Assembly: GCF_017355785.1 (NCBI RefSeq)
Contig: NZ_JAFEWE010000002.1
Span: forward strand, 298,618 to 362,617
Direction of reading: 5' to 3'
DNA: 64,000 nt
DNA from: Desertivirga arenae
GTDB taxonomy: Bacteria > Bacteroidota > Bacteroidia > Sphingobacteriales > Sphingobacteriaceae
Notes under the pieces: generated by a model
What the model was told of the DNA's origin: nothing
Seen by the model: only the letters and a program-made list of their open reading frames with translations
Databases searched by the model: none
Program-made: the position numbers and the translations under genes
Shown: positions 1-64,000 of the stretch, piece after piece
How the letters are laid out: every line of letters starts with the position of its first letter
How positions within the stretch are numbered: position 1 is the first letter of the stretch

Positions 1-122
1 GAAGACTGTTTAGCTTAAAGATGAAAATTAAGCGTTTAGTAATACCTGGAGATGGTATTCACTGAAACAAGAAATATGTAAAGAAAATGCATCTCCACCA
101 CTAAATCAACAGAACAAAAACG
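1..122 (+). other. leader upstream of leuA with a LeuB-like mini-ORF
   Basis: No complete gene is visible. A 14-codon reading frame (21-65) starts with ATG and ends in TGA. Its product contains VIPGDGI, which resembles the N-terminal nucleotide-binding motif of isopropylmalate/isocitrate dehydrogenases. It is not leucine-rich, so it does not look like a classical leucine attenuator peptide. It may be the scar of a dehydrogenase gene or a coincidence. Confidence 0.3.
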
Positions 123-1634
123 ATGTTACACGATCCAAACCGTATTTATATTTTTGATACTACGCTGAGAGACGGCGAGCAGGTACCTGGTTCTCAATTA
201 ACAACTCCTGAAAAAATCATTATCGCTGAGGCGCTGGAGAAACTCGGAGTTGATGTTATTGAAGCCGGTTTCCCGATCTCTAGTCCCGGCGACTTTCAAA
301 GTGTGGTTGAATTATCCAAGGCTATTCGTGAGCCTATCATTTGTGCCTTAACCCGCGCAAATAAAGGGGATATTGATTGTGCAGCAGAAGCTCTCAAATT
401 TGCTAAACGTCCGCGTATCCATACAGGTATCGGTTCTTCCGACATGCATATCCAGTACAAGTTCAATAGTACACGTGAAAAGATCCTTGAGCGTGGCGTT
501 GAAGCGGTAAAGTATGCAAAGCAATTTGTAGAAGATGTTGAATTCTATGCAGAAGATGCTGGCCGTGCAGATAATGTTTTCTTAGCACAAATGATCGAAG
601 CAGTGATCGCCGCCGGAGCAACCGTAGTGAATATTCCTGATACTAACGGATATTGTCTTCCTGAGCAATATGGTGAGAAGATCAAATTCCTGAAAGAGAA
701 CGTTAAGAACATCGATCAGGCAATCATCTCTGTCCATTGCCATAACGACCTGGGTCTGGCTACAGCTAACAGTATTGCCGGTCTCCATAATGGTGCACGT
801 CAGGTTGAATGTACCATCAACGGTATTGGCGAACGTGCAGGTAATACTTCTCTTGAAGAGGTTGTAATGATTCTGAATACCCATAAAGCTTTGGGCTACC
901 ATGATTTGATAAACATCAATACAAAACATTTATATGGATTGAGTGGGATGGTTAGTCGGATGATGCGCATGCCAGTGCAACCAAACAAAGCAATTGTAGG
1001 TAAAAATGCTTTCGCACATAGTTCTGGAATACACCAGGACGGTTTCTTGAAACATCGCGAAAACTATGAGATCATCAACCCTGAAGACGTTGGTATTGAC
1101 TCAGCTGATATCGTTTTGACGGCTCGTAGCGGTCGTGCAGCCTTGAAGCATCACTTAGAGCGTTTAGGATACACCATAGAAAAGATCGACCTTGATCATA
1201 CTTATCAGAAATTTCTTGAACTGGCTGATGAGAAGAAAGAGGTTAAGGATGATGACCTGTTGAAACTGATGGGTGCTGATGAAACCAATTATAAAAACGG
1301 GATTAGCATTAATTCAATAAAGGTAACTACAGGCGATCAGGAGCAGCCGGAGGCAGAGATCAACCTTCATTTTAACGGAGAAGATCATACTGCTACAGCT
1401 ACAGGAAATGGTCCCGTAAGTGCAACTATCAATGCCATCCTTACTGTTCTCAAGAAAGATATCGAGATCAAAGAATTTAACATCCACTCGATCCACGGAG
1501 GTAGTGATGATGTAAGCAAGGTAGACATGAGGGTTATGTTCGAAGATAAATCGTACATGGGCTATGGTTTTAGCACCGATATAGTGAGGGCATCAGCTAA
1601 CGCATATCTCGATGCTTTAAACAAGTTCGTGTAA
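123..1634 (+). CDS. leuA: 2-isopropylmalate synthase
   Basis: Cytoplasmic enzyme that condenses 2-oxoisovalerate with acetyl-CoA, the committed step of leucine synthesis. The 503-residue protein opens with the HMGL-like TIM-barrel signature DTTLRDGEQ (residues 12-20). It carries the metal-binding HCHNDLG motif (His205, His207) and the GIGERAGN loop near 237-244. The last ~130 residues form the LeuA dimerisation/regulatory domain, so leucine feedback is likely (family knowledge). The length is normal for the family. The start is the ATG after an A-rich stretch, with no strong ribosome-binding site, as usual in Bacteroidota. It precedes leuC by 144 bases and is probably co-transcribed with it. 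A second, divergent homologue lies at 4288-5802. Confidence 0.95.
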
Positions 1635-1778
1635 CAACTGTCTCCCTGCAAGGGGGATTTTAAACAGGCTACAACAAGCATTGAATTGATTTTGAAGTAA
1701 TTGCTTCAAAATGACTTAATAAAAGTACCCTTTAAACAATAAGGGTCGTTAAAGGAAATAGTAAAACTAAAAGTAGAA

Positions 1779-3197
1779 ATGAGCAAGACATTATTTGACA
1801 AGGTGTGGGACTCGCATGTGGTACGTAAGATCGAAGGTGGTCCAGATGTGTTTTTTATTGATCGCCATTTGATTCACGAGGTTACCAGTCCGGTAGCATT
1901 CTTAGGATTGAAAAGCAGAGGATTAAGCGTTTTATATCCTGAGCGTACATTTGCAACAGCAGACCATAACACCCCAACAATTAATCAGCATTTACCTGTG
2001 GCAGATCCTCTTTCAGCTAACCAGTTGAAACAATTGGAGGAGAACGCAAATGAGTTTGGTATCCGTCACTGGGGATTAGGTCACCAGAAAAATGGTATCG
2101 TTCACGTTGTTGGTCCTGAAAACGGTATTACACTTCCTGGTGCTACTATCGTTTGTGGCGACTCTCATACCTCTACTCACGGTGCTTTTGGTGCTATCGC
2201 TTTTGGTATTGGTACTTCTGAAGTTGAAATGGTTCTTACTTCTCAATGCATCATGCAACCTAAGCCTAAGAAAATGAGGATCAACATCGAAGGTTCTTTA
2301 GGTAAAGGTGTTACTCCGAAAGACGTTGCTTTGTTTATCATCTCAAAATTAACTACTTCCGGAGCTACTGGTTACTTTGTAGAGTACGCAGGCGAAGTAT
2401 TCGAGAAAATGAGCATGGAAGGTCGTATGACTGTATGTAATCTAAGTATTGAAATGGGTGCACGCGGTGGTATGATCGCTCCGGATGAAACTACTTTCAA
2501 TTACATCGCTGGTCGCGAGTTTACACCTAAAGGTGAGGCTTGGGATAAAGCTATGGAATATTGGAAAACATTGAAAACCGACGCTGATGCTGTGTTTGAT
2601 ATTGAATATACATTTGATGGAAGCAGCATTGAGCCAATGATCACTTACGGTACTAATCCTGGTATGGGAATGGGTATCTCTAAGGCTATTCCTACCGCAG
2701 AAGAAGTTGAAGGAGGAAAAGCAACATACGAGAAATCTCTAGGTTATATGGGCTTCCATGAAGGAGAGGCAATGATCGGAAAACCGGTTGATTACGTCTT
2801 CGTAGGAAGCTGTACTAATGGTCGTATAGAAGACTTCAGAGCCTTTGCTTCAGTTGTAAAAGGTCGTAAGAAAGCTGATAATGTTACGGCATGGTTGGTC
2901 CCGGGATCTCACATTGTTGAAGCTCAAATTAAAGAAGAAGGAATTCTTGATATCTTAACAGAATCCGGTTTTGAACTTCGTCAGCCAGGATGTTCTGCAT
3001 GTTTAGCAATGAATGATGACAAAGTGCCTGCTGGTAAATATGCGGTAAGTACTTCAAACAGAAACTTTGAAGGTCGTCAGGGTCCAGGTGCAAGAACAAT
3101 GCTTGCAAGTCCGTTAGTTGCGGCTGCAGCAGCTGTTACAGGTGTAGTAACAGATCCAAGAACTTTAATTGAAGAACAAACTTTAGAATTAGCTTAA
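1779..3197 (+). CDS. leuC: 3-isopropylmalate dehydratase large subunit
   Basis: Large, [4Fe-4S]-bearing subunit of isopropylmalate isomerase, which converts 2- to 3-isopropylmalate with LeuD. The 472 residues are normal for the family. The aconitase-type cluster ligands are visible: Cys345 in VGSCTNGR, and Cys405 and Cys408 in GCSACLAMN. The N-terminal part carries [13 protein letters not shown] (126-138), a family signature. It lies between leuA and leuD on the same strand. If the gene at 4288 makes citramalate, the same enzyme would isomerise that as well (inference). Confidence 0.95.
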
Positions 3198-3200
3198 GAT

Positions 3201-3365
3201 AGGTAAAAGGAGAAAGGTTAAAGGTAAAAGCTGCAAGCAAATGCTTTATCCTACCTTTTGCTCTAAAGACTAATATATAATAAAAGCTGAAAGGCAAGAA
3301 GTTTAAAGTTAACGTTTGAGAACCTTTTAATAAGGCGCCAAACAAGAACCTTTAACCTTTTACCT
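3201..3365. repeat. purine/pyrimidine inverted repeats between leuC and leuD
   Basis: The leuC-leuD gap holds AGGTAAAAGG at 3201-3210 with its exact complement at 3356-3365. It also holds a 13-base arm at 3213-3225 (AAAGGTTAAAGGT) complementary to 3348-3360. The arms could bring the two ends of the 190-base gap together in the leuCD transcript. No gene is visible in the gap. Such AAGGT-rich stretches may also simply be low-complexity spacer. Confidence 0.5.
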
Positions 3366-3387
3366 TTCACTTCTCAACCTCAAAAAA

Positions 3388-3984
3388 ATGGCTTACGATA
3401 AATTTACTATACTACAAAGTACTGCAGTTCCTCTTCCTATTGAGAACGTGGATACTGACCAAATCATTCCTGCACGTTTCTTAAAAGCTACTAAGCGTGA
3501 AGGTTTTGGTGATAACCTTTTCCGTGACTGGAGATATAATCCTGATAATACTCCTAAAGCTGATTTCGTATTAAATAACTCTACTTACACCGGAAAGATC
3601 CTTGTAGGTGGAAAGAACTTTGGTTCTGGTTCATCTCGCGAGCACGCTGCTTGGGCTGTTTACGATTACGGATTCCGCGCAGTAGTATCCAGTTTCTTTG
3701 CTGATATATTCAAAGGTAACTGCCTGAACATTGGAGTATTACCGGTTCAGGTGAGCCCTGAATTCTTAGAAAAGATCTTCGCTGCTGTATTTGCTGATCC
3801 TAATACTCAATTAGAGATCAATTTGCCAGAACAGACTATTACGCTACTTGCAACCGGCGAGAAAGAAAGCTTCGATATTAACTCTTACAAAAAAGATAAC
3901 ATGCAGAACGGTTTTGACGATATCGACTATCTTCAAAACATTAAAGGAGAGATCCAGGAGTTCGCAGCAGAGCGTCCTTTCTAA
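3388..3984 (+). CDS. leuD: 3-isopropylmalate dehydratase small subunit
   Basis: Small (swivel) subunit of isopropylmalate isomerase, partner of LeuC. The 198-residue product has the family landmarks: NVDTDQIIPARFLK near the N-terminus and the substrate-loop motif GSGSSREHAAWA around residues 79-90. Length is normal. It follows leuC by 190 bases on the same strand. Transcription probably ends shortly downstream at the hairpin at 4073-4106, so leuACD would form the first transcript of the cluster (inference from the hairpin and the promoter motif behind it). Confidence 0.95.
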   Translation: MAYDKFTILQSTAVPLPIENVDTDQIIPARFLKATKREGFGDNLFRDWRYNPDNTPKADFVLNNSTYTGKILVGGKNFGSGSSREHAAWAVYDYGFRAVVSSFFADIFKGNCLNIGVLPVQVSPEFLEKIFAAVFADPNTQLEINLPEQTITLLATGEKESFDINSYKKDNMQNGFDDIDYLQNIKGEIQEFAAERPF

Positions 3985-4072
3985 TATTATTGGAATTACA
4001 CTTATTAGTAGGGATTACACCCATTGATGGGAATTACACTGATGAGTGAAGATTGCAGTGATGATATATATT

Positions 4073-4106
4073 ACACCGATTGATTTGATTCGATCGGTGT
4101 TTCATT
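4073..4106 (+). terminator. candidate intrinsic terminator after leuD
   Basis: ACACCGAT (4073-4080) pairs perfectly with ATCGGTGT (4093-4100) around a 12-base loop, followed by a T-rich TTCATTTT. It sits 88 bases past the leuD stop and just ahead of a -7 promoter match, so it looks like the boundary between two transcripts. Confidence 0.5.
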
Positions 4107-4110
4107 TTAA

Positions 4111-4118
4111 TATCTTTG
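4111..4118 (+). promoter_or_regulatory. Bacteroidota -7 promoter element for the second leuA-like gene
   Basis: TATCTTTG fits the Bacteroidota -7 consensus TAnnTTTG. A TTTG at 4084-4087 could be the -33 box, although the 23-base spacer is a little long. Transcription from here would give a 5' leader of about 160 bases that includes the 20-base tandem repeats. Confidence 0.45.
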
Positions 4119-4190
4119 CATTAATTAGCAGGCGTATAAATCATCTCATATTAGTGTATTCGAATGATATCAGTCTATTCATATCATTAT

Positions 4191-4281
4191 CAGTGTAATC
4201 ATCCTATTATCGGTGTAATCATCCTATTATCAGTGTAATCATCCTATTATCTGTGTAATCAATCCTAATCGGTGAAATCAT
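4191..4281. repeat. 20-base tandem repeat in the leader of the second leuA-like gene
   Basis: CAGTGTAATCATCCTATTAT is repeated at 4191-4210, 4211-4230 and 4231-4250 with single-base changes (CAG/CGG at the front). A fourth, degenerate copy runs to about 4270 and a partial fifth to 4281. The array ends six bases before the start codon at 4288. Looser versions of the same words (ATTACACT, ATTACACC) occur from 3995 onward. Confidence 0.85.
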
Positions 4282-4287
4282 TCTAAA

Positions 4288-5802
4288 ATGAGAAAGAAAA
4301 TTGAAATAATGGACACTACTCTCCGTGATGGAGAACAAACCTCTGGTGTGTCTTTTTCTATTTCTGAGAAACTTACCATCACACAATTGCTACTGGAAGA
4401 ATTGAAGGTAGATCGGGTTGAAGTGGCATCTGCACGTGTTTCGCAGGGAGAATTCCAGGCGGTAGAAACCATTACAAAATGGGCAGCAGAAAACGGACAT
4501 ATTGATCGCATTGAGATCCTTTCCTTTGTTGATAACGGAGTTTCAATAGATTGGATGGTGAAGACAGGGGTTAAAGTGCAGAATCTTTTAACAAAGGGTT
4601 CTCTTAATCATCTTACTCATCAGCTTAAGAAAACTCCTGAGCAGCACTTTGCTGATATTGAAAAAGTAATTGCTACTGCTGAAAGTCAGGGTATCTCAAC
4701 TAATGTTTACCTTGAGGATTGGAGTAATGGAATGCGCAATTCACCTGAGTATGTTTGGCAATACCTTGACTTCTTAGCCACACAGCCCATAAAAAGGATA
4801 ATGCTTCCTGATACATTGGGGGTACTCACTCCTTCTGAAGCATTTGGTTTCATCTTTGCGTTGAAGGAAAAATATCCTTCGATACATTTTGACTTTCATG
4901 CTCATAACGATTACGATCTCGCAACAGGAAATGTCCTTGAGGCTGTAAAAGCGGGTATTGATGGACTTCACCTTACCGTCAACGGCATGGGTGAAAGGGC
5001 AGGAAACGCACCCATGGCCAGTGTTATCGCTGTGATTAATGATTTCCTTGCCGAAACGGAAATTGCCGTTAAGGAAGAAGCGATCTATAAAGTAAGTAAG
5101 CTGGTTGAGAATTTTTCAGGGGTACGTATCCCGGCAAATAAACCTATTGTGGGGGAATATGTATTTACTCAGACAGCCGGAATTCATGCTGATGGCGACA
5201 ACAAAAAGAACTTGTACTTCAATGACCTTCTGCCTGAACGTTTCGGAAGAAGGCGTAAATATGCTTTAGGGAAGACTTCAGGAAAGGCAAATATTGAAAA
5301 GAATCTTCAGGAGCTCGGCTTGAAGCTTTCTGACGAGGATATAAAAAAGGTAACACAACGTGTTATTGAATTAGGCGATAAAAAGGAGATAGTTACTAAA
5401 GAGGATCTACCCTATATCATCTCAGATGTCCTCGATAGCAGCATGTACGAGGAGAAAGTTAAAATTGAATCTTACGTACTCACTCATGCCAAAGGATTAC
5501 GGCCTTCGGCTACTCTATCTATCTGCATAGATAGTAAGGTATACGAAGAGAACGCTCAGGGAGATGGTCAGTTCGATGCTTTTATGAAAGCACTGAACAA
5601 GGTGTATCATAAGAAAGGATTAAAGCTTCCTAAACTGACCGATTATTCCGTTCGTATTGCACCAGGTAGTAGCACTGATGCCCTTTGTGAAACAGTGATC
5701 ACCTGGGAACATGAAGGCAGAACATTTAAAACACGGGGACTAGATTCTGATCAGACGGTATGTGCTATTAAGGCTACAGAGAAGATGCTGAACATTATTT
5801 AA
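4288..5802 (+). CDS. alpha-isopropylmalate/(R)-citramalate synthase family protein
   Basis: Second member of the LeuA family in the cluster, 504 residues. It shows [13 protein letters not shown] at residues 8-20, the metal site FHAHNDYDLATGN, the NGMGERAGN loop, and a C-terminal LeuA-dimer domain (about 370-504). It is clearly divergent from the leuA at 123. Family knowledge: Bacteroidota often carry this paralogue between leuD and leuB, annotated either as isopropylmalate synthase or as citramalate synthase. The latter condenses pyruvate with acetyl-CoA and opens a threonine-independent route to isoleucine. The sequence alone does not settle the substrate. It appears to have its own promoter (4111) and terminator (5888). 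Confidence 0.85.
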   Translation: MRKKIEIMDTTLRDGEQTSGVSFSISEKLTITQLLLEELKVDRVEVASARVSQGEFQAVETITKWAAENGHIDRIEILSFVDNGVSIDWMVKTGVKVQNLLTKGSLNHLTHQLKKTPEQHFADIEKVIATAESQGISTNVYLEDWSNGMRNSPEYVWQYLDFLATQPIKRIMLPDTLGVLTPSEAFGFIFALKEKYPSIHFDFHAHNDYDLATGNVLEAVKAGIDGLHLTVNGMGERAGNAPMASVIAVINDFLAETEIAVKEEAIYKVSKLVENFSGVRIPANKPIVGEYVFTQTAGIHADGDNKKNLYFNDLLPERFGRRRKYALGKTSGKANIEKNLQELGLKLSDEDIKKVTQRVIELGDKKEIVTKEDLPYIISDVLDSSMYEEKVKIESYVLTHAKGLRPSATLSICIDSKVYEENAQGDGQFDAFMKALNKVYHKKGLKLPKLTDYSVRIAPGSSTDALCETVITWEHEGRTFKTRGLDSDQTVCAIKATEKMLNII

Positions 5803-5887
5803 CTTACATTTAGATTTATGATGTTCCAAACCTCATAAATTACTACTAAACATTCCCATCAAAATAGCGCCAATTCTTAGGAAATAT

Positions 5888-5921
5888 AAAACCTCTGAGC
5901 TTAAAACCTTAGAGGTTTTTT
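5888..5921 (+). terminator. intrinsic terminator
   Basis: AAAACCTCT (5888-5896) pairs with AGAGGTTTT (5911-5919) around a 14-base loop, and the right arm runs into a T-tract. It ends the transcript of the leuA-like gene 86 bases after its stop codon. Confidence 0.75.
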
Positions 5922-6005
5922 CTTTAATATTTCGTTTTCCTTAAACAGCCGGCAAGAACATGTATTCATTTCTCCTACTTATTCTGCATTTGTTCTCCCC
6001 ACTTT

Positions 6006-6036
6006 TTTGCTGCCTTAAGCATTTCTTATAACTTTG
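6006..6036 (+). promoter_or_regulatory. promoter for leuB
   Basis: TTTG (6006-6009), 19 bases, then TAACTTTG (6029-6036): a near-ideal match to the Bacteroidota sigma factor consensus TTTG-N19-TAnnTTTG. It would give leuB a leader of about 125 bases. The rest of the 364-base gap 5803-6166 holds the upstream terminator and no visible gene. Confidence 0.7.
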
Positions 6037-6166
6037 CGGCGGCTTTAGAATATGGAATGTGAAGAAGCAGACCATATTGCTATAAGATAACCAAATCAAG
6101 TAAATCAATTTTAAGTCAGACCATCCTCATTTAGGGGATTAAGGGGCTAAGCATAATATATAAAAA

Positions 6167-7228
6167 ATGAAACTAAACATTGCTCTATTAGCAGGAGATG
6201 GAATAGGTCCTGAAGTAATTGCTCAGGCAGTTAAAGTTGTTGACGCAGTGGCTGTAAAATTCGGTCATGAAGTTAGCTGGACAGAAGGTTTAACTGGCGC
6301 AGCTGCAATCGATGCAGTTGGGGAACCTTATCCTGATTCAACTCACGAAATTTGTTTAGCTGCCGATGCAGTACTTTTCGGAGCTATCGGTCACCCGAAA
6401 TACGACAATGATCCTAAAGCAACAGTTCGTCCTGAGCAAGGTTTATTAAAGATGCGTAAAAAATTAGGATTGTTTGCCAACGTACGTCCTACCTTTACAT
6501 TCCCATCTTTAATTGACAACTCTCCTTTAAAAAGAGAAAGAATCGAAGGAACTGACTTAATCATCTTACGTGAGCTTACAGGCGGTATCTATTTTGGAGA
6601 AAGAGGTCGTAAAGATGATGGAAACACAGCTTTCGATACTTGTACTTACACTCGCGAAGAGATTCAGCGTTTAGCTAAATTAGGCTTCGAGCTAGCACTT
6701 ACCCGTAGCAAAAAACTTTGCTGCGTAGACAAAGCAAATGTATTAGAGAGCTCTCGTCTGTGGAGAGAAACAGTACAGAACATGGAAAAAGATTATCCTG
6801 AAGTTCAGGTTTCTTATGAATTTGTTGATGCCGTTGCTATGCGTTTAGTTCAGTGGCCAAGTTCTTATGATGTTATTATTACTGAAAACTTGTTTGGTGA
6901 TATCTTAACTGACGAGGCTTCTGTAATTTCTGGCTCTATGGGATTAATGCCATCCGCATCTAAAGGTGTGCATACTTCATTATACGAGCCGATTCACGGT
7001 TCATATCCGCAGGCTGCCGGTAAAGACATTGCAAACCCTTTGGCTACAGTTCTTTCTGCTGCTATGATGTTCGAAGATGCTTTCGGTTTGAAGGCTGAAG
7101 CTGAGGTGATCAGAGAAGTAGTGAATAAATCTTTAGCTGAAGGTATCGTTACAGAAGATCTTTCCGGAAAAGAAGGTAAGGCTTACAAAACCAGCGAAGT
7201 TGGTGATTGGTTAGCAAAGAATATCTAA
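6167..7228 (+). CDS. leuB: 3-isopropylmalate dehydrogenase
   Basis: NAD-dependent oxidative decarboxylation of 3-isopropylmalate, the third step of leucine synthesis. The 353-residue protein begins with the typical LLAGDGIGPEV (residues 7-17). It has RELTGGIYFGERG in the substrate region and the metal-site signature ENLFGDILTDEAS. The length matches the family. It has its own promoter and terminator in this window, so it seems to be a single-gene transcript. The same enzyme can oxidise 3-methylmalate if the upstream paralogue makes citramalate (inference). Confidence 0.95.
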   Translation: MKLNIALLAGDGIGPEVIAQAVKVVDAVAVKFGHEVSWTEGLTGAAAIDAVGEPYPDSTHEICLAADAVLFGAIGHPKYDNDPKATVRPEQGLLKMRKKLGLFANVRPTFTFPSLIDNSPLKRERIEGTDLIILRELTGGIYFGERGRKDDGNTAFDTCTYTREEIQRLAKLGFELALTRSKKLCCVDKANVLESSRLWRETVQNMEKDYPEVQVSYEFVDAVAMRLVQWPSSYDVIITENLFGDILTDEASVISGSMGLMPSASKGVHTSLYEPIHGSYPQAAGKDIANPLATVLSAAMMFEDAFGLKAEAEVIREVVNKSLAEGIVTEDLSGKEGKAYKTSEVGDWLAKNI

Positions 7229-7252
7229 GAGCAAAGCACAACCTATAATAAT

Positions 7253-7286
7253 AAGCCGCTGCCCCTACATCAGGTAGCGGTTTTTT
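7253..7286 (+). terminator. intrinsic terminator after leuB
   Basis: An 11-pair stem (7253-7263 with 7273-7283, including G-T pairs) is formed around the GCCGCT/AGCGGT core and leads into a run of six T. It ends the leuB transcript 25 bases after the stop codon. Confidence 0.85.
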
Positions 7287-7373
7287 AGTTTATCTACCTT
7301 CTGTATCTGCGTTTGTCGTGTACGTTTTCTAGTTTATACTCTCTTTATATTCCATTTCCATTAGATTTGCTTT

Positions 7374-8621
7374 ATGAATAAGTCTTCCTCTAACATAAAT
7401 CCCATTTCCGCACTTCAAAGATTAAAGAAAGTCATAAAAAAAACGCCTCTTGAACACAATTTAAGACTCTCTGAAAAATATGAATGCGATGTTTATTTAA
7501 AGAGAGAGGACCTTCAGGTAGTGCGTTCTTATAAGCTACGGGGTGCCTACAATATGATTAGCCAACTGAAAAGGGAGCAGCTGGAGAAAGGTGTTGTTTG
7601 CGCCAGTGCAGGTAATCATGCGCAGGGTGTAGCATTTTCTTGTCGGAAACTTGGGATCAAAGGAGTGATTTTTATGCCCGAAATTACACCAGGCCAAAAG
7701 GTTAATCAAACCAGGATGCATGGCGACGGGATGATCGATATAATCCTCACGGGAGATACATTTGATGATTGTCTTAAGGAAGCCCTCAATTATACTGAAG
7801 CAAATGGTATGACCTTTATCCCACCTTTTGATAATCATGCCATCATAGAAGGCCAGGGAACGGTTGGTGTAGAAATCTATCAGGATCTACCGGAAGCTGA
7901 GGTTATTATTGTTCCTGTTGGAGGCGGAGGCTTGTCAGCAGGCGCCGGAACTTACCTCAAACAAGTTAATCCATCTATCCAAATCATAGGAGTAGAACCA
8001 GAAGGTGCACCTTCCATGGTTAAAGCATTTGAAAATAAAGCTCCCTATACCCTTCCCGAAATTAACCGATTTGTTGATGGAGCAGCAGTGAAACGAGCCG
8101 GAGATATAACCTTCCCTATCTGCGAGCAGGTAATTGATCAAATGAGACTTATACCTGAAGGAAAAGTTTGTACCACTATTTTAAAACTCTATAATGAGGA
8201 TGCCATTGTAGCTGAGCCAGCAGGGGCACTATCAGTCGCCGCGCTGGATTTGGTGGCCGAAGAGATCAAAGGCAAAAAAGTGGTCTGTGTTATCAGTGGA
8301 GGTAATAACGATATTGAGCGTATGCAGGAAATTAAAGAGCTTTCCCTACTATACGAAGGATTGAAGCACTATTTTGTTGTACGTTTCCCACAGAGGCCAG
8401 GGGCATTAAAGATCTTTGTAAATGAAGTTCTTGGTCCTGGTGATGACATAACCCGTTTCGAATTCATTAAAAAAACTAACAGAGAAAGCGGCCCTGCATT
8501 GGTAGGAATCGAATTAAAGCATGCTGATGATTATGCCCCCTTAGTTGAGCGAATGAAAGCATTGAACTTCGATTATAAAGAGATCAATAAGGATCAAACC
8601 TTGTTTGAATATTTAGTTTAG
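7374..8621 (+). CDS. ilvA: threonine dehydratase, biosynthetic
   Basis: PLP enzyme that deaminates threonine to 2-oxobutyrate, the first step of isoleucine synthesis. The 415-residue product has the PLP lysine in RSYKLRGAY (Lys54), the substrate loop SAGNHAQGVAF (78-88), and the phosphate-binding GGGG at 183-186. The C-terminal ~85 residues (from about 330, YFVVRFPQRPGALK) are a single ACT-like regulatory domain, which fits the medium-length form of the enzyme and suggests isoleucine feedback. It lies 145 bases after leuB behind a strong terminator, so it probably has its own promoter. Confidence 0.95.
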   Translation: MNKSSSNINPISALQRLKKVIKKTPLEHNLRLSEKYECDVYLKREDLQVVRSYKLRGAYNMISQLKREQLEKGVVCASAGNHAQGVAFSCRKLGIKGVIFMPEITPGQKVNQTRMHGDGMIDIILTGDTFDDCLKEALNYTEANGMTFIPPFDNHAIIEGQGTVGVEIYQDLPEAEVIIVPVGGGGLSAGAGTYLKQVNPSIQIIGVEPEGAPSMVKAFENKAPYTLPEINRFVDGAAVKRAGDITFPICEQVIDQMRLIPEGKVCTTILKLYNEDAIVAEPAGALSVAALDLVAEEIKGKKVVCVISGGNNDIERMQEIKELSLLYEGLKHYFVVRFPQRPGALKIFVNEVLGPGDDITRFEFIKKTNRESGPALVGIELKHADDYAPLVERMKALNFDYKEINKDQTLFEYLV

Positions 8622-8672
8622 TGGACCTTGCGCCACCGCCGACTCAAGAAAATTCGCCAAGCTATAATTGCT

Positions 8673-9059
8673 TTAAATAAATTGTTTCAACCATTGCCTG
8701 GCTTCTTCCGCGCTCGAAAAGCTTTTCATTGGAATAGGGGCTTTCTTAAATTTAAACAACAGATTCATTATAAATAAGGCTAAACCAGGCTTTGATACCA
8801 TTGCCATTGCCTTATAAATTTCAGGGAGTTTCTCTGTCGAAAATCTCTGGGTCTCTTTATCCGGAATAGGAGAATTTTTTAAATAAATTAATAAGGGAAC
8901 AGGCGTGTTATTCGTAATTTTCTTTACTAACTCTACATTTGAAGCAATAAGCGGGATCGTCCTCTTGATGCTTTTTGAATCGGAGATCAGAATATCATCC
9001 TCAAACCAATAGTCAGCTATTTCGCCTTTATAAATCGTTCTGTCTCCTGGAGTTTCCAT
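8673..9059 (-). CDS. small STAS/SEC14-like (DUF7793-like) protein
   Basis: About 128 residues, soluble, with no signal peptide. The pattern is a short beta start (EIADYWFEDDILISDS), a central stretch with VPLLIYLKNSPIPD, and a C-terminal helix with FSSAEEARQWLKQF. That layout resembles small Bacteroidota proteins of the STAS/SEC14 (SpoIIAA-like) type, sometimes labelled DUF7793; the match is from memory. The frame stays open 11 codons further, to a TTG at 9092 directly after a TAG. I prefer the ATG at 9059 because the recognisable fold begins just after it. The gene is convergent with ilvA. Function is unknown; possibly a regulatory partner protein. Confidence 0.6.
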   Translation of the reverse strand: METPGDRTIYKGEIADYWFEDDILISDSKSIKRTIPLIASNVELVKKITNNTPVPLLIYLKNSPIPDKETQRFSTEKLPEIYKAMAMVSKPGLALFIMNLLFKFKKAPIPMKSFSSAEEARQWLKQFI

Positions 9060-9116
9060 TATCTGCTTTACAGCAAATAACGCTTTAATCAACTAAAGGA
9101 ACAAATAGTTGATGAA

Positions 9117-9299
9117 CTAATCAACAGCTCCCTCTGCCGTGCTCAATAATTCATGTTTAATTGGAACTCGTTTAAAGCACCGCGAACACTTCTTTTTGGT
9201 TCCATCCTTTTTATACTTCCATTTGTGAAAGCCCGCAGAACAAAGGAGCAACTGAATTCTTTTGATCATATCTTTTAGTTTGAATACTCTTCTACGCAT
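9117..9299 (-). CDS. small Cys/His protein, zinc-ribbon-like
   Basis: A 60-residue basic protein. The spacing Cys20-x-Ala-Gly-Phe-His-x-Trp ... Cys38-x-x-Cys41 (CSAGFHKWKY and KKCSRCFKRV) looks like a small zinc-binding module. Similar tiny C-GHKW-CxRC proteins occur in many bacteria and phages (from memory). The start is the ATG at 9299; Met11 is an alternative. It lies upstream of the 8673-9059 gene on the same strand, 57 bases away, so the two may be co-transcribed. Coding status is plausible, not certain. Confidence 0.45.
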   Translation of the reverse strand: MRRRVFKLKDMIKRIQLLLCSAGFHKWKYKKDGTKKKCSRCFKRVPIKHELLSTAEGAVD

Positions 9300-9507
9300 T
9301 TGTCAGTGCAGGGTTTTGACAAATAGGGTAGCCTCCGTTATTCATACTGCAGCCGGACCAAGTAATTCAATCTAAAAGCAAACCTTCATAAAAATTAGTC
9401 GTAGAACAAGGATTTAAATATAACAATGGGCTTTTGACATCGATATAGTCATCAATGCATTGACATTAAAAAAGATTAGCATTAACTTTAATTAATAATT
9501 TCTTAAG

Positions 9508-9876
9508 ATGAAAAAAGTGTTTATTTCAATGACATTAGTGGTAGCCGGGGCAATGTGTATGAGCTTTGTCAGCGATATCACTGGAATATGGAAAGGAACG
9601 GTGAAAGTTCCGAGTGGAGAGGATGTAGAAATTACCTATCACCTTAAAGCTCAGGGTGAGAAGTTAACCGGAGTAATCACTGCTGCTACTGGTGATGAGA
9701 TAGACATCCAGGAGGGACAGATCAAAGGGAACGATTTCAGTTTTAAACTTGACTTTGGCTCAAACAACGTTCTACAGGCCAAGGGGAAGCTATACAATGA
9801 TTCCATAGTAGTCAAATCACAGATAAAAAGCTATACGCTGCAAAACACGTTTAGAAGAGTAACAGAAAGCAAATAG
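9508..9876 (+). CDS. small exported beta-rich protein
   Basis: 122 residues. Residues 1-23 form a signal peptide (MKKVF, hydrophobic core, then SFVSD). The mature part is almost all predicted beta strand and starts ITGIWKGTVKVPSGEDVEITY, reminiscent of small lipocalin-like or avidin-like barrels found widely in Bacteroidota. No catalytic motif is visible. It stands alone between convergent and divergent neighbours. Probably periplasmic; function unknown. Confidence 0.7.
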   Translation: MKKVFISMTLVVAGAMCMSFVSDITGIWKGTVKVPSGEDVEITYHLKAQGEKLTGVITAATGDEIDIQEGQIKGNDFSFKLDFGSNNVLQAKGKLYNDSIVVKSQIKSYTLQNTFRRVTESK

Positions 9877-9889
9877 GTTATGAAATATG

Positions 9890-9916
9890 AAGGCCGGTCA
9901 ATGCAAGGCTGGCCTT
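9890..9916. terminator. weak hairpin after the exported protein gene
   Basis: A nine-pair stem (9890-9898 with 9908-9916, AAGGCC/GGCCTT core) stands 13 bases after the stop codon. There is no T-tract, so it is either a weak terminator or an mRNA end-protecting hairpin between the two convergent genes. Confidence 0.35.
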
Positions 9917-9957
9917 GTTCGAAGTTTCCCGCTTAGTTTTACCCCTCCTGTTGCAAA

Positions 9958-10338
9958 TCAATACAGGCGCGTAGACCTCCTACTTCTTTGCGCATCCCTT
10001 GCAGTCAGTACTGCTTTTAGCTCCTCCAGTACAAAAGGTTTATGAATAAACCCATCTACACCCAGTTCCCTGATCCTTTCAGCTGTCAAAAAGGCGCCCG
10101 AAGTAACTACAAGAAACGCATCTGATAATCTATCGCGTTCCCCCGTAATAAATAATTGTCTGTTTTTCAAAAAAAGCCTTCTGTAGATGATTACAATATC
10201 GGGTTCTAACTCAATGAATAATAAGGCAAGCACCTTATCGGGAGAGCAAATTACAGCTTCATGGCCTAACTGATTTACCAGTTTTGCAGCGTACTCAGCC
10301 TCTTGTTCATCACCTTCTACAATAAGTACTTTTTTCAT
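9958..10338 (-). CDS. degenerate receiver-domain protein
   Basis: A 126-residue single receiver fold with no output domain. The N-terminus MKKVLIVEGDE keeps the acidic pocket, VVTSGAF (77-83) supplies the conserved Thr/Ser, and HKPF supplies Lys100. The strand that should end in the phospho-acceptor Asp reads PDIVIIYRR, with Tyr52 at the acceptor position. The protein is therefore a pseudo-receiver unlikely to be phosphorylated in the normal way; it may act as a phosphorylation-independent partner. It is divergent from the 10451 gene. The C-terminus is basic (AQRSRRSTR). Confidence 0.75.
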   Translation of the reverse strand: MKKVLIVEGDEQEAEYAAKLVNQLGHEAVICSPDKVLALLFIELEPDIVIIYRRLFLKNRQLFITGERDRLSDAFLVVTSGAFLTAERIRELGVDGFIHKPFVLEELKAVLTARDAQRSRRSTRLY

Positions 10339-10450
10339 AGACTTAATCTGCCATTAAATTAGTTTAAAGAAATGAATTTTAAAAAACAAGATTTAGATAT
10401 TTCATGCTCTGGCTTGGCATAATTATGGTATAAACAACCGAAACGACGTG

Positions 10451-10849
10451 ATGGAAATAAAAGATATCATTCTAAAAATAAATCAACTGGTTCCTCAAGC
10501 CACTCCCGAGAACATGCTTGAAACCACGTTGAAGGTTACAGAGGAAGGAGTAAAGGAAGTTCCTCCCGAAATTATTGGAGACGTTAAAAACGCTTTCGTT
10601 AAGATAGTCAAAGGTTTATCTGATGAAAACTTCGATGAATTCCTGCAATATCTGATCGCATTAGAGTACCACCGCAATGTTACTGTTGGCCTTCATGCAA
10701 CTCAGGTTCCCCTTGCATTCGAACAGCTTCCTCAAAAAAACCTGTTGTTTGAACTGAACTTTCCGCAGGACTTACGTGGCTGGGCAGAACCAGACCATAA
10801 GTCAGAAAACAACAACGACAACCACGATGACGATGACTTTTGGATTTAA
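10451..10849 (+). CDS. hypothetical protein with an acidic tail
   Basis: About 132 residues, soluble, unrecognised. It is mostly helical in the first 80 residues, contains a central EYHRNVTVGLHATQVPLAF stretch, and ends in an Asn/Asp-rich tail (NNNDNHDDDD) capped by FWI. A GTG at 10448 immediately precedes the ATG at 10451; the ATG is the likelier start. It is followed by a strong bidirectional hairpin. I cannot assign a function. Confidence 0.6.
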   Translation: MEIKDIILKINQLVPQATPENMLETTLKVTEEGVKEVPPEIIGDVKNAFVKIVKGLSDENFDEFLQYLIALEYHRNVTVGLHATQVPLAFEQLPQKNLLFELNFPQDLRGWAEPDHKSENNNDNHDDDDFWI

Positions 10850-10869
10850 GGGCGGGATGGCGACATGGT

Positions 10870-10908
10870 GTTTGTTAAATTGCTGATTGATCCAACAATT
10901 TAACAAAC
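10870..10908. terminator. bidirectional terminator-like hairpin
   Basis: A perfect 13-pair stem (10870-10882 with 10896-10908, GTTTGTTAAATTG and its complement) has a 13-base loop. It sits between the end of the acidic-tail gene on + and the end of the GH42 gene on -. The A/T-rich arms give no separate T-tract, but the placement between two convergent stops supports a terminator role in both directions. Confidence 0.6.
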
Positions 10909-10924
10909 CGCCGCTCAGGTTTGA

Positions 10925-13063
10925 TTACTCTCTCCAAACCACAACCTCTGCGGGTTTAAGTATCCTCTGACCAATAATAATCTTTCCATTGGCAGGTACC
11001 GGAATATTCTGATTCTGAGAGGAATAATTTAATCCATACCAGAATCCATCACAGTACTCCACTAAAACACCTTCTGGTAAATTCAAAGTAGATACTCCAG
11101 CCTGCTGGTATACTTTCTGTAACATCTTACGCTCCAACTTGCCGTCATCCGTATCAGAGCCAATATAGGTAACTGTACCCAAACCAAGTTTCCTGTTCAA
11201 AACAGCGGCCTTCCCCTTATAAAACTGATCTTCGTACTTCGCCCAAACACTTGCTGTTGAAGGTTTAAGAATATCTCCCCAATTGTTCCATTCAAACGAA
11301 TCGTTACCAGAACTGATCTTCCCCTTCAAACTTACAGGCAAATGATCGTAATAGATTTCCTCTGCTCCGATAAGATCAAGAATAGGTTGCTGAAAGGAAG
11401 CTTCCCATAAATGGCCCTCCCTATCTTTCTGCCCTGTACGACAAGTAATGATCAGGTTTCCTCCATTCTGCACGTAAGTTCTCCATCTATCTACCAGTTT
11501 ATAATCCAAAAGCTGAAAAGCTGGAACCACAAGAAAGGGATATGCAGAAAAATCTTTGCTCTCGTCTATAACGTCTACCGGTGATCCCAAAGCTTTTAAG
11601 CCGTTGTAATAACGATTTACATGCTCCATATAGTTCCATTGGTTGGTCTGGGGCTGATTGTCCATCTCCCAGCGACTGTCTATGCTGTAAAGTATCGCAG
11701 CTTTCCGTTTCGTAAGGATTGCCGGAAACGCTGTAGGTTTGTAAGCTTTTCTAAGGAGCTCCAGTTCGTTGATCACCTTAATATATTCATCACCCGAGCG
11801 ACTCACAGTAACTCCGTCTGTTTTCATTATCCCATAATGATACTGCTCTCCTCCGGATAAAGGCTGCCTGAATCGGTAATTACATACAAATTTGTTTCCA
11901 CCCGCCATCACGTGATACATCCACATTCTTACCGCTCCCGGCATAGTTTGAGGATTAAATAAGCCCCAGTTCACCTGGCCCGGCTGCAGTTCCATCACAC
12001 CACTTAAACCATTGATAGACCGAAATAAGTCGTTTGAGAACCCAATGCTACTGGATGATCCCATTCGGAAGCCCTGCTCTCCATGACCGCTGTCATAACC
12101 CGCCACCAGGTATTTAGTATAACTCTCTACATCCAGACTCTTCATTCTCAGAGGGTCCACGGCGGGATAAGTCGGCATAAGGTTCGTCGTGATCCATTGT
12201 TCTGGCTTAACATATTTCCGCAGAATGTCCCTTTGATAAAGAACAAAATCAGCAGCTTCGTCAGCCGTAAACCGTTTAAAATCGAGCACGGCATGAGGAT
12301 TAGGCTGGGCTACAAGCTCCTTCCCGTTTGGGATCCGTATTTGTTCAAAGTTATTGTACAGAATGCTCCAAAATGCATTTCCCCACGACTTGTTTAAATC
12401 ATCAATGTTCTGGTATTTCTTCTTCAGCCAATCGTGGAAAGCCTTCTGTGCGTTCTCACTGTAATCGTATTCGTTTCCGTAATGCGAGGGCTCATTATCT
12501 ATCTGCCATCCCCAGATTGTTGGATTATTTCCATATCTCTTTGCCAATACAGTCACAATCTTCTCAATATACTGCCGATAGGTTTTGGACGACCAGGAAG
12601 CCTGCTGCCTCGCGCCATGCTGAATAGTACGCCCTTCAGCATTTACCATCAGAACGTCCGGATGCTTTTGAGTCAGCCAAACTGGAGGTGTTGGCGTTGG
12701 AGTACATAGTACCACTTTCACTTTATACTTGGAGGCAAGAGCAATGGCTTTATCCAGCCACTCGAAGTTATACTTCCCTTCCTCTGGTTCCATTACCGCC
12801 CATGCAAATTCGCCGTAATGCGTAAACTCGAATCCCAGATCCGACATCTTTTTTATGTCCCTCTCCCAATTACTCTCAGGCCACTGCTCAGGGTAATAGT
12901 AAGTTCCAACTTGCATTAGGTCCTTATTATTAAAAAATTTGGTAGCTGACTGGGCGATCAGTTGCTGCATGAACAAAGTCATAGTAACTGTAGCTAAAAG
13001 ACACTTCCTAAGAGGAATGGAAAAGTTCCTCTTCTTTTCAAGAACGGGATTATTGGTTAGCAT
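10925..13063 (-). CDS. exported GH42 family beta-galactosidase
   Basis: Retaining glycoside hydrolase of clan GH-A, 712 residues. A signal peptide (hydrophobic 21-37, cleavage near QSA) sends it to the periplasm or beyond. The TIM barrel starts at QVGTYYYPEQWPE (51-63). The acid/base Glu191 lies in QIDNEPSH and the likely nucleophile Glu358 in VMELQPGQVNW, both standard GH42 sites. The trimerisation-like domain (LLVVPAFQLLDYKL region, about 480-640) and a small C-terminal beta domain follow. No SusC/SusD pair or second sugar gene is adjacent, so it is not in an obvious polysaccharide locus. Substrate is inferred to be beta-galactosides. Confidence 0.9.
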   Translation of the reverse strand: MLTNNPVLEKKRNFSIPLRKCLLATVTMTLFMQQLIAQSATKFFNNKDLMQVGTYYYPEQWPESNWERDIKKMSDLGFEFTHYGEFAWAVMEPEEGKYNFEWLDKAIALASKYKVKVVLCTPTPTPPVWLTQKHPDVLMVNAEGRTIQHGARQQASWSSKTYRQYIEKIVTVLAKRYGNNPTIWGWQIDNEPSHYGNEYDYSENAQKAFHDWLKKKYQNIDDLNKSWGNAFWSILYNNFEQIRIPNGKELVAQPNPHAVLDFKRFTADEAADFVLYQRDILRKYVKPEQWITTNLMPTYPAVDPLRMKSLDVESYTKYLVAGYDSGHGEQGFRMGSSSSIGFSNDLFRSINGLSGVMELQPGQVNWGLFNPQTMPGAVRMWMYHVMAGGNKFVCNYRFRQPLSGGEQYHYGIMKTDGVTVSRSGDEYIKVINELELLRKAYKPTAFPAILTKRKAAILYSIDSRWEMDNQPQTNQWNYMEHVNRYYNGLKALGSPVDVIDESKDFSAYPFLVVPAFQLLDYKLVDRWRTYVQNGGNLIITCRTGQKDREGHLWEASFQQPILDLIGAEEIYYDHLPVSLKGKISSGNDSFEWNNWGDILKPSTASVWAKYEDQFYKGKAAVLNRKLGLGTVTYIGSDTDDGKLERKMLQKVYQQAGVSTLNLPEGVLVEYCDGFWYGLNYSSQNQNIPVPANGKIIIGQRILKPAEVVVWRE

Positions 13064-13118
13064 TTCAATCTGGGTTATTGAAAAGCTAACATACTAAACC
13101 ATTTCTATGTCTCCTAAC

Positions 13119-13204
13119 CGTCATGCTGAAATTATTTCGCCATCTCCTGAATTATTAGCTGTAGCGCCCAACCAAGAGATTCTGCAAGCAGGTCTGGATC
13201 ACAG
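13119..13204. repeat. degenerate palindromic intergenic repeat
   Basis: GTCATGCTGAAATTATTTC near the left end, and GAGATTCTGCAAGC ... GGATCAC near the right end, form a partly complementary pair (16 of 27 positions by eye). This looks like a worn copy of the palindromic HAEFIS-type repeat that litters many Bacteroidota genomes (from memory). It lies in the divergent gap between the GH42 gene and the kinase at 13326. Confidence 0.4.
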
Positions 13205-13286
13205 AAACTCGTTCATCTGCTCTTTCCCCTAAGCCAAAGTAAGGCGTTAATATTTCCACAAGTCCAAATACGTAGATCTATAAACT

Positions 13287-13310
13287 GCGTATTAATACGC
13301 CTTTTTTTTT
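13287..13310 (+). terminator. orphan intrinsic terminator just upstream of a kinase gene
   Basis: The perfect palindrome GCGTATTAATACGC (13287-13300; five-pair stem with a TTAA loop) is followed by C and nine T. It ends 16 bases before the kinase start codon at 13326. No + strand gene precedes it, because the upstream gene is on -. It therefore implies either an unannotated short + transcript or an attenuator in the kinase leader. Confidence 0.6.
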
Positions 13311-13325
13311 GGTTTTTTTAACAAA

Positions 13326-14465
13326 ATGCCATATTTTTCGAGCTTCAACCCTATGGAGCGAGCAGTAAATATTTTAAGTGCGGTATTCGATAGTTTCGAC
13401 GATGTGTGGTTCTTCGTTTCTCCCGACTACTACATTAGATATTTTAATCAAAAGGCCGCCACCAATAGCAGAATCTTTCATAACTGCGAGCTTAAGCCAG
13501 GGGACAGCATCCTTAGCTTTGCCCGTGATACTCAGAATAAAGTCGACGAACGCTTTGTAGCAAGTTTTAAAAAGGCATTAAGAGGAGAAATCATAAAAGT
13601 TGAAGATCATGTAGTTTATAACTCAACTTCTATCTGGACCCGAACAAAATATACCCCAGTATTCGAACACGGACAATTACTAGGAATTTCACTATTAATT
13701 GAAGACATAACTCCACAGAAACAGATTGAGGAAGAGCGAAATAAGCAACAAGAGGAGATTATAACCATTTCCTCAAGGACGCAGGAATTTGTGAACATTG
13801 CCAGTCACGAACTAAAAACTCCACTTACCAGCCTGAAAGCTTCCCTTCAAATTATCTCAAAACTCCTTGACAAGAAAATAAATATTACAGAAATAAAGCG
13901 GTTTATAGACAAATCAAACCTTAGCGTTACCAAGCTTCAAAACCTTATATACATTCTTCTTAGTGCGAACCGGATTTCCGAAGGCGAGCTTAAGTTAAAA
14001 AAGCAACACTTTAATCTCTACCAACTACTGGAATCCTCTAGCGAGCCCCTTATACTTGACGGCAAATATGAAATAAGAATTGAAGGGCCACGGGATCTCG
14101 TTGTTTATGCTGATCGGGATAAATTGGATCATGTGATTACCCATATGCTAAATAACGTTGTGAAACACGCGCCGAAATCAGATCATATAATACTACGTTT
14201 CGAAGAACTTAGTGCATCGGTAAAAATTTCTGTTCAGGATTTCGGCCCTGGTATATCAAAAGAGAAAGTCCAGCATGTATTCAAACGGTACTTCCAGGGT
14301 GAAACTAAGAACAGCAATTCAGGCATGGGTTTAGGGCTATATATTGCTGATGGAATAGTAAAAGAGCATGAAGGTGAGATCGGTGTAGACACAGAAAAAG
14401 GAAAAGGAAGTGTATTTTGGTTCACCCTGCCAAAGCAAGCTAAAGAAGCCGGCGAGCCTCAATAA
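13326..14465 (+). CDS. PAS-domain histidine kinase
   Basis: A 379-residue soluble sensor kinase with no membrane segment. An N-terminal PAS-like domain (about 12-130, ending in LLIEDITPQKQIEEE) feeds a coiled coil. HisKA follows with the phospho-His161 in ASHELKTPLTS. The HATPase has an N-box (HMLNNVVKHAP), a G1 box (DFGPGIS) and a G2 box (GMGLGLYIADGIV). It overlaps the convergent receiver-Crp/Fnr gene by seven bases at their 3' ends, so the two are neighbours rather than an operon; a functional pair is possible. An orphan terminator lies directly upstream. Confidence 0.9.
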   Translation: MPYFSSFNPMERAVNILSAVFDSFDDVWFFVSPDYYIRYFNQKAATNSRIFHNCELKPGDSILSFARDTQNKVDERFVASFKKALRGEIIKVEDHVVYNSTSIWTRTKYTPVFEHGQLLGISLLIEDITPQKQIEEERNKQQEEIITISSRTQEFVNIASHELKTPLTSLKASLQIISKLLDKKINITEIKRFIDKSNLSVTKLQNLIYILLSANRISEGELKLKKQHFNLYQLLESSSEPLILDGKYEIRIEGPRDLVVYADRDKLDHVITHMLNNVVKHAPKSDHIILRFEELSASVKISVQDFGPGISKEKVQHVFKRYFQGETKNSNSGMGLGLYIADGIVKEHEGEIGVDTEKGKGSVFWFTLPKQAKEAGEPQ

Positions 14466-15517
14466 AGCAGATGCCTTAACTTATTCTCATTCACAACGTA
14501 AATTGTACCATCCACAATTTCGATCAGGTTTTCCGTTTTAAATTCCTTCAGGGTCCGTATCAGGGATTCCTGGGCTGCACCCACGATATTGGCTAGATCT
14601 TCCCTGGAAATTTCCACCACAGGCTTCCCGTGTTTTTCATCTTTAAACTTATCAATGACTGTTATAATTCCCTTCGCAACTTTTTTCCGCAAAGAATTAT
14701 AGGCTAAATTCAAAAGCTTCTCTTCCTTCTCCCGGATGTTATGCGCCAGCATTGCGATGAATTTTGCCGCTACCTGTCTGTCGTTATTCAATAGTTGCAG
14801 GAAGTCAGATTTTGGGATAAGCATCAATTCAGCCTCCTCAAGTACCTGAACACTTTCCATATAATTGATATCTTCTATTACCGCAGTGTAGCCAAAGAAA
14901 TCTCCTTTAGTATACATATTGGTAATGAACTCCTTCGCATCCTCATTGATCAGAAAACCCTTTAACTTTCCCCGGATCACAAAATAAACATACACCGGCT
15001 TCTCTCCCTCTGAATAAAGCAGATGTTTCTTCTTATAATGATGAATGTCGTGGGTAGTGCTCGACAGATTGAATAGCTCAGATTGATTCACTTCATGCAT
15101 GAACTCACTCAACCCTGCTTTATCCGGCGCTATGTTTCTCTTTAGCCGCTCAGTCTTTTTTAGCCGGATCTCAATCGCATTTAGAAGATCGTCCTCACCG
15201 ACAGGCTTGATCAGAAAATCGTCTGCTCCCATATTCATCCCCTTTCGCAAATCTCCCAACTCTCTCCTCCCTGTCATAAATATAAAGGGAATTGTACTTG
15301 TATCAGGATGGCGACTTATTACATGAAGTACACCAAAACCATCCAAGCCAGGCATTGCAACATCGCAAAGAATCAAATCGGGCTTTTCCCTCAGAGCTTT
15401 TTCAACCCCCTCTTTTCCATCAGTAGCCAGTACAACACTATAGTACGATAAAGATAAGATCTCTGCTATATTTTCCCTTAGATTACTATCGTCTTCAATC
15501 AGTAGGATTTTTTTCAT
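14459..15517 (-). CDS. response regulator with Crp/Fnr output
   Basis: A 352-residue regulator. The receiver (1-125) has an acidic pair in IEDD, phospho-Asp52 in LILCDVAMPGLDG and a lysine in LIKPVGED. It is followed by a cyclic-nucleotide-binding-like beta barrel (about 150-265, with YFVIRGKLKGFLINEDAKE) and a Crp-type winged helix (ISREDLANIVGAAQESLIRTL). The usual cAMP-phosphate Arg pattern is not obvious, so the barrel may not bind a nucleotide. The ATG at 15517 is preferred over a GTG three codons upstream. Probably the output partner of a nearby kinase, perhaps the convergent one at 13326 (inference). Confidence 0.9.
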   Translation of the reverse strand: MKKILLIEDDSNLRENIAEILSLSYYSVVLATDGKEGVEKALREKPDLILCDVAMPGLDGFGVLHVISRHPDTSTIPFIFMTGRRELGDLRKGMNMGADDFLIKPVGEDDLLNAIEIRLKKTERLKRNIAPDKAGLSEFMHEVNQSELFNLSSTTHDIHHYKKKHLLYSEGEKPVYVYFVIRGKLKGFLINEDAKEFITNMYTKGDFFGYTAVIEDINYMESVQVLEEAELMLIPKSDFLQLLNNDRQVAAKFIAMLAHNIREKEEKLLNLAYNSLRKKVAKGIITVIDKFKDEKHGKPVVEISREDLANIVGAAQESLIRTLKEFKTENLIEIVDGTIYVVNENKLRHLLY

Positions 15518-16253
15518 TGGCAGCACAGTAGTACATCAAATATATACAAACGGCCCTGCTCCCCTATTCACAAAAAACAGATCTCAAAATTAGGCAGAAG
15601 GGGCTTGATCAATAATCGATCAATTAAATATACCAAGTTCCCCTGGTAATTCAAATCATCATCAATACGGCAAACAAAACTTAAAACATTCTAAGTAAAG
15701 CATTTACAAAAAAAAGGCAATCACTTATCTATCTCGAATCTTAATTTCCTAAAATTGTTGTTACAACATTCGCTGTCACGGATGACGAGGCCAGGTATAA
15801 AAGGCCTTTACACTTTTGTAACTCAAAGAACGCTAATCTGTAGTCGATACTCATAAGATCCTCCTCTCAAATTGCAAATGCAATTCAATGAGATCACAGG
15901 AAGACCGCTTACTATACAATTCACTAGTCTTCTTTGATGAACTATTAAATTTAATAGAAATACCCTGTTACTGCCATAAACTGGCAATAATCGCATAAAG
16001 AGCTGATTCTTATCAATTTTCCCTATCAAAGGGGTTGAGTAATTGTTTACAGTTTTCCAAAAGGGGTAATCTTTTTCTCCTAGAATTGCTTTTTTTTAAA
16101 ATCTTTTAATTATCTTTATTTTAAAGCACCTTATTGTTAACAATCCTAAGATTTTTTAACAAAATTACAATGAGAGCCGCAGACAAAAAACCGACTTTTA
16201 AAGTTGAATGATGACATTGTAAAGAGGAGTTGCGCCCCTACAACTACCTGAAT

Positions 16254-16302
16254 GTTACCTTGAATCAATAGACCTCACCTATTTATTTAAGGTAACTTTT
16301 TT
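16254..16302 (+). terminator. orphan intrinsic terminator
   Basis: GTTACCTT (16254-16261) pairs with AAGGTAAC (16289-16296) and is followed by six T. No + strand gene ends upstream, so it marks the end of an unannotated transcript or of a relic. Confidence 0.6.
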
Positions 16303-16463
16303 CACAAAAGATTCCTTAATTTGCTACTAAATCAACCTTCCACCGGGCACTATCAGCTGTTCGCCTGCAACATAAAGAAGTTACCATAAAGTAGCTGTTT
16401 CGCACCAGAAGCATCCGCCAGGCGAGCTTAAGTGAACCCGCTTAAATACTTGAAAGTCCAACC

Positions 16464-16493
16464 AATAGAAGAGCCTCAACCAGCTCTTCTATT
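16464..16493. terminator. hairpin downstream of the VOC gene
   Basis: A perfect ten-pair stem AATAGAAGAG/CTCTTCTATT (16464-16473 with 16484-16493) lies eight bases beyond the stop of the minus-strand VOC gene. No clear T-tract follows on that strand. Confidence 0.5.
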
Positions 16494-16500
16494 GCTTCTG

Positions 16501-16875
16501 TTAATCTTTCGGCTCCCAAAGTTCAATTAAATTTCCCTCCGGATCCAGCACATGGACAAACTTCCCATAATCATATTCGGCAATTTCATCCACGATAGTT
16601 ACATCATTTTTCTTAAGCTCCTCCAACAGGAGGTCCAAATTCTCCACCCTGTAATTGATCATGAAGGGTTTAGAAGAGGGAAAATGTTTGGTATCCTGTG
16701 GGAAGGTACACCAGGTAGTAGAACCTTTCTTCGAGGGGTCAGCGGCATCAAGCCATTCAAAGGTGGCCCCATAATCACTGTTGGGTAAGCCCAGATTCTT
16801 AGCATACCATTCGTTCATTGCCTTCGGATCTTCGCATTTAAAAAATACGCCTCCAAGGCCAGTTACTTTTTTCAT
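16501..16875 (-). CDS. VOC-superfamily (glyoxalase-like) protein
   Basis: 124 residues making one pair of beta-alpha-beta-beta-beta modules. The N-terminal module is GGVFFKCEDPKAMNEWYAKNLGL (residues 8-30) and the C-terminal one ends FVHVLDPEGNLIELWEP. The final Glu in LIELWEP is the usual metal-ligand position in the family. Substrate cannot be told: members range from glyoxalases to antibiotic-binding proteins. It stands alone. Confidence 0.85.
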   Translation of the reverse strand: MKKVTGLGGVFFKCEDPKAMNEWYAKNLGLPNSDYGATFEWLDAADPSKKGSTTWCTFPQDTKHFPSSKPFMINYRVENLDLLLEELKKNDVTIVDEIAEYDYGKFVHVLDPEGNLIELWEPKD

Positions 16876-17056
16876 AAAGGTTTATTTTTTGAAAATATAA
16901 GCAATTGAAAGTCAAGCTTACAACTTGAATTAAAAGAGTTTCGAAAATTCTTTCAATAAAAGGTATTTCTTATTAAAATCAAATCGCGACCTGATTTTGG
17001 TCAGTCCTGAAAACCATAATGCCTCCTAAATTTACTTAACATTTTACAGCTATGAT

Positions 17057-17608
17057 ATGGAACCTGCTATAAAAAAACTGGAAAACCTCCAAAATTTGCT
17101 GAATTATGAAGTATGTAAATTTCAGGTCGCCGAAATCCATTTAGGACACATTCTTCCTAACTGGCTTGAGCATACAGAATCCTACAAATTAAGATCAGTA
17201 TTAGAAAAATATGAGAACATGATCCGCGAACATTCAGAGAAACTAGATAAGTTTATTTTGGATGAAGGGATTACTTCAGAGAGTGTTGAGAACCAGGTGA
17301 TGAACGCCTTTATTCAGGAAACCGCGGAGATACTAGACCTCTGTCTGGACCATCCTTTAAGGGATGCCGCATTACTTGCTTGCATACAGAGTATTAACCA
17401 TTATAAGATCAGTGTTTATGGCACAGCAGCTGCTTTTTCCAATGCCCTGAACATGCCCAGGTATGCCACCATCTTTCACGAGATAGAAGTAAATGAAAAA
17501 CAGATAGACGACAGGCTATCGCAGCTTGCAGAATTTGAAATAAATAGCAAGGCGAAGGTTCCCGAACGAGTTGGAAATCTTCATGCCAACGGTTTTTCCT
17601 TGCCATGA
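17057..17608 (+). CDS. DUF892 (YciE/YciF-type) ferritin-like protein
   Basis: 183 residues, an all-helical ferritin-like bundle. Family signatures are LQNLLNYEV at the start, LRDAALLACIQSINHYKISVYGTAAAFSNALNM in the second half (101-133), and KQIDDRLSQLAE near the end. These proteins are linked to stress responses and may bind a di-iron centre. At residue 117 the usual HYE of the family (from memory) reads HYK, which could affect metal binding. It is followed 77 bases later by the 17686 gene, probably in one operon. Confidence 0.8.
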   Translation: MEPAIKKLENLQNLLNYEVCKFQVAEIHLGHILPNWLEHTESYKLRSVLEKYENMIREHSEKLDKFILDEGITSESVENQVMNAFIQETAEILDLCLDHPLRDAALLACIQSINHYKISVYGTAAAFSNALNMPRYATIFHEIEVNEKQIDDRLSQLAEFEINSKAKVPERVGNLHANGFSLP

Positions 17609-17685
17609 TCCTAATTATCAGTCTGTAGGCCTTAATCGGTAGTTCCATAAAAACTACAAACACCAACAATGAAAAACATCAGGTC

Positions 17686-18303
17686 ATGTATCAGTTAAAT
17701 CAGAATTTTCGGTTCAGTCCCACAAATTTTATGGGAGATATAGGTAAGGTAAACAGAATTTATCCACGCAGTTATCGAAACCAAAGGCTTAAAGTTGCAG
17801 ATTATATCTCCGGGTTTTTCCTTCTAAAACACAGCGGGAAACTATCGCAAGAAAGCATCAATAGGAAAAGACTGGCTGTATTACCGGTGAAAGGAGAAAA
17901 TGTTATTTCCAAAATCTACTTCCAAAACCGCATGAAACTGCACTATGTCAATTACTTTCAAGACCAATTGAATTATTTATCGGCCGTTTTACGGAACTGC
18001 ATCCCAATTACAAAACTGATGAAAAACGAGCAAAACTTGCAAATGATAAGTAAACAGATAAGTTTTCTTCGGCTTGCAGCAAATAAGATCGAAGCAGATA
18101 TCAGCACCAACCACTGCCAGCTCAAGGATGCGCTCCTAAGTAGTTCAAAGGTTAAATTACACTTGGTGGAAAGGGACGAAGCAAGGAATAGCTTTGACAT
18201 TTCCATATTTCTCTCTACGTTAGCAAATACCAAAAAAGATATTATTCAGGTGTTTAAAAAAGTAAGTGCATTAAAAAAACTTTTCGAAGGAGAGATAGTG
18301 TAA
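17686..18303 (+). CDS. hypothetical helical protein
   Basis: 205 residues, basic N-terminus, no signal peptide or membrane segment. The second half is predicted helical with heptad-like spacing (LNYLSAVLRNCIPITKLMKN; ANTKKDIIQVFKKVSALKKL). I do not recognise the family. It follows the DUF892 gene by 77 bases on the same strand and ends in a clear terminator, so it likely belongs to the same stress-type operon. Confidence 0.6.
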   Translation: MYQLNQNFRFSPTNFMGDIGKVNRIYPRSYRNQRLKVADYISGFFLLKHSGKLSQESINRKRLAVLPVKGENVISKIYFQNRMKLHYVNYFQDQLNYLSAVLRNCIPITKLMKNEQNLQMISKQISFLRLAANKIEADISTNHCQLKDALLSSSKVKLHLVERDEARNSFDISIFLSTLANTKKDIIQVFKKVSALKKLFEGEIV

Positions 18304-18341
18304 CCTAAAACAAGATACCTCTTTTGTAATCAGCCCTACCT

Positions 18342-18373
18342 AAAGCCTGGACGCGCCATGTTCAGGCTTTTTT
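18342..18373 (+). terminator. intrinsic terminator after the DUF892 operon
   Basis: AAAGCCTG (18342-18349) pairs with CAGGCTTT (18363-18370), followed by more T. It lies 38 bases after the 17686 gene. The remaining 350 bases up to 18721 hold no gene that I can support. Confidence 0.8.
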
Positions 18374-18721
18374 CCTTAAGTCATTTTCATCTTCCGCTGG
18401 CGAACTATCCATCGGTTGAAAAGCATGTTCCGGGTACGCGACTGCTCCAGCCCACAGCAGTCGCAGAACCTTATTCTACCTTCAGGATTATATCTCCAGT
18501 AGTGTAAGTCGAATTTGCAGCGGTTGATCTTTGGCATAAGCAATCTTTACAAACAGATAAGAAAAATATGATTACAGTTAAGGATTCAAAATTACAAATG
18601 CCAGAGCGGGCAATTACTAAAACAGCATGAAAAGCTCTATCATTATCTAATTTTGCAAGTATTTTGCAGGAGAAAACCGCCCTGAAGCCTCTTAAAGGCC
18701 ATTTCTTTAAGCCTACTAATT

Positions 18722-19942
18722 TTAGCTGATCTGTTCCAGATCGTTGAAATAGGTTAATGGCATCATACCTGTTTCCTTTTTGAAGGCCCGATAAAAGGTA
18801 GAAACACTATTGAAACCAGACTCAAAAGCAACTCCATCTACGGTCATTGACGAAGACTTATCAGGGTAAGAATCAATAAATGACTGAACACGGTAAGCAT
18901 TGACCCAGTCACGAAAGTTTTTACCTAAAATGGTATTGATCACATAAGAACAATGATGGGAAGGGATAGCCAAATCCTTTGCCAGGTCAAGCATCTGAAA
19001 ATTGCTATTTAAAAAAGGTCTTTCCTTTTCCATATAGGTGGTAATTGCCTCAAAATAGATCTGAGCATATTCTTCCGAAATCTTTGACCGTCTCACTACC
19101 TTTTCTTCACCAGAACCGGTCTCTTCATCTCCTTGCTCCGGTACTAAAACTCCCTGTACCTCCCCTTCCTTCAAATCATTCCAGGCATCCCCACGCAACA
19201 AAAGGTAATTATAAAGCAGCGTTGGCTGATGAACCATATAAATGATAAAACCAAGAAGCGTAAGATATTTTGTAGTGATGATGATTGGAATAAGGTTATG
19301 TACTATGGGTAACTCTTCTCCCCAATGGGATATAAATAAGGAAATGCTGGTTAAGTGAGCCAGTGTAGTCGAAATCAGGATCGCAAATAGCCATTTCCTC
19401 TCCTTATCTTCTCGTCTCTTAATTATTTCAGATCTGCCAAATTCCCTCCAACCGAGCAAAAGATACCAGAGAAACAAAGCATGTCGTGCAAAATAGTAAT
19501 AGTAAACCGGGAATAAGCCATTCTTGACCGCTGTAAAAAACAAACCCTTCTCCATTGCCTCCTGTGCTACCACATCTGAATTAACACCAGAAAAAAGAAC
19601 GGTATAAACAGATTCGATCAGGATCAGGGTAGGAATAACGAAGTGCCAGAAGTCCTGCTTTCTCAACCCCTTCTCCTTTTGAATAAAAGACCGGATGTAG
19701 AGATAGAAACATGCCGGAGCAACGAAACTTATTGGAGCAAGGCTTTTAATCAGATAAGGATAGTTTATAAGTTCCCTGGAATTGATCAACATAAACAAAA
19801 CGTCCTGGCCCACCCTGGCAAGGAAGGGCACCATAAGCAGACGATTGAGAAAACGATCTCCCCTGCCTGAAAAAAACAGATGAAAACAGAAAATTAACAG
19901 AAACAGATTTGCAGCACCTGCAATCAAATTCCAGAAAACCAT
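18722..19942 (-). CDS. membrane-anchored AraC-family regulator
   Basis: 406 residues. About seven hydrophobic segments fill residues 1-245 (for example FLLIFCFHLFF, ILIESVYTVLFSG, LIPIIITTKYLTLLGFIIYM). They are followed by an acidic linker and a C-terminal AraC DNA-binding domain (about 290-406) with LAKDLAIPSHHCSYVIN and GFNSVSTFYRAFKKETGMMP. This 7TM-AraC layout is common in Bacteroidota, where the membrane part is thought to sense a signal directly. No obvious target gene adjoins; the acyltransferase at 20197 lies upstream on the same strand. Confidence 0.9.
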   Translation of the reverse strand: MVFWNLIAGAANLFLLIFCFHLFFSGRGDRFLNRLLMVPFLARVGQDVLFMLINSRELINYPYLIKSLAPISFVAPACFYLYIRSFIQKEKGLRKQDFWHFVIPTLILIESVYTVLFSGVNSDVVAQEAMEKGLFFTAVKNGLFPVYYYYFARHALFLWYLLLGWREFGRSEIIKRREDKERKWLFAILISTTLAHLTSISLFISHWGEELPIVHNLIPIIITTKYLTLLGFIIYMVHQPTLLYNYLLLRGDAWNDLKEGEVQGVLVPEQGDEETGSGEEKVVRRSKISEEYAQIYFEAITTYMEKERPFLNSNFQMLDLAKDLAIPSHHCSYVINTILGKNFRDWVNAYRVQSFIDSYPDKSSSMTVDGVAFESGFNSVSTFYRAFKKETGMMPLTYFNDLEQIS

Positions 19943-20196
19943 AAATCCCCTTTACCAACGCAAGCAGCGCCTTTTCTAAATCTCATTTATTCGACTCTCC
20001 GTTTGTACGATGAGCCGCTCAACTTGTTACGAGAAGGACTATGATAAGGATTTTTTTTGACTTCTTACACTATTAACCTAAAACGCAGTAAAACAAAATT
20101 CTCCCGACGGCGTGTAACGATTGTTCATTGAATTAATTTCGTTCAGTCTGATGTGCCTTTTAGAATCTTTATGAACGCCTCCCTGCATCGATGATC

Positions 20197-21228
20197 CTAC
20201 TTCAAGAATCCACAGCTTAGTAACAGTCTGGAAGCTCCTAAAGAAAACATAAGAATTGCTATTCCAAAGGAGATATTCATAAGGATCCCACTCATACCAA
20301 ATACCCATGACGAAATATCAAAACGGTTAATGATAAAGGAACCAATACGCATAAAGTAGGGATGAGTAAGGTAGATCAGAAAAACGCTTTTATTAGTAAA
20401 AGCTCTGCCGAAGTTAAACTTAGCTCTTTTCCGATAGAAGATCAGCAGCAGGAGTCCAGTAAATAGTATATTAGATAAACGCAGCACGTTTCCAAAGTCA
20501 GTATAGGGGTCGTGACGATGGATCCACTGCGACTCTTTAATAGCAACCGCATAAAACAACACCAGGAGAGGTAGAAAAGCGAAAGGATAATATTTCCAGC
20601 CAGTAACTTTCTCGTAAACCATTTGAAAGACATTACTATAACGATAGATCAGCCGGCCACAAAAAAAGAAAGACAAAAAGCCGAGAAAAGCATAGGAATG
20701 GGCACTTTCGAAAAGTCTGAGATAAATATTAGCCGAATAAAAAAGGGTGATCACTGTAAAAAGCAAGACCAGCCACCTTACCTGACTTACCTTCGTGATA
20801 AAGAAATTTAATAATTGAATAATGATCAGGTTGATAATGAACCAGTAGTTTGTTTTAAATAAAACCGTATTAATTGCCTCGCCTACTGTTACCTCAGGGC
20901 CTCTTTCCTTTCCATAGTAAGGTGAAATGAAATATTCGAAAAAGAACCATGGAAATACAAAGAGAAGATACGGCAGAAGGATATTCCTGAATTTCTTTTT
21001 CACCAGTTCCTTTACCGGATACTTCTTAATGGATTTTTCAAAGAAATAGCCTGAAATGACCATAAAAAGTATACTTCCATAATTCACAAGCTGCAGATAA
21101 AGAAAGCCTGGAAGATCCTGATTATTACCCCCTCTGTAAATTCCTGACACTGCATGATGAAGCACTACCCCGATTACCGCAATCGTTCGAAGATTCTGTA
21201 TGGATTGTGAGTAGGGTTTCTCAGACAT
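20197..21228 (-). CDS. acyltransferase-3 family membrane protein
   Basis: 343 residues with roughly ten membrane segments. The start IQNLRTIAVIGVVLHHAVSG carries the family's catalytic-type His near residue 25 and the basic Arg14. LFMVISGYFFEKS (53-65) matches the second conserved motif. Members transfer acetyl or other acyl groups to sugars and surface polymers. No polysaccharide genes adjoin, so the acceptor is unknown. Confidence 0.85.
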   Translation of the reverse strand: MSEKPYSQSIQNLRTIAVIGVVLHHAVSGIYRGGNNQDLPGFLYLQLVNYGSILFMVISGYFFEKSIKKYPVKELVKKKFRNILLPYLLFVFPWFFFEYFISPYYGKERGPEVTVGEAINTVLFKTNYWFIINLIIIQLLNFFITKVSQVRWLVLLFTVITLFYSANIYLRLFESAHSYAFLGFLSFFFCGRLIYRYSNVFQMVYEKVTGWKYYPFAFLPLLVLFYAVAIKESQWIHRHDPYTDFGNVLRLSNILFTGLLLLIFYRKRAKFNFGRAFTNKSVFLIYLTHPYFMRIGSFIINRFDISSWVFGMSGILMNISFGIAILMFSLGASRLLLSCGFLK

Positions 21229-21522
21229 GATGGTTCAGGATTTATAAGAAATATTGCTTAGCCAAAACTAAAAAAGAATTTCAGCACTGAAAACACTATC
21301 AAGAGTTTATTGTCAACACGCGCGGTACACTGTATTTTTACTCAATTCTACGCCCCTTTTACTTCTCCAAAAATGATCTGGAACACACCTCTTCTTGAGC
21401 AAAAACGGAACAGCAATGATTCTAATCACTTCAGTTTAAGAGAAGCCTACACTCTTGTACTTTTACCTCCAAACCTATCTCATTAGGCATTTTATACTTT
21501 ATCCGCTTACAGTAATATAACA

Positions 21523-22221
21523 ATGAAAAGGGCCTTACTCGTAGTTTTTGCATGTTTTACTTTTACCCAAACCTTCTCTCAATACAATTTTTACCGGCTG
21601 GCGGCCGGGGGCTTTGCGGGTCCTAACACGGCGTTTGCCGACGTCTCAAAAAAGATCCCTGCACCAACCATTGGAGGAGCACTCGATTGGTTCGTCACGC
21701 CTTTTACAACTATCGGACTGGAATTACAAAAAGGGATACTTAGCGGGGGTGATAGAATGAGGGACCCGCATCTGCGATTCTTCCAAAATAATTATAGTAC
21801 CCTAACTCTTGGCACGAAAGTCCATTTGGGACAGGTAATTGACTTTCGTAACAGCAATTTCCTGTACGCCATCAAACACTTATACATGGGGATTGGAATT
21901 GGCGTAATAAAAAACAGCATCAAAGAGGATAAAATAGTCAGAATACAACCAGGTACGGGTTGGCAATTCCCGGGAACAGATAAAAGCACCAATGTTACCG
22001 TTCCGGTCAATGCAGGGATGAACTTTAACATTGTAGACCGTTGGGGTTATACCAGGTATATCTTTAATATCAACTACCAGTTAAATATTACGGCAGGTGA
22101 AGGACTAGATGGTTATAATGATGCATCTTTCGGCTCTCCCTGGAGTAATATTCCTGATATGTATGGCTTTGCCTCTGTTGGTTTGAAATTTTGTTTTGGC
22201 CCTCAAGGTCTATACTACTAA
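21523..22221 (+). CDS. outer-membrane beta-barrel-like protein
   Basis: 232 residues. Signal peptide 1-19 (cleavage after FSQ). The mature part has alternating hydrophobic strands and Gly/aromatic turns (GGALDWFVTPFTTIGLELQKG, HLYMGIGIGVIKNSI, YTRYIFNINYQLNITAGEG). It ends with an aromatic residue (LYY), as outer-membrane barrels do. Probably a small eight- to ten-stranded barrel; function unknown. Confidence 0.75.
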   Translation: MKRALLVVFACFTFTQTFSQYNFYRLAAGGFAGPNTAFADVSKKIPAPTIGGALDWFVTPFTTIGLELQKGILSGGDRMRDPHLRFFQNNYSTLTLGTKVHLGQVIDFRNSNFLYAIKHLYMGIGIGVIKNSIKEDKIVRIQPGTGWQFPGTDKSTNVTVPVNAGMNFNIVDRWGYTRYIFNINYQLNITAGEGLDGYNDASFGSPWSNIPDMYGFASVGLKFCFGPQGLYY

Positions 22222-22312
22222 AAAAATAACCTCGCCAAAAAGCTTTTTAATTATTTTTTTATAACCTTTTACGTACACATAGCGTATAAAGCAGTCATCT
22301 CGGCCTTTCGCT

Positions 22313-22747
22313 ATGTTTACTGAAAGTAACATCTGGTGCATAATTACATTGAGTACAGGAATAAAAGACCTTTGTGCGGCATTGTCAGCGAACATACTCG
22401 CGGAAGGATTTTTGTCCAGAACGAGTAACACACTTACTGGCCTATGCGTCTTTTCCAGAAATAATAATCTTATTCTCGTTGAAGGAGATAAAGAGAAAGT
22501 GCACGAATCCTATCAAAAATCAAAGAAAAATCCCTACCATCATAGTATCATTAAGATTTACGATGGCCCTGTTCCCTTCCGTTGCTTCGAAGATTACCCT
22601 TTAGCATTTAAGGCCCTTGCCCCAAGTATTTATAAAGAGCTCGACACCTTTAAAACTCCCGGGCAATTGGAATACTTTGAAGAATACCTTAAAATAGATC
22701 ATATCTCCTCGATTCTGGTTAAGAACTTTATTATCAATAATAGTTAA
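22313..22747 (+). CDS. BLUF-like protein lacking flavin-contact residues
   Basis: 144 residues. The order of elements follows BLUF blue-light sensors: an N-terminal strand (WCIITLSTG), a helix, NTLTGLCVFSRNNNLILVEGDKEKV, then SIIKIYDGPVPFRCFEDYPLAFKAL. Canonical BLUF domains use a Tyr in the first strand, an Asn before the GITG-like turn, and a Gln in the F-x-Q-x-L-E-G strand. Here these read Thr12, Asn39 and Ile54, so the photochemical Tyr-Gln pair is gone. It may be a non-photosensory descendant of the fold. It is separated from the beta-barrel gene by 91 bases. The alignment is by eye. Confidence 0.6.
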   Translation: MFTESNIWCIITLSTGIKDLCAALSANILAEGFLSRTSNTLTGLCVFSRNNNLILVEGDKEKVHESYQKSKKNPYHHSIIKIYDGPVPFRCFEDYPLAFKALAPSIYKELDTFKTPGQLEYFEEYLKIDHISSILVKNFIINNS

Positions 22748-22750
22748 TAC

Positions 22751-24178
22751 TTATACTTTTGCCACCTTCCAGCTTCCGCGACTGAACAACCATAAAGTAA
22801 AAATCCCCACAGAAGTCTCCGACACAAAGACAGCCCAGAATACACCCGCTTCCTTCAGGTTAAAATGGATCGCCAGCGTATAGGATAATGGGATCTGGAT
22901 CAACCAAAAGAAAACCAGATTAATCAGCGTTGGTGTTTTGGTATCTCCCGACCCGTTAAAGGCAGAAGTGGAAACCATCCACCAGCCATAAACGAAATAA
23001 GAGAAGGATAAGATACGCAGCCATTCTGCTCCCACCCTGATCACATTCTCATCCTGAGTAAAAATCTGCATTAAAGAACGGTTAAAAAAGAAGTAGATCA
23101 CCGAAACGCAAAGCAGGAATATCATATTATAGCATCCTGTCTTCCATACAGCCGACTCGGCCCGGTCGGGACTACCAGCTCCAAGGTTCTGCCCCACTAA
23201 TGTAGCAGCAGCATTAGACATGCCCCAGGCCGGCATCATGGTAAACATCATGATCCGCATCGCGATCGTCGAGCCCGCTACAGCTTCACTTCCTACTTCT
23301 GCAAGGATACGCATCAGAAAGATCCAGGAGGTCATGGCGATGATCATCTGACCTATTCCTCCTAAAGCTGTGCGAAAAATGCCCCCCATGATCTTTAGAT
23401 GCCAGCGCACCTGTGATAACTTCACCCCGATATGTTTGCCTCCCTTTAGTAGAAGATAGATTTGACTAAGCACACCAATACCGCGGCCGAGGTTAGTAGC
23501 TATCGCTGCCCCTTCTATTCCGAAGGCAGGAAAGGGCCCATATCCAAAGATCAAAAGAGGACAAAGAATAATGTTCAAACCATTAGAGATCCAGAGTATC
23601 CGCATGGCAATAGCAGCATCTCCGGCACCACGGAAAATGGCATTAATTACAAACAATAGTACGATCACCAAATTCCCGCCAAGCATCCATTGCGTATAAT
23701 GATAACCATGGTTGATTGACCATTCGTCCGCTCCCATCAAAGCAAGTAGTTCCTTCGCATAAAAAATCCCACCTAAAGCAAAGGGTATCGAAGCCAGAAC
23801 CCCCAAAAAAACAGATTGTACCGCAGCGATAGATGCGTCTTCCTTATTCTTCTCGCCTACCCTTCTGGCAATAGTAGCTGTAATAGCAGTTGCCAGTCCC
23901 ATGGCAATAGAATACAGCAGGAACAGATAAGTTTCGGTAAGCCCTACAGTGGCCACAGCAGAAGCACCCAACCGACTTACAAAATAAATATCAACCACTG
24001 CAAAAGTCGATTCCATTACCAGTTCAAGGATCATGGGTACAGCCAGAAGAAAAATTGCTCTTTTAAGACCGATTTTAGTATAGTCTGCTTCCGTGCCCAT
24101 AATAGCCCCCTTAAGCTCTTGCCAAATTGAAGAGCGGGGCTCACGGAACATTTCTTGATCAATGTTTGCTTCATTCAT
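22751..24178 (-). CDS. MATE family efflux transporter
   Basis: 475 residues, about twelve membrane helices in two homologous halves. Family features include LAVPMILELVMESTFAVVD (49-67) with the conserved VDIYFVSRLG, and the second-half match MMPAWGMSNAAATLVGQNLGAG. Exports cationic drugs or metabolites in exchange for Na+ or H+ (family knowledge). It ends four bases from the BLUF-like gene's stop, in convergent orientation. Confidence 0.9.
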   Translation of the reverse strand: MNEANIDQEMFREPRSSIWQELKGAIMGTEADYTKIGLKRAIFLLAVPMILELVMESTFAVVDIYFVSRLGASAVATVGLTETYLFLLYSIAMGLATAITATIARRVGEKNKEDASIAAVQSVFLGVLASIPFALGGIFYAKELLALMGADEWSINHGYHYTQWMLGGNLVIVLLFVINAIFRGAGDAAIAMRILWISNGLNIILCPLLIFGYGPFPAFGIEGAAIATNLGRGIGVLSQIYLLLKGGKHIGVKLSQVRWHLKIMGGIFRTALGGIGQMIIAMTSWIFLMRILAEVGSEAVAGSTIAMRIMMFTMMPAWGMSNAAATLVGQNLGAGSPDRAESAVWKTGCYNMIFLLCVSVIYFFFNRSLMQIFTQDENVIRVGAEWLRILSFSYFVYGWWMVSTSAFNGSGDTKTPTLINLVFFWLIQIPLSYTLAIHFNLKEAGVFWAVFVSETSVGIFTLWLFSRGSWKVAKV

Positions 24179-24841
24179 AGGTCTCGGAGGTGTTTTAGGT
24201 TAATGCAATCAGCTTTATAGGCTATTACAAAGGTACTTAGCTGATTGAATATAGAAAGCAGCAATCTCGACAAATTGCGGGGGTATTTGCGACATTGTTA
24301 ATCAGAAAAGAAACTGTGATCCCAAGCGGAGGAATAAACCTTGCTTCACACGATCCTTAGAACGCATATTTTGTGCAGTACCTCGGGCAGTCTTTCAAAC
24401 ATTCTCCAGGCAAGGCAAAGATTTAGACGGGAATACCCGAAACACCGGGTAACGGAGCTCTGAGTAAACAAACGGAATGAAAGATAATGTAATGGAGTAG
24501 TTGACAGGATGTGTGCGGTCTGGGCAAAGGGAATTAAACGGAAAACCTGATCAATGTTGTAACATTTACCTGGTTTCCCGCGTAAAAAATAGTGCGTTAA
24601 TAAAATAGAGGGTCGGGTCCCATATCCGCCCTTTCTTTTATTTCTTTCAAAAGGGATAAAAGATCTATCAGACACTACCGTGTCGCCATCCTTCTAATAA
24701 ATTGGTCATCACAACTCGGTAAAGTATTAGCTGCTAAGAGGCAATTTTGAATTTGCTAAAATGATGATTTTTAATGAATGATTAATTAAAATTATTGAGA
24801 ATAAAATAACCTATTTTTGAAACAGCGATCTACCTTAAACA
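24179..24841. other. intergenic region with an imperfect long hairpin and a suspicious open frame
   Basis: No recognised gene. A hairpin of about 13 pairs out of 16 is formed by 24543-24558 and 24561-24576, centred on AATGTTGTAACATT. The minus strand stays open for 109 codons (24346-24675), but the product is rich in Leu, Phe, Arg, Ser and Cys with no domain, as expected of antisense reading. A -7 promoter match TATTTTTG (24812-24819) serves the kinase that follows. Confidence 0.45.
24812..24819 (+). promoter_or_regulatory. -7 promoter element for the ethylene-receptor-like kinase
   Basis: TATTTTTG fits TAnnTTTG and lies 22 bases before the start codon, giving a very short leader. A -33 box at the usual spacing is not evident. 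Confidence 0.4.
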
Positions 24842-26356
24842 ATGCAGGACATTATTAATTTTTTTTCAGATATCTTCTCTACTGAATTCTGGCCGGCCCG
24901 CTGGAACTGCGGTTTATGGACAGACTTTCACGGTTGGCTCTATATTATAGCAGAATTAATGATTTGGGCTGCCTATTTCGCCATTCCCTTTCTATTGTTC
25001 CGTATCATTTCTCAAAGAAAAGATCTGCCCTTTTCAAAAATAGTCTGGCTATTTATTGCCTTTATCCTGCTCTGTGGATCTACACATCTCATGGATGCCC
25101 TTATATTCTGGTGGCCCGCCTACCGCTTTAGCGCGCTTCTGAAGTTCATCACCGGTGTGGTTTCTCTTTTCACTGTCTACGCCCTTTATAAGATCATGCC
25201 TCAGCTTCTACACCTGCGAACCTCAGAAGATCTTGAAGCTGTTTCCGAAAAAAGAAGAAAAGCAGAATTGCAGTTCTCTAACGTCTTCAACTTTTCGGCA
25301 GTGGGAATGGCTTTAGTCTCTGCTGAAGGAAAATGGCTAAGGGTCATCAAGGCTGTCCTCGACTTCCTGGGTTATACCGAATCAGAGTTACTGGAACTTA
25401 ACTTTCAGCAGATCACACACCCCGAAGATCTTGTTGATGATGAAAAAAACATCGAGATGATGCTCTGCGGCGAAATAAGAAGCTACCAAATGGAGAAACG
25501 GTATATCAAAAAAGATGGGAGCATCTCCTGGGCTTTACTTACGGTATCGCTGGTGAGGAATGAAGACGGGACTCCCGATTTTTTTATTTCTCAGATAACG
25601 GATATCAACAACAGTAAGAAGCTGATCAACACCATCGACCTGATGAACAAGAAGGACGAGTTTATGACGATCGCTGCTCACGAACTGAAGACTCCTATTA
25701 CAAGTGTTAAGGGCGCCTTGCAAATTGTAGAGAGCAATCTAAGAAGATCAGAAGATGGCGGAAAAAACCAACCCTTCATAGAGATAGCTAACAAGCAAAT
25801 TAAAAAATTAACCTGGATAGTGAACGATCTCCTGGATGTAACGAAAATTCAAGCAGGAAAACTCCTTATCAATATTGCTTCATTCCAGGTGCAAAGCCTC
25901 ATAGAAGAAGCAATAGATCAGGTACGTTACGAGAAGAAGGAAAGAGCTATACAACTGGAAGGCGATCTGTCAGCCTTTATAGAGGGCGACAAAGTGAGAT
26001 TGGAGCAGGTATTAGTTAATCTACTAACCAACGCAATCAAATACTCCCCTAAAGGAGGAGACATCCTGATCAGGGTAGAATACTTGGAAGAAAAGCTACG
26101 AATATCTGTAATTGATCAAGGTATCGGGATAGATCCTGATAAGATCCCCTTACTCTTTCAGCGGTTTTTCAGGGTCGAAAACACTTCGCAGAACTTCTCA
26201 GGATTAGGAATGGGATTATACATCTCCTCGGAGATCATTAAAGCTCACGATGGGGAGATTGGTGTTGAGAGTAAAATGGGAGAAGGAGCAACTTTCTGGT
26301 TTAATCTTCCCTTAAAGACAAAAACCATCCCGCCTATCATCCTATTAGCCAATTAA
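24842..26356 (+). CDS. histidine kinase with an ethylene-receptor-like membrane sensor
   Basis: 504 residues. Three membrane helices (about 32-125) match the ethylene-binding domain of plant ETR1 and cyanobacterial receptors: WAAYFAIPF, then FIAFILLCGSTHLMDAL, then VVSLFTVYALYKIMPQLL. The residues that hold the copper cofactor in ETR1 (Cys65, His69) are present as Cys78 and His82. ETR1 Tyr32, Ile35, Pro36 and Ile62 correspond to Tyr45, Ile48, Pro49 and Ile75. ETR1 Asp25 appears as Glu38. A PAS domain (about 143-258), HisKA with His280 (AAHELKTPITS), and an HATPase ending GLGMGLYISSEII follow. No response regulator adjoins. Ligand is inferred, not shown. Confidence 0.9.
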   Translation: MQDIINFFSDIFSTEFWPARWNCGLWTDFHGWLYIIAELMIWAAYFAIPFLLFRIISQRKDLPFSKIVWLFIAFILLCGSTHLMDALIFWWPAYRFSALLKFITGVVSLFTVYALYKIMPQLLHLRTSEDLEAVSEKRRKAELQFSNVFNFSAVGMALVSAEGKWLRVIKAVLDFLGYTESELLELNFQQITHPEDLVDDEKNIEMMLCGEIRSYQMEKRYIKKDGSISWALLTVSLVRNEDGTPDFFISQITDINNSKKLINTIDLMNKKDEFMTIAAHELKTPITSVKGALQIVESNLRRSEDGGKNQPFIEIANKQIKKLTWIVNDLLDVTKIQAGKLLINIASFQVQSLIEEAIDQVRYEKKERAIQLEGDLSAFIEGDKVRLEQVLVNLLTNAIKYSPKGGDILIRVEYLEEKLRISVIDQGIGIDPDKIPLLFQRFFRVENTSQNFSGLGMGLYISSEIIKAHDGEIGVESKMGEGATFWFNLPLKTKTIPPIILLAN

Positions 26357-26660
26357 TGCCCTCCTTCCCGACCTGATTGTCATAACATTGTAATTACTAC
26401 TTGACAAAGTTCTGCAAGCCTAGTTGAATCATACACCAAACCTTGTTGAATGTTTCCACAATTTTCATTTTTCTTATTTTGAAACAAACAGCCAGGATCG
26501 CTGTTAAAGGGGCTTTTTCTCACAAAACGCACATTTGGCACAGATCTTAATTTAAAAGTTAAAGAGTTTAGAGTCTAATTTCTTTAATTAAAATCGTTGT
26601 AACGCCCTTTCAACCCGGTACGTAAGGGTGTACATTGTCTATGAGTTTATGAGTTTATTT
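26357..26660. other. intergenic leader without a recognised gene
   Basis: About 300 AT-rich bases between the kinase and the beta-helix lipoprotein. I see no gene, hairpin terminator or clear TAnnTTTG element; TATTTTG near 26474 is one base short of the consensus. Confidence 0.4.
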
Positions 26661-28127
26661 ATGAAAAGGTTTTATCAAGGGGCATTTGTCTTTACCGCCC
26701 TAAGTTTATTTGCTTGCAAGAAAGACAATATCACTCCAGAAGAACAAGAGTTTAAGATCACTGAAAAAGTAGCAGCTATATCAACAACTACTAGTAGTAG
26801 CACAGGAATATTAACACCGAACGCGGTAGGTCTAAATGGGAATGGATCTACAGACAACCGTACAAATTTGCAGAATTTAATAAATTCATATGCTGCAAAA
26901 GGTCAGACCCTGGTACTACCGGCCGGAAGATTTTTGATCTCCAATGAAATAATCATTCCAAGCAATGCTTCTATTCAGGGGCAAGGTGAAAGCACAGAGA
27001 TCTTCTTAAACAATGGTTCAACCACAAACAGAAGGGTATTCCGGGTTCCAACTCAAAAAAGCAATATAAAGATCAAGAACATTAAATTGAATGCCAACTA
27101 TGCGGGGAATACTGGCGCTCAATTAGTTGCTATGTATGTAACAGATAATGTAAAGACAGTATCCTTTGAGAATGTAACCTTCTCAGGAAGCCGTGATGCA
27201 GGCACGCTAACCGTAAAAGGAATGAACGCATATCAGGTAGTAGGCCTTAGTGTGATCAACTGTAAATTCACAGATGCAGGTCGCAGTTTGGTTGAACTAA
27301 GAGGAACAAAAGATGTAATTGTAACGGGAAATCAATTTACCCGGTGGGGACTACAAAATGCATCTTCTCCAGGGTTTCAATTGCAAAGTCAGGACAACAT
27401 TAATGTAAATATCTCCGGCAATACATTCAATAACACTAACGGTATTCAATTCGCTATCGAATGTGCAGCAGCTTATGTTAGAAATTCCACTATTTCTAAC
27501 AACACCTTCAACGATCCTAATGGTCGCGGTGGCAATGGGATCTCTGGATATTTCATGAGTTCAACGATCACGAAGAACGTAATGAACGGAGGGGTTGGAA
27601 ATCACCGCAGTGGTTTAGAGATCTTCGGCTCTTACAATAACTTAACCTATAATACTATCACAGCAGGAAGTATTGCCATCTCTGGTGGCTTCAAGGAAGA
27701 TGCAACAATGGTGACTATTGCAAATAATAATGTTAAGACCAAAAATGATAATGTTGGTGGAATTCAATTAGGAGGAAGCAGCTATAACCTCAACAATATT
27801 AAGATCCAGAACAATACTATTGATACACGTGCTTCTAAAGGTAATTCTTCAGCTATTGTTTTAGGTACCTATAATACAACCCGCGTAGTTTCAGACATCA
27901 CCGTTTCTGGCAATACCGTTTACACGAATTGCCACTGTATCCGCGCTCAGGCTTTGGCCGGCAGTAAAAACATCTATATTAATAACAATTATTGGAAAAC
28001 GGGATACACCTGGCTGGGTATGATCACCAATACATTCTCCAATATAACAGGCAGCGGTAACGTGAACGAACTTTCCAATAAGAGTGTTAGTTACAGCACC
28101 TCTATGACACCGGTTGCAGTAAAATAA
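26661..28127 (+). CDS. right-handed beta-helix lipoprotein
   Basis: About 488 residues from the ATG at 26661. The frame opens 11 codons earlier, but MKRFYQGAFVFTALSLFAC is a proper lipoprotein signal, with the lipid-carrying Cys at residue 19. After a Ser/Thr-rich tether comes a pectate-lyase-like start (NAVGLNGNGSTDNRTNLQNLI) and then repeated N-x-F / N-x-I coils (SNNTFND, ITKNVMNGG, IANNNVKT, IQNNTID) typical of a parallel beta helix. Likely a surface or periplasmic glycan-binding protein or lyase; no catalytic triad was identified. An eleven-pair hairpin follows. Confidence 0.8.
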   Translation: MKRFYQGAFVFTALSLFACKKDNITPEEQEFKITEKVAAISTTTSSSTGILTPNAVGLNGNGSTDNRTNLQNLINSYAAKGQTLVLPAGRFLISNEIIIPSNASIQGQGESTEIFLNNGSTTNRRVFRVPTQKSNIKIKNIKLNANYAGNTGAQLVAMYVTDNVKTVSFENVTFSGSRDAGTLTVKGMNAYQVVGLSVINCKFTDAGRSLVELRGTKDVIVTGNQFTRWGLQNASSPGFQLQSQDNINVNISGNTFNNTNGIQFAIECAAAYVRNSTISNNTFNDPNGRGGNGISGYFMSSTITKNVMNGGVGNHRSGLEIFGSYNNLTYNTITAGSIAISGGFKEDATMVTIANNNVKTKNDNVGGIQLGGSSYNLNNIKIQNNTIDTRASKGNSSAIVLGTYNTTRVVSDITVSGNTVYTNCHCIRAQALAGSKNIYINNNYWKTGYTWLGMITNTFSNITGSGNVNELSNKSVSYSTSMTPVAVK

Positions 28128-28143
28128 AACAACAAACACAAAG

Positions 28144-28180
28144 AAGGAAAGGCTGTACGATGAACGTAGAGCCTTTCCTT
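28144..28180 (+). terminator. terminator hairpin after the beta-helix lipoprotein
   Basis: AAGGAAAGGCT (28144-28154) pairs perfectly with AGCCTTTCCTT (28170-28180). It lies 16 bases past the stop codon. The T-content after it is modest. Confidence 0.7.
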
Positions 28181-28311
28181 GTCTATCTACTTCTTAAATA
28201 GTAAGTTTTTTAGCAGCAAGGAGGTTCAGAAATGTTTTAAACGAAGAATAATCTTGCACAAGCTTGTCAAATACGTGCCATAGCTATGACGAAACTAAGT
28301 CCTGCCAGTCC

Positions 28312-28347
28312 GTAAATTTGCCCCGGATTTCCGGGACGGAAATTTAC
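28312..28347. promoter_or_regulatory. nested inverted repeat over a -7 element upstream of the monooxygenase gene
   Basis: GTAAATTT (28312-28319) is exactly complementary to AAATTTAC (28340-28347). Inside it lies a second stem CCCGG (28322-28326) / CCGGG (28331-28335). The left arm overlaps TAAATTTG (28313-28320), a match to the TAnnTTTG promoter element. The whole structure ends 13 bases before the start codon at 28361. It could be an operator for a dimeric repressor or a leader hairpin that masks translation. Confidence 0.45.
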
Positions 28348-28360
28348 TCACATACATACT

Positions 28361-29380
28361 ATGGACAATCAAAACACCGCATATTCTATTTTAGAACTTG
28401 CACTTGTTCCTCAAGGCAGTACTATAAAAGAGACCCTTAATAACTCCCTCGTATTAGCAAAAGAAGCAGAGAAACATCATTACAAGCGCTTTTGGTTTGC
28501 CGAGCACCATAATTCAGGTTATATCGGAAGCAGCGCTCCCTCTATCCTTATCGGCTACGTGGCTGAGAATACAGAGAAAATAAGAGTGGGATCAGGAGGT
28601 ATTATGCTCCCCAATCACTCTCCCTTCATTGTAGCAGAGCAATTTGGAACCTTAGGTCATTTATACCCGGATCGTATCGACCTGGGTTTGGGAAGAGCCC
28701 CCGGCACAGATCCTCAGACCTCCCAGGCTATCCGTTCTGATTTCATGCAGGCGGCCCATGCATTTCCCGATGAAGTAGAGAAAATACAGGACTACTTTTC
28801 GATAGAGAACCAGTTCTCAAAAGTCAGAGCGGCTATCGCTGAAGGAACAGATGTTCCTCTTTACATTCTTGGTTCCAGTACAGACAGCGCTCATCTTGCC
28901 GCAAAAAAAGGCTTACCTTATGCTTTTGCCAGTCACTTTGCTTCAACGCATCTTTTAACTGCACTCAAAATTTACAATGAAGAATTCCAACCTTCGGAAT
29001 TTTTGCAAAAACCTTATACCATAGCAGGAATAAACGTTTTTGTGGCAGATACGGATGAAGAAGCAGAAAGGCTGTTCACTACCTTGATCCGGATGTTCGC
29101 AGGTGTTCTAACAGGAGTTCCGGAAGCACTAAAGCGTCCTACAGAATTAACACCAGAACTAAAAGAAATGCTCAAGCACCCCTTGCTATCACAAATGCTG
29201 AAGTATTCTTTCGTAGGGAATAAAGAAACGGTTCAAAAACAGGTTCAGCAATTTCTAGCCGAAACACAGGTGGATGAATTGATTGCAGTATCGCCCACTT
29301 ATGCGTTAGAAGACCGCCTGAAATCAGTCAGACTTTTTGCAGAAATAATGAAAAATTTAAATACCGAAGCTATTTCATAA
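28361..29380 (+). CDS. luciferase-like flavin-dependent monooxygenase
   Basis: 339-residue LLM-class oxidoreductase, a TIM barrel using FMNH2. Landmarks: SILELALVPQG (9-19), RFWFAEHHNSGYIGSSAP (43-60), RVGSGGIMLPNHSPFIVAEQFGTL (75-98) and DLGLGRAPGTDP. These are the hallmarks of the YhbW-like subgroup. Its physiological substrate is unknown. The gene is monocistronic with an unusual palindromic leader. Its last codons form one arm of a terminator hairpin shared with the convergent small gene. Confidence 0.9.
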   Translation: MDNQNTAYSILELALVPQGSTIKETLNNSLVLAKEAEKHHYKRFWFAEHHNSGYIGSSAPSILIGYVAENTEKIRVGSGGIMLPNHSPFIVAEQFGTLGHLYPDRIDLGLGRAPGTDPQTSQAIRSDFMQAAHAFPDEVEKIQDYFSIENQFSKVRAAIAEGTDVPLYILGSSTDSAHLAAKKGLPYAFASHFASTHLLTALKIYNEEFQPSEFLQKPYTIAGINVFVADTDEEAERLFTTLIRMFAGVLTGVPEALKRPTELTPELKEMLKHPLLSQMLKYSFVGNKETVQKQVQQFLAETQVDELIAVSPTYALEDRLKSVRLFAEIMKNLNTEAIS

Positions 29381-29391
29381 AGCTTCGGTAT
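29361..29391. terminator. bidirectional hairpin spanning two convergent stop codons
   Basis: ATACCGAAGCT (29361-29371) pairs perfectly with AGCTTCGGTAT (29381-29391). The nine-base loop contains the TAA of the monooxygenase gene (29378-29380) and the minus-strand stop at 29375. Both genes are terminated by coding sequence that doubles as hairpin. Confidence 0.7.
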
Positions 29392-29560
29392 GATATTTAT
29401 TTACAATCACATTTAGGTCATTGTATTTTACCAGCACCTGATGGATCCCTTTATATTCAACAAAGATCATATAAGGTTGTCCTTTTTTAAATCCTGGAAA
29501 TCCTTTTCCCACGTACCTCAGGTTCTGTCCCGGAATTAATTTCTTTTCTGCTTTAATCAT
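29375..29560 (-). CDS. small conserved-looking hypothetical protein
   Basis: 61 residues, basic, with a compact beta-rich look: LIPGQNLRYVGKGFPGFKKG, then QPYMIFVEYKG, then HQVLVKYNDLNVIVNKYH. This is suggestive of a small SH3-like barrel, although I cannot name the family. It overlaps the monooxygenase gene by six bases at the 3' ends. The start is the ATG at 29560. Confidence 0.55.
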   Translation of the reverse strand: MIKAEKKLIPGQNLRYVGKGFPGFKKGQPYMIFVEYKGIHQVLVKYNDLNVIVNKYHTEAL

Positions 29561-29705
29561 GGTGATGTCGATTGCGTTAATTACTATTTAAGAAGCATGA
29601 GGAGAAGAGGTGCTACTTCAGCACAAGCCAAAAGAGCAACAGAAGCTACCTTTGATTGTTTCAGGTTTAGTTTAATCACTATCTAATCAACCACGCTACT
29701 TTTCC

Positions 29706-30281
29706 TCAACTCCCGCGCTGCACTTCATGTTCCAGACAAACTACGCCCGAGCTAAACACTTGCGAACTCAGCAATTTCAATGCTTGCTTGTCTTTAACAT
29801 TCTTGAACGCAGGAATTCCTTCTCCCAATACTACCGGATTAACAAAAAGCCAATAACCGTCGATTAAGTCCTCCGCCTGAAGGGAATGGGCAGTGGTGGG
29901 ACTTCCAAATAGCAGGATATCGCCGCTTGTTTCCTCCTTTAACTTCCGAAGAGCGGTAACATAGTCTTTTCCAATAACTGTTGTATTCATAAATGCTGCT
30001 TCATCCAGTGTATTGGAAAGAACAACTTTGCGAGCATTCTTATACCAGGCTGCATGTTCCTTGTCGTGTTTAGTGGCCGCAGGCTAGTCAGCCGCTGTAG
30101 GCCAATAGCTTTCCATCATCCCGAAAGTAAGCCTTCCGTATAGAGCCGTATTAGTTTTCGATATCCTTTCCCCTACAAAGTCAAACAACTCCTGATCGAT
30201 CTTTACCCAATTAAGCTCTCCATTTTTCGTTGCAGCAAATCCATCAAGTGATGTATGCATAAACTGTATGATATTTCCCAT
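29706..30281 (-). pseudogene. DHFR/RibD-like reductase gene with an in-frame amber codon
   Basis: Homologous to the YyaP/YwjB-type dihydrofolate-reductase-like family. The first 65 codons (MGNIIQFMHTSLDGFAATKNG ... MMESYWPTAAD) end at a TAG at 30084-30086. The same frame then continues without interruption (PAATKHDKEHAAWYKNARKV ... DILLFGSPTTAHSLQAEDLIDGYWLFVNPVVLGEG) to a normal stop at 29706. A single base change from CAG or AAG would explain the break. The second half could restart at the Met codon at 29990. Total length without the stop is about 190 residues, normal for the family. It is either a recent pseudogene, a sequencing error, or a read-through site. Confidence 0.8.
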
Positions 30282-30531
30282 ATCGATTAGTATTGAATTT
30301 AGTATTCTGTTTCAAGCTGGTGGTGTTAAGCTCTCAAAATACAATCCTCCAACTGCTTATGCTTTTAATGTTTAAAAAATAAATTTTAAAAATTGGCAGA
30401 CAAGCTTCCAAGGCCTCAGCCACCAATCCCAAACATAGGAAAATCATCCACAGTTTCATCGAAAAAATCCCCAACTTTCCTCAACACTATAGGGCTAAAA
30501 AGAAAGATCAGACAAGAACGGCACTTTCAGA

Positions 30532-30945
30532 TCAGGATCCAAAAAAAGTACTCCTCCGGGTTTCAGCAATGATAGACTCTAAAGTAGCCGGCGTTAAAGG
30601 TTTATAATAAACGCCCTTAACAGCCGAAAAAAGCCCAGAACGCGACTTAATATCCGGGTCATCAGAAGCAGTAATAATAAATACAGGTATATCCCGTGCT
30701 ATTAAGCCCTTCAGATTTTCAAACATCTCTAAAAAATCCCAGCCACTCAAATCGGGCATAATCAGATCTAGTAAAACAACACCCGGCAAGGCCTGACTGC
30801 CATAATAGGCGTCTACAATGTCGGTAATAGCGGTTTTAGGATTAGTATAGCATTTCAGATCATCAAAAAAGCTATACCGTTTCATTAAGGTTTTCGCGAC
30901 ATGATGAAAGCTCGTTTCATCATCAATAAGAATAATTTGGGGCAT
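30532..30945 (-). CDS. single-domain response regulator
   Basis: 137 residues, receiver domain only. All key residues are present: acidic pair in LIDDE (Asp8, Asp9), phospho-Asp60 in VVLLDLIMPDLSG, the Thr in IITASDD, and Lys in YYKPLTP. A 12-residue insertion near DAYYGSQALPG lengthens the alpha2-beta3 region. It is divergent from the PAS kinase at 31117, which makes that kinase its probable phosphodonor; with no output domain it would act by protein-protein contact or as a phosphate shuttle. Confidence 0.85.
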   Translation of the reverse strand: MPQIILIDDETSFHHVAKTLMKRYSFFDDLKCYTNPKTAITDIVDAYYGSQALPGVVLLDLIMPDLSGWDFLEMFENLKGLIARDIPVFIITASDDPDIKSRSGLFSAVKGVYYKPLTPATLESIIAETRRSTFFGS

Positions 30946-31116
30946 ATTATGTAGGTAGATTAGCTAAGGCTTTTCGAAAATCATGCCGTGAAATTAATTT
31001 ACATTCTACTTTACAAGGCTGAGCCAGCGCCTTAATTGAATGTAATAAATCAGCAAACCGCCTTTATTTGGACTTCAAATCTTTATTTTCGTAGCTACTG
31101 ATTAAATCCCACGGTA

Positions 31117-32931
31117 TTGCATCTTACAGATAAGATTTTTAGAAAAATAGTTGAGCTCTCTCCCTTTCCAGTTTACGTTTGTACAGGTAAGGAAATGATT
31201 ATTACTGTTGCAAACGAAGCTACCTTAAAGGCTTGGGGAAGAGACAATAGTGTAATCGGGAAACCTTTCCCACTTGCCTTGCCCGAACTGCATAACCAGC
31301 CTTTTACAGATTTAATCAGGCAAGTACTTGCCACAGGCGAAACTTACTATTCTAAAAATGACAGGGCCGATCTTTTTGTGGACGGCAGGTTACAAACCTT
31401 CTACTTCAAGTTCACTTATCAGCCTCTGCATAACGAGGAGAACGAGATTGAAAGCGTTCTATGCTTTGCTACCGATGTAACCGAGCTGGAGCGCTCACGC
31501 CAGGAGGTTGAAAAGAACCGGGAAATACTATATAATATGATCCACCAGGCCCCCGTAGGGATCTGTATAATAGCCAGGGAGGAATTAATAGTGCAGGTGG
31601 CTAATGAATCGTACCTGGAAGTCGTCGGACGAAAAAGAGAAGATCTTGAGAATAAGCCGATCTGGCTGGCTGTTCCGGAGGTTAAGGATCTCTATGGACC
31701 TGTCCTTTCGGAGGTGTTTAATACTGGCGTTTCATTTAGAGCCAGTGAACATGAGGTACCTCTCGTGCGAAACGGGCGCTCAGAAAATGTTTACCTCGAC
31801 TTTGTTTATGAACCCATCACAGATATCAACGGAGAAATCACTTCAGTCATGGTTATCGCCATCGACGTTACCGAAAAAGTATTATCAAGGCGTAAGATCG
31901 AGGAGGCTGAAGAACGGGCTCGCTTGGCTATAGAAGCAGCTGAGATCGGCACTTTTGCCTTTAATATAATTACCAATGAAGTAAAAGGATCTGATCGCTT
32001 TAGAGCAATATTTGGATACACCGAGCATGCAGAAAGAGAGCAATTAGTTGCTCGTTTTCATCCGGATGATCTGGAAGGGAGGCGGCTTGCTCACGAAGCA
32101 TCATTAATAACAGGAAAGCTTTTATATGAAGCTCGGGTTATCTGGGAGGATCAATCCGTTAGATGGGTAAGAATTAATGGTAAATTAGATTTCAGAAATA
32201 ATAAACCCGTTAGGATATTAGGGACAGTACTTGATATAACAGAGTTTAAACAATTGCAGCAACAAAAAGACGATTTTATAAGCGTTGCAAGTCACGAACT
32301 GAAAACCCCTATGACCACCGTTAAGGCTTCCATGCAGGTTTTGGAACGCTTGGTAAGCAGCGAACCAGGATCAGACCGTGTACCACAATTTGTAGGCAAG
32401 GTAAACACAAGCCTAAATAAAATGCAACATCTTGTAGAGAGCTTATTGAACGTTTCAAGAATAACAGCAGGACAATTTCATCTGAACTACACCCGCTTCA
32501 GGTTAGCAGATCTGATCAGCGATTGCTGTGATTATATTACCATGACGGGCGATTACACAGTACAGCTAAGCGGAGAATTAGATGCAGAAGTTTTTGCCGA
32601 CCGGTATAAGCTGGATCAGGTGGTAAATAATTTGATCAATAATGCAGTAAAATACGCTCCCCAGTCCAAGCTGATCAGGATCCATTTAGAAAACTGTGGT
32701 GACTTCCTAAGATTGGAGGTACAGGACTTCGGACCCGGGATTCCGGAAACGAAAGTTCCCCATCTATTCGACCAGTACTACAGGGCCGACAGTTCAGGCT
32801 ATCAGTACTCCGGTTTAGGATTAGGGCTGTATATCTGTGCGGATATCATTAAAAGACATAAAGGAGAAATAGGGGTTGAAAGTAAAGAAGGGATGGGCAG
32901 CAAATTTTGGTTCACTTTGCCTGTATTGTAG
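31117..32931 (+). CDS. triple-PAS histidine kinase
   Basis: 604 residues, cytoplasmic. Three PAS domains (about 8-125, 135-255 and 265-378; each ends in a D-(V/I)-T-E motif) precede HisKA with His393 in ASHELKTPMTT. The HATPase has N-box NNLINNAVKYAP, DFGPGIP and GLGLGLYICADII. The start is a TTG at 31117: the frame is closed by TGA at 31099 and the first PAS domain needs these residues. It is divergent from the lone receiver at 30532. The kinase core closely resembles those at 13326 and 24842, indicating local paralogues. Confidence 0.9.
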   Translation: MHLTDKIFRKIVELSPFPVYVCTGKEMIITVANEATLKAWGRDNSVIGKPFPLALPELHNQPFTDLIRQVLATGETYYSKNDRADLFVDGRLQTFYFKFTYQPLHNEENEIESVLCFATDVTELERSRQEVEKNREILYNMIHQAPVGICIIAREELIVQVANESYLEVVGRKREDLENKPIWLAVPEVKDLYGPVLSEVFNTGVSFRASEHEVPLVRNGRSENVYLDFVYEPITDINGEITSVMVIAIDVTEKVLSRRKIEEAEERARLAIEAAEIGTFAFNIITNEVKGSDRFRAIFGYTEHAEREQLVARFHPDDLEGRRLAHEASLITGKLLYEARVIWEDQSVRWVRINGKLDFRNNKPVRILGTVLDITEFKQLQQQKDDFISVASHELKTPMTTVKASMQVLERLVSSEPGSDRVPQFVGKVNTSLNKMQHLVESLLNVSRITAGQFHLNYTRFRLADLISDCCDYITMTGDYTVQLSGELDAEVFADRYKLDQVVNNLINNAVKYAPQSKLIRIHLENCGDFLRLEVQDFGPGIPETKVPHLFDQYYRADSSGYQYSGLGLGLYICADIIKRHKGEIGVESKEGMGSKFWFTLPVL

Positions 32932-33108
32932 TCTCAGAATTATTATTTCTTCCTTATTATCAGCGAATTATTGATCATTGATTAATTTTGCTCCCCAAAA
33001 TGCTATTTCCAACCTTTGCTTCAAGCATCTTTTTTTTCCTACCTTCCATAAGAAAGCCGTCCCCACTGATGAAAACGGCTACTCTTATATACCCATTTGT
33101 ATAATGAC

Positions 33109-33366
33109 CTAAAGGTTGGAGGGTAACTCCCGCAGTTTAACCACCGCCAAAAGCACTCCCGCGCAAGTAAGGAACAATAAGCCTCCATCCAGAGGGGATT
33201 CCACACCGTCGGCATCCCCCCCGTCACAGGCATTTGTCGCATTAGGGTCAAGGGAAAAAGGATCACACTCTTCAGCATCAGCATCCTTTGGAACAGCTAA
33301 TGATATTAGCAGCACAAGTACATAAAGAAATGAGACAGGGCTCTTTATTTTCAAAAATCTCATCAT
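33109..33366 (-). CDS. small exported PID-CTERM-like protein
   Basis: 85 residues. An N-terminal signal peptide (about 1-31, ending ADA) is followed by a short acidic, Cys-containing body (EECDPFSLDPNATNACDGGDADG). A C-terminal sorting-like tail follows: ESPLDGGLLFL, a hydrophobic helix and a basic end. That tail resembles the PID-CTERM signal of many tiny Bacteroidota proteins (from memory), thought to be processed by an exosortase-type enzyme. Its ATGATG start overlaps the TGA stop of the giant T9SS gene, so translation is probably coupled. Confidence 0.7.
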   Translation of the reverse strand: MMRFLKIKSPVSFLYVLVLLISLAVPKDADAEECDPFSLDPNATNACDGGDADGVESPLDGGLLFLTCAGVLLAVVKLRELPSNL

Positions 33367-36300
33367 TCTTTAATCAGTTTAGCTCTTTGTACAGAGTTTG
33401 TGTTAGTGCTTTGTTTTAATTCAATAATGTAAGTTCCGGGAACAATACCGCTTAGGTCTATTCCCAACCGGCTTTCCCCGGCGTTGACTTTCCGCTCCAT
33501 CAGCTTCTGGCCAGCAAGAGAGAAGATCCTTAAGACAGCAGGACTTTCAGGGGATTCAAATTCCACATAGGTCTTGTCAGTGGATGGATTTGGATAAACA
33601 TTAAGACTATTGGAAGCTAATCGCGAGAAGTCTAAAGTTTTAACGTCAGAGTAAATTCGTTCGCCATCGCTTGTATGAACGCAAATTCTGTAATACGAAC
33701 GACCAAATAAGGGACTGCTATCTATAAAAGAAAAGTTAAGCTGTGTGTTATCACCAATTACAACCCTACCCCTGCTCTCAAACATTTTACCCTCTGCAGA
33801 CCTCTCGATCTCAAAGTAAGTAAGGTTTTTATTCTCGGTTATTCGCCAGTCGAGCTTCGCTCCCTGATCCGTCTTCTTCAATTTCAGATCACGAATAGAG
33901 AGCGCTAAAACTACGGGAGGACCAACAATTAGCTCAAATCGACTGTTTCCATACGTCGCAGCAACATCCTTATCGATGGTGAAAGTATAGCCTCCGGGGG
34001 TTTCCGCGCTAACAGTTTTATCAAGGTAATTGTCTTTTAGCTTAACGCTCAAACTTTGGGGAAGAGATTTAAAGCTGATCACCGCACTCTTACTTTCTGT
34101 TGCTGAAACAAATAACTTGACTGTTGTATTTTCCAGCGGGGGCGGCATGAAATTGATAGCCTGATTCTTGCCGTCCGAGGATAAAGACGCCAAACTGACC
34201 GTACTTCCCAGCATATAAGCCGCGTCGTCCTCCCCCGTAAAAGAGGCACCAGGCGTTATAGCTAGTGTGGCTTCGTCTTCGCTTACATCATCTGAAATGG
34301 CCAGCCTGATCAAAGTTGGTGAAACAGTTGAAACAATGGTAGGCTTGGTCGCTGAGGCAAGAAGCCGTAATCCTTTCTCTGGAACAGATAGTAAGCGCGG
34401 AGGATTAATTCCATTTACCTTGCAATTTTCCGTAAAGTTTATGGTGCCGGTATTTTCACTATCCTTCACTTTAACATAGAACGCCTGACCTGGTTGAATG
34501 TACTGCATTGAACCCGAAGAGGGAGCATTATTAGGCACACCATTCATATAGGTAGCCACCCCTCCTCCTGGTTTTATCACCTTAATCTGATCTTCCAGGT
34601 TTGTAGAAGCAGCAAATACTGATTTCCAGTCAATTGCAGAAGCATAAGGATTACCTACCAAGTTAAGACCGTTGTTCGGGTCGTCATGAGGATAGGCAGG
34701 CTTAAGCAAATGAGAATTAGTAAGTGGAGCAGAAATGGTTCCTTTATTTAATGGTCCGGTAAATACCACTGTTACATCTTCCGGTGAAGGTGCTGAAATC
34801 GAATTAAATTTATTTATATCATCACTGCGGTCTCCCCTGAAAAATACAAGGTAACCTTTTCCCGGAGTAGCAGACTGGTAAATATCAGGCATAGGAATAT
34901 AGCTTGTTGAATTAGCATAACCAGGTTCATAATAAGTTTGAAGGGTCACCGCATTTGGGGCATTGGTACCACCCAAATCAAAGCCATTAGAAGTATTTCC
35001 GGGACCTGTAATAAGGATGTAATCCTTCAGTTGCTGGAAAGTCTTCTTGCTTAGATGAGTATCATTTACAGGACTTGAAATCCCTCTGGTACCCCGGTAG
35101 TTACTGGCATTATTTCCGGTAAGGAATACCTTAACGTTTACATTCCCAATAATGTCAGCACTGCCGGTTAATGGGGCAACACTTGCATGACCAACATTAT
35201 CGCAAGCAAGGTTAAGATTTCCATTCGCATCAAGCACAGCAGAACCTGTTACAGACAGCACACCACCATTAATTACGGTAAAAGATCCTGATTCAAGCTT
35301 CTTCGTACCGCTGTTACTAAAACTAAGATTCTTGAATGTTATTCCATTCAGGGATGCATCATTAACAAGCTGATTAGTACCATTAAACACAACAGCAGTG
35401 TTATTTTGAGAAAAGTCTATATCAGCATCAGTGGAAGTCCAGTTACCACTGACATATAGGGTACCACTGCCGCCAACTTTCATTCCAGGTTCAGAGAGAT
35501 AGATATCAGTGTAAATTCCGGGAACAATAGTTTGTGTGCCAGCGCCATTATAATAAATAGCAGAACTCCAGCTCCTGGTAGACGGTAATGGTAAAGAACC
35601 GACACTTTGAGTATAGATCGCACCGTTCCCCGAATTTGTGAAGCCTGCGCCCGCGGCAAGATTATTCATCTTTAGATCCAAAATCCCATCTTTCACATCA
35701 AGTGCTCCTGCTATCGTGTAGGTAGCATTAGTAGCAGGAAAAGAAACAGTAAGTGGATTATCAATGGTAAGATTGTTGACTGTTAGGGGTAGGCCTGAAC
35801 CTGTTACCTGAATATCATTACCATTGTACACATAATTTGCAGCCGTACTAAAAGTTCTTGTTGAGGTTTGAACAGAACCACTGGAGCCAGATGCTGCAAT
35901 CCCAGCGGGATTAGCAGTATAAAGAGTTGCACCAGCATTTAAAATGAAGGAAGAACTCCCGGCATCAAGGATACTTGTACCAAAGTCAACGCGCGCCCCT
36001 GGATTTACCGCAAATTGAACAGCACCGGAAAAAGCTCCGCCTGTCTTAACAAAATTCTGAAGCACTGTTGCACCACTGAAGTTCAGACGTCCCGTACCAT
36101 TGCCCCTTTGAAAGGTTCCGCCTGTCATAATAAAGCTACCCTCAAGGTTCATATCCAATGCGGCACTTGAATTATTCATGACCAAGGTTCCTCCGGTTTG
36201 TATAAAATCTCCTGTTACAACTACATTCCCACCTGTATTTCCAAGCTGCATATTTCCCGAACCTGTTGAACTAACGGTAAGGCTCACAGTCGAAAATGTC

Positions 36301-39300
36301 CCTCCCATAGAAACTCCATTTGCTGATATATTTTGTCCCGGACAATTCCAGATCAGGTTATAGTAGGATTGATTTGCATTGGTAATAGTTCCTGTCGCAC
36401 TCGTGTATCCCATTATTTCGCAGGTCGATTCGGTTGCCCAGATAGCTGTGGGAATAGTTCCGGGATTGGAAGTCCAGGCATGCTGATATTTCCCGGTACT
36501 TCCAATAAGCAAGGTGCCAGTGGTAGTTATGGCCCCTGCGTTATTCAAGATACCCGAAACTTCAAAGTCTCCAGTTCCTGGACCGTCTGCTATAGTAAGG
36601 GTCACCCCTGAAGCAATATTCACCTGTCCTCCGCTTTGAATACTTACCTGATCCACCGTAATGTTCGAATTCACGGTAATGATATTTCCTTCCAAAATAG
36701 TGATACCAGAAGCCAAAGTGCCTGGAACCAAAGTAGCAGCATGCCAGTTTGTACTTCCATTGGCAGAACTTTGCCAACTGGCTGCATCTATCCAGTTTCC
36801 ACTGGCTACCGATCGGAAATAATCACCTGCATTGCTCGGACTAACATTATCAAGTACAGAGACAGTTACCGGCGAGGGCCCTCCAGACGCCGTTATCGTC
36901 TGCGTTCCGGCAGTTTTTAAGGTAACTGCAAAATTTCTGGTTCCGCTAGTGAGTGCACCCGGAGCTTGCAAGCTTGCAAGCGCATCTGATGACGTTAAGG
37001 TAATGGTATTCGTGGCCGAAGCGATCCTGTTGAAACAATTGTCGACGGCATTTATAGTTATTTGAAAGGGAGAATTACGTGCAGGCGGGTTCTGATTTCC
37101 GATCTTTCCGGTAGCAGAACCCGGAGCAGCCGTCTCACCGGGCAATAACAGCTGAAGGGCGCTGAAACTTCCTGTATTAAGGTTAATATTCGGACTTTGC
37201 GAACCGCCCTTTCTACCATCTGTAACATCACTTACTGCAACCCAGCGACTTCCGGCGGTCCGCAGTGTTACCGGGAAGGATTTGGTGCCAGAAGACAAAG
37301 CTGAATTAGCAGGCAGCACAGCATAAGTATCAGAAGACCCAAATTTGATCACATCGCTTACTGTACTCACAATATTATATGCTGCATCTACAGCATTTAC
37401 GGTAATAGAAAAAGATGAGCCTGCCGTTTGCGCGATTGGAGTCCCAGTTTTTCCGGTTGAGGTACCAGGAGCAGCGGTTTCTCCTGGCATTAGCAGCTGC
37501 AATTTCGTAAAGCTCCCGGTCTTCACAGTAAAGGTTGCCGTAGTTGACAGGATGCTACCATTAGTTACATCTGTAGCAGTTATTGTTTGAGAGCCAAGTG
37601 TTCTCGGAGTTATTATAAAATCAGATTTAGTACCGCCAGCAAGGGCGGCATTTGCGGGAGTGGTGGCTGTAGCATCAGTTATTGCTAAATTAACCACATC
37701 TGTTACCGTAGTTACTCTGTTAAAGCAGGCGTCTACAGCATTTACTCTTAAATAAAAACCCGAGCCTGCGGGATTAGCTGTTGCTACTCCTTTTTTCCCT
37801 TCGTTTGTTCCAGGGGCAGCAGTTTCGCCCGGCAGGATGATTTGTAGCCGCGTTACTACACCAGGGCTCACGGTAGCATTAGGGCTTCTGCTTCCTCCTC
37901 TTGAAGCGTTTGTTACATCAGATGCTGATATCCACCAGGACCCTGCAGTCCTTAAGGTTACTTGTAAGCTCGAGGTACCTGAATTAAGAGCGGCATTAGC
38001 AGGCAGAACAGCATTGACATCCGAAGAGGCAATTTTTACGATATCTGTAGCTGAAGAAACGATATTATAAGCCCGATCAACAGCATTAACTATAATGTTC
38101 ACAGGAGCACCCGCAGTAATTCCTGTTGGTGATCCCGTTTTTCCGGCAGAAGTGCCCGGGTTAGCTGTTTCACCAGGCAGTAATAGCTGTAGCGCGTAGA
38201 ATGGGCCAACATTAACTGTCGCCGGTCCACTAACAGCGGGAGTAATACTATTATTACTAAGATTGGTAGCCGTAATGGTAGTGGTCCCTACTTTGCGGAG
38301 TGTAAGGTTGTAAAAAGTTCTGTTGCCTGTAGCCAGGGCAGCGGCTGCGGGTATTGTAGCATTTGCATCCGTACAAGTTAGCCCTACGTTATCTGTGATC
38401 GTAGAAACCCTATTCCAGCAATCGTCAACTGCATTCACCACAACTGCAATAGCACTTCCAGCCGAACAAGCCGTGGCTGAACCTGTTTTTCCTGAAACAG
38501 TTCCTGGAGCTGCAGTTTCCCCGGGCAGCAATATCTGAAGCTTCGTAAATGTGCCGGTATTCACTGTTGTATTCGGACTGGTGTTCCCCTGTTTAGCACC
38601 ATCAGTAACATCCGTTGCAGAAATTGTTCTTGCACCAGCTGTTCTAAGGGTGATTGTAAAAGTTCCTGTACCTGAATTTAAAGCAGCATTCGAAGGCAGG
38701 ACAGCGTTAGGATCGCTTGAAGTGACCCTAACCTGATCGGTAACAGAACTCACAATATTAAAAACCGCATCTACCGCATTTACAGTGACTGTAAAGGAGC
38801 TGCCGGCAGTTCGAGCTGTGGGAGTCCCTGTCTTACCGGTAGACGTGCCAGGCGCAGCAATCTCTCCCGGAAGCAGCAATTGTAATTTGCTAAAAGCACC
38901 AACATTAACTGTAAAGGAAGGACTTGTACTGGATGGTATAGCTGAACTTGTGACGTTTGAGGCGGTAATTGTCTGTGTGCCCGGCGTTCTCAAGGTCACA
39001 CTAAAAGATCTTGTTCCTCCAGATAAAGCTGTATTAGCCGGCCAGGTTGCGTTAGGATCGGTCCCTGCCATTGCAATAACATCCGTTATAGTAGTAACTC
39101 TGTTCCAGTTTTCGTCTACCGCATTTACTATAACAGTAGTAACCGTCCCTCCTGCCGTCCACGGAGTAGGAGTTCCCGTTTTACCGGTGCTTGTTCCGGG
39201 TGTGCTTGTCTCGCCCGGAAGCAACAATTGCAGCTTTACAAAATTTCCGGGCACTTGTGATAAGCTTCCACAATTTGCTGCATAGCCCCAACCAATAATA

Positions 39301-39773
39301 TTTGCCGAACCAGACGTTCGTATAATATTATTAGTACTTAGAGTAGTCTTAACGCTCGCCTTCACCTGTATGCCACTAATGGTTATTGAATTGGAGGCAG
39401 AGCTAACACTTCCTGTACTAAAAGTAACCGTGATCGTTGTAGCAGTTACCGCAATAGTAGCCGAAGTGAGGGTTGGCCCGGAAATAATTACATTACCTGT
39501 TCCTGCCTTAAACTGCCAGTTTGCAGGAGCCGTTAATACAAAATCCTTGTTTGATTGACTAAGTGCGAAATCACCTGTCGCACCACTACTGATAATAATA
39601 TCCCCTATTGTTGTATAGCTATCTGCACTACTACCCGCCGACTTATCAGCAGACAAACCAATACCACCCGTTGCAGGGGTAATGATAACGCTTGCTAATG
39701 TTCTAAGGCTGGTAAATACGGATACTAAACAAAGCAACAGTAGGCATCTGCTGTCTTTTAGTAAACTCATCAA
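33363..39773 (-). CDS. giant T9SS-exported repeat protein (adhesin-like)
   Basis: 2136 residues. A signal peptide (1-28) is followed by a beta-rich domain. Seven repeats of ~115 residues (180-975) then follow, each starting with a LQLLLPGETAAPG-like word and containing VNAVD-x3-N and TLRTAG. A long beta-rich middle comes next (WIDAASWQSSANGSTNWHAA; many GSGNMQLGN-type strands). A fibronectin-like stretch and a type IX secretion C-terminal domain (about 2054-2136: LNVYPNPSTDKTYVEF ... GIVPGTYIIELKQ) close the protein. T9SS proteins cross the outer membrane and are anchored or released at the surface. It is the first gene of a two-gene unit with the PID-CTERM-like protein. Likely role: adhesion or matrix (inference). 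Confidence 0.9.
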   Translation of the reverse strand: MMSLLKDSRCLLLLCLVSVFTSLRTLASVIITPATGGIGLSADKSAGSSADSYTTIGDIIISSGATGDFALSQSNKDFVLTAPANWQFKAGTGNVIISGPTLTSATIAVTATTITVTFSTGSVSSASNSITISGIQVKASVKTTLSTNNIIRTSGSANIIGWGYAANCGSLSQVPGNFVKLQLLLPGETSTPGTSTGKTGTPTPWTAGGTVTTVIVNAVDENWNRVTTITDVIAMAGTDPNATWPANTALSGGTRSFSVTLRTPGTQTITASNVTSSAIPSSTSPSFTVNVGAFSKLQLLLPGEIAAPGTSTGKTGTPTARTAGSSFTVTVNAVDAVFNIVSSVTDQVRVTSSDPNAVLPSNAALNSGTGTFTITLRTAGARTISATDVTDGAKQGNTSPNTTVNTGTFTKLQILLPGETAAPGTVSGKTGSATACSAGSAIAVVVNAVDDCWNRVSTITDNVGLTCTDANATIPAAAALATGNRTFYNLTLRKVGTTTITATNLSNNSITPAVSGPATVNVGPFYALQLLLPGETANPGTSAGKTGSPTGITAGAPVNIIVNAVDRAYNIVSSATDIVKIASSDVNAVLPANAALNSGTSSLQVTLRTAGSWWISASDVTNASRGGSRSPNATVSPGVVTRLQIILPGETAAPGTNEGKKGVATANPAGSGFYLRVNAVDACFNRVTTVTDVVNLAITDATATTPANAALAGGTKSDFIITPRTLGSQTITATDVTNGSILSTTATFTVKTGSFTKLQLLMPGETAAPGTSTGKTGTPIAQTAGSSFSITVNAVDAAYNIVSTVSDVIKFGSSDTYAVLPANSALSSGTKSFPVTLRTAGSRWVAVSDVTDGRKGGSQSPNINLNTGSFSALQLLLPGETAAPGSATGKIGNQNPPARNSPFQITINAVDNCFNRIASATNTITLTSSDALASLQAPGALTSGTRNFAVTLKTAGTQTITASGGPSPVTVSVLDNVSPSNAGDYFRSVASGNWIDAASWQSSANGSTNWHAATLVPGTLASGITILEGNIITVNSNITVDQVSIQSGGQVNIASGVTLTIADGPGTGDFEVSGILNNAGAITTTGTLLIGSTGKYQHAWTSNPGTIPTAIWATESTCEIMGYTSATGTITNANQSYYNLIWNCPGQNISANGVSMGGTFSTVSLTVSSTGSGNMQLGNTGGNVVVTGDFIQTGGTLVMNNSSAALDMNLEGSFIMTGGTFQRGNGTGRLNFSGATVLQNFVKTGGAFSGAVQFAVNPGARVDFGTSILDAGSSSFILNAGATLYTANPAGIAASGSSGSVQTSTRTFSTAANYVYNGNDIQVTGSGLPLTVNNLTIDNPLTVSFPATNATYTIAGALDVKDGILDLKMNNLAAGAGFTNSGNGAIYTQSVGSLPLPSTRSWSSAIYYNGAGTQTIVPGIYTDIYLSEPGMKVGGSGTLYVSGNWTSTDADIDFSQNNTAVVFNGTNQLVNDASLNGITFKNLSFSNSGTKKLESGSFTVINGGVLSVTGSAVLDANGNLNLACDNVGHASVAPLTGSADIIGNVNVKVFLTGNNASNYRGTRGISSPVNDTHLSKKTFQQLKDYILITGPGNTSNGFDLGGTNAPNAVTLQTYYEPGYANSTSYIPMPDIYQSATPGKGYLVFFRGDRSDDINKFNSISAPSPEDVTVVFTGPLNKGTISAPLTNSHLLKPAYPHDDPNNGLNLVGNPYASAIDWKSVFAASTNLEDQIKVIKPGGGVATYMNGVPNNAPSSGSMQYIQPGQAFYVKVKDSENTGTINFTENCKVNGINPPRLLSVPEKGLRLLASATKPTIVSTVSPTLIRLAISDDVSEDEATLAITPGASFTGEDDAAYMLGSTVSLASLSSDGKNQAINFMPPPLENTTVKLFVSATESKSAVISFKSLPQSLSVKLKDNYLDKTVSAETPGGYTFTIDKDVAATYGNSRFELIVGPPVVLALSIRDLKLKKTDQGAKLDWRITENKNLTYFEIERSAEGKMFESRGRVVIGDNTQLNFSFIDSSPLFGRSYYRICVHTSDGERIYSDVKTLDFSRLASNSLNVYPNPSTDKTYVEFESPESPAVLRIFSLAGQKLMERKVNAGESRLGIDLSGIVPGTYIIELKQSTNTNSVQRAKLIKE
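36846..39236 (-). repeat. seven ~115-codon internal repeats, alternating in two types
   Basis: Repeat units begin at residues 180, 296, 411, 527, 642, 757 and 872 of the T9SS protein, a spacing of 115-116 residues (about 345 bases). Odd units carry N-x-NR(V/I) after NAVD (usually with Cys, e.g. DDCWNRV, DACFNRV, DNCFNRI). Even units carry FNIV/YNIV and end in a SPN motif. The pattern indicates that a two-unit block of ~230 residues was the last unit of duplication. Confidence 0.85.
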
Positions 39774-40114
39774 ATAAATGTAAAATACACAAACCTTCTG
39801 GAAAAACTGTGCCAGCTCTTAACCATTAGTTATTTTACATGCCAAGCAGGATCTAAAACGTTTTAAAGACCGCTTTTAAGGGCGATTTCAGGAAAGTTAA
39901 ATAATTTAGCATGGGTACCAGATCTGGAAAATGTGGAAGTAATTACGCAACATGAGGCAAGTTTATTAATCTTATTGAAACAAAAAATCAAGAACGTAAC
40001 AATACTTGATCAGTACGAAAAAAAAGATAAACAAAAGTTATAGCATTTTTAAAACAAAGAGCGAGGAAAAATATAATTTGAGAAGAGATAGATGTAGATA
40101 CATAGGAAAACATA

Positions 40115-40173
40115 GCGCATAAAAAAGCCCTGATACTATGAGAGCGCCAGGGCAACCTAAACCTTATCACAAT
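40115..40173 (-). ncRNA. dispersed hairpin element, copy 1 (candidate small RNA or terminator)
   Basis: Read on the minus strand, a conserved run (ATTGTGATAAGGTTTAGGTT) is followed by a GCCCTG/CAGGGC stem with a 15-base loop containing GCTCTCATAG, then six T and ATGCGC. The stem plus T-tract is an intrinsic terminator. The conservation extends some 20 bases upstream of the stem, which a plain terminator would not need. A near-identical copy lies at 50840-50899. Confidence 0.55.
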
Positions 40174-40245
40174 TATTTGTGACTGCTAATATAGGGATAA
40201 ATCCTATCAAGCAAAATATATTTTAACATTTTTTCAACTTAATGC

Positions 40246-40377
40246 TTATGGCACATGTTCGAACTTATCGGTCAGATCGGGTGAGCGTCTGGCCATCATC
40301 TTAGAGATCACCAGATGCATCCAGAAAATACATAGCATCGAAAGCAGCCAGATGAACATCCAGGAAAGTCTCCCCAA
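40246..40377 (-). CDS. candidate 43-residue membrane miniprotein
   Basis: A TTG at 40377 opens a frame to a TAA at 40246. The product has one strong hydrophobic helix (LSWMFIWLLSMLCIFWMHLV) and a basic then acidic tail (SKMMARRSPDLTDKFEHVP), the layout of a single-pass small membrane protein. There is no ATG before the helix. A TAG closes the frame six codons upstream. It could equally be the 3' remnant of a larger gene. No family recognised. Confidence 0.35.
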   Translation of the reverse strand: MGRLSWMFIWLLSMLCIFWMHLVISKMMARRSPDLTDKFEHVP

Positions 40378-40538
40378 ATCCCTAAAACAAGTATTCTATA
40401 CTAAAATAGACAGATCAGCACCTCATTATAGGAGGCAGCAACGGTACATTAGATGAGGGATAAACCTAAAAATTATTTCTATTATCTTTACAACATCTAC
40501 TTATATTATTTAACACTCTCATCGCTTCGTTCTCAAAT

Positions 40539-43500
40539 ATGGATACTATAAGACCGGAAAGTACAGAACAATTCCTCTCCGGCGGAGGAGAAATGGGTAA
40601 ACTGATCCGGTCAATGGACTGGTCAAAAACAGCATTAGGGCCAGTAGAAACCTGGCCGCAAAGTTTGCGTACCTCCGTCAGCCTTTGTTTGTCTTCCACC
40701 TTTCCAATCCTGATTGCCTGGGGTCCTGAAACTATTCAAATCTATAACGACAGTTACCGGCCAATATGTGGTGCAAAACATCCTGAATCGATGGGTCAGA
40801 ACTTTCGCATTTGCTGGGAAACTGCCCTTCCTGTAGTGGGAGATGCTTTTGATCGCGGACAACAGGGCGAGGGAACTTATATTAATGATCAGCGTATGTT
40901 CCTCGACCGCTATGGTTATTTGGAAGAAGCGTTCATGACCTTCTCCTTTGCTCCTATCCGGGATGAAAGTGGTGGGGTTGGAGGGATATTCCACCCTATC
41001 ACAGAGACGACGGTTAAAATGCTTGCAGGTCGGCGTACACAAGCTCTGCGAGATCTGGGAGCCGCTATTGGAAAGGCCAAAAGCGTGCAGGAGATCGGAA
41101 ATATCGCCTCGGAGAAGTATAAAGAATATGTCCTGGACGTTCCCTTTATGCTCTTCTATCAATTCGATAGTGAGACTAACAGCGCCATCCTTGTAAGTTC
41201 TGCAGGGCTTGAGCCAGGTTCAACTCTATCTCCTCCGAAGATAGATTTGATGGAAAACTCCCATCCTACCTGGCCCCTATCGAACGTACTTCATACAGCA
41301 GAGATGCAGGAAGTAACGGGTCTGGCCGAACGTTTCGGAGCCTTCAGCTGCGAACCCTATCCTGAACCACCAAAATCAGCAATGATCCTTCCTGTTAAAA
41401 TTTCAGGTCAATCCGAGCTATTCGGGTTTATAGTAGCAGGTGTTAGTGCAAGGCGTGCTCTTGATCAGGAATACCTGAACTTTTACGACCTTTTGGCGAA
41501 CACCTTCAACACCGCTGTTTCTAACGTATACGCTTATGAACAGGAACAAAAGCGAGCTGAAGCCCTGGCAGCCATAGACCGCTCCAAGACAGCCTTCTTC
41601 AGCAATGTAAGTCACGAATTTCGAACTCCACTCACGCTAATGCTTGGGCCGCTGGAAGATCTGCTGAGCAGGTCTTCGTTACCAGAGGAGATCAAAGAAC
41701 CCATAGAAGCAACCCATCGAAACGCCCTCAGGCTCCTTAAACTGGTTAATAATCTTTTGGATTATAGCCGGGTGGAGGCAGGACGGGTGCGAGCCTCTTA
41801 TCAGCCCTTAAACCTGGCTGAACTTACTGCCGATCTTGCCAGCAGTTTCCGTTCTATCATTGAAAAAGCGGGAATGAATTTACAAGTGGATTGTAACCCT
41901 ACCGCCGACACCACCTTTGTAGACCGGCAAATGTGGGAAAAGATCGTACTTAACCTGCTTTCCAACGCTTTTAAATATACTTTGGAAGGCGAAATCAACG
42001 TTGGCCTCAAGCAGGAGAATAAATTCGCGGTACTAGAGGTACAGGATTCCGGTGTAGGTATTCCTGAAAAAGAATTGCCGCACATGTTCGAGCGTTTTCA
42101 CCGGGTGGAGAATTCTGCAGGTCGCACCCATGAGGGATCAGGCATTGGCTTATCTCTTGTCCATGAGTTGGTCCACTTACATGGAGGAGAAATAAGTGTT
42201 GATAGTGTAGAAGGCAAAGGTAGCGTCTTTAGGGTTAAGATCCCAGTAGGCAAAGCTCATCTCCCTTCAGCACAAGTAGTCGAAACGGAGAAAGCCAGTG
42301 GCTCCAATGCTTTAAAAGGAGCCTTTTTACAAGAAGCATATAGTCTCCTACAGGAAGAAACTCATACCCAGGTTCCAACAGAATTCATTACCAATACAAG
42401 TAACGTTGGTTCCCAGCTGGATTTTAGTGAAGATAAACAAACACTTATCCTGGTTGTGGATGATAATGCCGATATGCGTGCTTATTTGAAACGTCTGCTG
42501 GAACCCTATTTCAGTTTGCAGACTGCAGTGAACGGACAGGATGCACTAACGAAGATCGCAGAGGTCAAACCAGACCTCGTACTGAGTGACGTGATGATGC
42601 CCGTATTAGATGGGAAAGGAATGCTTCAACAGATCAGGCGACAAGCTTCTACTTCAGCACTTCCGGTGATCTTCCTATCAGCCCGCGCCGGAGAAGAAGC
42701 CCGTATTGACGGATTAGAAGCAGGTGCAGACGATTACCTGGTAAAACCATTTTCAGCCGCCGAGCTGCTGACCAAGATCAGAGCGCAGATCAAAATTTCG
42801 AGGGTCAGGATGCTGGCGGGGCAAAAACTCCGGAGTATGTTACTGAAGGCTCCGGTAGCCATTGCTATATACCGTGGGCCTGATCACATTGTTGAAATGG
42901 CCAATTCTCTGATGCTCGAATACCTGGGAAGAACAATGGAGGAAGCGCTCGACAGGCCAATATTGGAGGTCGTACCCCAGTTCAAGCCGCAGGGCTTTGC
43001 CAAGATAATGGATAGTGTTTATAATACTGGCACCCCCTTTGTTTCCGGAGATCTGCCGATACAGATCATTCGTTCAGACCGGGAAGAAACGGTATATGTA
43101 AACCTTACCATGGAAGCTTTGAGACAGGATGACGACACCATTTATGGTATTATTGCGGTGGCTGCTAATGTAACAGAGCAGGTAAACGCCAGGAAGGAAT
43201 TAGAAAAGGTGAACGGAACCTTAGAGTTAGCAATGGAAGCTTCCGGAATGGGAACCTGGCGTAAAAAAGAGGGTAACAATGCCTTATATATTTCAAAACG
43301 GGCAAAGATTATCCATGGTATTCCTCTGGATGTTGAATTAAGCTTTCAGGATACTGCAAATGTTATAGTTCCGGAACATCGGGACCGCACGTTGAAGGCT
43401 ATTTATAAAGCCATCGAAAAAAAGGGCCGGTTTAATGAGGATTATCAGATCCAACCCTATGATGGCAGCAAACGAAAATGGATCAATTCAACGGGCAAAG

Positions 43501-44270
43501 TCGAATTAGATGAAAAAGGCGAAGTTAAATCAGTAGTGGGAACCATTCTTGATATAACAGAATCCAAAGAAGACGAGATCAGGAAGAACACCTTCATCGG
43601 AATGGTTAGTCACGAGTTAAAAACTCCGCTCACCTCATTGAATGGATACGCTCAATTACTAAACCTTCATGCAAGTAAGACCCATGATGATTTTGCAAAA
43701 GATAAAGTGCAGCGAATTCTCGGGCAGGTAAAAAAAATGAGTACGCTGGTTAACAGCTTTCTGAATGTAAGTCGCCTGGAAGCTGGCAAAATCCAGCTTA
43801 AAAAGGACTATTTTTCCTTGGAAGGATTAATAAGCGAAATTATTGAGGAATATAAGGTCTTGAATTCAACCCACATCATTCACTTTAATGGGACCAACTG
43901 TCCTGAAATAAGCGGCGACAGGGATAAGATCGGCAACGTGTTATCTAATTTAATCAGTAATGCGATAAAATATTCTCCCGGCAGAAAACAAGTTTGGGTT
44001 GAATGTGAGATACTGGAAGGCTTTATTACAGTTTGTGTTAAAGACGAGGGTATTGGCATTAAGACGGATGATCTGAATAAACTGTTCGAACCCTATTATC
44101 GTGTTGAGGGTCAGAATACTGAACATATAGCCGGCTTTGGTATAGGCCTTTACCTTAGCGCCGAAATTATCCGAAGACATAACGGTAAGATCTGGGCAGA
44201 GAGCGATCAGGGAGCGGGGTCTACATTCTTCTTTAGCCTTCCGGTGGGGAATGAGGGAGGGAAGGAATGA
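40539..44270 (+). CDS. dual-core hybrid histidine kinase
   Basis: 1243 residues with two complete kinases in one chain. Order: PAS-like sensor (18-160), GAF-like domain (about 165-335), HisKA with His359 (VSHEFRTPLTL), HATPase (NLLSNAFKYT, DSGVGIP, GSGIGLSLV), receiver with Asp684 (VLSDVMMPVLDG) and Lys736, two PAS domains (about 765-880 and 890-1010), a second HisKA with His1025 (VSHELKTPLTS), and a second HATPase to the end. No membrane segment and no DNA-binding domain. The receiver between the cores could let the first kinase gate the second. The last six codons fall in a microsatellite. Confidence 0.9.
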   Translation: MDTIRPESTEQFLSGGGEMGKLIRSMDWSKTALGPVETWPQSLRTSVSLCLSSTFPILIAWGPETIQIYNDSYRPICGAKHPESMGQNFRICWETALPVVGDAFDRGQQGEGTYINDQRMFLDRYGYLEEAFMTFSFAPIRDESGGVGGIFHPITETTVKMLAGRRTQALRDLGAAIGKAKSVQEIGNIASEKYKEYVLDVPFMLFYQFDSETNSAILVSSAGLEPGSTLSPPKIDLMENSHPTWPLSNVLHTAEMQEVTGLAERFGAFSCEPYPEPPKSAMILPVKISGQSELFGFIVAGVSARRALDQEYLNFYDLLANTFNTAVSNVYAYEQEQKRAEALAAIDRSKTAFFSNVSHEFRTPLTLMLGPLEDLLSRSSLPEEIKEPIEATHRNALRLLKLVNNLLDYSRVEAGRVRASYQPLNLAELTADLASSFRSIIEKAGMNLQVDCNPTADTTFVDRQMWEKIVLNLLSNAFKYTLEGEINVGLKQENKFAVLEVQDSGVGIPEKELPHMFERFHRVENSAGRTHEGSGIGLSLVHELVHLHGGEISVDSVEGKGSVFRVKIPVGKAHLPSAQVVETEKASGSNALKGAFLQEAYSLLQEETHTQVPTEFITNTSNVGSQLDFSEDKQTLILVVDDNADMRAYLKRLLEPYFSLQTAVNGQDALTKIAEVKPDLVLSDVMMPVLDGKGMLQQIRRQASTSALPVIFLSARAGEEARIDGLEAGADDYLVKPFSAAELLTKIRAQIKISRVRMLAGQKLRSMLLKAPVAIAIYRGPDHIVEMANSLMLEYLGRTMEEALDRPILEVVPQFKPQGFAKIMDSVYNTGTPFVSGDLPIQIIRSDREETVYVNLTMEALRQDDDTIYGIIAVAANVTEQVNARKELEKVNGTLELAMEASGMGTWRKKEGNNALYISKRAKIIHGIPLDVELSFQDTANVIVPEHRDRTLKAIYKAIEKKGRFNEDYQIQPYDGSKRKWINSTGKVELDEKGEVKSVVGTILDITESKEDEIRKNTFIGMVSHELKTPLTSLNGYAQLLNLHASKTHDDFAKDKVQRILGQVKKMSTLVNSFLNVSRLEAGKIQLKKDYFSLEGLISEIIEEYKVLNSTHIIHFNGTNCPEISGDRDKIGNVLSNLISNAIKYSPGRKQVWVECEILEGFITVCVKDEGIGIKTDDLNKLFEPYYRVEGQNTEHIAGFGIGLYLSAEIIRRHNGKIWAESDQGAGSTFFFSLPVGNEGGKE

Positions 44271-44387
44271 AGGAGAGAATGAAGGAATGAGAGAATGAAG
44301 GAATGAGAGAATGAAGGAATGAGTGAATGAAGGAATGAGTGAATGAATGAGTGAATGAGAGAATGAGGGAATGAGGGAATGAATGAA
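44249..44387. repeat. GAATGARR microsatellite
   Basis: About 140 bases of an imperfect 4/8-base repeat (GAATGAGA, GAATGAAG, GAATGAGT, GAATGAGG). It begins inside the last codons of the dual kinase (NEGGKE) and fills the gap to the convergent kinase gene at 44404. Length changes here could alter the C-terminus of the first protein or the spacing between the two stops. Confidence 0.9.
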
Positions 44388-44403
44388 ATAACCCCGACCT
44401 GAA

Positions 44404-47181
44404 CTAGGTTGTTGGCTCACCTACTTCTGTTAAAAGCTTCATTAGCTCCTCCAGTTTAATTGGTTTTGTGGTAAAGCTATCCATACCTGCCTGTAAACAA
44501 GCGTCGCGATCTTCGGAAGATGCATTGGCAGTCATGGCAATGATCTTTGGCTGCGTTATCTCCATCGTTCTGATGATCCTTGTAGCTTCAAGTCCATCCA
44601 TATCAGGCATTAAAACGTCCATAAAGATCAAGTCGTAAAGTTTTTCTTTACAGATAGCGACTGCTTCAACCCCGTTGTTTGCAATATCTATCTGATAGCC
44701 CAGTTTATTCAATATCCGTACAACCAGCTTTTGATTGATCAGATTATCCTCGGCTAGTAAGATCCTAAGCGGATATTGCAGTGCGAAATCCTCCGAAAAA
44801 ACAAGTCGGGGCTTCTTAACCTCAAGTTCTTTACTATCTGCACTGTTCTTAGCTAATTCATCCTGTAGCATATTATATAAAACACACTCTTTGACAGGTT
44901 TGGTTATAACTGCAGAAAATAATTGAGAATGCTCAGCACGATCAACCTCTCCTACTGCACTCAGCAGGATAAGCGACTGATAAGGGTTCTCACGTTTGAT
45001 GATGTTCGCTAAGCTTACACCGTCCATCTCAGGCATTAATGTCCCTGTTATGATCAGATCGAAATCAGATGGAGTGCCTAACAACTCTAGTGCTGCTTTG
45101 CCCGACTGGCAAACCTCCACCCTCAGGTTCCAGTGCTCCAGTTTAGCTTTCAGTACTTCCAGATAATGAACATTATCTTCCACAATGAGAACTTTTTTAT
45201 TCTCTATGCACTTGATTCTGGCGGGTTCAGGAACAGATGTGCTTGTTACCGGTAAGTATCTTATACTAAAAGAAAACGTACTTCCGAGGCCAACTTTACT
45301 TTGCACACTAATATCCCCACCCATCAGGTTTACCAGGCGTTCTGAAATAACCAGACCTAAACCAGTGCCACCGTATTTGCGGGTGGTAAAAGCATCTACC
45401 TGAGAAAATGCTTTAAACAAACGAGAGATCTTATCTTCAGGAATTCCAATCCCTGTGTCGATAACATCGAAGATTAATTCCTCAACATGCTCTCCTTTAC
45501 CCTGTAAACCAACTTTAACAAACACCTCACCGGCAACAGTGAACTTAATTGCATTATTGATCAGGTTAATAAGTACCTGACGTAAACGGTGGCTATCCCC
45601 CGTTATAACAGGATGAATAGCGGGATCAATAGTGTAGATCAGATCGAGCTTCTGTGCTGCTGCTTTAACCGCAAAAACATCCATCACAGATTCAATGCAT
45701 TCGCGCAAATTAAACTCATGCTGATCCAACTCCAGGTGTCCGGCTTCGATCTTAGAATAATCTAAAATATCGTTGATCAACTCCAGCAACGCATCACCGC
45801 TTTTAGCAATGATCTCCGTATACTCTTCCTGTTCGCTATTAAGGGAAGTCGATTTTAACAGCTTCGTCATACCGATCACTCCATTCATAGGAGTTCTTAT
45901 CTCGTGACTCATTGTTGCTAAAAAAGCACTTTTGGCTTTATTAGCCTTGTCAGCATTTTCTCTCTCAATGTTCAGGAGTTTATTAAGCTCCTGCAGGTTT
46001 TCCGTTTGGGCCGTTAACTCTTCCGATTGAGCCTGCAACTCCTCATTAAGTGCCTGAAGTTCCTCTGCCTGATCCTGAATAGTTTTTACCGAGCGCTTAA
46101 GTTCAGAAATATCCTTTGCAATCGTATGAACGCCTATAATAACATCATTAACACGCACAGGAACCTTGGTAATAATAAAATTATAAGAAGCGCCGGTTTT
46201 AGGACTTATAAGCTCCTGCTCATAATAAATGGACTGGCCATTCAATACTTCCTGCAACTTTTCTTTCGCAAATGCATGCTCAGAAGGCTTAAGGTAATCC
46301 GTATAATGGGTATTAATTATTTCTTCTTTCTTCCTTCCATAAGAGGCAAGCGCTGCCTGGTTTATATCGAGTATAAAACCTTTGGCATTCTGAAAATAGA
46401 CCAGATCCGGGTTGTTGTCAAAAAGAGAGCGGTACTTCATTTCATTTTGTTTAGAATGAAATTCCTTCTCTTTCCGCTCCGTAACATCTCTTGTATTGCA
46501 GATAAAACCGTTAATATCCGGAGTATTTAAGTGATTAGCCACTAATGTTTCTACCCATATATAGTTACCGTTACGACAACGGATACGATAGTCTGTAGAT
46601 TGAGCATAGGTTTTAACATGCACTTCTTCCCAAAGCGGAGCCATCTTCAAAGCATCCTCCGGATGCACAAAGTCAAATATGCTCAAGCCCTCCATTTCTT
46701 CCAGCGTATATCCCAGAATAGCGGTAAAGGAAGGGCTTATATAAATCGGGCGGGCCTGACGATCCAGAAGTGAGATTACATCGGTACCGTGCTCAACCAA
46801 ACGTTGAAAAAGAACTTCCTTTTTCTTAGCCTCCTCTTTTATTTTTACCCAGTCTTGTATGTTCCTGGCAGTAAACAAAACACCTTGTTCCTCTTTCACA
46901 TGTACTGCAGTCCAGCTATAGGGCAAGTAAAGTCCATTCTTATGTTTGAGGGTAAGATGTCCTTTAGAACTTATGAACTCATTACTTGAAAAGTTCGAAA
47001 GAAGCTCCTTGAACGATGCCAAATCTCCTTCCTGAACCAATTCCAGCAAATTTAAGCCCTCAATATCTCCTACCTGGAAACCTAAATGATCAGCAACAGA
47101 GAAGCTGCATTCACGTATTTTACCACAATTATCAAAATAAAGGACAAGGTCGGGAGAATATTTCAGCGCACTTAAAGCCAT
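44404..47181 (-). CDS. hybrid histidine kinase with two receivers, the first degenerate
   Basis: 925 residues from the ATG at 47181. The frame is open 37 codons further, but the PAS region starts right after this Met ([17 protein letters not shown]). Order: three PAS domains (to about 365), a heptad coiled coil ([19 protein letters not shown]), HisKA with His426 ([12 protein letters not shown]), HATPase ([26 protein letters not shown]), receiver 1, receiver 2. Receiver 1 reads [14 protein letters not shown], with Gly713 where the phospho-Asp belongs. Receiver 2 is intact (Asp855 in [13 protein letters not shown]). No HPt domain is visible. It is divergent from the PAP2 gene. Confidence 0.9.
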
Positions 47182-47334
47182 CAACACTTTTTCTATGTAA
47201 AAGAGGCTTATACGAATGCCAGCAGCAGAAGGTTGTTGCTTAAACAACAATAAAAATCCTTCCGCCTTAAACCTGTCAGCAAACATTTGCACCCACTTTC
47301 AGCTTTAATTGCAGGGCTTCTAAAAACGAGAATT

Positions 47335-47976
47335 ATGCTGGAAAGAAGGAAACGAATTTTACTTTGGGTAATGAGTGCCCTGGCCGTTGGCTTTGGCTTG
47401 TTCTCCATTATGGTGATCCTTTTCCCTGACTCACTGCTAGACAGGGAGTTCTCAAAAGAAGTACAGGAGCATCACAGTGTTTTCCTGGATGCCTTGATGA
47501 AATGGATAAGCATCCCAGGTTACATGCCGTACTCCGGCATTATGATCGTTCTCACCGCTGCCATTTTTTTGCTCTTCCGGTACAAAAAAGAGGCCCTTTA
47601 TATTCTTCTTACCGCCTCTGCCGGTATTGTTAGTTCGGCCTTCAAGATCTTGATTAACCGGCCAAGACCCACGGAAAGTGTTGTCAGGATTGTTGAGAAA
47701 GCAAAACACCAGAGCTTCCCAAGCGGACATGTGCTATTCTATGTCGTTTTCTTCGGCTTCCTGGTACTGCTTATGCGACATTTGAAAACCCTTCCCCTTG
47801 TGCTACGATTTGGAGTTTCAATCATATGCCTGATATTGATATTCACCGTTCCCCTTTCCCGCATCTATCTTGGCGCCCATTGGTTTACCGATGTTACGGC
47901 GGGATTCCTTTTGGGACTGATCTGTCTGTTTTTTTTGAGTTACTTTTACCTGAGAAAGGTTAACAGCAAGGTTTAA
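47335..47976 (+). CDS. PAP2-family membrane phosphatase
   Basis: 213 residues from the ATG at 47335. The frame is open to a TTG at 47287, which would overlap the divergent kinase frame, so I reject it. Five or six membrane helices. The three PAP2 phosphatase motifs are all present: K-x6-RP in KILINRPRPTE, SFPSGHV with the catalytic His, and R-x5-H-x3-D in RIYLGAHWFTDV. Such enzymes dephosphorylate undecaprenyl or phosphatidylglycerol phosphates in the inner membrane. It precedes the hybrid kinase at 48043 by 66 bases and may share its transcript. Confidence 0.9.
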   Translation: MLERRKRILLWVMSALAVGFGLFSIMVILFPDSLLDREFSKEVQEHHSVFLDALMKWISIPGYMPYSGIMIVLTAAIFLLFRYKKEALYILLTASAGIVSSAFKILINRPRPTESVVRIVEKAKHQSFPSGHVLFYVVFFGFLVLLMRHLKTLPLVLRFGVSIICLILIFTVPLSRIYLGAHWFTDVTAGFLLGLICLFFLSYFYLRKVNSKV

Positions 47977-48042
47977 GGTTCTCCAAATTCTTTCCAGGAT
48001 TTTTTTATCAACCTTTACAATTCTTCTCTCGTAAAAATATCT

Positions 48043-50424
48043 ATGGATTCAGTCGAAAAGCAAAGGATACAGTGTTTGAAAGCCTACGGTATTTTAGACA
48101 CAAGCGCAGAACAGCAGTTTGAGGGGCTGGTTGAACTGGCTGCATATATTTGCAAAACGCCTATCGCCCTGGTTTCCTTTGTCGACGAGAACCGGGCCTG
48201 GTTTAAAGCGAAAGTGGGCTTGGATGTATGTGAATCATCCCGGGAGATCGCCTTCTGTAATTACACAATTCAGAATAATCACCTGTTGGAAATCCAGGAC
48301 ACGTGTGCAGATCAGCGTTTCGCAAGCAATCCTTTAGTAACTGCAGAACCTTTTATCAGGTTCTATGCTGGCTATCCCGTTACAGCTCCCACAGGTGAAA
48401 ATATCGGCACCCTCTGTGTTTTAGATTTTGAGCCGCGCCAGCTGGATGAAATGCAAAAGAAAGCTTTAAAGGTTTTAGCCGGAGACGTTCTTGCCCATCT
48501 GGAAAATAGAAGGAAGAATACACACCTGCATGAATTGCTGCGCGAAGCCAGGGAATTCCATAATCTTTTTAATAACTCTTCCGAAATCCACTGCATTACC
48601 AATGCAGAAGGGACTATCGAGTTTATCAACGATTCGATCTCCGGCTTACTTGGCTACGAGGCGAAAGACGTTTTAGGAGTTAATATATGGAGTTTCTCCT
48701 TAGAGGGAGAACGAGAACGCGTAATGCCAGCCCTATATCAACAAATAGAGAGCGGAAAAAATCAGTTCCAGATAGAAACCCAGGTATTAACTAAAGACGG
48801 CCGCGTAAGGTGGTTTGAATGGTCTGATGTGATCAAAGACGGGAAATGGCTGGTAAATGGCCGCGATATTACCGAAAGGAAGGCAAGCGACTCCCATATT
48901 AAAGTGCTGTCAGTAGCTGTAGAAAAATCAACTGCCGGTGTGGTGATCAGAAACACGGAAGGCGTTGTGGAATGGATGAACCAAGCTGCAGAGCGTATTT
49001 TTGGCTACTCGTTAAATGAGCTTCAGGGGAGAGTTTTTGGCGACATGCTGATCGGAGAAGGAACAGACATGGCTGTTCTAAGCAAAGCGAGACAGCTTAT
49101 GGCTGAAAGAAAGCCCTATGAGCTGGAATTTTTAATTTATAAAAAGGACCGCACACCCGCCTGGGTATTTATTTCCAATAATCCTCTTTTTAAAGACGAT
49201 GGGCAATTCGACCGCCAGGTAGGCATAGTAGTTGACATTACGGAAAGAAAAATAGCCGAGCAGCAATTGATCAAATCGCGCGAAGATGCCATTGGGTTAA
49301 GCAAAGCCAAAGAAAACTTCCTGTCGGTAATGAGTCACGAAATGAGGACCCCTCTTAACGCGGTTATCGGTATGGCAAGGATTTTAAAAGAAGAGGATCC
49401 CCTGGAAAGACAGCTCTCTAACCTGAGTATTCTCGAATTCTCCGCCAATAATCTACTGACCCTCATTAACGACGTTTTAGATTTCACGAAAATAGAAACC
49501 GGAAATCTGGAACTGGAAAAAGTTCCGGTAAAGATCAAAGAACTCGGAGAAAAAACCATCGAGTCTTTACAGTTCAAGGTGAAAGACAAGCAAATAAATT
49601 TGCGTCTGGAAGTAGATCCGAATGTTCCGGACCTTGTAGAAGCTGACCCTACCCGTTTGTATCAGATCTTTATGAACCTGCTGGGGAACTCGGTGAAATT
49701 TACAGAAACGGGAGAGGTGGTACTAGCCTTAAAATCAGAAAAAACGGAAGGCAAAAACGTCAGCATAGGCTTTGAGATCAGAGATACTGGTATTGGCATT
49801 GCCGCGGATAAGATCAGTTCGATCTTTGACGCCTACTCGCAAGCAGGATCAGATATCAGTCGCAAATATGGAGGGACAGGTTTGGGACTGGCAATCACCC
49901 AAAAACTCATCCATCTGCATGGCTCGAAGATTGAGGTCAAAAGCGAACCAGGTAAAGGCACCAGTTTCTCCTTTTCCATAAGCTTTAAGAAGGTAGAGCA
50001 AGCCATTGAAGAAGCGCAAGAATTAGAACTTCCCTTGAAAATTAAAGCCCTGGTAGTGGATGATAATGCCATTAACAGGCTGCTGGCGAAAAAGGTACTC
50101 CAGAAATGGGAAGTGGCCTGTGATTTCGCTGAAGATGGTCTTGAGGCAGTCAATCTAGCTACCAGCCAGCAGTATGATGTAATTCTGATGGATATTCATA
50201 TGCCAAATATGGGAGGCTTCGAAGCAACTGAACGGATCAGGAATTGCGGGGTACTGCCCTTCAGTCAGGTACCGATCCTTGCCTTAACGGGGAGCGTCCC
50301 TAATGGGAATGAAGATAAATTCTTAGCAGCAGGAATGAACGGATATGTTTTAAAACCCTTCAATCCGTTGTCGCTCTATAAGAAAATAAAAGAAATACGG
50401 GTGGATCTGATTAATCAATATTAA
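48043..50424 (+). CDS. GAF-PAS-PAS hybrid histidine kinase
   Basis: 793 residues, cytoplasmic. N-terminal GAF domain (1-160; starts RIQCLKAYGILDTSAEQQF, includes FCNYTI and YAGYPV). PAS at about 170-280 and 285-402, each ending DITERK. HisKA with His432 (MSHEMRTPLNA), HATPase (NLLGNSVKFT, DTGIGIA, GTGLGLAITQ), and a receiver with Asp717 (VILMDIHMPNMGG). The GAF type is the one often seen in bacterial kinases with diverse small-molecule sensing. No partner gene adjoins; output probably via an HPt protein elsewhere. Confidence 0.9.
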   Translation: MDSVEKQRIQCLKAYGILDTSAEQQFEGLVELAAYICKTPIALVSFVDENRAWFKAKVGLDVCESSREIAFCNYTIQNNHLLEIQDTCADQRFASNPLVTAEPFIRFYAGYPVTAPTGENIGTLCVLDFEPRQLDEMQKKALKVLAGDVLAHLENRRKNTHLHELLREAREFHNLFNNSSEIHCITNAEGTIEFINDSISGLLGYEAKDVLGVNIWSFSLEGERERVMPALYQQIESGKNQFQIETQVLTKDGRVRWFEWSDVIKDGKWLVNGRDITERKASDSHIKVLSVAVEKSTAGVVIRNTEGVVEWMNQAAERIFGYSLNELQGRVFGDMLIGEGTDMAVLSKARQLMAERKPYELEFLIYKKDRTPAWVFISNNPLFKDDGQFDRQVGIVVDITERKIAEQQLIKSREDAIGLSKAKENFLSVMSHEMRTPLNAVIGMARILKEEDPLERQLSNLSILEFSANNLLTLINDVLDFTKIETGNLELEKVPVKIKELGEKTIESLQFKVKDKQINLRLEVDPNVPDLVEADPTRLYQIFMNLLGNSVKFTETGEVVLALKSEKTEGKNVSIGFEIRDTGIGIAADKISSIFDAYSQAGSDISRKYGGTGLGLAITQKLIHLHGSKIEVKSEPGKGTSFSFSISFKKVEQAIEEAQELELPLKIKALVVDDNAINRLLAKKVLQKWEVACDFAEDGLEAVNLATSQQYDVILMDIHMPNMGGFEATERIRNCGVLPFSQVPILALTGSVPNGNEDKFLAAGMNGYVLKPFNPLSLYKKIKEIRVDLINQY

Positions 50425-50518
50425 GGATAATAAACAGCAGCACCTAAGCGTGTCCTTATTTGCTGCATTTCCCCGATCAGCTTATCAGATCCTTATGTAT
50501 TACCCTTTTAAACTTTAA

Positions 50519-50704
50519 TTACTTCTTTGGGAAGGCAGGTAATTTCATCCAGTGGGTAAAATCAGAGATTTCTACTTTATCACCACCTACAATAAATTTA
50601 TTGGCTATTTCGCTAAAGTATCCAAAGTAAATCTGTCCGCCATCAAAAAGCAGAACATCTTCTCCCTGCTCGGGCATGCTATCTTTAATTAAAATCCAGT
50701 TCAT
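50519..50704 (-). CDS. small DUF551-like protein
   Basis: 61 residues. It begins MNWILIKDSMPEQGEDVLLFDGG and ends FTHWMKLPAFPKK. The W-I-x-V/I-K-D-x-x-P-E-x-G start and the THWMxLPxxP end are the DUF551 signature, widespread in phages and bacteria and of unknown function. It is convergent with the kinase at 48043. Preceded (on -) by the second copy of the dispersed hairpin, 136 bases upstream. Confidence 0.75.
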   Translation of the reverse strand: MNWILIKDSMPEQGEDVLLFDGGQIYFGYFSEIANKFIVGGDKVEISDFTHWMKLPAFPKK

Positions 50705-50839
50705 AGTTCTAAAAAATCCAAATATCGTTTATTGTTTTGGATTATTGAAGACATTACTAAAGCCTTTCAGAATCTGTAACCAAAAAGGATCTTATTACTA
50801 GAAGAATGATGGGGAGATGAGTGGCAATTGCAAAGCACG

Positions 50840-50899
50840 GCGCATAAAAAAAGCCCTGTAGCTATGAGAGCAGCAGGGCAACCTAAACCTTATCACAAT
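50840..50899 (-). ncRNA. dispersed hairpin element, copy 2 (candidate small RNA or terminator)
   Basis: Same element as at 40115: ATTGTGATAAGGTTTAGGTT, a GCCCTG/CAGGGC stem (50853-50858 with 50874-50879), a 15-base loop with the conserved core GCTCTCATAG, then seven T and ATGCGC on the minus strand. The copies differ mainly at the loop edges, while stem, upstream block and loop core are conserved. Both copies lie in the upstream region of a + strand kinase gene. Confidence 0.55.
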
Positions 50900-51026
50900 T
50901 TGAACAAATATAGAATTAATATTAGAAACAAGCTAATATTTCTATTTTTTTTCCTGATAAGGCAACCAGGCAACATTCCCCTATCATTGATTTAAACCAA
51001 AGATCCTGGTTACTGTTAAAACGTTC

Positions 51027-52520
51027 ATGGAGATCAGTAAGCACTCAGACTCGACTAACGACAATTTTTTGAGGGATAAGGAGCAGTTTTACAACCAGGT
51101 GTTGCAGAGCATTGAGGAATATGCTGTGTTTACAATTGATATGGAAGGTAGGATCACCAGCTGGAACACCGGTGCGTTTTATCTTTTCGGTTATAGCTCT
51201 ATAGAGATCTTAAACAGAAGTGGCGATATCTTATATACTCCTGAAGATATCGCTGCTCATGTTCCTGAAATGGAAATGGAAGGTGCGCTGCACGAAGGAA
51301 GAGCCGTGAATGAACGATACCATGTAAAGAAAGATAGAAGCCGGTTTTGGGGAAGCGGCCTTGTTTTTCCTCTATTCGATAAAGAGGGCAAACACCAGGG
51401 TTTTACCAAGGTAATGAGAAACATGACCTGGGTGAAGGATACTGAGGAGGAGAACCGGGAAATTAATGCCTTTGCTCACAAATTGGTTTCTACATCCCTG
51501 GAGGCGTTTATTGTCTTAAACCAGGATCTCACGATCAATAACTACAGTGAACCATTCAGAGAGATCTTTAATCTGGAAGAGAAACAATACCGGGGGTCGT
51601 CCATCTATGAGGTTTTAGGGTCGAAAGTGGAAATCAAGGAGCTACAGCTTTTATTTGACACGATTTTAAGCGATAAGGATGCGTATAAGGACTATGAGCT
51701 TCACATTATAACTGGCGCAGCTAAGAAGAAAATCATCAAAGTAGATACCCGCCGCTTTACCATCAATGAAAATGGTAAGCAGGTGCTTATGCAAGCTTTT
51801 GAGGATGTTACAGAAAAAAAGGCTTTGCAGGAGATGAAGGACCTGTTTATCGGTGTGGCGAGTCATGAAATAAAAAATCCGCTCGCTGTGCTCAGGGTTT
51901 ACGCACAGCTTTTGGAAAGAGAATTAAAAGATCATCCGAATGAACGGGTTAAGCAAGCGGTAGACAAGGTCAACGAACACGGCAACCGGCTCATGCATCT
52001 CATATCCCGCCTGCTTGACCTTTCCCGCTTGGAAAACTTTGAGGTGCTGCCTAAGATGGAAGAGTTTGATCTATACGCGCTCGTGCTAAAGGTAGTAGAA
52101 GACCTGAGACTCACCCACCCTAGTCACGAGGTGTTCTTTGACGAGATCATCTCCGAGAGCGTTTGTGCAGACCCGGTTCGAATACAACAAGTGCTGGTGA
52201 ACCTTATTTCCAATGCCATCAAATATTCACCAGGTGCCGACCATATCGTGGTAAGTATAAGACTGGATGATCAAAGAAAAGCGGTAGTGGTTTCCGTCCA
52301 CGACCTCGGCCCCGGCATAAAGGAATCTGAAAAAGAAAAGCTCTTTTCAAAGTTCCAACGGACAGAAAATGCTGTCAAAAGTAAAATTACCGGAGCTGGC
52401 CTTGGCCTCCACATCAGCAAGGAAATTGTCGAGCAGCACGGGGGAGAGCTTTGGTTTGAAAGTACAGAAGGCATGGGGACCTCTTTCTATTTCAGCCTTC
52501 CGCTTGTAGCCTGTCTTTAA
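51027..52520 (+). CDS. double-PAS histidine kinase
   Basis: 497 residues, cytoplasmic. PAS 1 (about 20-137, with the TSWNTGAFYLFGYSS and RFWGSG motifs of the photoreceptor/haem-type PAS_9 group), PAS 2 (about 150-263), HisKA with His280 in ASHEIKNPLAV, and an HATPase (NLISNAIKYSP, DLGPGIK, GAGLGLHISKEIV). The motif reads HEIKNPL rather than the HELKTPL of the neighbouring kinases, so it comes from a different kinase subgroup. No regulator adjoins. Confidence 0.9.
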   Translation: MEISKHSDSTNDNFLRDKEQFYNQVLQSIEEYAVFTIDMEGRITSWNTGAFYLFGYSSIEILNRSGDILYTPEDIAAHVPEMEMEGALHEGRAVNERYHVKKDRSRFWGSGLVFPLFDKEGKHQGFTKVMRNMTWVKDTEEENREINAFAHKLVSTSLEAFIVLNQDLTINNYSEPFREIFNLEEKQYRGSSIYEVLGSKVEIKELQLLFDTILSDKDAYKDYELHIITGAAKKKIIKVDTRRFTINENGKQVLMQAFEDVTEKKALQEMKDLFIGVASHEIKNPLAVLRVYAQLLERELKDHPNERVKQAVDKVNEHGNRLMHLISRLLDLSRLENFEVLPKMEEFDLYALVLKVVEDLRLTHPSHEVFFDEIISESVCADPVRIQQVLVNLISNAIKYSPGADHIVVSIRLDDQRKAVVVSVHDLGPGIKESEKEKLFSKFQRTENAVKSKITGAGLGLHISKEIVEQHGGELWFESTEGMGTSFYFSLPLVACL

Positions 52521-52556
52521 ACCTAAAATCTACAGATCCAGGAGAAAGCCAAGCCT

Positions 52557-55500
52557 CTACTTCAACTGTAACCATGCCACTGCCGCACCCTTGAAAGGTG
52601 ACTGAAGGGTACCCTGCTTCGAAATAACTGTTCCCTTAGAGATCATCTCTCCCGAAGCCGGGTTTATCCAGTTCACACTGTATTTCTTCGCATCATCGTC
52701 GAGGTTAATTTTTACCTGGCCATCCTGTGAAAACACAATATATCCCTTAGCCTTCTCCCCAAGCACATAGGTTCCTGAAGGCTGATCCTTTATCTTCATA
52801 GGGCGAAACTTCAGAGCTTCCTGCAGAAATCGTTTGTTTTGTACTGGTAAATTTGCCAGGGAACCTCCCGCCATGAACGCTGCCCAGTTCCCATATTCTC
52901 CGCCCTGACGGGAATACACGATTGCTTTATCAGGGTATTTAAGACGAAACTCAGTCACCGCCCGGTATACCTGATCGAAAGAAGTTTCGCCTACCTCCAT
53001 AATTCGTGCATATTGTCGCTCGGTAAGGCTCTGACCACCCGTTGGCGAATACAAACTCCCATCCTTGCGGTACTGCCACTGGACAACTTCCACAATATCC
53101 ACCAGCTTAGAACGACGAGGGTCTGCAAGAATCGCATCCTGTACGTCTTTTGTACCGGGTAACATCACCATCAAATCTTTATTATTCTCCTTTTGCCATT
53201 CTGCGATGATATCCAGCCAGAACTGTACAAAATGCAGAGGACCCGTATATTCAAGTCCCAGGTGATGCACCACATTTTTATTATCCTTAAACTCATCCAG
53301 ACTTTTGCGAATGTAATTCCTGTGCAGCTGCTTCCTGACGGCGTTAGTTGTATCGTAAAACTCAACTGCCATGTAAATACGTTTATCGCCTGCGTAAGCA
53401 GGATTCTCAGCAAAGCCGGTGTTATTGATATTGTTTGCTGTTCTCCAGGGATAATCCGCCCAATGTGCGCCTTCTTCAATAATATTGTGCTGCAGATAGT
53501 GCTCCTGGATAAACAGCAGGCCGTTTTGATCCGCGAGGGTCGCGAATTGCTTTAATCGAGACCAGTACCAGGGATTCCATTTGGTGAGGTCGTATTTACT
53601 CAGGCGATCAAAGGCTTCAGCCTGGCCGGTGCGGCTGAAAGGCTGCTCATAAAAAGGAGCCCATACATCAGCATCTGCACGGCGGCTTCTGGCATGATCA
53701 TCCCTCCTCCGCTCATACCACAGGGCCGGAAAGTTCTGCATAGATACCATATTCATAGCCTTCATCTTGCTAACTACCGAATCGAGATCGTCTGTTAATC
53801 CTGAACCGCTGCGACCAGGAACAAAGCGAACGAGGTTTAAATTTGCAGTTGAAACTTCCCCCGGCCGGGTTGAACCCCTCCACATCGAAGTCCTGCCTTT
53901 TCTTCCGGTCAATACCTCATCCCCTTTTACAATCCATCCTCCGGAAAACCGTATAGACGGAGCAGGTTTTGGAAGACTTGCTTTAGCAGGAAGCTTAATT
54001 GCAGCCAAACGGCGCGCCCCCGACAGATCAGATATTAAGGGATAACGGGCAATCATAGAATCGATCCAGCTAAATAGCGTAAGATCAGGCTGCTTTGAAC
54101 GCTCGCTGTATTGGGCAGCAAGCTCTGGAGAGGGAGCTGAGCCGGATGAAGAGGTGTAGACCAATAGCTTATCCAATTCGGGCGAATCTTTCCCTGTTCT
54201 CGCCTGTAGCTGTGCATAATAGAAACTCTCAGGCTTTAAAAAACCATGCGGCTTTTCGTGAAAGCCGTTCCCATAGCCCTGCGCCCAGCTTCCGTAGGCC
54301 CAATTCTGCGCTCCCGGAGGGTTTGATAAATAAAGCTTCGCTGCCCTTGCCTGCCAGCTTAGTGAATTGGCTGTAGTCCATCCGCCTCCCTGTCCATCCA
54401 CATCCCGGTAATCCATGAACATATTTCCCCCATCAACCGTCACTTTATCAAACAGCACTCCTGTAGACCATCCCCCTACTGTGCCGCTGAAGTTAAAGGG
54501 TAAATACGAGTAGCATTGAACAAACGCATTCGGTCCCGCAGCAGAAAAGCCTACCGAAAAATCATGATAGCCGTATTCCGCATAACAGCGTTGAAACAAT
54601 ACCTGCTGCCCTAATGTCTGGAAGGAAAGGCGGCGATAATTTCCTATCTCCCCAACCGGCGAAAGAGATTTACAGTCTTCCACAGTAACGCGACTGGCAG
54701 TTTCCCAAACCGCTACGGCAGAACTTACAAAATGCTGTGCTTCGACACGGCGTACCCAGGCATCCTCTACGTTCTCCAGCGTTATAGCCATCCAGCGATG
54801 GTTCTCGTCTTTCGGATTAGCGCTGTCGAAAGCAGAAACACAGTTCAGGTTTTCAACACCAACATTGCGGATACGTCCTTCCCAGGTATATTTGGCAACA
54901 GTACTGCCACCATATTTCGGGTCGAGCGAGTTGCTGAGAGGAAGGTCGATGGTAATAGTATTATGATCTGCCGCTACTACCCTTCGCAGCCAGTCCTGAT
55001 CGAAGTCACCAGCCTCCCAATGCGTTAAATGGTAGTTTACATAAGTACCGATCTTGTCGGCCCCTATCGATCGTATCCATTCTTCAGTGGATGGTCGTTT
55101 AACGATGATCCTATCCCCGGCTTTAAAATTATGGGGCGACTTAAAACTCAGGGTCAGGGCATTTACCGGAACATAGACGTTCTGCAAGGGAACAGCTGCC
55201 TCTGCTTTTCTATCATTTTTTCCGGACACCCTGATCAGCGTTTCCCTGCCTGTGCCTTTTGCGACTAAGATTGTTCCCTCCTTGCCTGGTCCGGCTCCCC
55301 GTAAAACAACCCCGCTTGCAATTATTTCCAGCGAGCCTGCAAGTTCAAATTCCCCCTTCTCCAGCAATACAGCACCGCGAAAGCCAGCTTTATTCAGGGG
55401 CAGAGAAGAAACGTAATCAATGGCCAATTGAATTGCCTTTGTAGCATCCCCCTTCATGGAAGGAACAATAACTTTCACCGGAACATTCGGGATAGGTTCA

Positions 55501-55694
55501 TTAGAGTTCTGATATCCGCAATAGGAATAGTCCGGAACCCTGTCGCCATTCGGTGCCTTTGTATAGCTTAAATCTCCTGTTGCTGTAATCTGAACACGCG
55601 GCGTGTCAAGCGGTGCTTCCTGAGCCCTCAGGTTTGTAGAAAGAACATTGCATAGGATGATAAAAAGGCCTATGCCCGGAAATTTATTAAACAT
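52557..55694 (-). CDS. large exported beta-helix / DUF6298-like protein
   Basis: 1045 residues. Signal peptide 1-24 (cleavage after RAQ). Residues about 45-480 form a pectate-lyase-like right-handed beta helix (SGVVLRGAGPGKEGT; RWMAITLENVEDAWVRRVEAQ; SRVTVEDCKSLSP). Residues about 600-960 look like a TIM-barrel hydrolase of the DUF6298 type (NFPALWYERRRDDHARSRR; GLLFIQEHYLQHN; HHLGLEYTGPLHFVQFW; EVVQWQYRKDGSLYSP). A small C-terminal beta domain closes it. The fusion suggests a polysaccharide-degrading enzyme acting outside the inner membrane (inference). It stands alone, without SusCD genes. Confidence 0.8.
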   Translation of the reverse strand: MFNKFPGIGLFIILCNVLSTNLRAQEAPLDTPRVQITATGDLSYTKAPNGDRVPDYSYCGYQNSNEPIPNVPVKVIVPSMKGDATKAIQLAIDYVSSLPLNKAGFRGAVLLEKGEFELAGSLEIIASGVVLRGAGPGKEGTILVAKGTGRETLIRVSGKNDRKAEAAVPLQNVYVPVNALTLSFKSPHNFKAGDRIIVKRPSTEEWIRSIGADKIGTYVNYHLTHWEAGDFDQDWLRRVVAADHNTITIDLPLSNSLDPKYGGSTVAKYTWEGRIRNVGVENLNCVSAFDSANPKDENHRWMAITLENVEDAWVRRVEAQHFVSSAVAVWETASRVTVEDCKSLSPVGEIGNYRRLSFQTLGQQVLFQRCYAEYGYHDFSVGFSAAGPNAFVQCYSYLPFNFSGTVGGWSTGVLFDKVTVDGGNMFMDYRDVDGQGGGWTTANSLSWQARAAKLYLSNPPGAQNWAYGSWAQGYGNGFHEKPHGFLKPESFYYAQLQARTGKDSPELDKLLVYTSSSGSAPSPELAAQYSERSKQPDLTLFSWIDSMIARYPLISDLSGARRLAAIKLPAKASLPKPAPSIRFSGGWIVKGDEVLTGRKGRTSMWRGSTRPGEVSTANLNLVRFVPGRSGSGLTDDLDSVVSKMKAMNMVSMQNFPALWYERRRDDHARSRRADADVWAPFYEQPFSRTGQAEAFDRLSKYDLTKWNPWYWSRLKQFATLADQNGLLFIQEHYLQHNIIEEGAHWADYPWRTANNINNTGFAENPAYAGDKRIYMAVEFYDTTNAVRKQLHRNYIRKSLDEFKDNKNVVHHLGLEYTGPLHFVQFWLDIIAEWQKENNKDLMVMLPGTKDVQDAILADPRRSKLVDIVEVVQWQYRKDGSLYSPTGGQSLTERQYARIMEVGETSFDQVYRAVTEFRLKYPDKAIVYSRQGGEYGNWAAFMAGGSLANLPVQNKRFLQEALKFRPMKIKDQPSGTYVLGEKAKGYIVFSQDGQVKINLDDDAKKYSVNWINPASGEMISKGTVISKQGTLQSPFKGAAVAWLQLK

Positions 55695-56214
55695 GCTAAA
55701 ATGGCTGAATGATCTAAATGTTACTGGTTATTTTAGGAAGATTCAGAACTTCCTGCCGCCTAATTTCGAGAAAGCGGATGAGACTTGCAAAGTGGGGTGG
55801 TTTTGTAAGGAGAATGGTACAATCCGAGATTCTCGAGGCGTCGTTCCAAGTCGGTATCTTTCGTAACGAAGCTCTTCCTCCTGGCAGAAACAAAGACAAA
55901 AACTGCGCCCCTATTACCTAATGATGGTCTGCGAATAGGCATCAGGAAGCTTTAAATAAATATTATTTGGGCGGTATTATACATGGGCTAATTGTGCATT
56001 ACCAAGGTTAACCCGAATATTAAGCGCAAAATTAAATGAAGCTGGCCGCCCCAAGAAGGCATGAAGGAACTAAAAAAGCAGGAATTGAAATAGAGGGAAG
56101 AGGAGGATAATAAAATGAACCCGATACAACAATGTTTTAATAGGAACGTATTATATTTGTATACATGAAACGACGCCTGTTTATGTCGTCATTCAAAATT
56201 AAAGAATAAGTGTC
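55695..56214. other. intergenic region without a recognised gene
   Basis: Several short frames overlap on both strands around 55720-55940 without any family signal; they look accidental. CCGAGATTCTCGAGG (near 55826) and GTATCTTTCGTAACGAAG are palindromic and may be a worn intergenic repeat. A promoter for the next operon lies at 56152-56159. Confidence 0.4.
56152..56159 (+). promoter_or_regulatory. -7 promoter element of the DUF6169 operon
   Basis: TATATTTG fits TAnnTTTG exactly and lies about 55 bases upstream of the GTG start at 56215. No good -33 box at the expected distance was found. Confidence 0.45.
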
Positions 56215-56373
56215 GTGAAAAACCAAAAATCACATACAACGCGAGACAATTGCAGTAGTTCTAAAAAGAATCCTTTCCGTAAATTGATAGAGGATAAGGA
56301 GAAGATTGCTAAAGCATATCAAGAAAACCGCCCTTTATCATCGTTAGGTATTTCCTTTGTTAAACCACTATAA
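56215..56373 (+). CDS. 52-residue partner protein of the DUF6169 gene
   Basis: Opens with GTG directly after a TAA in frame. The product is basic at first (MKNQKSHTTRDN) and then reads NPFRKLIEDKEKIAKAY and SSLGISFVKPL. The LKGIKFVKPL-like ending is one I remember from small Bacteroidota proteins encoded just before larger hypothetical genes. Its last 17 bases overlap the TTG start of the next gene, so translation is probably coupled. The arrangement resembles toxin-antitoxin or immunity pairs, but no such role is shown. Confidence 0.55.
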   Translation: MKNQKSHTTRDNCSSSKKNPFRKLIEDKEKIAKAYQENRPLSSLGISFVKPL

Positions 56374-56884
56374 TTGGATTGAAACCTCTGAAGGTTACGA
56401 GTTCTCCACAGCCCATAAATTAGATTTTCTAGCCTATTTTACGAATTTTTATTTACAAAATCCTAAGACTGAGCAGGACGTTGAAGTATATTCTCTTGGT
56501 ATTACTTGTAAACAGGGAGATGATTTTAATGTACACAGAAGAGATTCGCTGATAAGAAATACTGTAATAACTATTGTTCAGGACTTCTTTTTAAAAAACA
56601 ATGATGAGGTTGTTCTATATGTTTGCATGACAGATGATAGTGCAAGAAAAAGAAGGATAACATTTGGCCGCTGGTTTAGAGAGTTAGGAGATCAGGAATA
56701 CGAAAAACACGATTGCAGGGAGGAATGCACTAAAGAAGGTTTTTATAGCTCTATGATTGTTAAAAGCGATAATACGAGGAAGAATGAGTTTGTAGAATCA
56801 TTTCATTACACAATTAATAGCTATTTCGGACTTCCTGATTTAGACAGGACGACAACGTCTTCTCCTATACACACAAGGTCGTAG
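56357..56884 (+). CDS. DUF6169 family protein
   Basis: 175 residues, start codon TTG (MLNHYNWIETSEGYEFST). Family-like features are FLAYFTNFY near the start, an IVQDFFLKNNDEVVLYVCMTDD strand, RKRRITFGRWFRELG, and KHDCREE. This matches my memory of DUF6169, a Bacteroidota family of unknown function found with a small upstream gene. The C-terminal end (TTTSSPIHTRS) is unusual and may be an out-of-family extension. It lies at the edge of a stretch of decayed genes, so it may itself belong to accessory DNA. Confidence 0.65.
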   Translation: MLNHYNWIETSEGYEFSTAHKLDFLAYFTNFYLQNPKTEQDVEVYSLGITCKQGDDFNVHRRDSLIRNTVITIVQDFFLKNNDEVVLYVCMTDDSARKRRITFGRWFRELGDQEYEKHDCREECTKEGFYSSMIVKSDNTRKNEFVESFHYTINSYFGLPDLDRTTTSSPIHTRS

Positions 56885-56985
56885 AATCGCTACCGCACAG
56901 GTCAAATCCTTTCACCTGGACAGAACCTGTTATTCGTCTGGGGATGTACACCCAGCAGCCTTTTATTGATTCTCTAAATACATAA

Positions 56986-57332
56986 AAGCTGTACTCAGCT
57001 TTTCACCAATTAATTGGTGAAAATAAATGGATTCCTTCTCGAAGTGTAGGCACGATCCCTGTTAGGTTTCCCTCTGATCAGCAACCCAACGACACAGGAA
57101 ACACGTAGATGTAAGTTTTCCTGGAAATGACCCTAATAATTATTTTGAATGGCGTGCCAATGTCAAATCAAAAGGGCGAGCCTTATTGATGCTGGCCTTG
57201 TATTCTGAGGTCGGCGAAAATGATGCTCCTACAGTCATTTATGAAGGTTCTCACATCGATATTGCACGGTTATTGTCTCAAGTGATTATTACGAAAACCA
57301 GTAATAAAAGAACTCTAATTACCGCCTATTAA
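56986..57332 (+). pseudogene. phytanoyl-CoA dioxygenase-like remnant with frameshift
   Basis: Frame 1 (56986-57099) reads KLYSAFHQLIGENKWIPS, then VGTIPVRFPSDQQPNDTG. After a one-base deletion at about 57100, frame 2 continues HVDVSFPGNDPNNYFEW, then KGRALLMLALYSEVGENDAP, then VIYEGSHIDIARLL. The DTG-[W]-HVD junction (with the metal-ligand H-x-D) and the DDAPT...GSH motif are typical of the PhyH family of Fe(II)/2-oxoglutarate oxygenases (from memory). The N-terminal part is cut by a TAA at 56983 and the C-terminal part is missing. Confidence 0.6.
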
Positions 57333-57334
57333 AC

Positions 57335-57639
57335 TTTACAAAAAATGTAAATTTTTACTACATTGAGACTACTAGTAATGGATCGCTTGCAGTTAAGGTT
57401 AAGAAGGTTGAGAATAACGACTTTCCCAAGATTACTAAGAAGCGTTTTTTCTTTGATTGGAAGTCATTAAAGTATGAAAACGAAATTTCAAGCTGGTAAC
57501 TATCCCTTGTATATCCTTATTGCCTAAAACAAGTTTAAAACAACATTATATTGAAGCCTATGGCTTTCTGGATGGCGGAAGGCAGATATATTTAGAGGGA
57601 AACGAATTAATAAATTTAATAAGGAAGTACTACAAATGA
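57335..57639 (+). pseudogene. remnant of the first gene of a Bacteroidota two-gene unit
   Basis: The first piece (to the TAA at 57497) reads NFYYIETTSNGSLAVKVKKV and then KRFFFDWKSLKYENEI. It has no usable start codon. The second piece (57508-57639) reads CISLLPKTSLKQHYIEAYG and then FLDGGRQIYLEGNELINLI. From memory these are the two ends of one small protein family of uncertain fold, possibly acetyltransferase-like. The middle is deleted. Its TGA overlaps the ATG of the next gene (ATGA), the usual coupling in this pair. Confidence 0.5.
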
Positions 57640-57910
57640 AACAGGATAAAATAAATGGGCTATCAGGGAAAGAAATTGCAGAAGCGTTTGTCATTCCCCA
57701 GACAATAAGTAATGAAGATAAAAAACTGGCAGATGCAGAATTAAATGAGAAGAGAAAAGCAAGAAGAAAACACTCTCTAACAAATTCATTCCCGCTCTTC
57801 AATGGTTTAAACTTATTGAAAAAGAAAAAGAACACGATCTGGTTAGCAACCAAGAATTGCGAAAACTAGAAGCACCTAATGTATCAGGCAGGCTGGCTTT
57901 ATCCTTTTAA
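57636..57910 (+). pseudogene. remnant of an HTH-type partner protein, internally deleted
   Basis: The N-terminal piece MKQDKINGLSGKEIAEAFVI, followed by ISNEDKKLADAELNEKRKAR, matches the start of a common Bacteroidota protein with a central helix-turn-helix (from memory). At about 57785 the sequence jumps to another frame that reads IPALQWFKLIEKEKEHDLVS and NQELRKLEAPN, which is that family's C-terminal end. The HTH in between is missing. The nominal frame runs on to 57869 as nonsense. Confidence 0.55.
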
Positions 57911-57930
57911 TATGCCGAGTCCCCTCTCTA

Positions 57931-57975
57931 TCACTACTGGTCTTTGCGTCTCGCTAAGACCAGTAATGAGGTAAC
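57931..57975. repeat. GCGTCTCGCT hairpin element, copy 1
   Basis: ACTGGTCTT (57936-57944) pairs with AAGACCAGT (57956-57964) around a loop holding GCGTCTCGCT, followed by AATGAGG. Related words recur at 61233-61340. It separates the relics from the DUF4932 gene and could also terminate transcription. Confidence 0.55.
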
Positions 57976-58056
57976 TGAAGGTACCGAACTTGTCGGCCCC
58001 TATAGGAAGTTGCCTATTTTTTTATATCTTAAACCTAATTTGAAAAGAGTCTATCC

Positions 58057-59494
58057 ATGAAAAATATGCAGGAAGTTGCCTATGGCTTGTTTTATGTGCT
58101 TAGGGTTTTCGCCCTCTTTCTCATCCTGTTGACCTCTTATTCTACGTCAGCACAGCAAAAGAAGCTTCCGGTATTAAAAGCAGAAAAAAATCGCATCTCT
58201 TTAATCATCGATTCGGTATCCTACGGTGAGGCGGTGGTTTTAAACCCTAAGCTAAAACCAGATCTATTGAATTTCCCTATCAAGAAGGAGCTCATGCACC
58301 TGGTATTCAAGTCGGCGATCGACTCTCTTAGCATCAACTTAAAGGGCGGCGAAAATTTCGACTTTATGGTGATCAATCAGGAAAGTAACGACTCGGCCTA
58401 TTTAAGGGCTGTGGGTCAGAAGTTCACTAATCCAGCAAGATTTAGCAAGTTCTATCAGAAATCAAATAATCTCAAAACAACGATCGATATTCCTCCAGTG
58501 TACGAGCTTATCAATATCGTAATTGCCCTAACACCGAGCGCGGCCAAAAAACCGGAACCTTGCTTTCAGGTACTCTGATTATTACAAGACAGTAATGGCA
58601 AATTTTGGTCAGTACAAGGATGAACCAATTGTGAAGCAAATTGACTCGCTACTTAAAGAAGATAAGTACGCTCACCTAAAAATGGATGGTTATTCTTTCG
58701 AGATGCATAATGGAAAGATTGTGAAGAGCAAGGTTTATGACCGTGTTTCCTGGGGTGCAGTTAATACCCTAAGGCCATTTGAGAAGGAACTACAGGCGTT
58801 CGCGACTAAAATCAATTTCAATTCTTTTTACAAGTCTAATAAACATTTGTATGATGACCAGATCCGTTGCTATCGCGATTCTATAAAATTACCTCAGATG
58901 ATATCTTGGTTACGCCAGAATTACCCTACAACAAACTACAACACCTTCAAGGTGATATTTTCCCCGTTAGTTGCCGGAAATCAATCTGCAAACTACTTTA
59001 CCAGTAATAATTTTAAAGAAGCCCAAGCTCACGTTAATTTTCCTTATCTGCGAAACTATTATGATGATAAATTAAGCGAAGAGGCCATAAATCTAAACCG
59101 GGGCAGCATTGTATTCACCGAGCTAAATCATTGTTTCAATGACCCTGTAACAGAAAAGCATCAACGGTCCAGTGATTTTGTTTCGGCTTTCTCCAATCTC
59201 GACATCTGGCTTGAAAAGGATAAACCCGCCAGCTCGTACAACAATTCCCTGGCTTGCTTCAATGAATACATGAACTGGGGACTCCTGAGCCTCTATTTCT
59301 TAGATTTTGCTCCATCTTCTGAAAAACAAAAACTCATCTACTCGATCGAAAATAATATGAAGAAATACAGGGGTTTCAAACGCTTCCCTGAGTTCAACCA
59401 GTTTCTGATTGCTTTATATAAAAATAAAGGCCAAAAACCCCTGGCAGATTATTATCCAAAAATCATCCATTGGTTTGCCAGCAACAAGGGATAA
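58057..59494 (+). pseudogene. DUF4932-type exported protein gene with a homopolymer frameshift
   Basis: The first part (58057-58578) has a signal peptide (hydrophobic 8-28, cleavage near SAQ) and reads on to VYELINIVIALTPSAAKK. The second part continues in the next frame as KNRNLAFRYSDYYKTVMANF, then FGQYKDEPIVKQIDSLL, and runs to the stop at 59494 (nominal restart Met at 58595). The switch falls in a run of six A at 58546-58551; five A would restore one protein of about 478 residues. The second part carries RGSIVFTELNHCFNDP and NEYMNWGL, a zinc-peptidase-like HExxH-poor pattern of the DUF4932 family (from memory). It may be a pseudogene, a sequencing error, or a slippage site. Confidence 0.75.
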
Positions 59495-59495
59495 G

Positions 59496-59660
59496 TCAAT
59501 CTGAAATCAGATCATCTTTAAAATTTGTGAATTCTTTTATTGCATTGGCATGTTTCCAATTAATATCGGTAGTATAAAGAATATGCAGAATCTCTCCGTC
59601 ATTAATATATCCAGGAATTTCCTTTAATGTATTCTCGGCATATTTTTTAGCAGCAATCAT
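59496..59660 (-). CDS. 54-residue hypothetical protein
   Basis: ATG at 59660 to TGA at 59496. The product is MIAAKKYAENTLKEIPGYIN, then DGEILHILYTTDINWKHANA, then IKEFTNFKDDL. Composition is that of a normal soluble protein, with amphipathic helices and an acidic end, which favours real coding. It ends one base after the convergent DUF4932 gene. No family recognised. Confidence 0.5.
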   Translation of the reverse strand: MIAAKKYAENTLKEIPGYINDGEILHILYTTDINWKHANAIKEFTNFKDDLISD

Positions 59661-59704
59661 AAGTACTCTTTAATAGAATTATTATAAGAGGTCCTTCTCA
59701 AAAA

Positions 59705-60082
59705 TCAGATTGCTCTGCTTCTAATCCATTCCCTGTGAGACACACCCCATTTACATAAGGCTATAATAACCTCCTTCAGAGTATAGCTATATTCGCTAAG
59801 CTCGTAATTAATCATTGCGGGATAGGTTTCCACTATCCGCCTAACCACAAATCCATTCAACTCCAGTTCCTTTAATTCGTGAGACAATACAGTAGCTGAG
59901 ATCCCCTTCACACCGCGCTGCAACTCATTAAACCGCAGAGAGCCATCCAATAAAGCGGTAATTATTTTTAATTTCCACTTTCCCCCAATAGCGTAAAGAG
60001 CATCGTCAATCGCTAATGAATAAGATGTGCAAGCTTCTCTACTCGGATGTTCTGAGCTGAATATTATAGTTTTATCTTCCAT
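59705..60082 (-). CDS. HxlR-family transcriptional regulator
   Basis: 125 residues, one winged helix. The signature Cys18 plus GGKWKLKIITALLDG, then LRFNELQRGVKGISATVLSHELKELELNG, is diagnostic of HxlR regulators, many of which sense aldehydes or oxidants through that Cys. Divergent from the aldo/keto reductase at 60200 with 117 bases between, the classic regulator-target arrangement; it probably represses or activates that gene (inference). Confidence 0.9.
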   Translation of the reverse strand: MEDKTIIFSSEHPSREACTSYSLAIDDALYAIGGKWKLKIITALLDGSLRFNELQRGVKGISATVLSHELKELELNGFVVRRIVETYPAMINYELSEYSYTLKEVIIALCKWGVSHREWIRSRAI

Positions 60083-60199
60083 TCCACTAAGTAAAACATT
60101 AGCACTAAGCTTTAACTAAGCACCAATAAAAGTTAATGAAAGGTAAGTAATTTTAAACTTCCTATAGCTGTTGAACTATAAATATTAAGCTGAGCTTTT

Positions 60200-61216
60200 A
60201 TGAAATATAAACTTTTTGGAAAAAATAGCGGACTTTTCGTAAGTGAATTTGTGCTAGGGACAGGTATGTTTGGCACTACTTCCGGTTACGGTGCAACAAT
60301 GGAAGAATGCGAAAAAATATTTAATGCTTATAGCGATCAAGGTGGAAATTTTATAGATACCTCCGATGCTTACCAATTGGGACAAGCCGAAGAAATTACG
60401 GGGAAACTAATCGTGGGGAGGAGGAGTAATTATGTTATAGCCAGTAAATATTCCAGAGGACATGCACTAGCTTCAACAGGCAACATAGGTAACCATCGCA
60501 AAGCATTAAGAGAGGGAATTGAGGCTAGCCTGAAAAGATTAAAAACAGACTATATCGACCTGTATCTTGTGCACTTTGAGGATAAATATACACCCCTGGA
60601 GGAAATCGTAAGAGGTATGGAGGACCTGGTTCAAAGTGGAAAGGTACTGTATTGGGGTCTTTCTAACTTTAGTCCCTGGCGAACTGCCGCAGCCGCCACT
60701 TTTGCAAAAAGCACGCATAGGCCTCCCCTCACCGCTATTCAAATTGAATACAATCTTTTACAAAGGGCTGTGGAACAGGAATATTGGCCTTTGGCTAATG
60801 AAATGGGACTGGCAATTATGGCTTATTCACCAATGGCAGGCGGAATGTTAACTTCAAAGTACCGGAAAGGTGAGTCAGGCCGACTAAAGCAAGGATCGGG
60901 AGAGGCAATAGACTATAAAACATCTTCAGTTTTAGACGTTCTGGAAACCATTTCCGTCCAAACTGGCTTTTCCTGCGGCCAGTTAGCCACAGCCTGGGTT
61001 CGAACAAAAGGCGTTTTTCCTATTATTGGGGCCCGCACTGTTGAACAATTTGCCGAAAACATCAGATCTGGTTTAATAAATTTATCCCCTGAGCAGCTTG
61101 AAGCATTAGACGAGGTTAGCCAGGTAAGGCGCCTTTATCCTCACCATATTGATGGTCAGAAGATCTTAACTCAAAATGGGAAAATCACCCTGGATTATGA
61201 TACCCAACTGAAGTAA
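60200..61216 (+). CDS. aldo/keto reductase
   Basis: 338-residue NAD(P)H-dependent carbonyl reductase, TIM barrel. The catalytic tetrad is readable: Asp and Tyr in FIDTSDAYQLG, Lys in VIASKYSRG, and His in YLVHFED. The C-terminal cofactor loop reads VFPIIGARTVEQFAENI. It resembles the stress-type AKR11/12 group. Likely controlled by the divergent HxlR regulator in response to reactive carbonyls (inference). Confidence 0.9.
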   Translation: MKYKLFGKNSGLFVSEFVLGTGMFGTTSGYGATMEECEKIFNAYSDQGGNFIDTSDAYQLGQAEEITGKLIVGRRSNYVIASKYSRGHALASTGNIGNHRKALREGIEASLKRLKTDYIDLYLVHFEDKYTPLEEIVRGMEDLVQSGKVLYWGLSNFSPWRTAAAATFAKSTHRPPLTAIQIEYNLLQRAVEQEYWPLANEMGLAIMAYSPMAGGMLTSKYRKGESGRLKQGSGEAIDYKTSSVLDVLETISVQTGFSCGQLATAWVRTKGVFPIIGARTVEQFAENIRSGLINLSPEQLEALDEVSQVRRLYPHHIDGQKILTQNGKITLDYDTQLK

Positions 61217-61232
61217 CACTAACTTCATCTTC

Positions 61233-61340
61233 TACTGACCTGAGCGTCTCGCTCAGACCTAATACCCCCACCCGCAAACTGGTCCTAGCATCCTCGCGAC
61301 CAGAAATGGCTGAACCTACGACCAGTAATGAGGGGTAAAA
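61233..61340. repeat. GCGTCTCGCT hairpin element, copy 2
   Basis: CTGAGCG (61240-61246) pairs with CGCTCAG (61250-61256) around TCT, giving GCGTCTCGCT at the tip as in the copy at 57931. A second related part (ACTGGTC ... GACCAGTAATGAGG) ends at about 61334. It follows the aldo/keto reductase gene and may act as terminator or be a palindromic mobile repeat. Confidence 0.55.
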
Positions 61341-61378
61341 AAGGATTTCCCGTTTTAGCCCATGAAGAACAGATTTGA

Positions 61379-61780
61379 CTACGGTAATTTATAACTGAAG
61401 GAAGCCTTTACCTTTTTGGTTAGAGAAGAACATATTCCCCAACCGTTCTCTCTTTCCGTAAGTGTTCCTTCGAGTGCTCCGGTAAAATAGCCTTTAACCG
61501 ATGTAATGGTCATTTCTCCCGTCATCTGTCGATACACACCAGTGCACCAGGTTCCACTTACGAAGCCACGTCCACTCCCCACATCAGCTACGAGATAAAC
61601 ACTACCAGGAACCGGCATCGGACCAAACACAAAGTTTCCAGTGCGGATCCCAACAGCTTTAAGGTCAAAAGCACCAGGAGATGTTTCAGAATAATTCCAT
61701 GCACCAGCAGCATACTTACATATTTCTTCATCTCTATCTTTAATTAATAAATCAGTTGAGTAGCCTGAAAATCCTAATCT
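61379..61780 (-). pseudogene. 5'-truncated small beta-rich protein
   Basis: The frame is open from a TAA at 61781 to the stop at 61379, and reads convincingly as protein: CKYAAGAWNYSETSPGAFDL, then NFVFGPMPVPGSVYLVADVG, then GTWCTGVYRQMTGEMTITS, then FTGALEGTLTE. The only canonical start is a GTG at 61630, inside the conserved-looking part. An ATG at about 61731 (MKKYVSMLLVHG) looks like a signal-peptide start but is in another frame, so a frameshift after it is likely. The frame overlaps the YceI stop by seven bases. Family unknown. Confidence 0.5.
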
Positions 61781-62385
61781 TTAACCGCGTTTATACTAAG
61801 AATAATCTCAACCTCAGGTAATATATAGAGCGCTTGTGCCGGATCGTTATAGCTGGTCATTCCCCAGTTCAAACGGTTAATCTTTAAAAATGCATGCGTA
61901 TGAAGCCCCGCCTCATCGTTGGTGATCTTTGCAGGAAAACTGATTTGATGGGTCTGTCCGATCATTGAAAAATCTCCGGTCACTTCATAGTTAGCACCCT
62001 CGACAGCTGAAGGTGTACCTCCATTGTACGGTTTTACTGAAGTAATATGAAAGCTGGCCTCAGGATGCAGGGCGAGGTTAAAGAAATCAGGACTTTTCAA
62101 ATGGTCAAGCAATTCTTCCCGCGGCCCCTCGGGAAGGTCGTAGTTCTTGATACTTGCGATAGGAATGCGAAAGTCACCAGCACTAAGCACGCCCTTCCCA
62201 TCCGTTTTCAAGTCGCCCTTTACCCCGAATGATCCAACATGAAAATGATCGGTAGCACTTCCTTTCCATTCAACCTTTGAGGCATCCTCCTTAACGGAGT
62301 AGGTGGTAGTTGCATTCTCGTCTTTCTGACAAGACAATAGTAGTGTAAGCGCCAGTACTGGCGCAGATAGATATTTAATTTTCAT
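61774..62385 (-). CDS. YceI-family lipoprotein
   Basis: 203 residues from the ATG at 62385. The frame is open to 62508, but MKIKYLSAPVLALTLLLSC is a lipoprotein signal with Cys19, so the inner start is right. The mature protein is a lipocalin-like YceI barrel: SKVEWKGSATDHFHVGSFGV, GDFRIPIASI, DHLKSPDFFNLALHPEASFHI, VTGDFSMIGQTHQISFP. YceI proteins bind polyisoprenoids or amphiphiles in the periplasm. It lies 153 bases downstream of the AraC regulator on the same strand. Confidence 0.9.
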   Translation of the reverse strand: MKIKYLSAPVLALTLLLSCQKDENATTTYSVKEDASKVEWKGSATDHFHVGSFGVKGDLKTDGKGVLSAGDFRIPIASIKNYDLPEGPREELLDHLKSPDFFNLALHPEASFHITSVKPYNGGTPSAVEGANYEVTGDFSMIGQTHQISFPAKITNDEAGLHTHAFLKINRLNWGMTSYNDPAQALYILPEVEIILSINAVKD

Positions 62386-62538
62386 AATAATTTGCCTGTA
62401 AGTACTGCTCGCTTCTAAAGCGATCTCAATGTTATCTTTCATATTCTCCGATATCTTTCCTGCAAAGTTGGGCCGTTGGGGAGAAAATCTTTTGTAAAAA
62501 ACCGACATGCCCCGGTTTCGCTAACATCACAACAAGCG

Positions 62539-63387
62539 CTAGAGATTGGCGAAGCATTTACCATGAGTAACATAGAATTCAGCAGTCGACTTCTTTTTCA
62601 AACGCGAAGGACTAAGTCCCGTCAGACTGGTAAAATCTTTGGAGAAATGAGCCGGGTCAAAATAACCAAGTTCATAAGCAAGTTTGGAGAGCGAAAGATC
62701 AGGATCCTTGTTAAGCCGGGAAAAGGCGGTATTGAGACGAATGAAGCGTCCAATCTCTTTAGGTGATAAACCCACCTTAGCCCTGAAAATACGTTCGAGC
62801 TGTCGTCCCGTAATTCCCAGCTGCTGCTCCAGATCTGCCAGCCGGTAATTGCCCGTACTTTGATATAACTGAGACAGGGTATGCTCCACATAAGCTTCCT
62901 GAGGCGATTTTGGCAGAAGCTTACCGATGAAGAACTTATCCAGGATCTTCACCCGGGCTAAATCATCTTCAGCCTCATGCAAACTTTCAGGCACCTCATT
63001 AGCCTGCTTACCCCAAATATCTTCCAGGGCAATACAAGGGAGGTCAGTCAACTCATCCATTTGATAAGCCATGATCCGTTGGATACCAGCAGGCTTAAAT
63101 TGTACTTTCGTAAGTCGGGTGTGCCCCTGAAACTTCAACCAAATTGGGTTACGTAGCTGCCCCACCACAAAAGAGCGAGGTGTGACCCTCATTTCCTCCT
63201 CCGCATTTCGCAAGCTGTAATGATGTGGGTCTCCATAAAGAAAGAGTATCGAAATCTGTCCGAAAGGAATAAGCCTCCAGACATCAGATAGTAAAGTTTC
63301 GGCATTCCAATCAATATCGACCATCATATAATGGTCAATGTAGGCCGACAGTGAGCCTTTAGGCAGATAGATTTTGGCAGTGTTCAC
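62539..63387 (-). CDS. AraC-family transcriptional regulator (DUF6597-type N-terminus)
   Basis: 282 residues, GTG start. The N-terminal half (YIDHYMMVDIDWN ... LIPFGQISILFLYGDP ... FKPAGIQRIMAYQMDELTD) is the cupin-like sensor often called DUF6597. The C-terminal half is an AraC helix-turn-helix pair (LADLEQQLGITGRQLERIFRAKVGLSPKE; LSKLAYELGYFDPAHFSKDFTSLTGLSP). It probably controls the YceI lipoprotein gene behind it, with which it may share a transcript (inference). Confidence 0.85.
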   Translation of the reverse strand: MNTAKIYLPKGSLSAYIDHYMMVDIDWNAETLLSDVWRLIPFGQISILFLYGDPHHYSLRNAEEEMRVTPRSFVVGQLRNPIWLKFQGHTRLTKVQFKPAGIQRIMAYQMDELTDLPCIALEDIWGKQANEVPESLHEAEDDLARVKILDKFFIGKLLPKSPQEAYVEHTLSQLYQSTGNYRLADLEQQLGITGRQLERIFRAKVGLSPKEIGRFIRLNTAFSRLNKDPDLSLSKLAYELGYFDPAHFSKDFTSLTGLSPSRLKKKSTAEFYVTHGKCFANL

Positions 63388-63521
63388 GTGATCGAATTTT
63401 AATCAGGAACACGAATTTAAAACCCTGCTACTACCAGGCAAGTTCAGTCGACGTAGGGCTGTTTTTGTCGATAGAAAGCAAATTTAGAGGATAAACGTTG
63501 AGGCTTAGAACAAGCTAAGGT

Positions 63522-64000
63522 TCAGGCATTGAGGAAACGTTTATAGCAATTCTGTTTGTAGTTACGCCCTATCGGAAGTTCCTTCCCCACAACCTTTACG
63601 TAGCTCGGGTGGAATGATTCGATCTTGTCCAGGGAAACAATGAAAGAACGGTGAATTCGCACAAAATCCATCGTGGGCAGTAGTTGTTCTACCACACTGA
63701 TCTTGTATTTTGATATCAGCTCCCGGTCATTCACCACCACCCTGATATAGTCTTTCACACTCTCAATCCATAAGATATCAGAAGTCTTCACTTTCAAATT
63801 TTCCCGCTTCACGCGTAAGTACAAAAACTGCTCCCGGTTCAATGCCGGCTCAGGCAGGGGGGCAGTAGTCGCTGGCAGGTTAGAACCCAGTCCAAAGCTA
63901 TCCCCAACTCTGTTCATTGCTTTAACAAAACGGTCAAAAGGGATGGGTTTCAAGAGATAATCTACTGCTCCCAGATCAAAACCCTCCAAGGCATACTCCT
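63522..64000 (-). CDS. LytTR response regulator (partial, runs off the right edge)
   Basis: C-terminal ~159 residues visible. They begin in the end of a receiver domain (EYALEGFDLGAVDYLLKPI, containing the conserved Lys), followed by a linker rich in Pro/Ala and a LytTR DNA-binding domain (REQFLYLRVKRENLKVKTSD ... ILWIESVKDYIRVVV ... DFVRIHRSFIVSLDKIESFH). The start lies beyond base 64000. A histidine kinase of the LytS/YehU type is the expected neighbour outside the window. Confidence 0.9.
   Translation of the reverse strand, partial: EYALEGFDLGAVDYLLKPIPFDRFVKAMNRVGDSFGLGSNLPATTAPLPEPALNREQFLYLRVKRENLKVKTSDILWIESVKDYIRVVVNDRELISKYKISVVEQLLPTMDFVRIHRSFIVSLDKIESFHPSYVKVVGKELPIGRNYKQNCYKRFLNA

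Follow-up and report, generated by a model that had tools for sequence, protein, structure and literature searches.

The membrane part of a histidine kinase from Desertivirga arenae recalls the ethylene-binding domain of the plant receptor ETR1, and the question arises whether this protein is built to sense ethylene, or a comparable small ligand, with the aid of copper, and what it means that a glutamate stands where ETR1 carries Asp25. The gene lies in a stretch of 64,000 nucleotides that was analysed as a whole (the window), and an earlier note, made from the letters of that stretch alone, had pointed out the ETR1 pattern and raised plant ethylene as a possible signal. Outside plants, ethylene receptors have been tested in few bacteria, and a literature search found, in the titles and excerpts covered, neither a description of the ETR1_N domain in Bacteroidota nor a binding measurement on a member from that phylum.

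Domain organization of the sensor kinase

The gene and its domains are located as follows:

24842..26356, + strand: sensor histidine kinase of 504 aa with an ATG start (open reading frame and Pfam)
24929..25216, + strand: ETR1_N (PF25487), residues 30-125 (Pfam E=5.2e-33, 113.6 bits)
25274..25609, + strand: PAS, residues 145-256 (PF00989 and PF13426 matches taken together)
25652..25858, + strand: HisKA dimerisation domain, residues 271-339 (PF00512 E=7.9e-13)
25985..26317, + strand: HATPase_c, residues 382-492 (PF02518 E=1.6e-31)

According to Pfam, an ethylene-binding-type membrane domain is thus followed by PAS, HisKA and HATPase. The ETR1 pattern that the earlier note had recognised in the membrane part is borne out by the profile search, in which the match spans positions 2-97 of the 97 profile positions and scores 113.6 bits, where the curated cut-off is 27 bits. 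The output domains named in the same note were found as well, since PAS_3 (PF08447, E=1.4e-11), HisKA and HATPase_c all exceed their Pfam cut-offs; the PAS region is also matched by PF13426 (E=1e-8) and PF00989 (E=1.4e-5). His280, within the motif HELKTP, is the expected phospho-acceptor, and inspection of the sequence revealed NLLTNAIKYS, DQGIGI and GLGMGL, which we take to be the N, G1 and G2 boxes of the HATPase. As the phospho-acceptor motif and the usual ATP-binding boxes are present, the kinase should, by prediction, be active.

The profile search identified this sensor kinase as the one ETR1_N match of the genome. With the whole protein as query, 117 matches were obtained in the same genome and, among the matches listed, all but the gene itself align to the PAS and kinase part. 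Its profile match, its domain order and its conserved copper ligands, which are described below, lead us to assign the protein to the ETR1_N family as a membrane sensor histidine kinase, and we put the probability of the whole mechanism proposed further below, with its predicted Cu(I)/ethylene-type mode of sensing, at roughly 60%.

Residues of the ETR1 binding site and predicted membrane helices

The predicted helices and the residues compared with ETR1 are given below:

24923..25015, + strand: predicted transmembrane helix 1, residues 28-58 (AlphaFold2 helix; hydropathy)
25034..25102, + strand: predicted transmembrane helix 2, residues 65-87 (AlphaFold2 helix; hydropathy)
25121..25213, + strand: predicted transmembrane helix 3, residues 94-124 (AlphaFold2 helix; hydropathy)
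24953..24955, + strand: Glu38, codon GAA, corresponding to ETR1 Asp25 (sequence comparison)
24974..24988, + strand: Tyr45-Phe-Ala-Ile48-Pro49, corresponding to ETR1 Tyr32, Ile35 and Pro36 (sequence comparison)
25064..25087, + strand: Ile75, Cys78 and His82, corresponding to ETR1 Ile62, Cys65 and His69 (sequence comparison)
25142..25144, + strand: Lys101, codon AAG, corresponding to ETR1 Lys91 in the third helix (sequence comparison)

An AlphaFold2 model of residues 1-130, built from 35 rows, reached a mean pLDDT of 93.3 and a pTM of 0.82, and consists of a short N-terminal helix (2-9) and the three long helices 28-58, 65-87 and 94-124. The seven ETR1 residues on which ethylene binding depends are D25, Y32, I35, P36, I62, C65 and H69. 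Six of them are kept in the window protein, each at the position that had been read from the sequence before, and the seventh, Asp25, is Glu38, as had also been noted; Lys101 is a further ETR1 feature that the earlier note did not mention. Counted in residues from one side of the membrane, E38, H82, C78 and K101 may lie at a similar depth. Excerpts of two reports describe seven ETR1 residues as required for ethylene binding (PMC11819568, PMC6586836), and those of the former name Lys91 as a predicted polar partner of D25, mutation of which abolishes binding in ETR1 (PMC11819568). In the excerpts of a 2026 review, natural variants are mentioned, and a receptor with Asn for Asp is described as still functional, with an affinity about 100-fold lower (PMC13012798). 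Our literature search found no test of the Asp to Glu exchange (D25E) with ethylene.

Searches of the PDB with a 43-row profile of the domain returned 0 chains up to E=1, and Foldseek returned 46 matches up to E=10, none of them at E 0.001 or better. Two further residues ahead of the first helix, Cys23 (24908-24910) and Trp26 (24917-24919), do not vary across 43 aligned sequences, and in a set of 107 rows they occur in 105, with the remaining two being gapped there; the position of Trp26 is Met in diverged phage copies.

Conservation of the predicted copper site

For the comparison within the family, 131 rows were extracted from the loci, of which 114 are distinct, with the window row added once and with ORFs shorter than 60 aa, the window's own copies (L001, L133, L155) and the kinase loci L134-L144 left out. 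The copper-ligand Cys is kept in 111 of the 114 distinct rows (exceptions L063, L082 and L090) and the His in 112 (exceptions L090 and the fragment L028), with both together in 110, and the conservation of Cys78 and His82 among relatives, on which the earlier note had made its idea depend, was hence confirmed. The residues at the positions of ETR1 Tyr32, Ile35, Pro36 and Ile62 are similarly constant (Tyr 109, Ile 111, Pro 108 and Ile 108 of 114), and the Asp25 position is occupied by Asp in 99 rows, Asn in seven, Ser in three and Glu in one, with four gaps. The three rows that have lost the Cys, namely L063 (from a Pirellulaceae MAG), L082 and L090, the last of which has lost the His too, are candidates for non-copper versions or false members of the family; BLAST aligns L082 differently, and in that alignment it is also without the His.

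One could imagine that the domain serves Bacteroidota as a sensor of Cu(I) or of another small ligand, such as carbon monoxide or another alkene, with ethylene binding being incidental. Of the ten rows that have Asn or Ser at the Asp25 position, eight keep the Cys and His, the exceptions being L063 and L090, and the record titles of relatives, which also include isolates, name planktonic and pond metagenomes, both of which would fit this view. However, the Tyr, Ile, Pro and Ile retained in 108-111 of 114 rows are not obviously needed by a pure copper site, and a Pfam scan of nine flanking proteins revealed no copper gene. As such, we regard this explanation as unlikely. Judged by the residues it shares with the family, the window protein most likely works like an ethylene receptor with copper at Cys78 and His82, and it likely binds ethylene.

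The charge pair between the first and third helices

Since four of the 114 rows are gapped at one of the two positions, 110 could be scored for the pair formed by the Asp25 and Lys91 positions. The rows with Asp comprise 53 Asp/Arg, 41 Asp/Lys, three Asp/Leu and two Asp/Gln, those without an acid in the first helix three Asn/Leu, two Ser/Leu, two Asn/Asp, one Ser/Asp, one Asn/Asn and one Asn/Ile, and Glu/Lys occurs once, in the window. The glutamate that the earlier note had seen is therefore rare (one of 110), and while the family as such is known, Glu at this position is the new element, found in no other row examined.

The two positions change together: where the acid is absent, the base is absent too (10 of 10 rows), and where the acid is present, 95 of 100 rows have the base. 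Without L063, L082 and L090, there are 94 rows with acid and base, five with acid and no base, none with base and no acid and eight with neither, which corresponds to a Fisher p of 4e-9 for these 107 rows, a statistic that ignores relatedness. The mutual information of the pair ranks 87th of 6670 column pairs (z 2.85, 107 rows), and the pairs ranked above it look clade-driven. On the tree, the acid changed at least five times and the base at least seven times. Three independent pairs on supported branches differ in the acid, and on average 3.0 of them differ in the base in the same direction. Four independent pairs differ in the base, of which on average 2.9 show a parallel difference in the acid and 1.1 show none. 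These independent-pair tests are too small to reach 0.05. From our point of view, the covariation lends real but modest support to a predicted bridge between the first and third helices, with few independent events behind it.

The nearest row to the window on the tree is L006 (support 88/90, not starred), which carries Asp and Arg where the window carries Glu and Lys. If this relation holds, both replacements, Asp to Glu and Arg to Lys, took place on or near the branch of the window. The exchange keeps the charge and shifts length between the side chains, although, as a single case, it could be chance. The domain sequence of L006 is the same as that of L030, with which the window shares 74% identity in the domain and 43% in the kinase. 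Between the two domains, pN is 0.13 and pS 0.82, the latter being saturated, and since pN is far below pS, the domain is under purifying constraint.

Two other explanations of Glu38 have to be considered at this point. The first is that the receptor is drifting, with Glu38 weakening or abolishing ligand binding and the protein acting via its PAS domain alone. Such a loss would agree with the occurrence of Glu in one of 110 rows, with a window branch of 0.23 against 0.059 for its nearest row and with the absence of the domain from the other two genomes of the genus. Against it speak the low pN, even with a saturated pS, the retention of a charge at either position of the pair and the intact state of the other six residues, and we consider it quite improbable. 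The second is an error of sequencing or assembly, in which GAA would stand for GAT or GAC and hence for Asp. A single third-position base would suffice, but the protein departs from its nearest relative in the preceding residue and in the partner as well (Lys for Arg), and the assembly is listed as 99.83% complete, a figure that reveals little about single bases; an error therefore seems very improbable indeed.

We rather read the charge pair of the window as re-tuned yet intact. Going one step further, it is possible, and proposed here tentatively, that the protein is a working sensor of ethylene or another alkene whose pair was rebuilt from Asp-Arg to Glu-Lys, with a shift in affinity or coupling. 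If this were true, the window protein would be a natural instance of the compensated double substitution predicted by the bridge model of ETR1 Asp25 and Lys91, in which charge and roughly the length of the bridge are kept, and the pairs of Asn or Ser with Leu, Asp or Asn found elsewhere would represent uncharged or reversed forms of the same switch. Occurring in nature, with a basic partner and at the site that governs the ethylene affinity of ETR1, the Glu offers a direct test of the proposed Asp25-Lys91 bridge.

Distribution and possible source of the signal

With PF25487 at E up to 0.001, and in genome samples that overlap one another, the domain was found in 48 of 399 genomes of the family of D. 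arenae (46 over the cut-off), in 21 of 395 of its class (15 over), in 21 of 395 of its phylum (all 21 over) and in 16 of 244 from the class to which G448 belongs (12 over). Loci from named Mucilaginibacter and Pararcticibacter have protein rows identical to those of genomes in the family, in keeping with its assignment to the Sphingobacteriaceae. The profile search detected it in neither of the two other genomes of the genus and in none of 14 control genomes. Some of the matches within the family contain stop codons, including those in G216 and G1099, which are both over the cut-off. The domain is hence patchy in Sphingobacteriaceae and Bacteroidota, as expected of an accessory sensor, and within the Sphingobacteriaceae this patchy spread offers physiological studies a choice of related species that carry or lack the receptor.

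The suggestion of the earlier note that the bacterium could sense plant ethylene did not receive specific support: planktonic and pond metagenomes appear among the record titles of relatives alongside isolates, both congeneric genomes lack the domain, and an ACC deaminase search of the genome stayed below the cut-off; a plant source of the ethylene is only a possibility. That search lent no support to a plant link by gene content, as TIGR01274 gave two matches (one 318-aa frame), both below the cut-off; it also gave matches in six of 14 control genomes, 0 of them over it.

Gene neighbourhood and output partner

When five receiver queries from the window were used with phmmer, no receiver ORF was detected at 2.5 kb or less from the sensor gene, the nearest known receiver gene (30532-30945, - strand) lying more than 4 kb away beside another kinase. 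Among 33 of the 34 named loci (L063 omitted), surveyed by stop-to-stop ORFs, at least 12 have a same-strand receiver ORF that overlaps the end of the ORF with the ethylene-binding domain (EBD) or follows within 100 bases (L035, L036, L040, L042-L046, L050, L052, L054 and L057). The window kinase belongs to the orphan kind, with no adjacent regulator; a cognate regulator encoded next door is the usual arrangement but no requirement, and an orphan kinase can still work. Its PAS domain may take a second signal; PAS was found in five of ten proteins scanned (L034, L035, L041, L050 and L098).

Regarding the history of the gene, a luciferase-like gene of the window is present in both congeners, and a comparison of 15 window genes with its surroundings there (E up to 1e-10) recovered that gene, for G001 also matches between kinases (31-43%), and nothing else. 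With regard to a possible shuffling of the domain onto another kinase, the kinase identity to the nearest relative is just 43%, but among 120 ORFs, 87 of them bearing the EBD, the kinase core of the window protein is about equally close to short EBD kinases (up to 56% identity) and to kinases without an EBD (likewise up to 56%).

Several observations concern the surroundings and other arrangements of the domain. A BLUF (blue-light FAD) protein at 22313-22747 (E=1.7e-7) adjoins the MatE gene located ahead of the sensor kinase, and ORFs resembling PAS or hybrid histidine kinases occur at 13326-14465, 31117-32931, 40539-44270, 44404-47292, 48043-50424 and 51027-52520, of which 31117-32931 was scanned with Pfam and the others were judged by sequence. 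In some Bacteroidota the receptor is split, the domain forming a gene of its own of 159-174 aa that is directly followed by a separate gene for a membrane histidine kinase:

L047:6001-7637: split receptor locus
L049:2910-5033: split receptor locus
L048: short domain ORF alone seen

Kinase-less copies in phages

ETR1_N membrane proteins without a kinase are encoded by two IMG/VR contigs (L156 and L158; 35.8 and 71.4 kb) and by two cultured flavobacterial phages:

L156:2737-3396: IMGVR_UViG_3300024284_000013, ETR1_N E=5.5e-30
L158:4028-4597: IMGVR_UViG_3300028072_000006, ETR1_N E=2.8e-30
L163:5935-6804: Maribacter phage Molly_1 gp065, diverged ETR1_N E=1.5e-16
L164:2435-3304: Maribacter phage Colly_1 gp063, diverged ETR1_N E=3e-16

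The proteins of the two contigs are 66-69% identical and keep an Asp/Lys pair as well as the other ETR1 residues, including the copper ligands. Ten proteins of L156 were scanned: six fall into phage-type families of replication or recombination (DNA polymerase, processivity factor, SSB, UvsX, clamp loader, SbcC/D), one matches a queuine tRNA-ribosyltransferase and three are without a match; the ORF preceding its domain gene had no PHROG match. In L158, the domain gene sits between tail genes and an endolysin gene. The 289-aa products gp065 and gp063, annotated as 'hypothetical protein' and encoded directly upstream of an annotated endolysin, have Asn/Asp at the pair and Ser for Pro and keep the Cys and His. 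Overall, three phage lineages carry the kinase-less domain, with an endolysin gene close by in two of them, and for the Maribacter proteins one could guess at a part in the timing of lysis or in sensing at the membrane.

Viral contigs, scanned with queries from the window, from phages and from bacteria, yielded no lineages beyond these three, and with the window domain as query no phage record was matched. In the main text of the description of the Maribacter phages (PMC8776804), the word 'ethylene' occurs 0 times. The best match of the window model in a viral structure library is A0A8E4UZR7 (289 aa, probability 1.00, E=3.8e-3, TM-score 0.73 over the query), which has the length of the Maribacter phage protein and may be identical to it.

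Proposed mechanism and comparison with known systems

Family membership, domain order, the retained copper ligands, the Glu that no other row shares together with its Lys partner, the covariation of the two positions and the constraint on the domain are results of the analysis. From these we infer the loading with copper, ethylene as the ligand, the bridge, the way in which the signal runs and the regulator that receives it. Cu(I) would be held among the three transmembrane helices by Cys78 and His82, and ethylene or a similar small alkene would bind at this copper. Glu38 in the first helix and Lys101 in the third would form a charged bridge, as has been proposed for Asp25 and Lys91 of ETR1, and a movement of the helices would be passed through the linker and the PAS domain to the HisKA/HATPase kinase, which may then phosphorylate a response regulator encoded elsewhere. 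In favour of this scheme are the strong profile match, the six retained residues, the confident three-helix model, the constraint on the domain and the ethylene binding of AzoEtr1, described below, while the replacement of Asp25, the lack of a receiver ORF close to the gene, the absence of copper or ethylene genes among the flanking proteins scanned with Pfam and the missing domain in both congeneric genomes speak against it.

The likeness to Arabidopsis ETR1 comprises the three-helix domain, the Tyr, Ile, Pro, Ile, Cys and His, and the Lys of the third helix, whereas Asp25 of ETR1 is Glu in the window protein. Beyond its membrane part, ETR1 has GAF, kinase and receiver domains, and it passes its signal on via CTR1. 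SynEtr1 (slr1212) of Synechocystis, by the description given in excerpts, is likewise a bacterial ethylene-binding domain on a histidine kinase, but differs by an extra phytochrome-like light domain (PMC10452086).

AzoEtr1 of Azospirillum brasilense, which according to excerpts of one report binds 14C-ethylene and influences biofilm formation and root colonisation (PMC11819568), shares the order of ETR1_N, PAS, HisKA and HATPase with the window protein, as judged on L098, its presumed orthologue from another strain (ETR1_N E=1.2e-38). The pair of L098 consists of Asp and Lys, in contrast to Glu and Lys in the window, and a receiver ORF overlaps the 3' end of L098, whereas the window gene has no adjacent regulator.

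Closer in taxonomy are the short EBD-HisKA kinases found in the family and near it:

L003, L014 and L022: short EBD-HisKA kinases
L031: short EBD-HisKA kinase from a MAG
L032: short EBD-HisKA kinase of Mucilaginibacter
L053: short EBD-HisKA kinase of Pararcticibacter

L003, L014, L022 and L031 are 60-71% identical to the window protein in the domain and 54-56% in the kinase core, and L030-L033 and L053 resemble it in having no adjacent same-strand receiver ORF. These short kinases, however, measure about 390-425 aa against 504 aa, lack a match to the window PAS and carry Asp with Arg at the position of the pair at which the window protein carries Glu with Lys.
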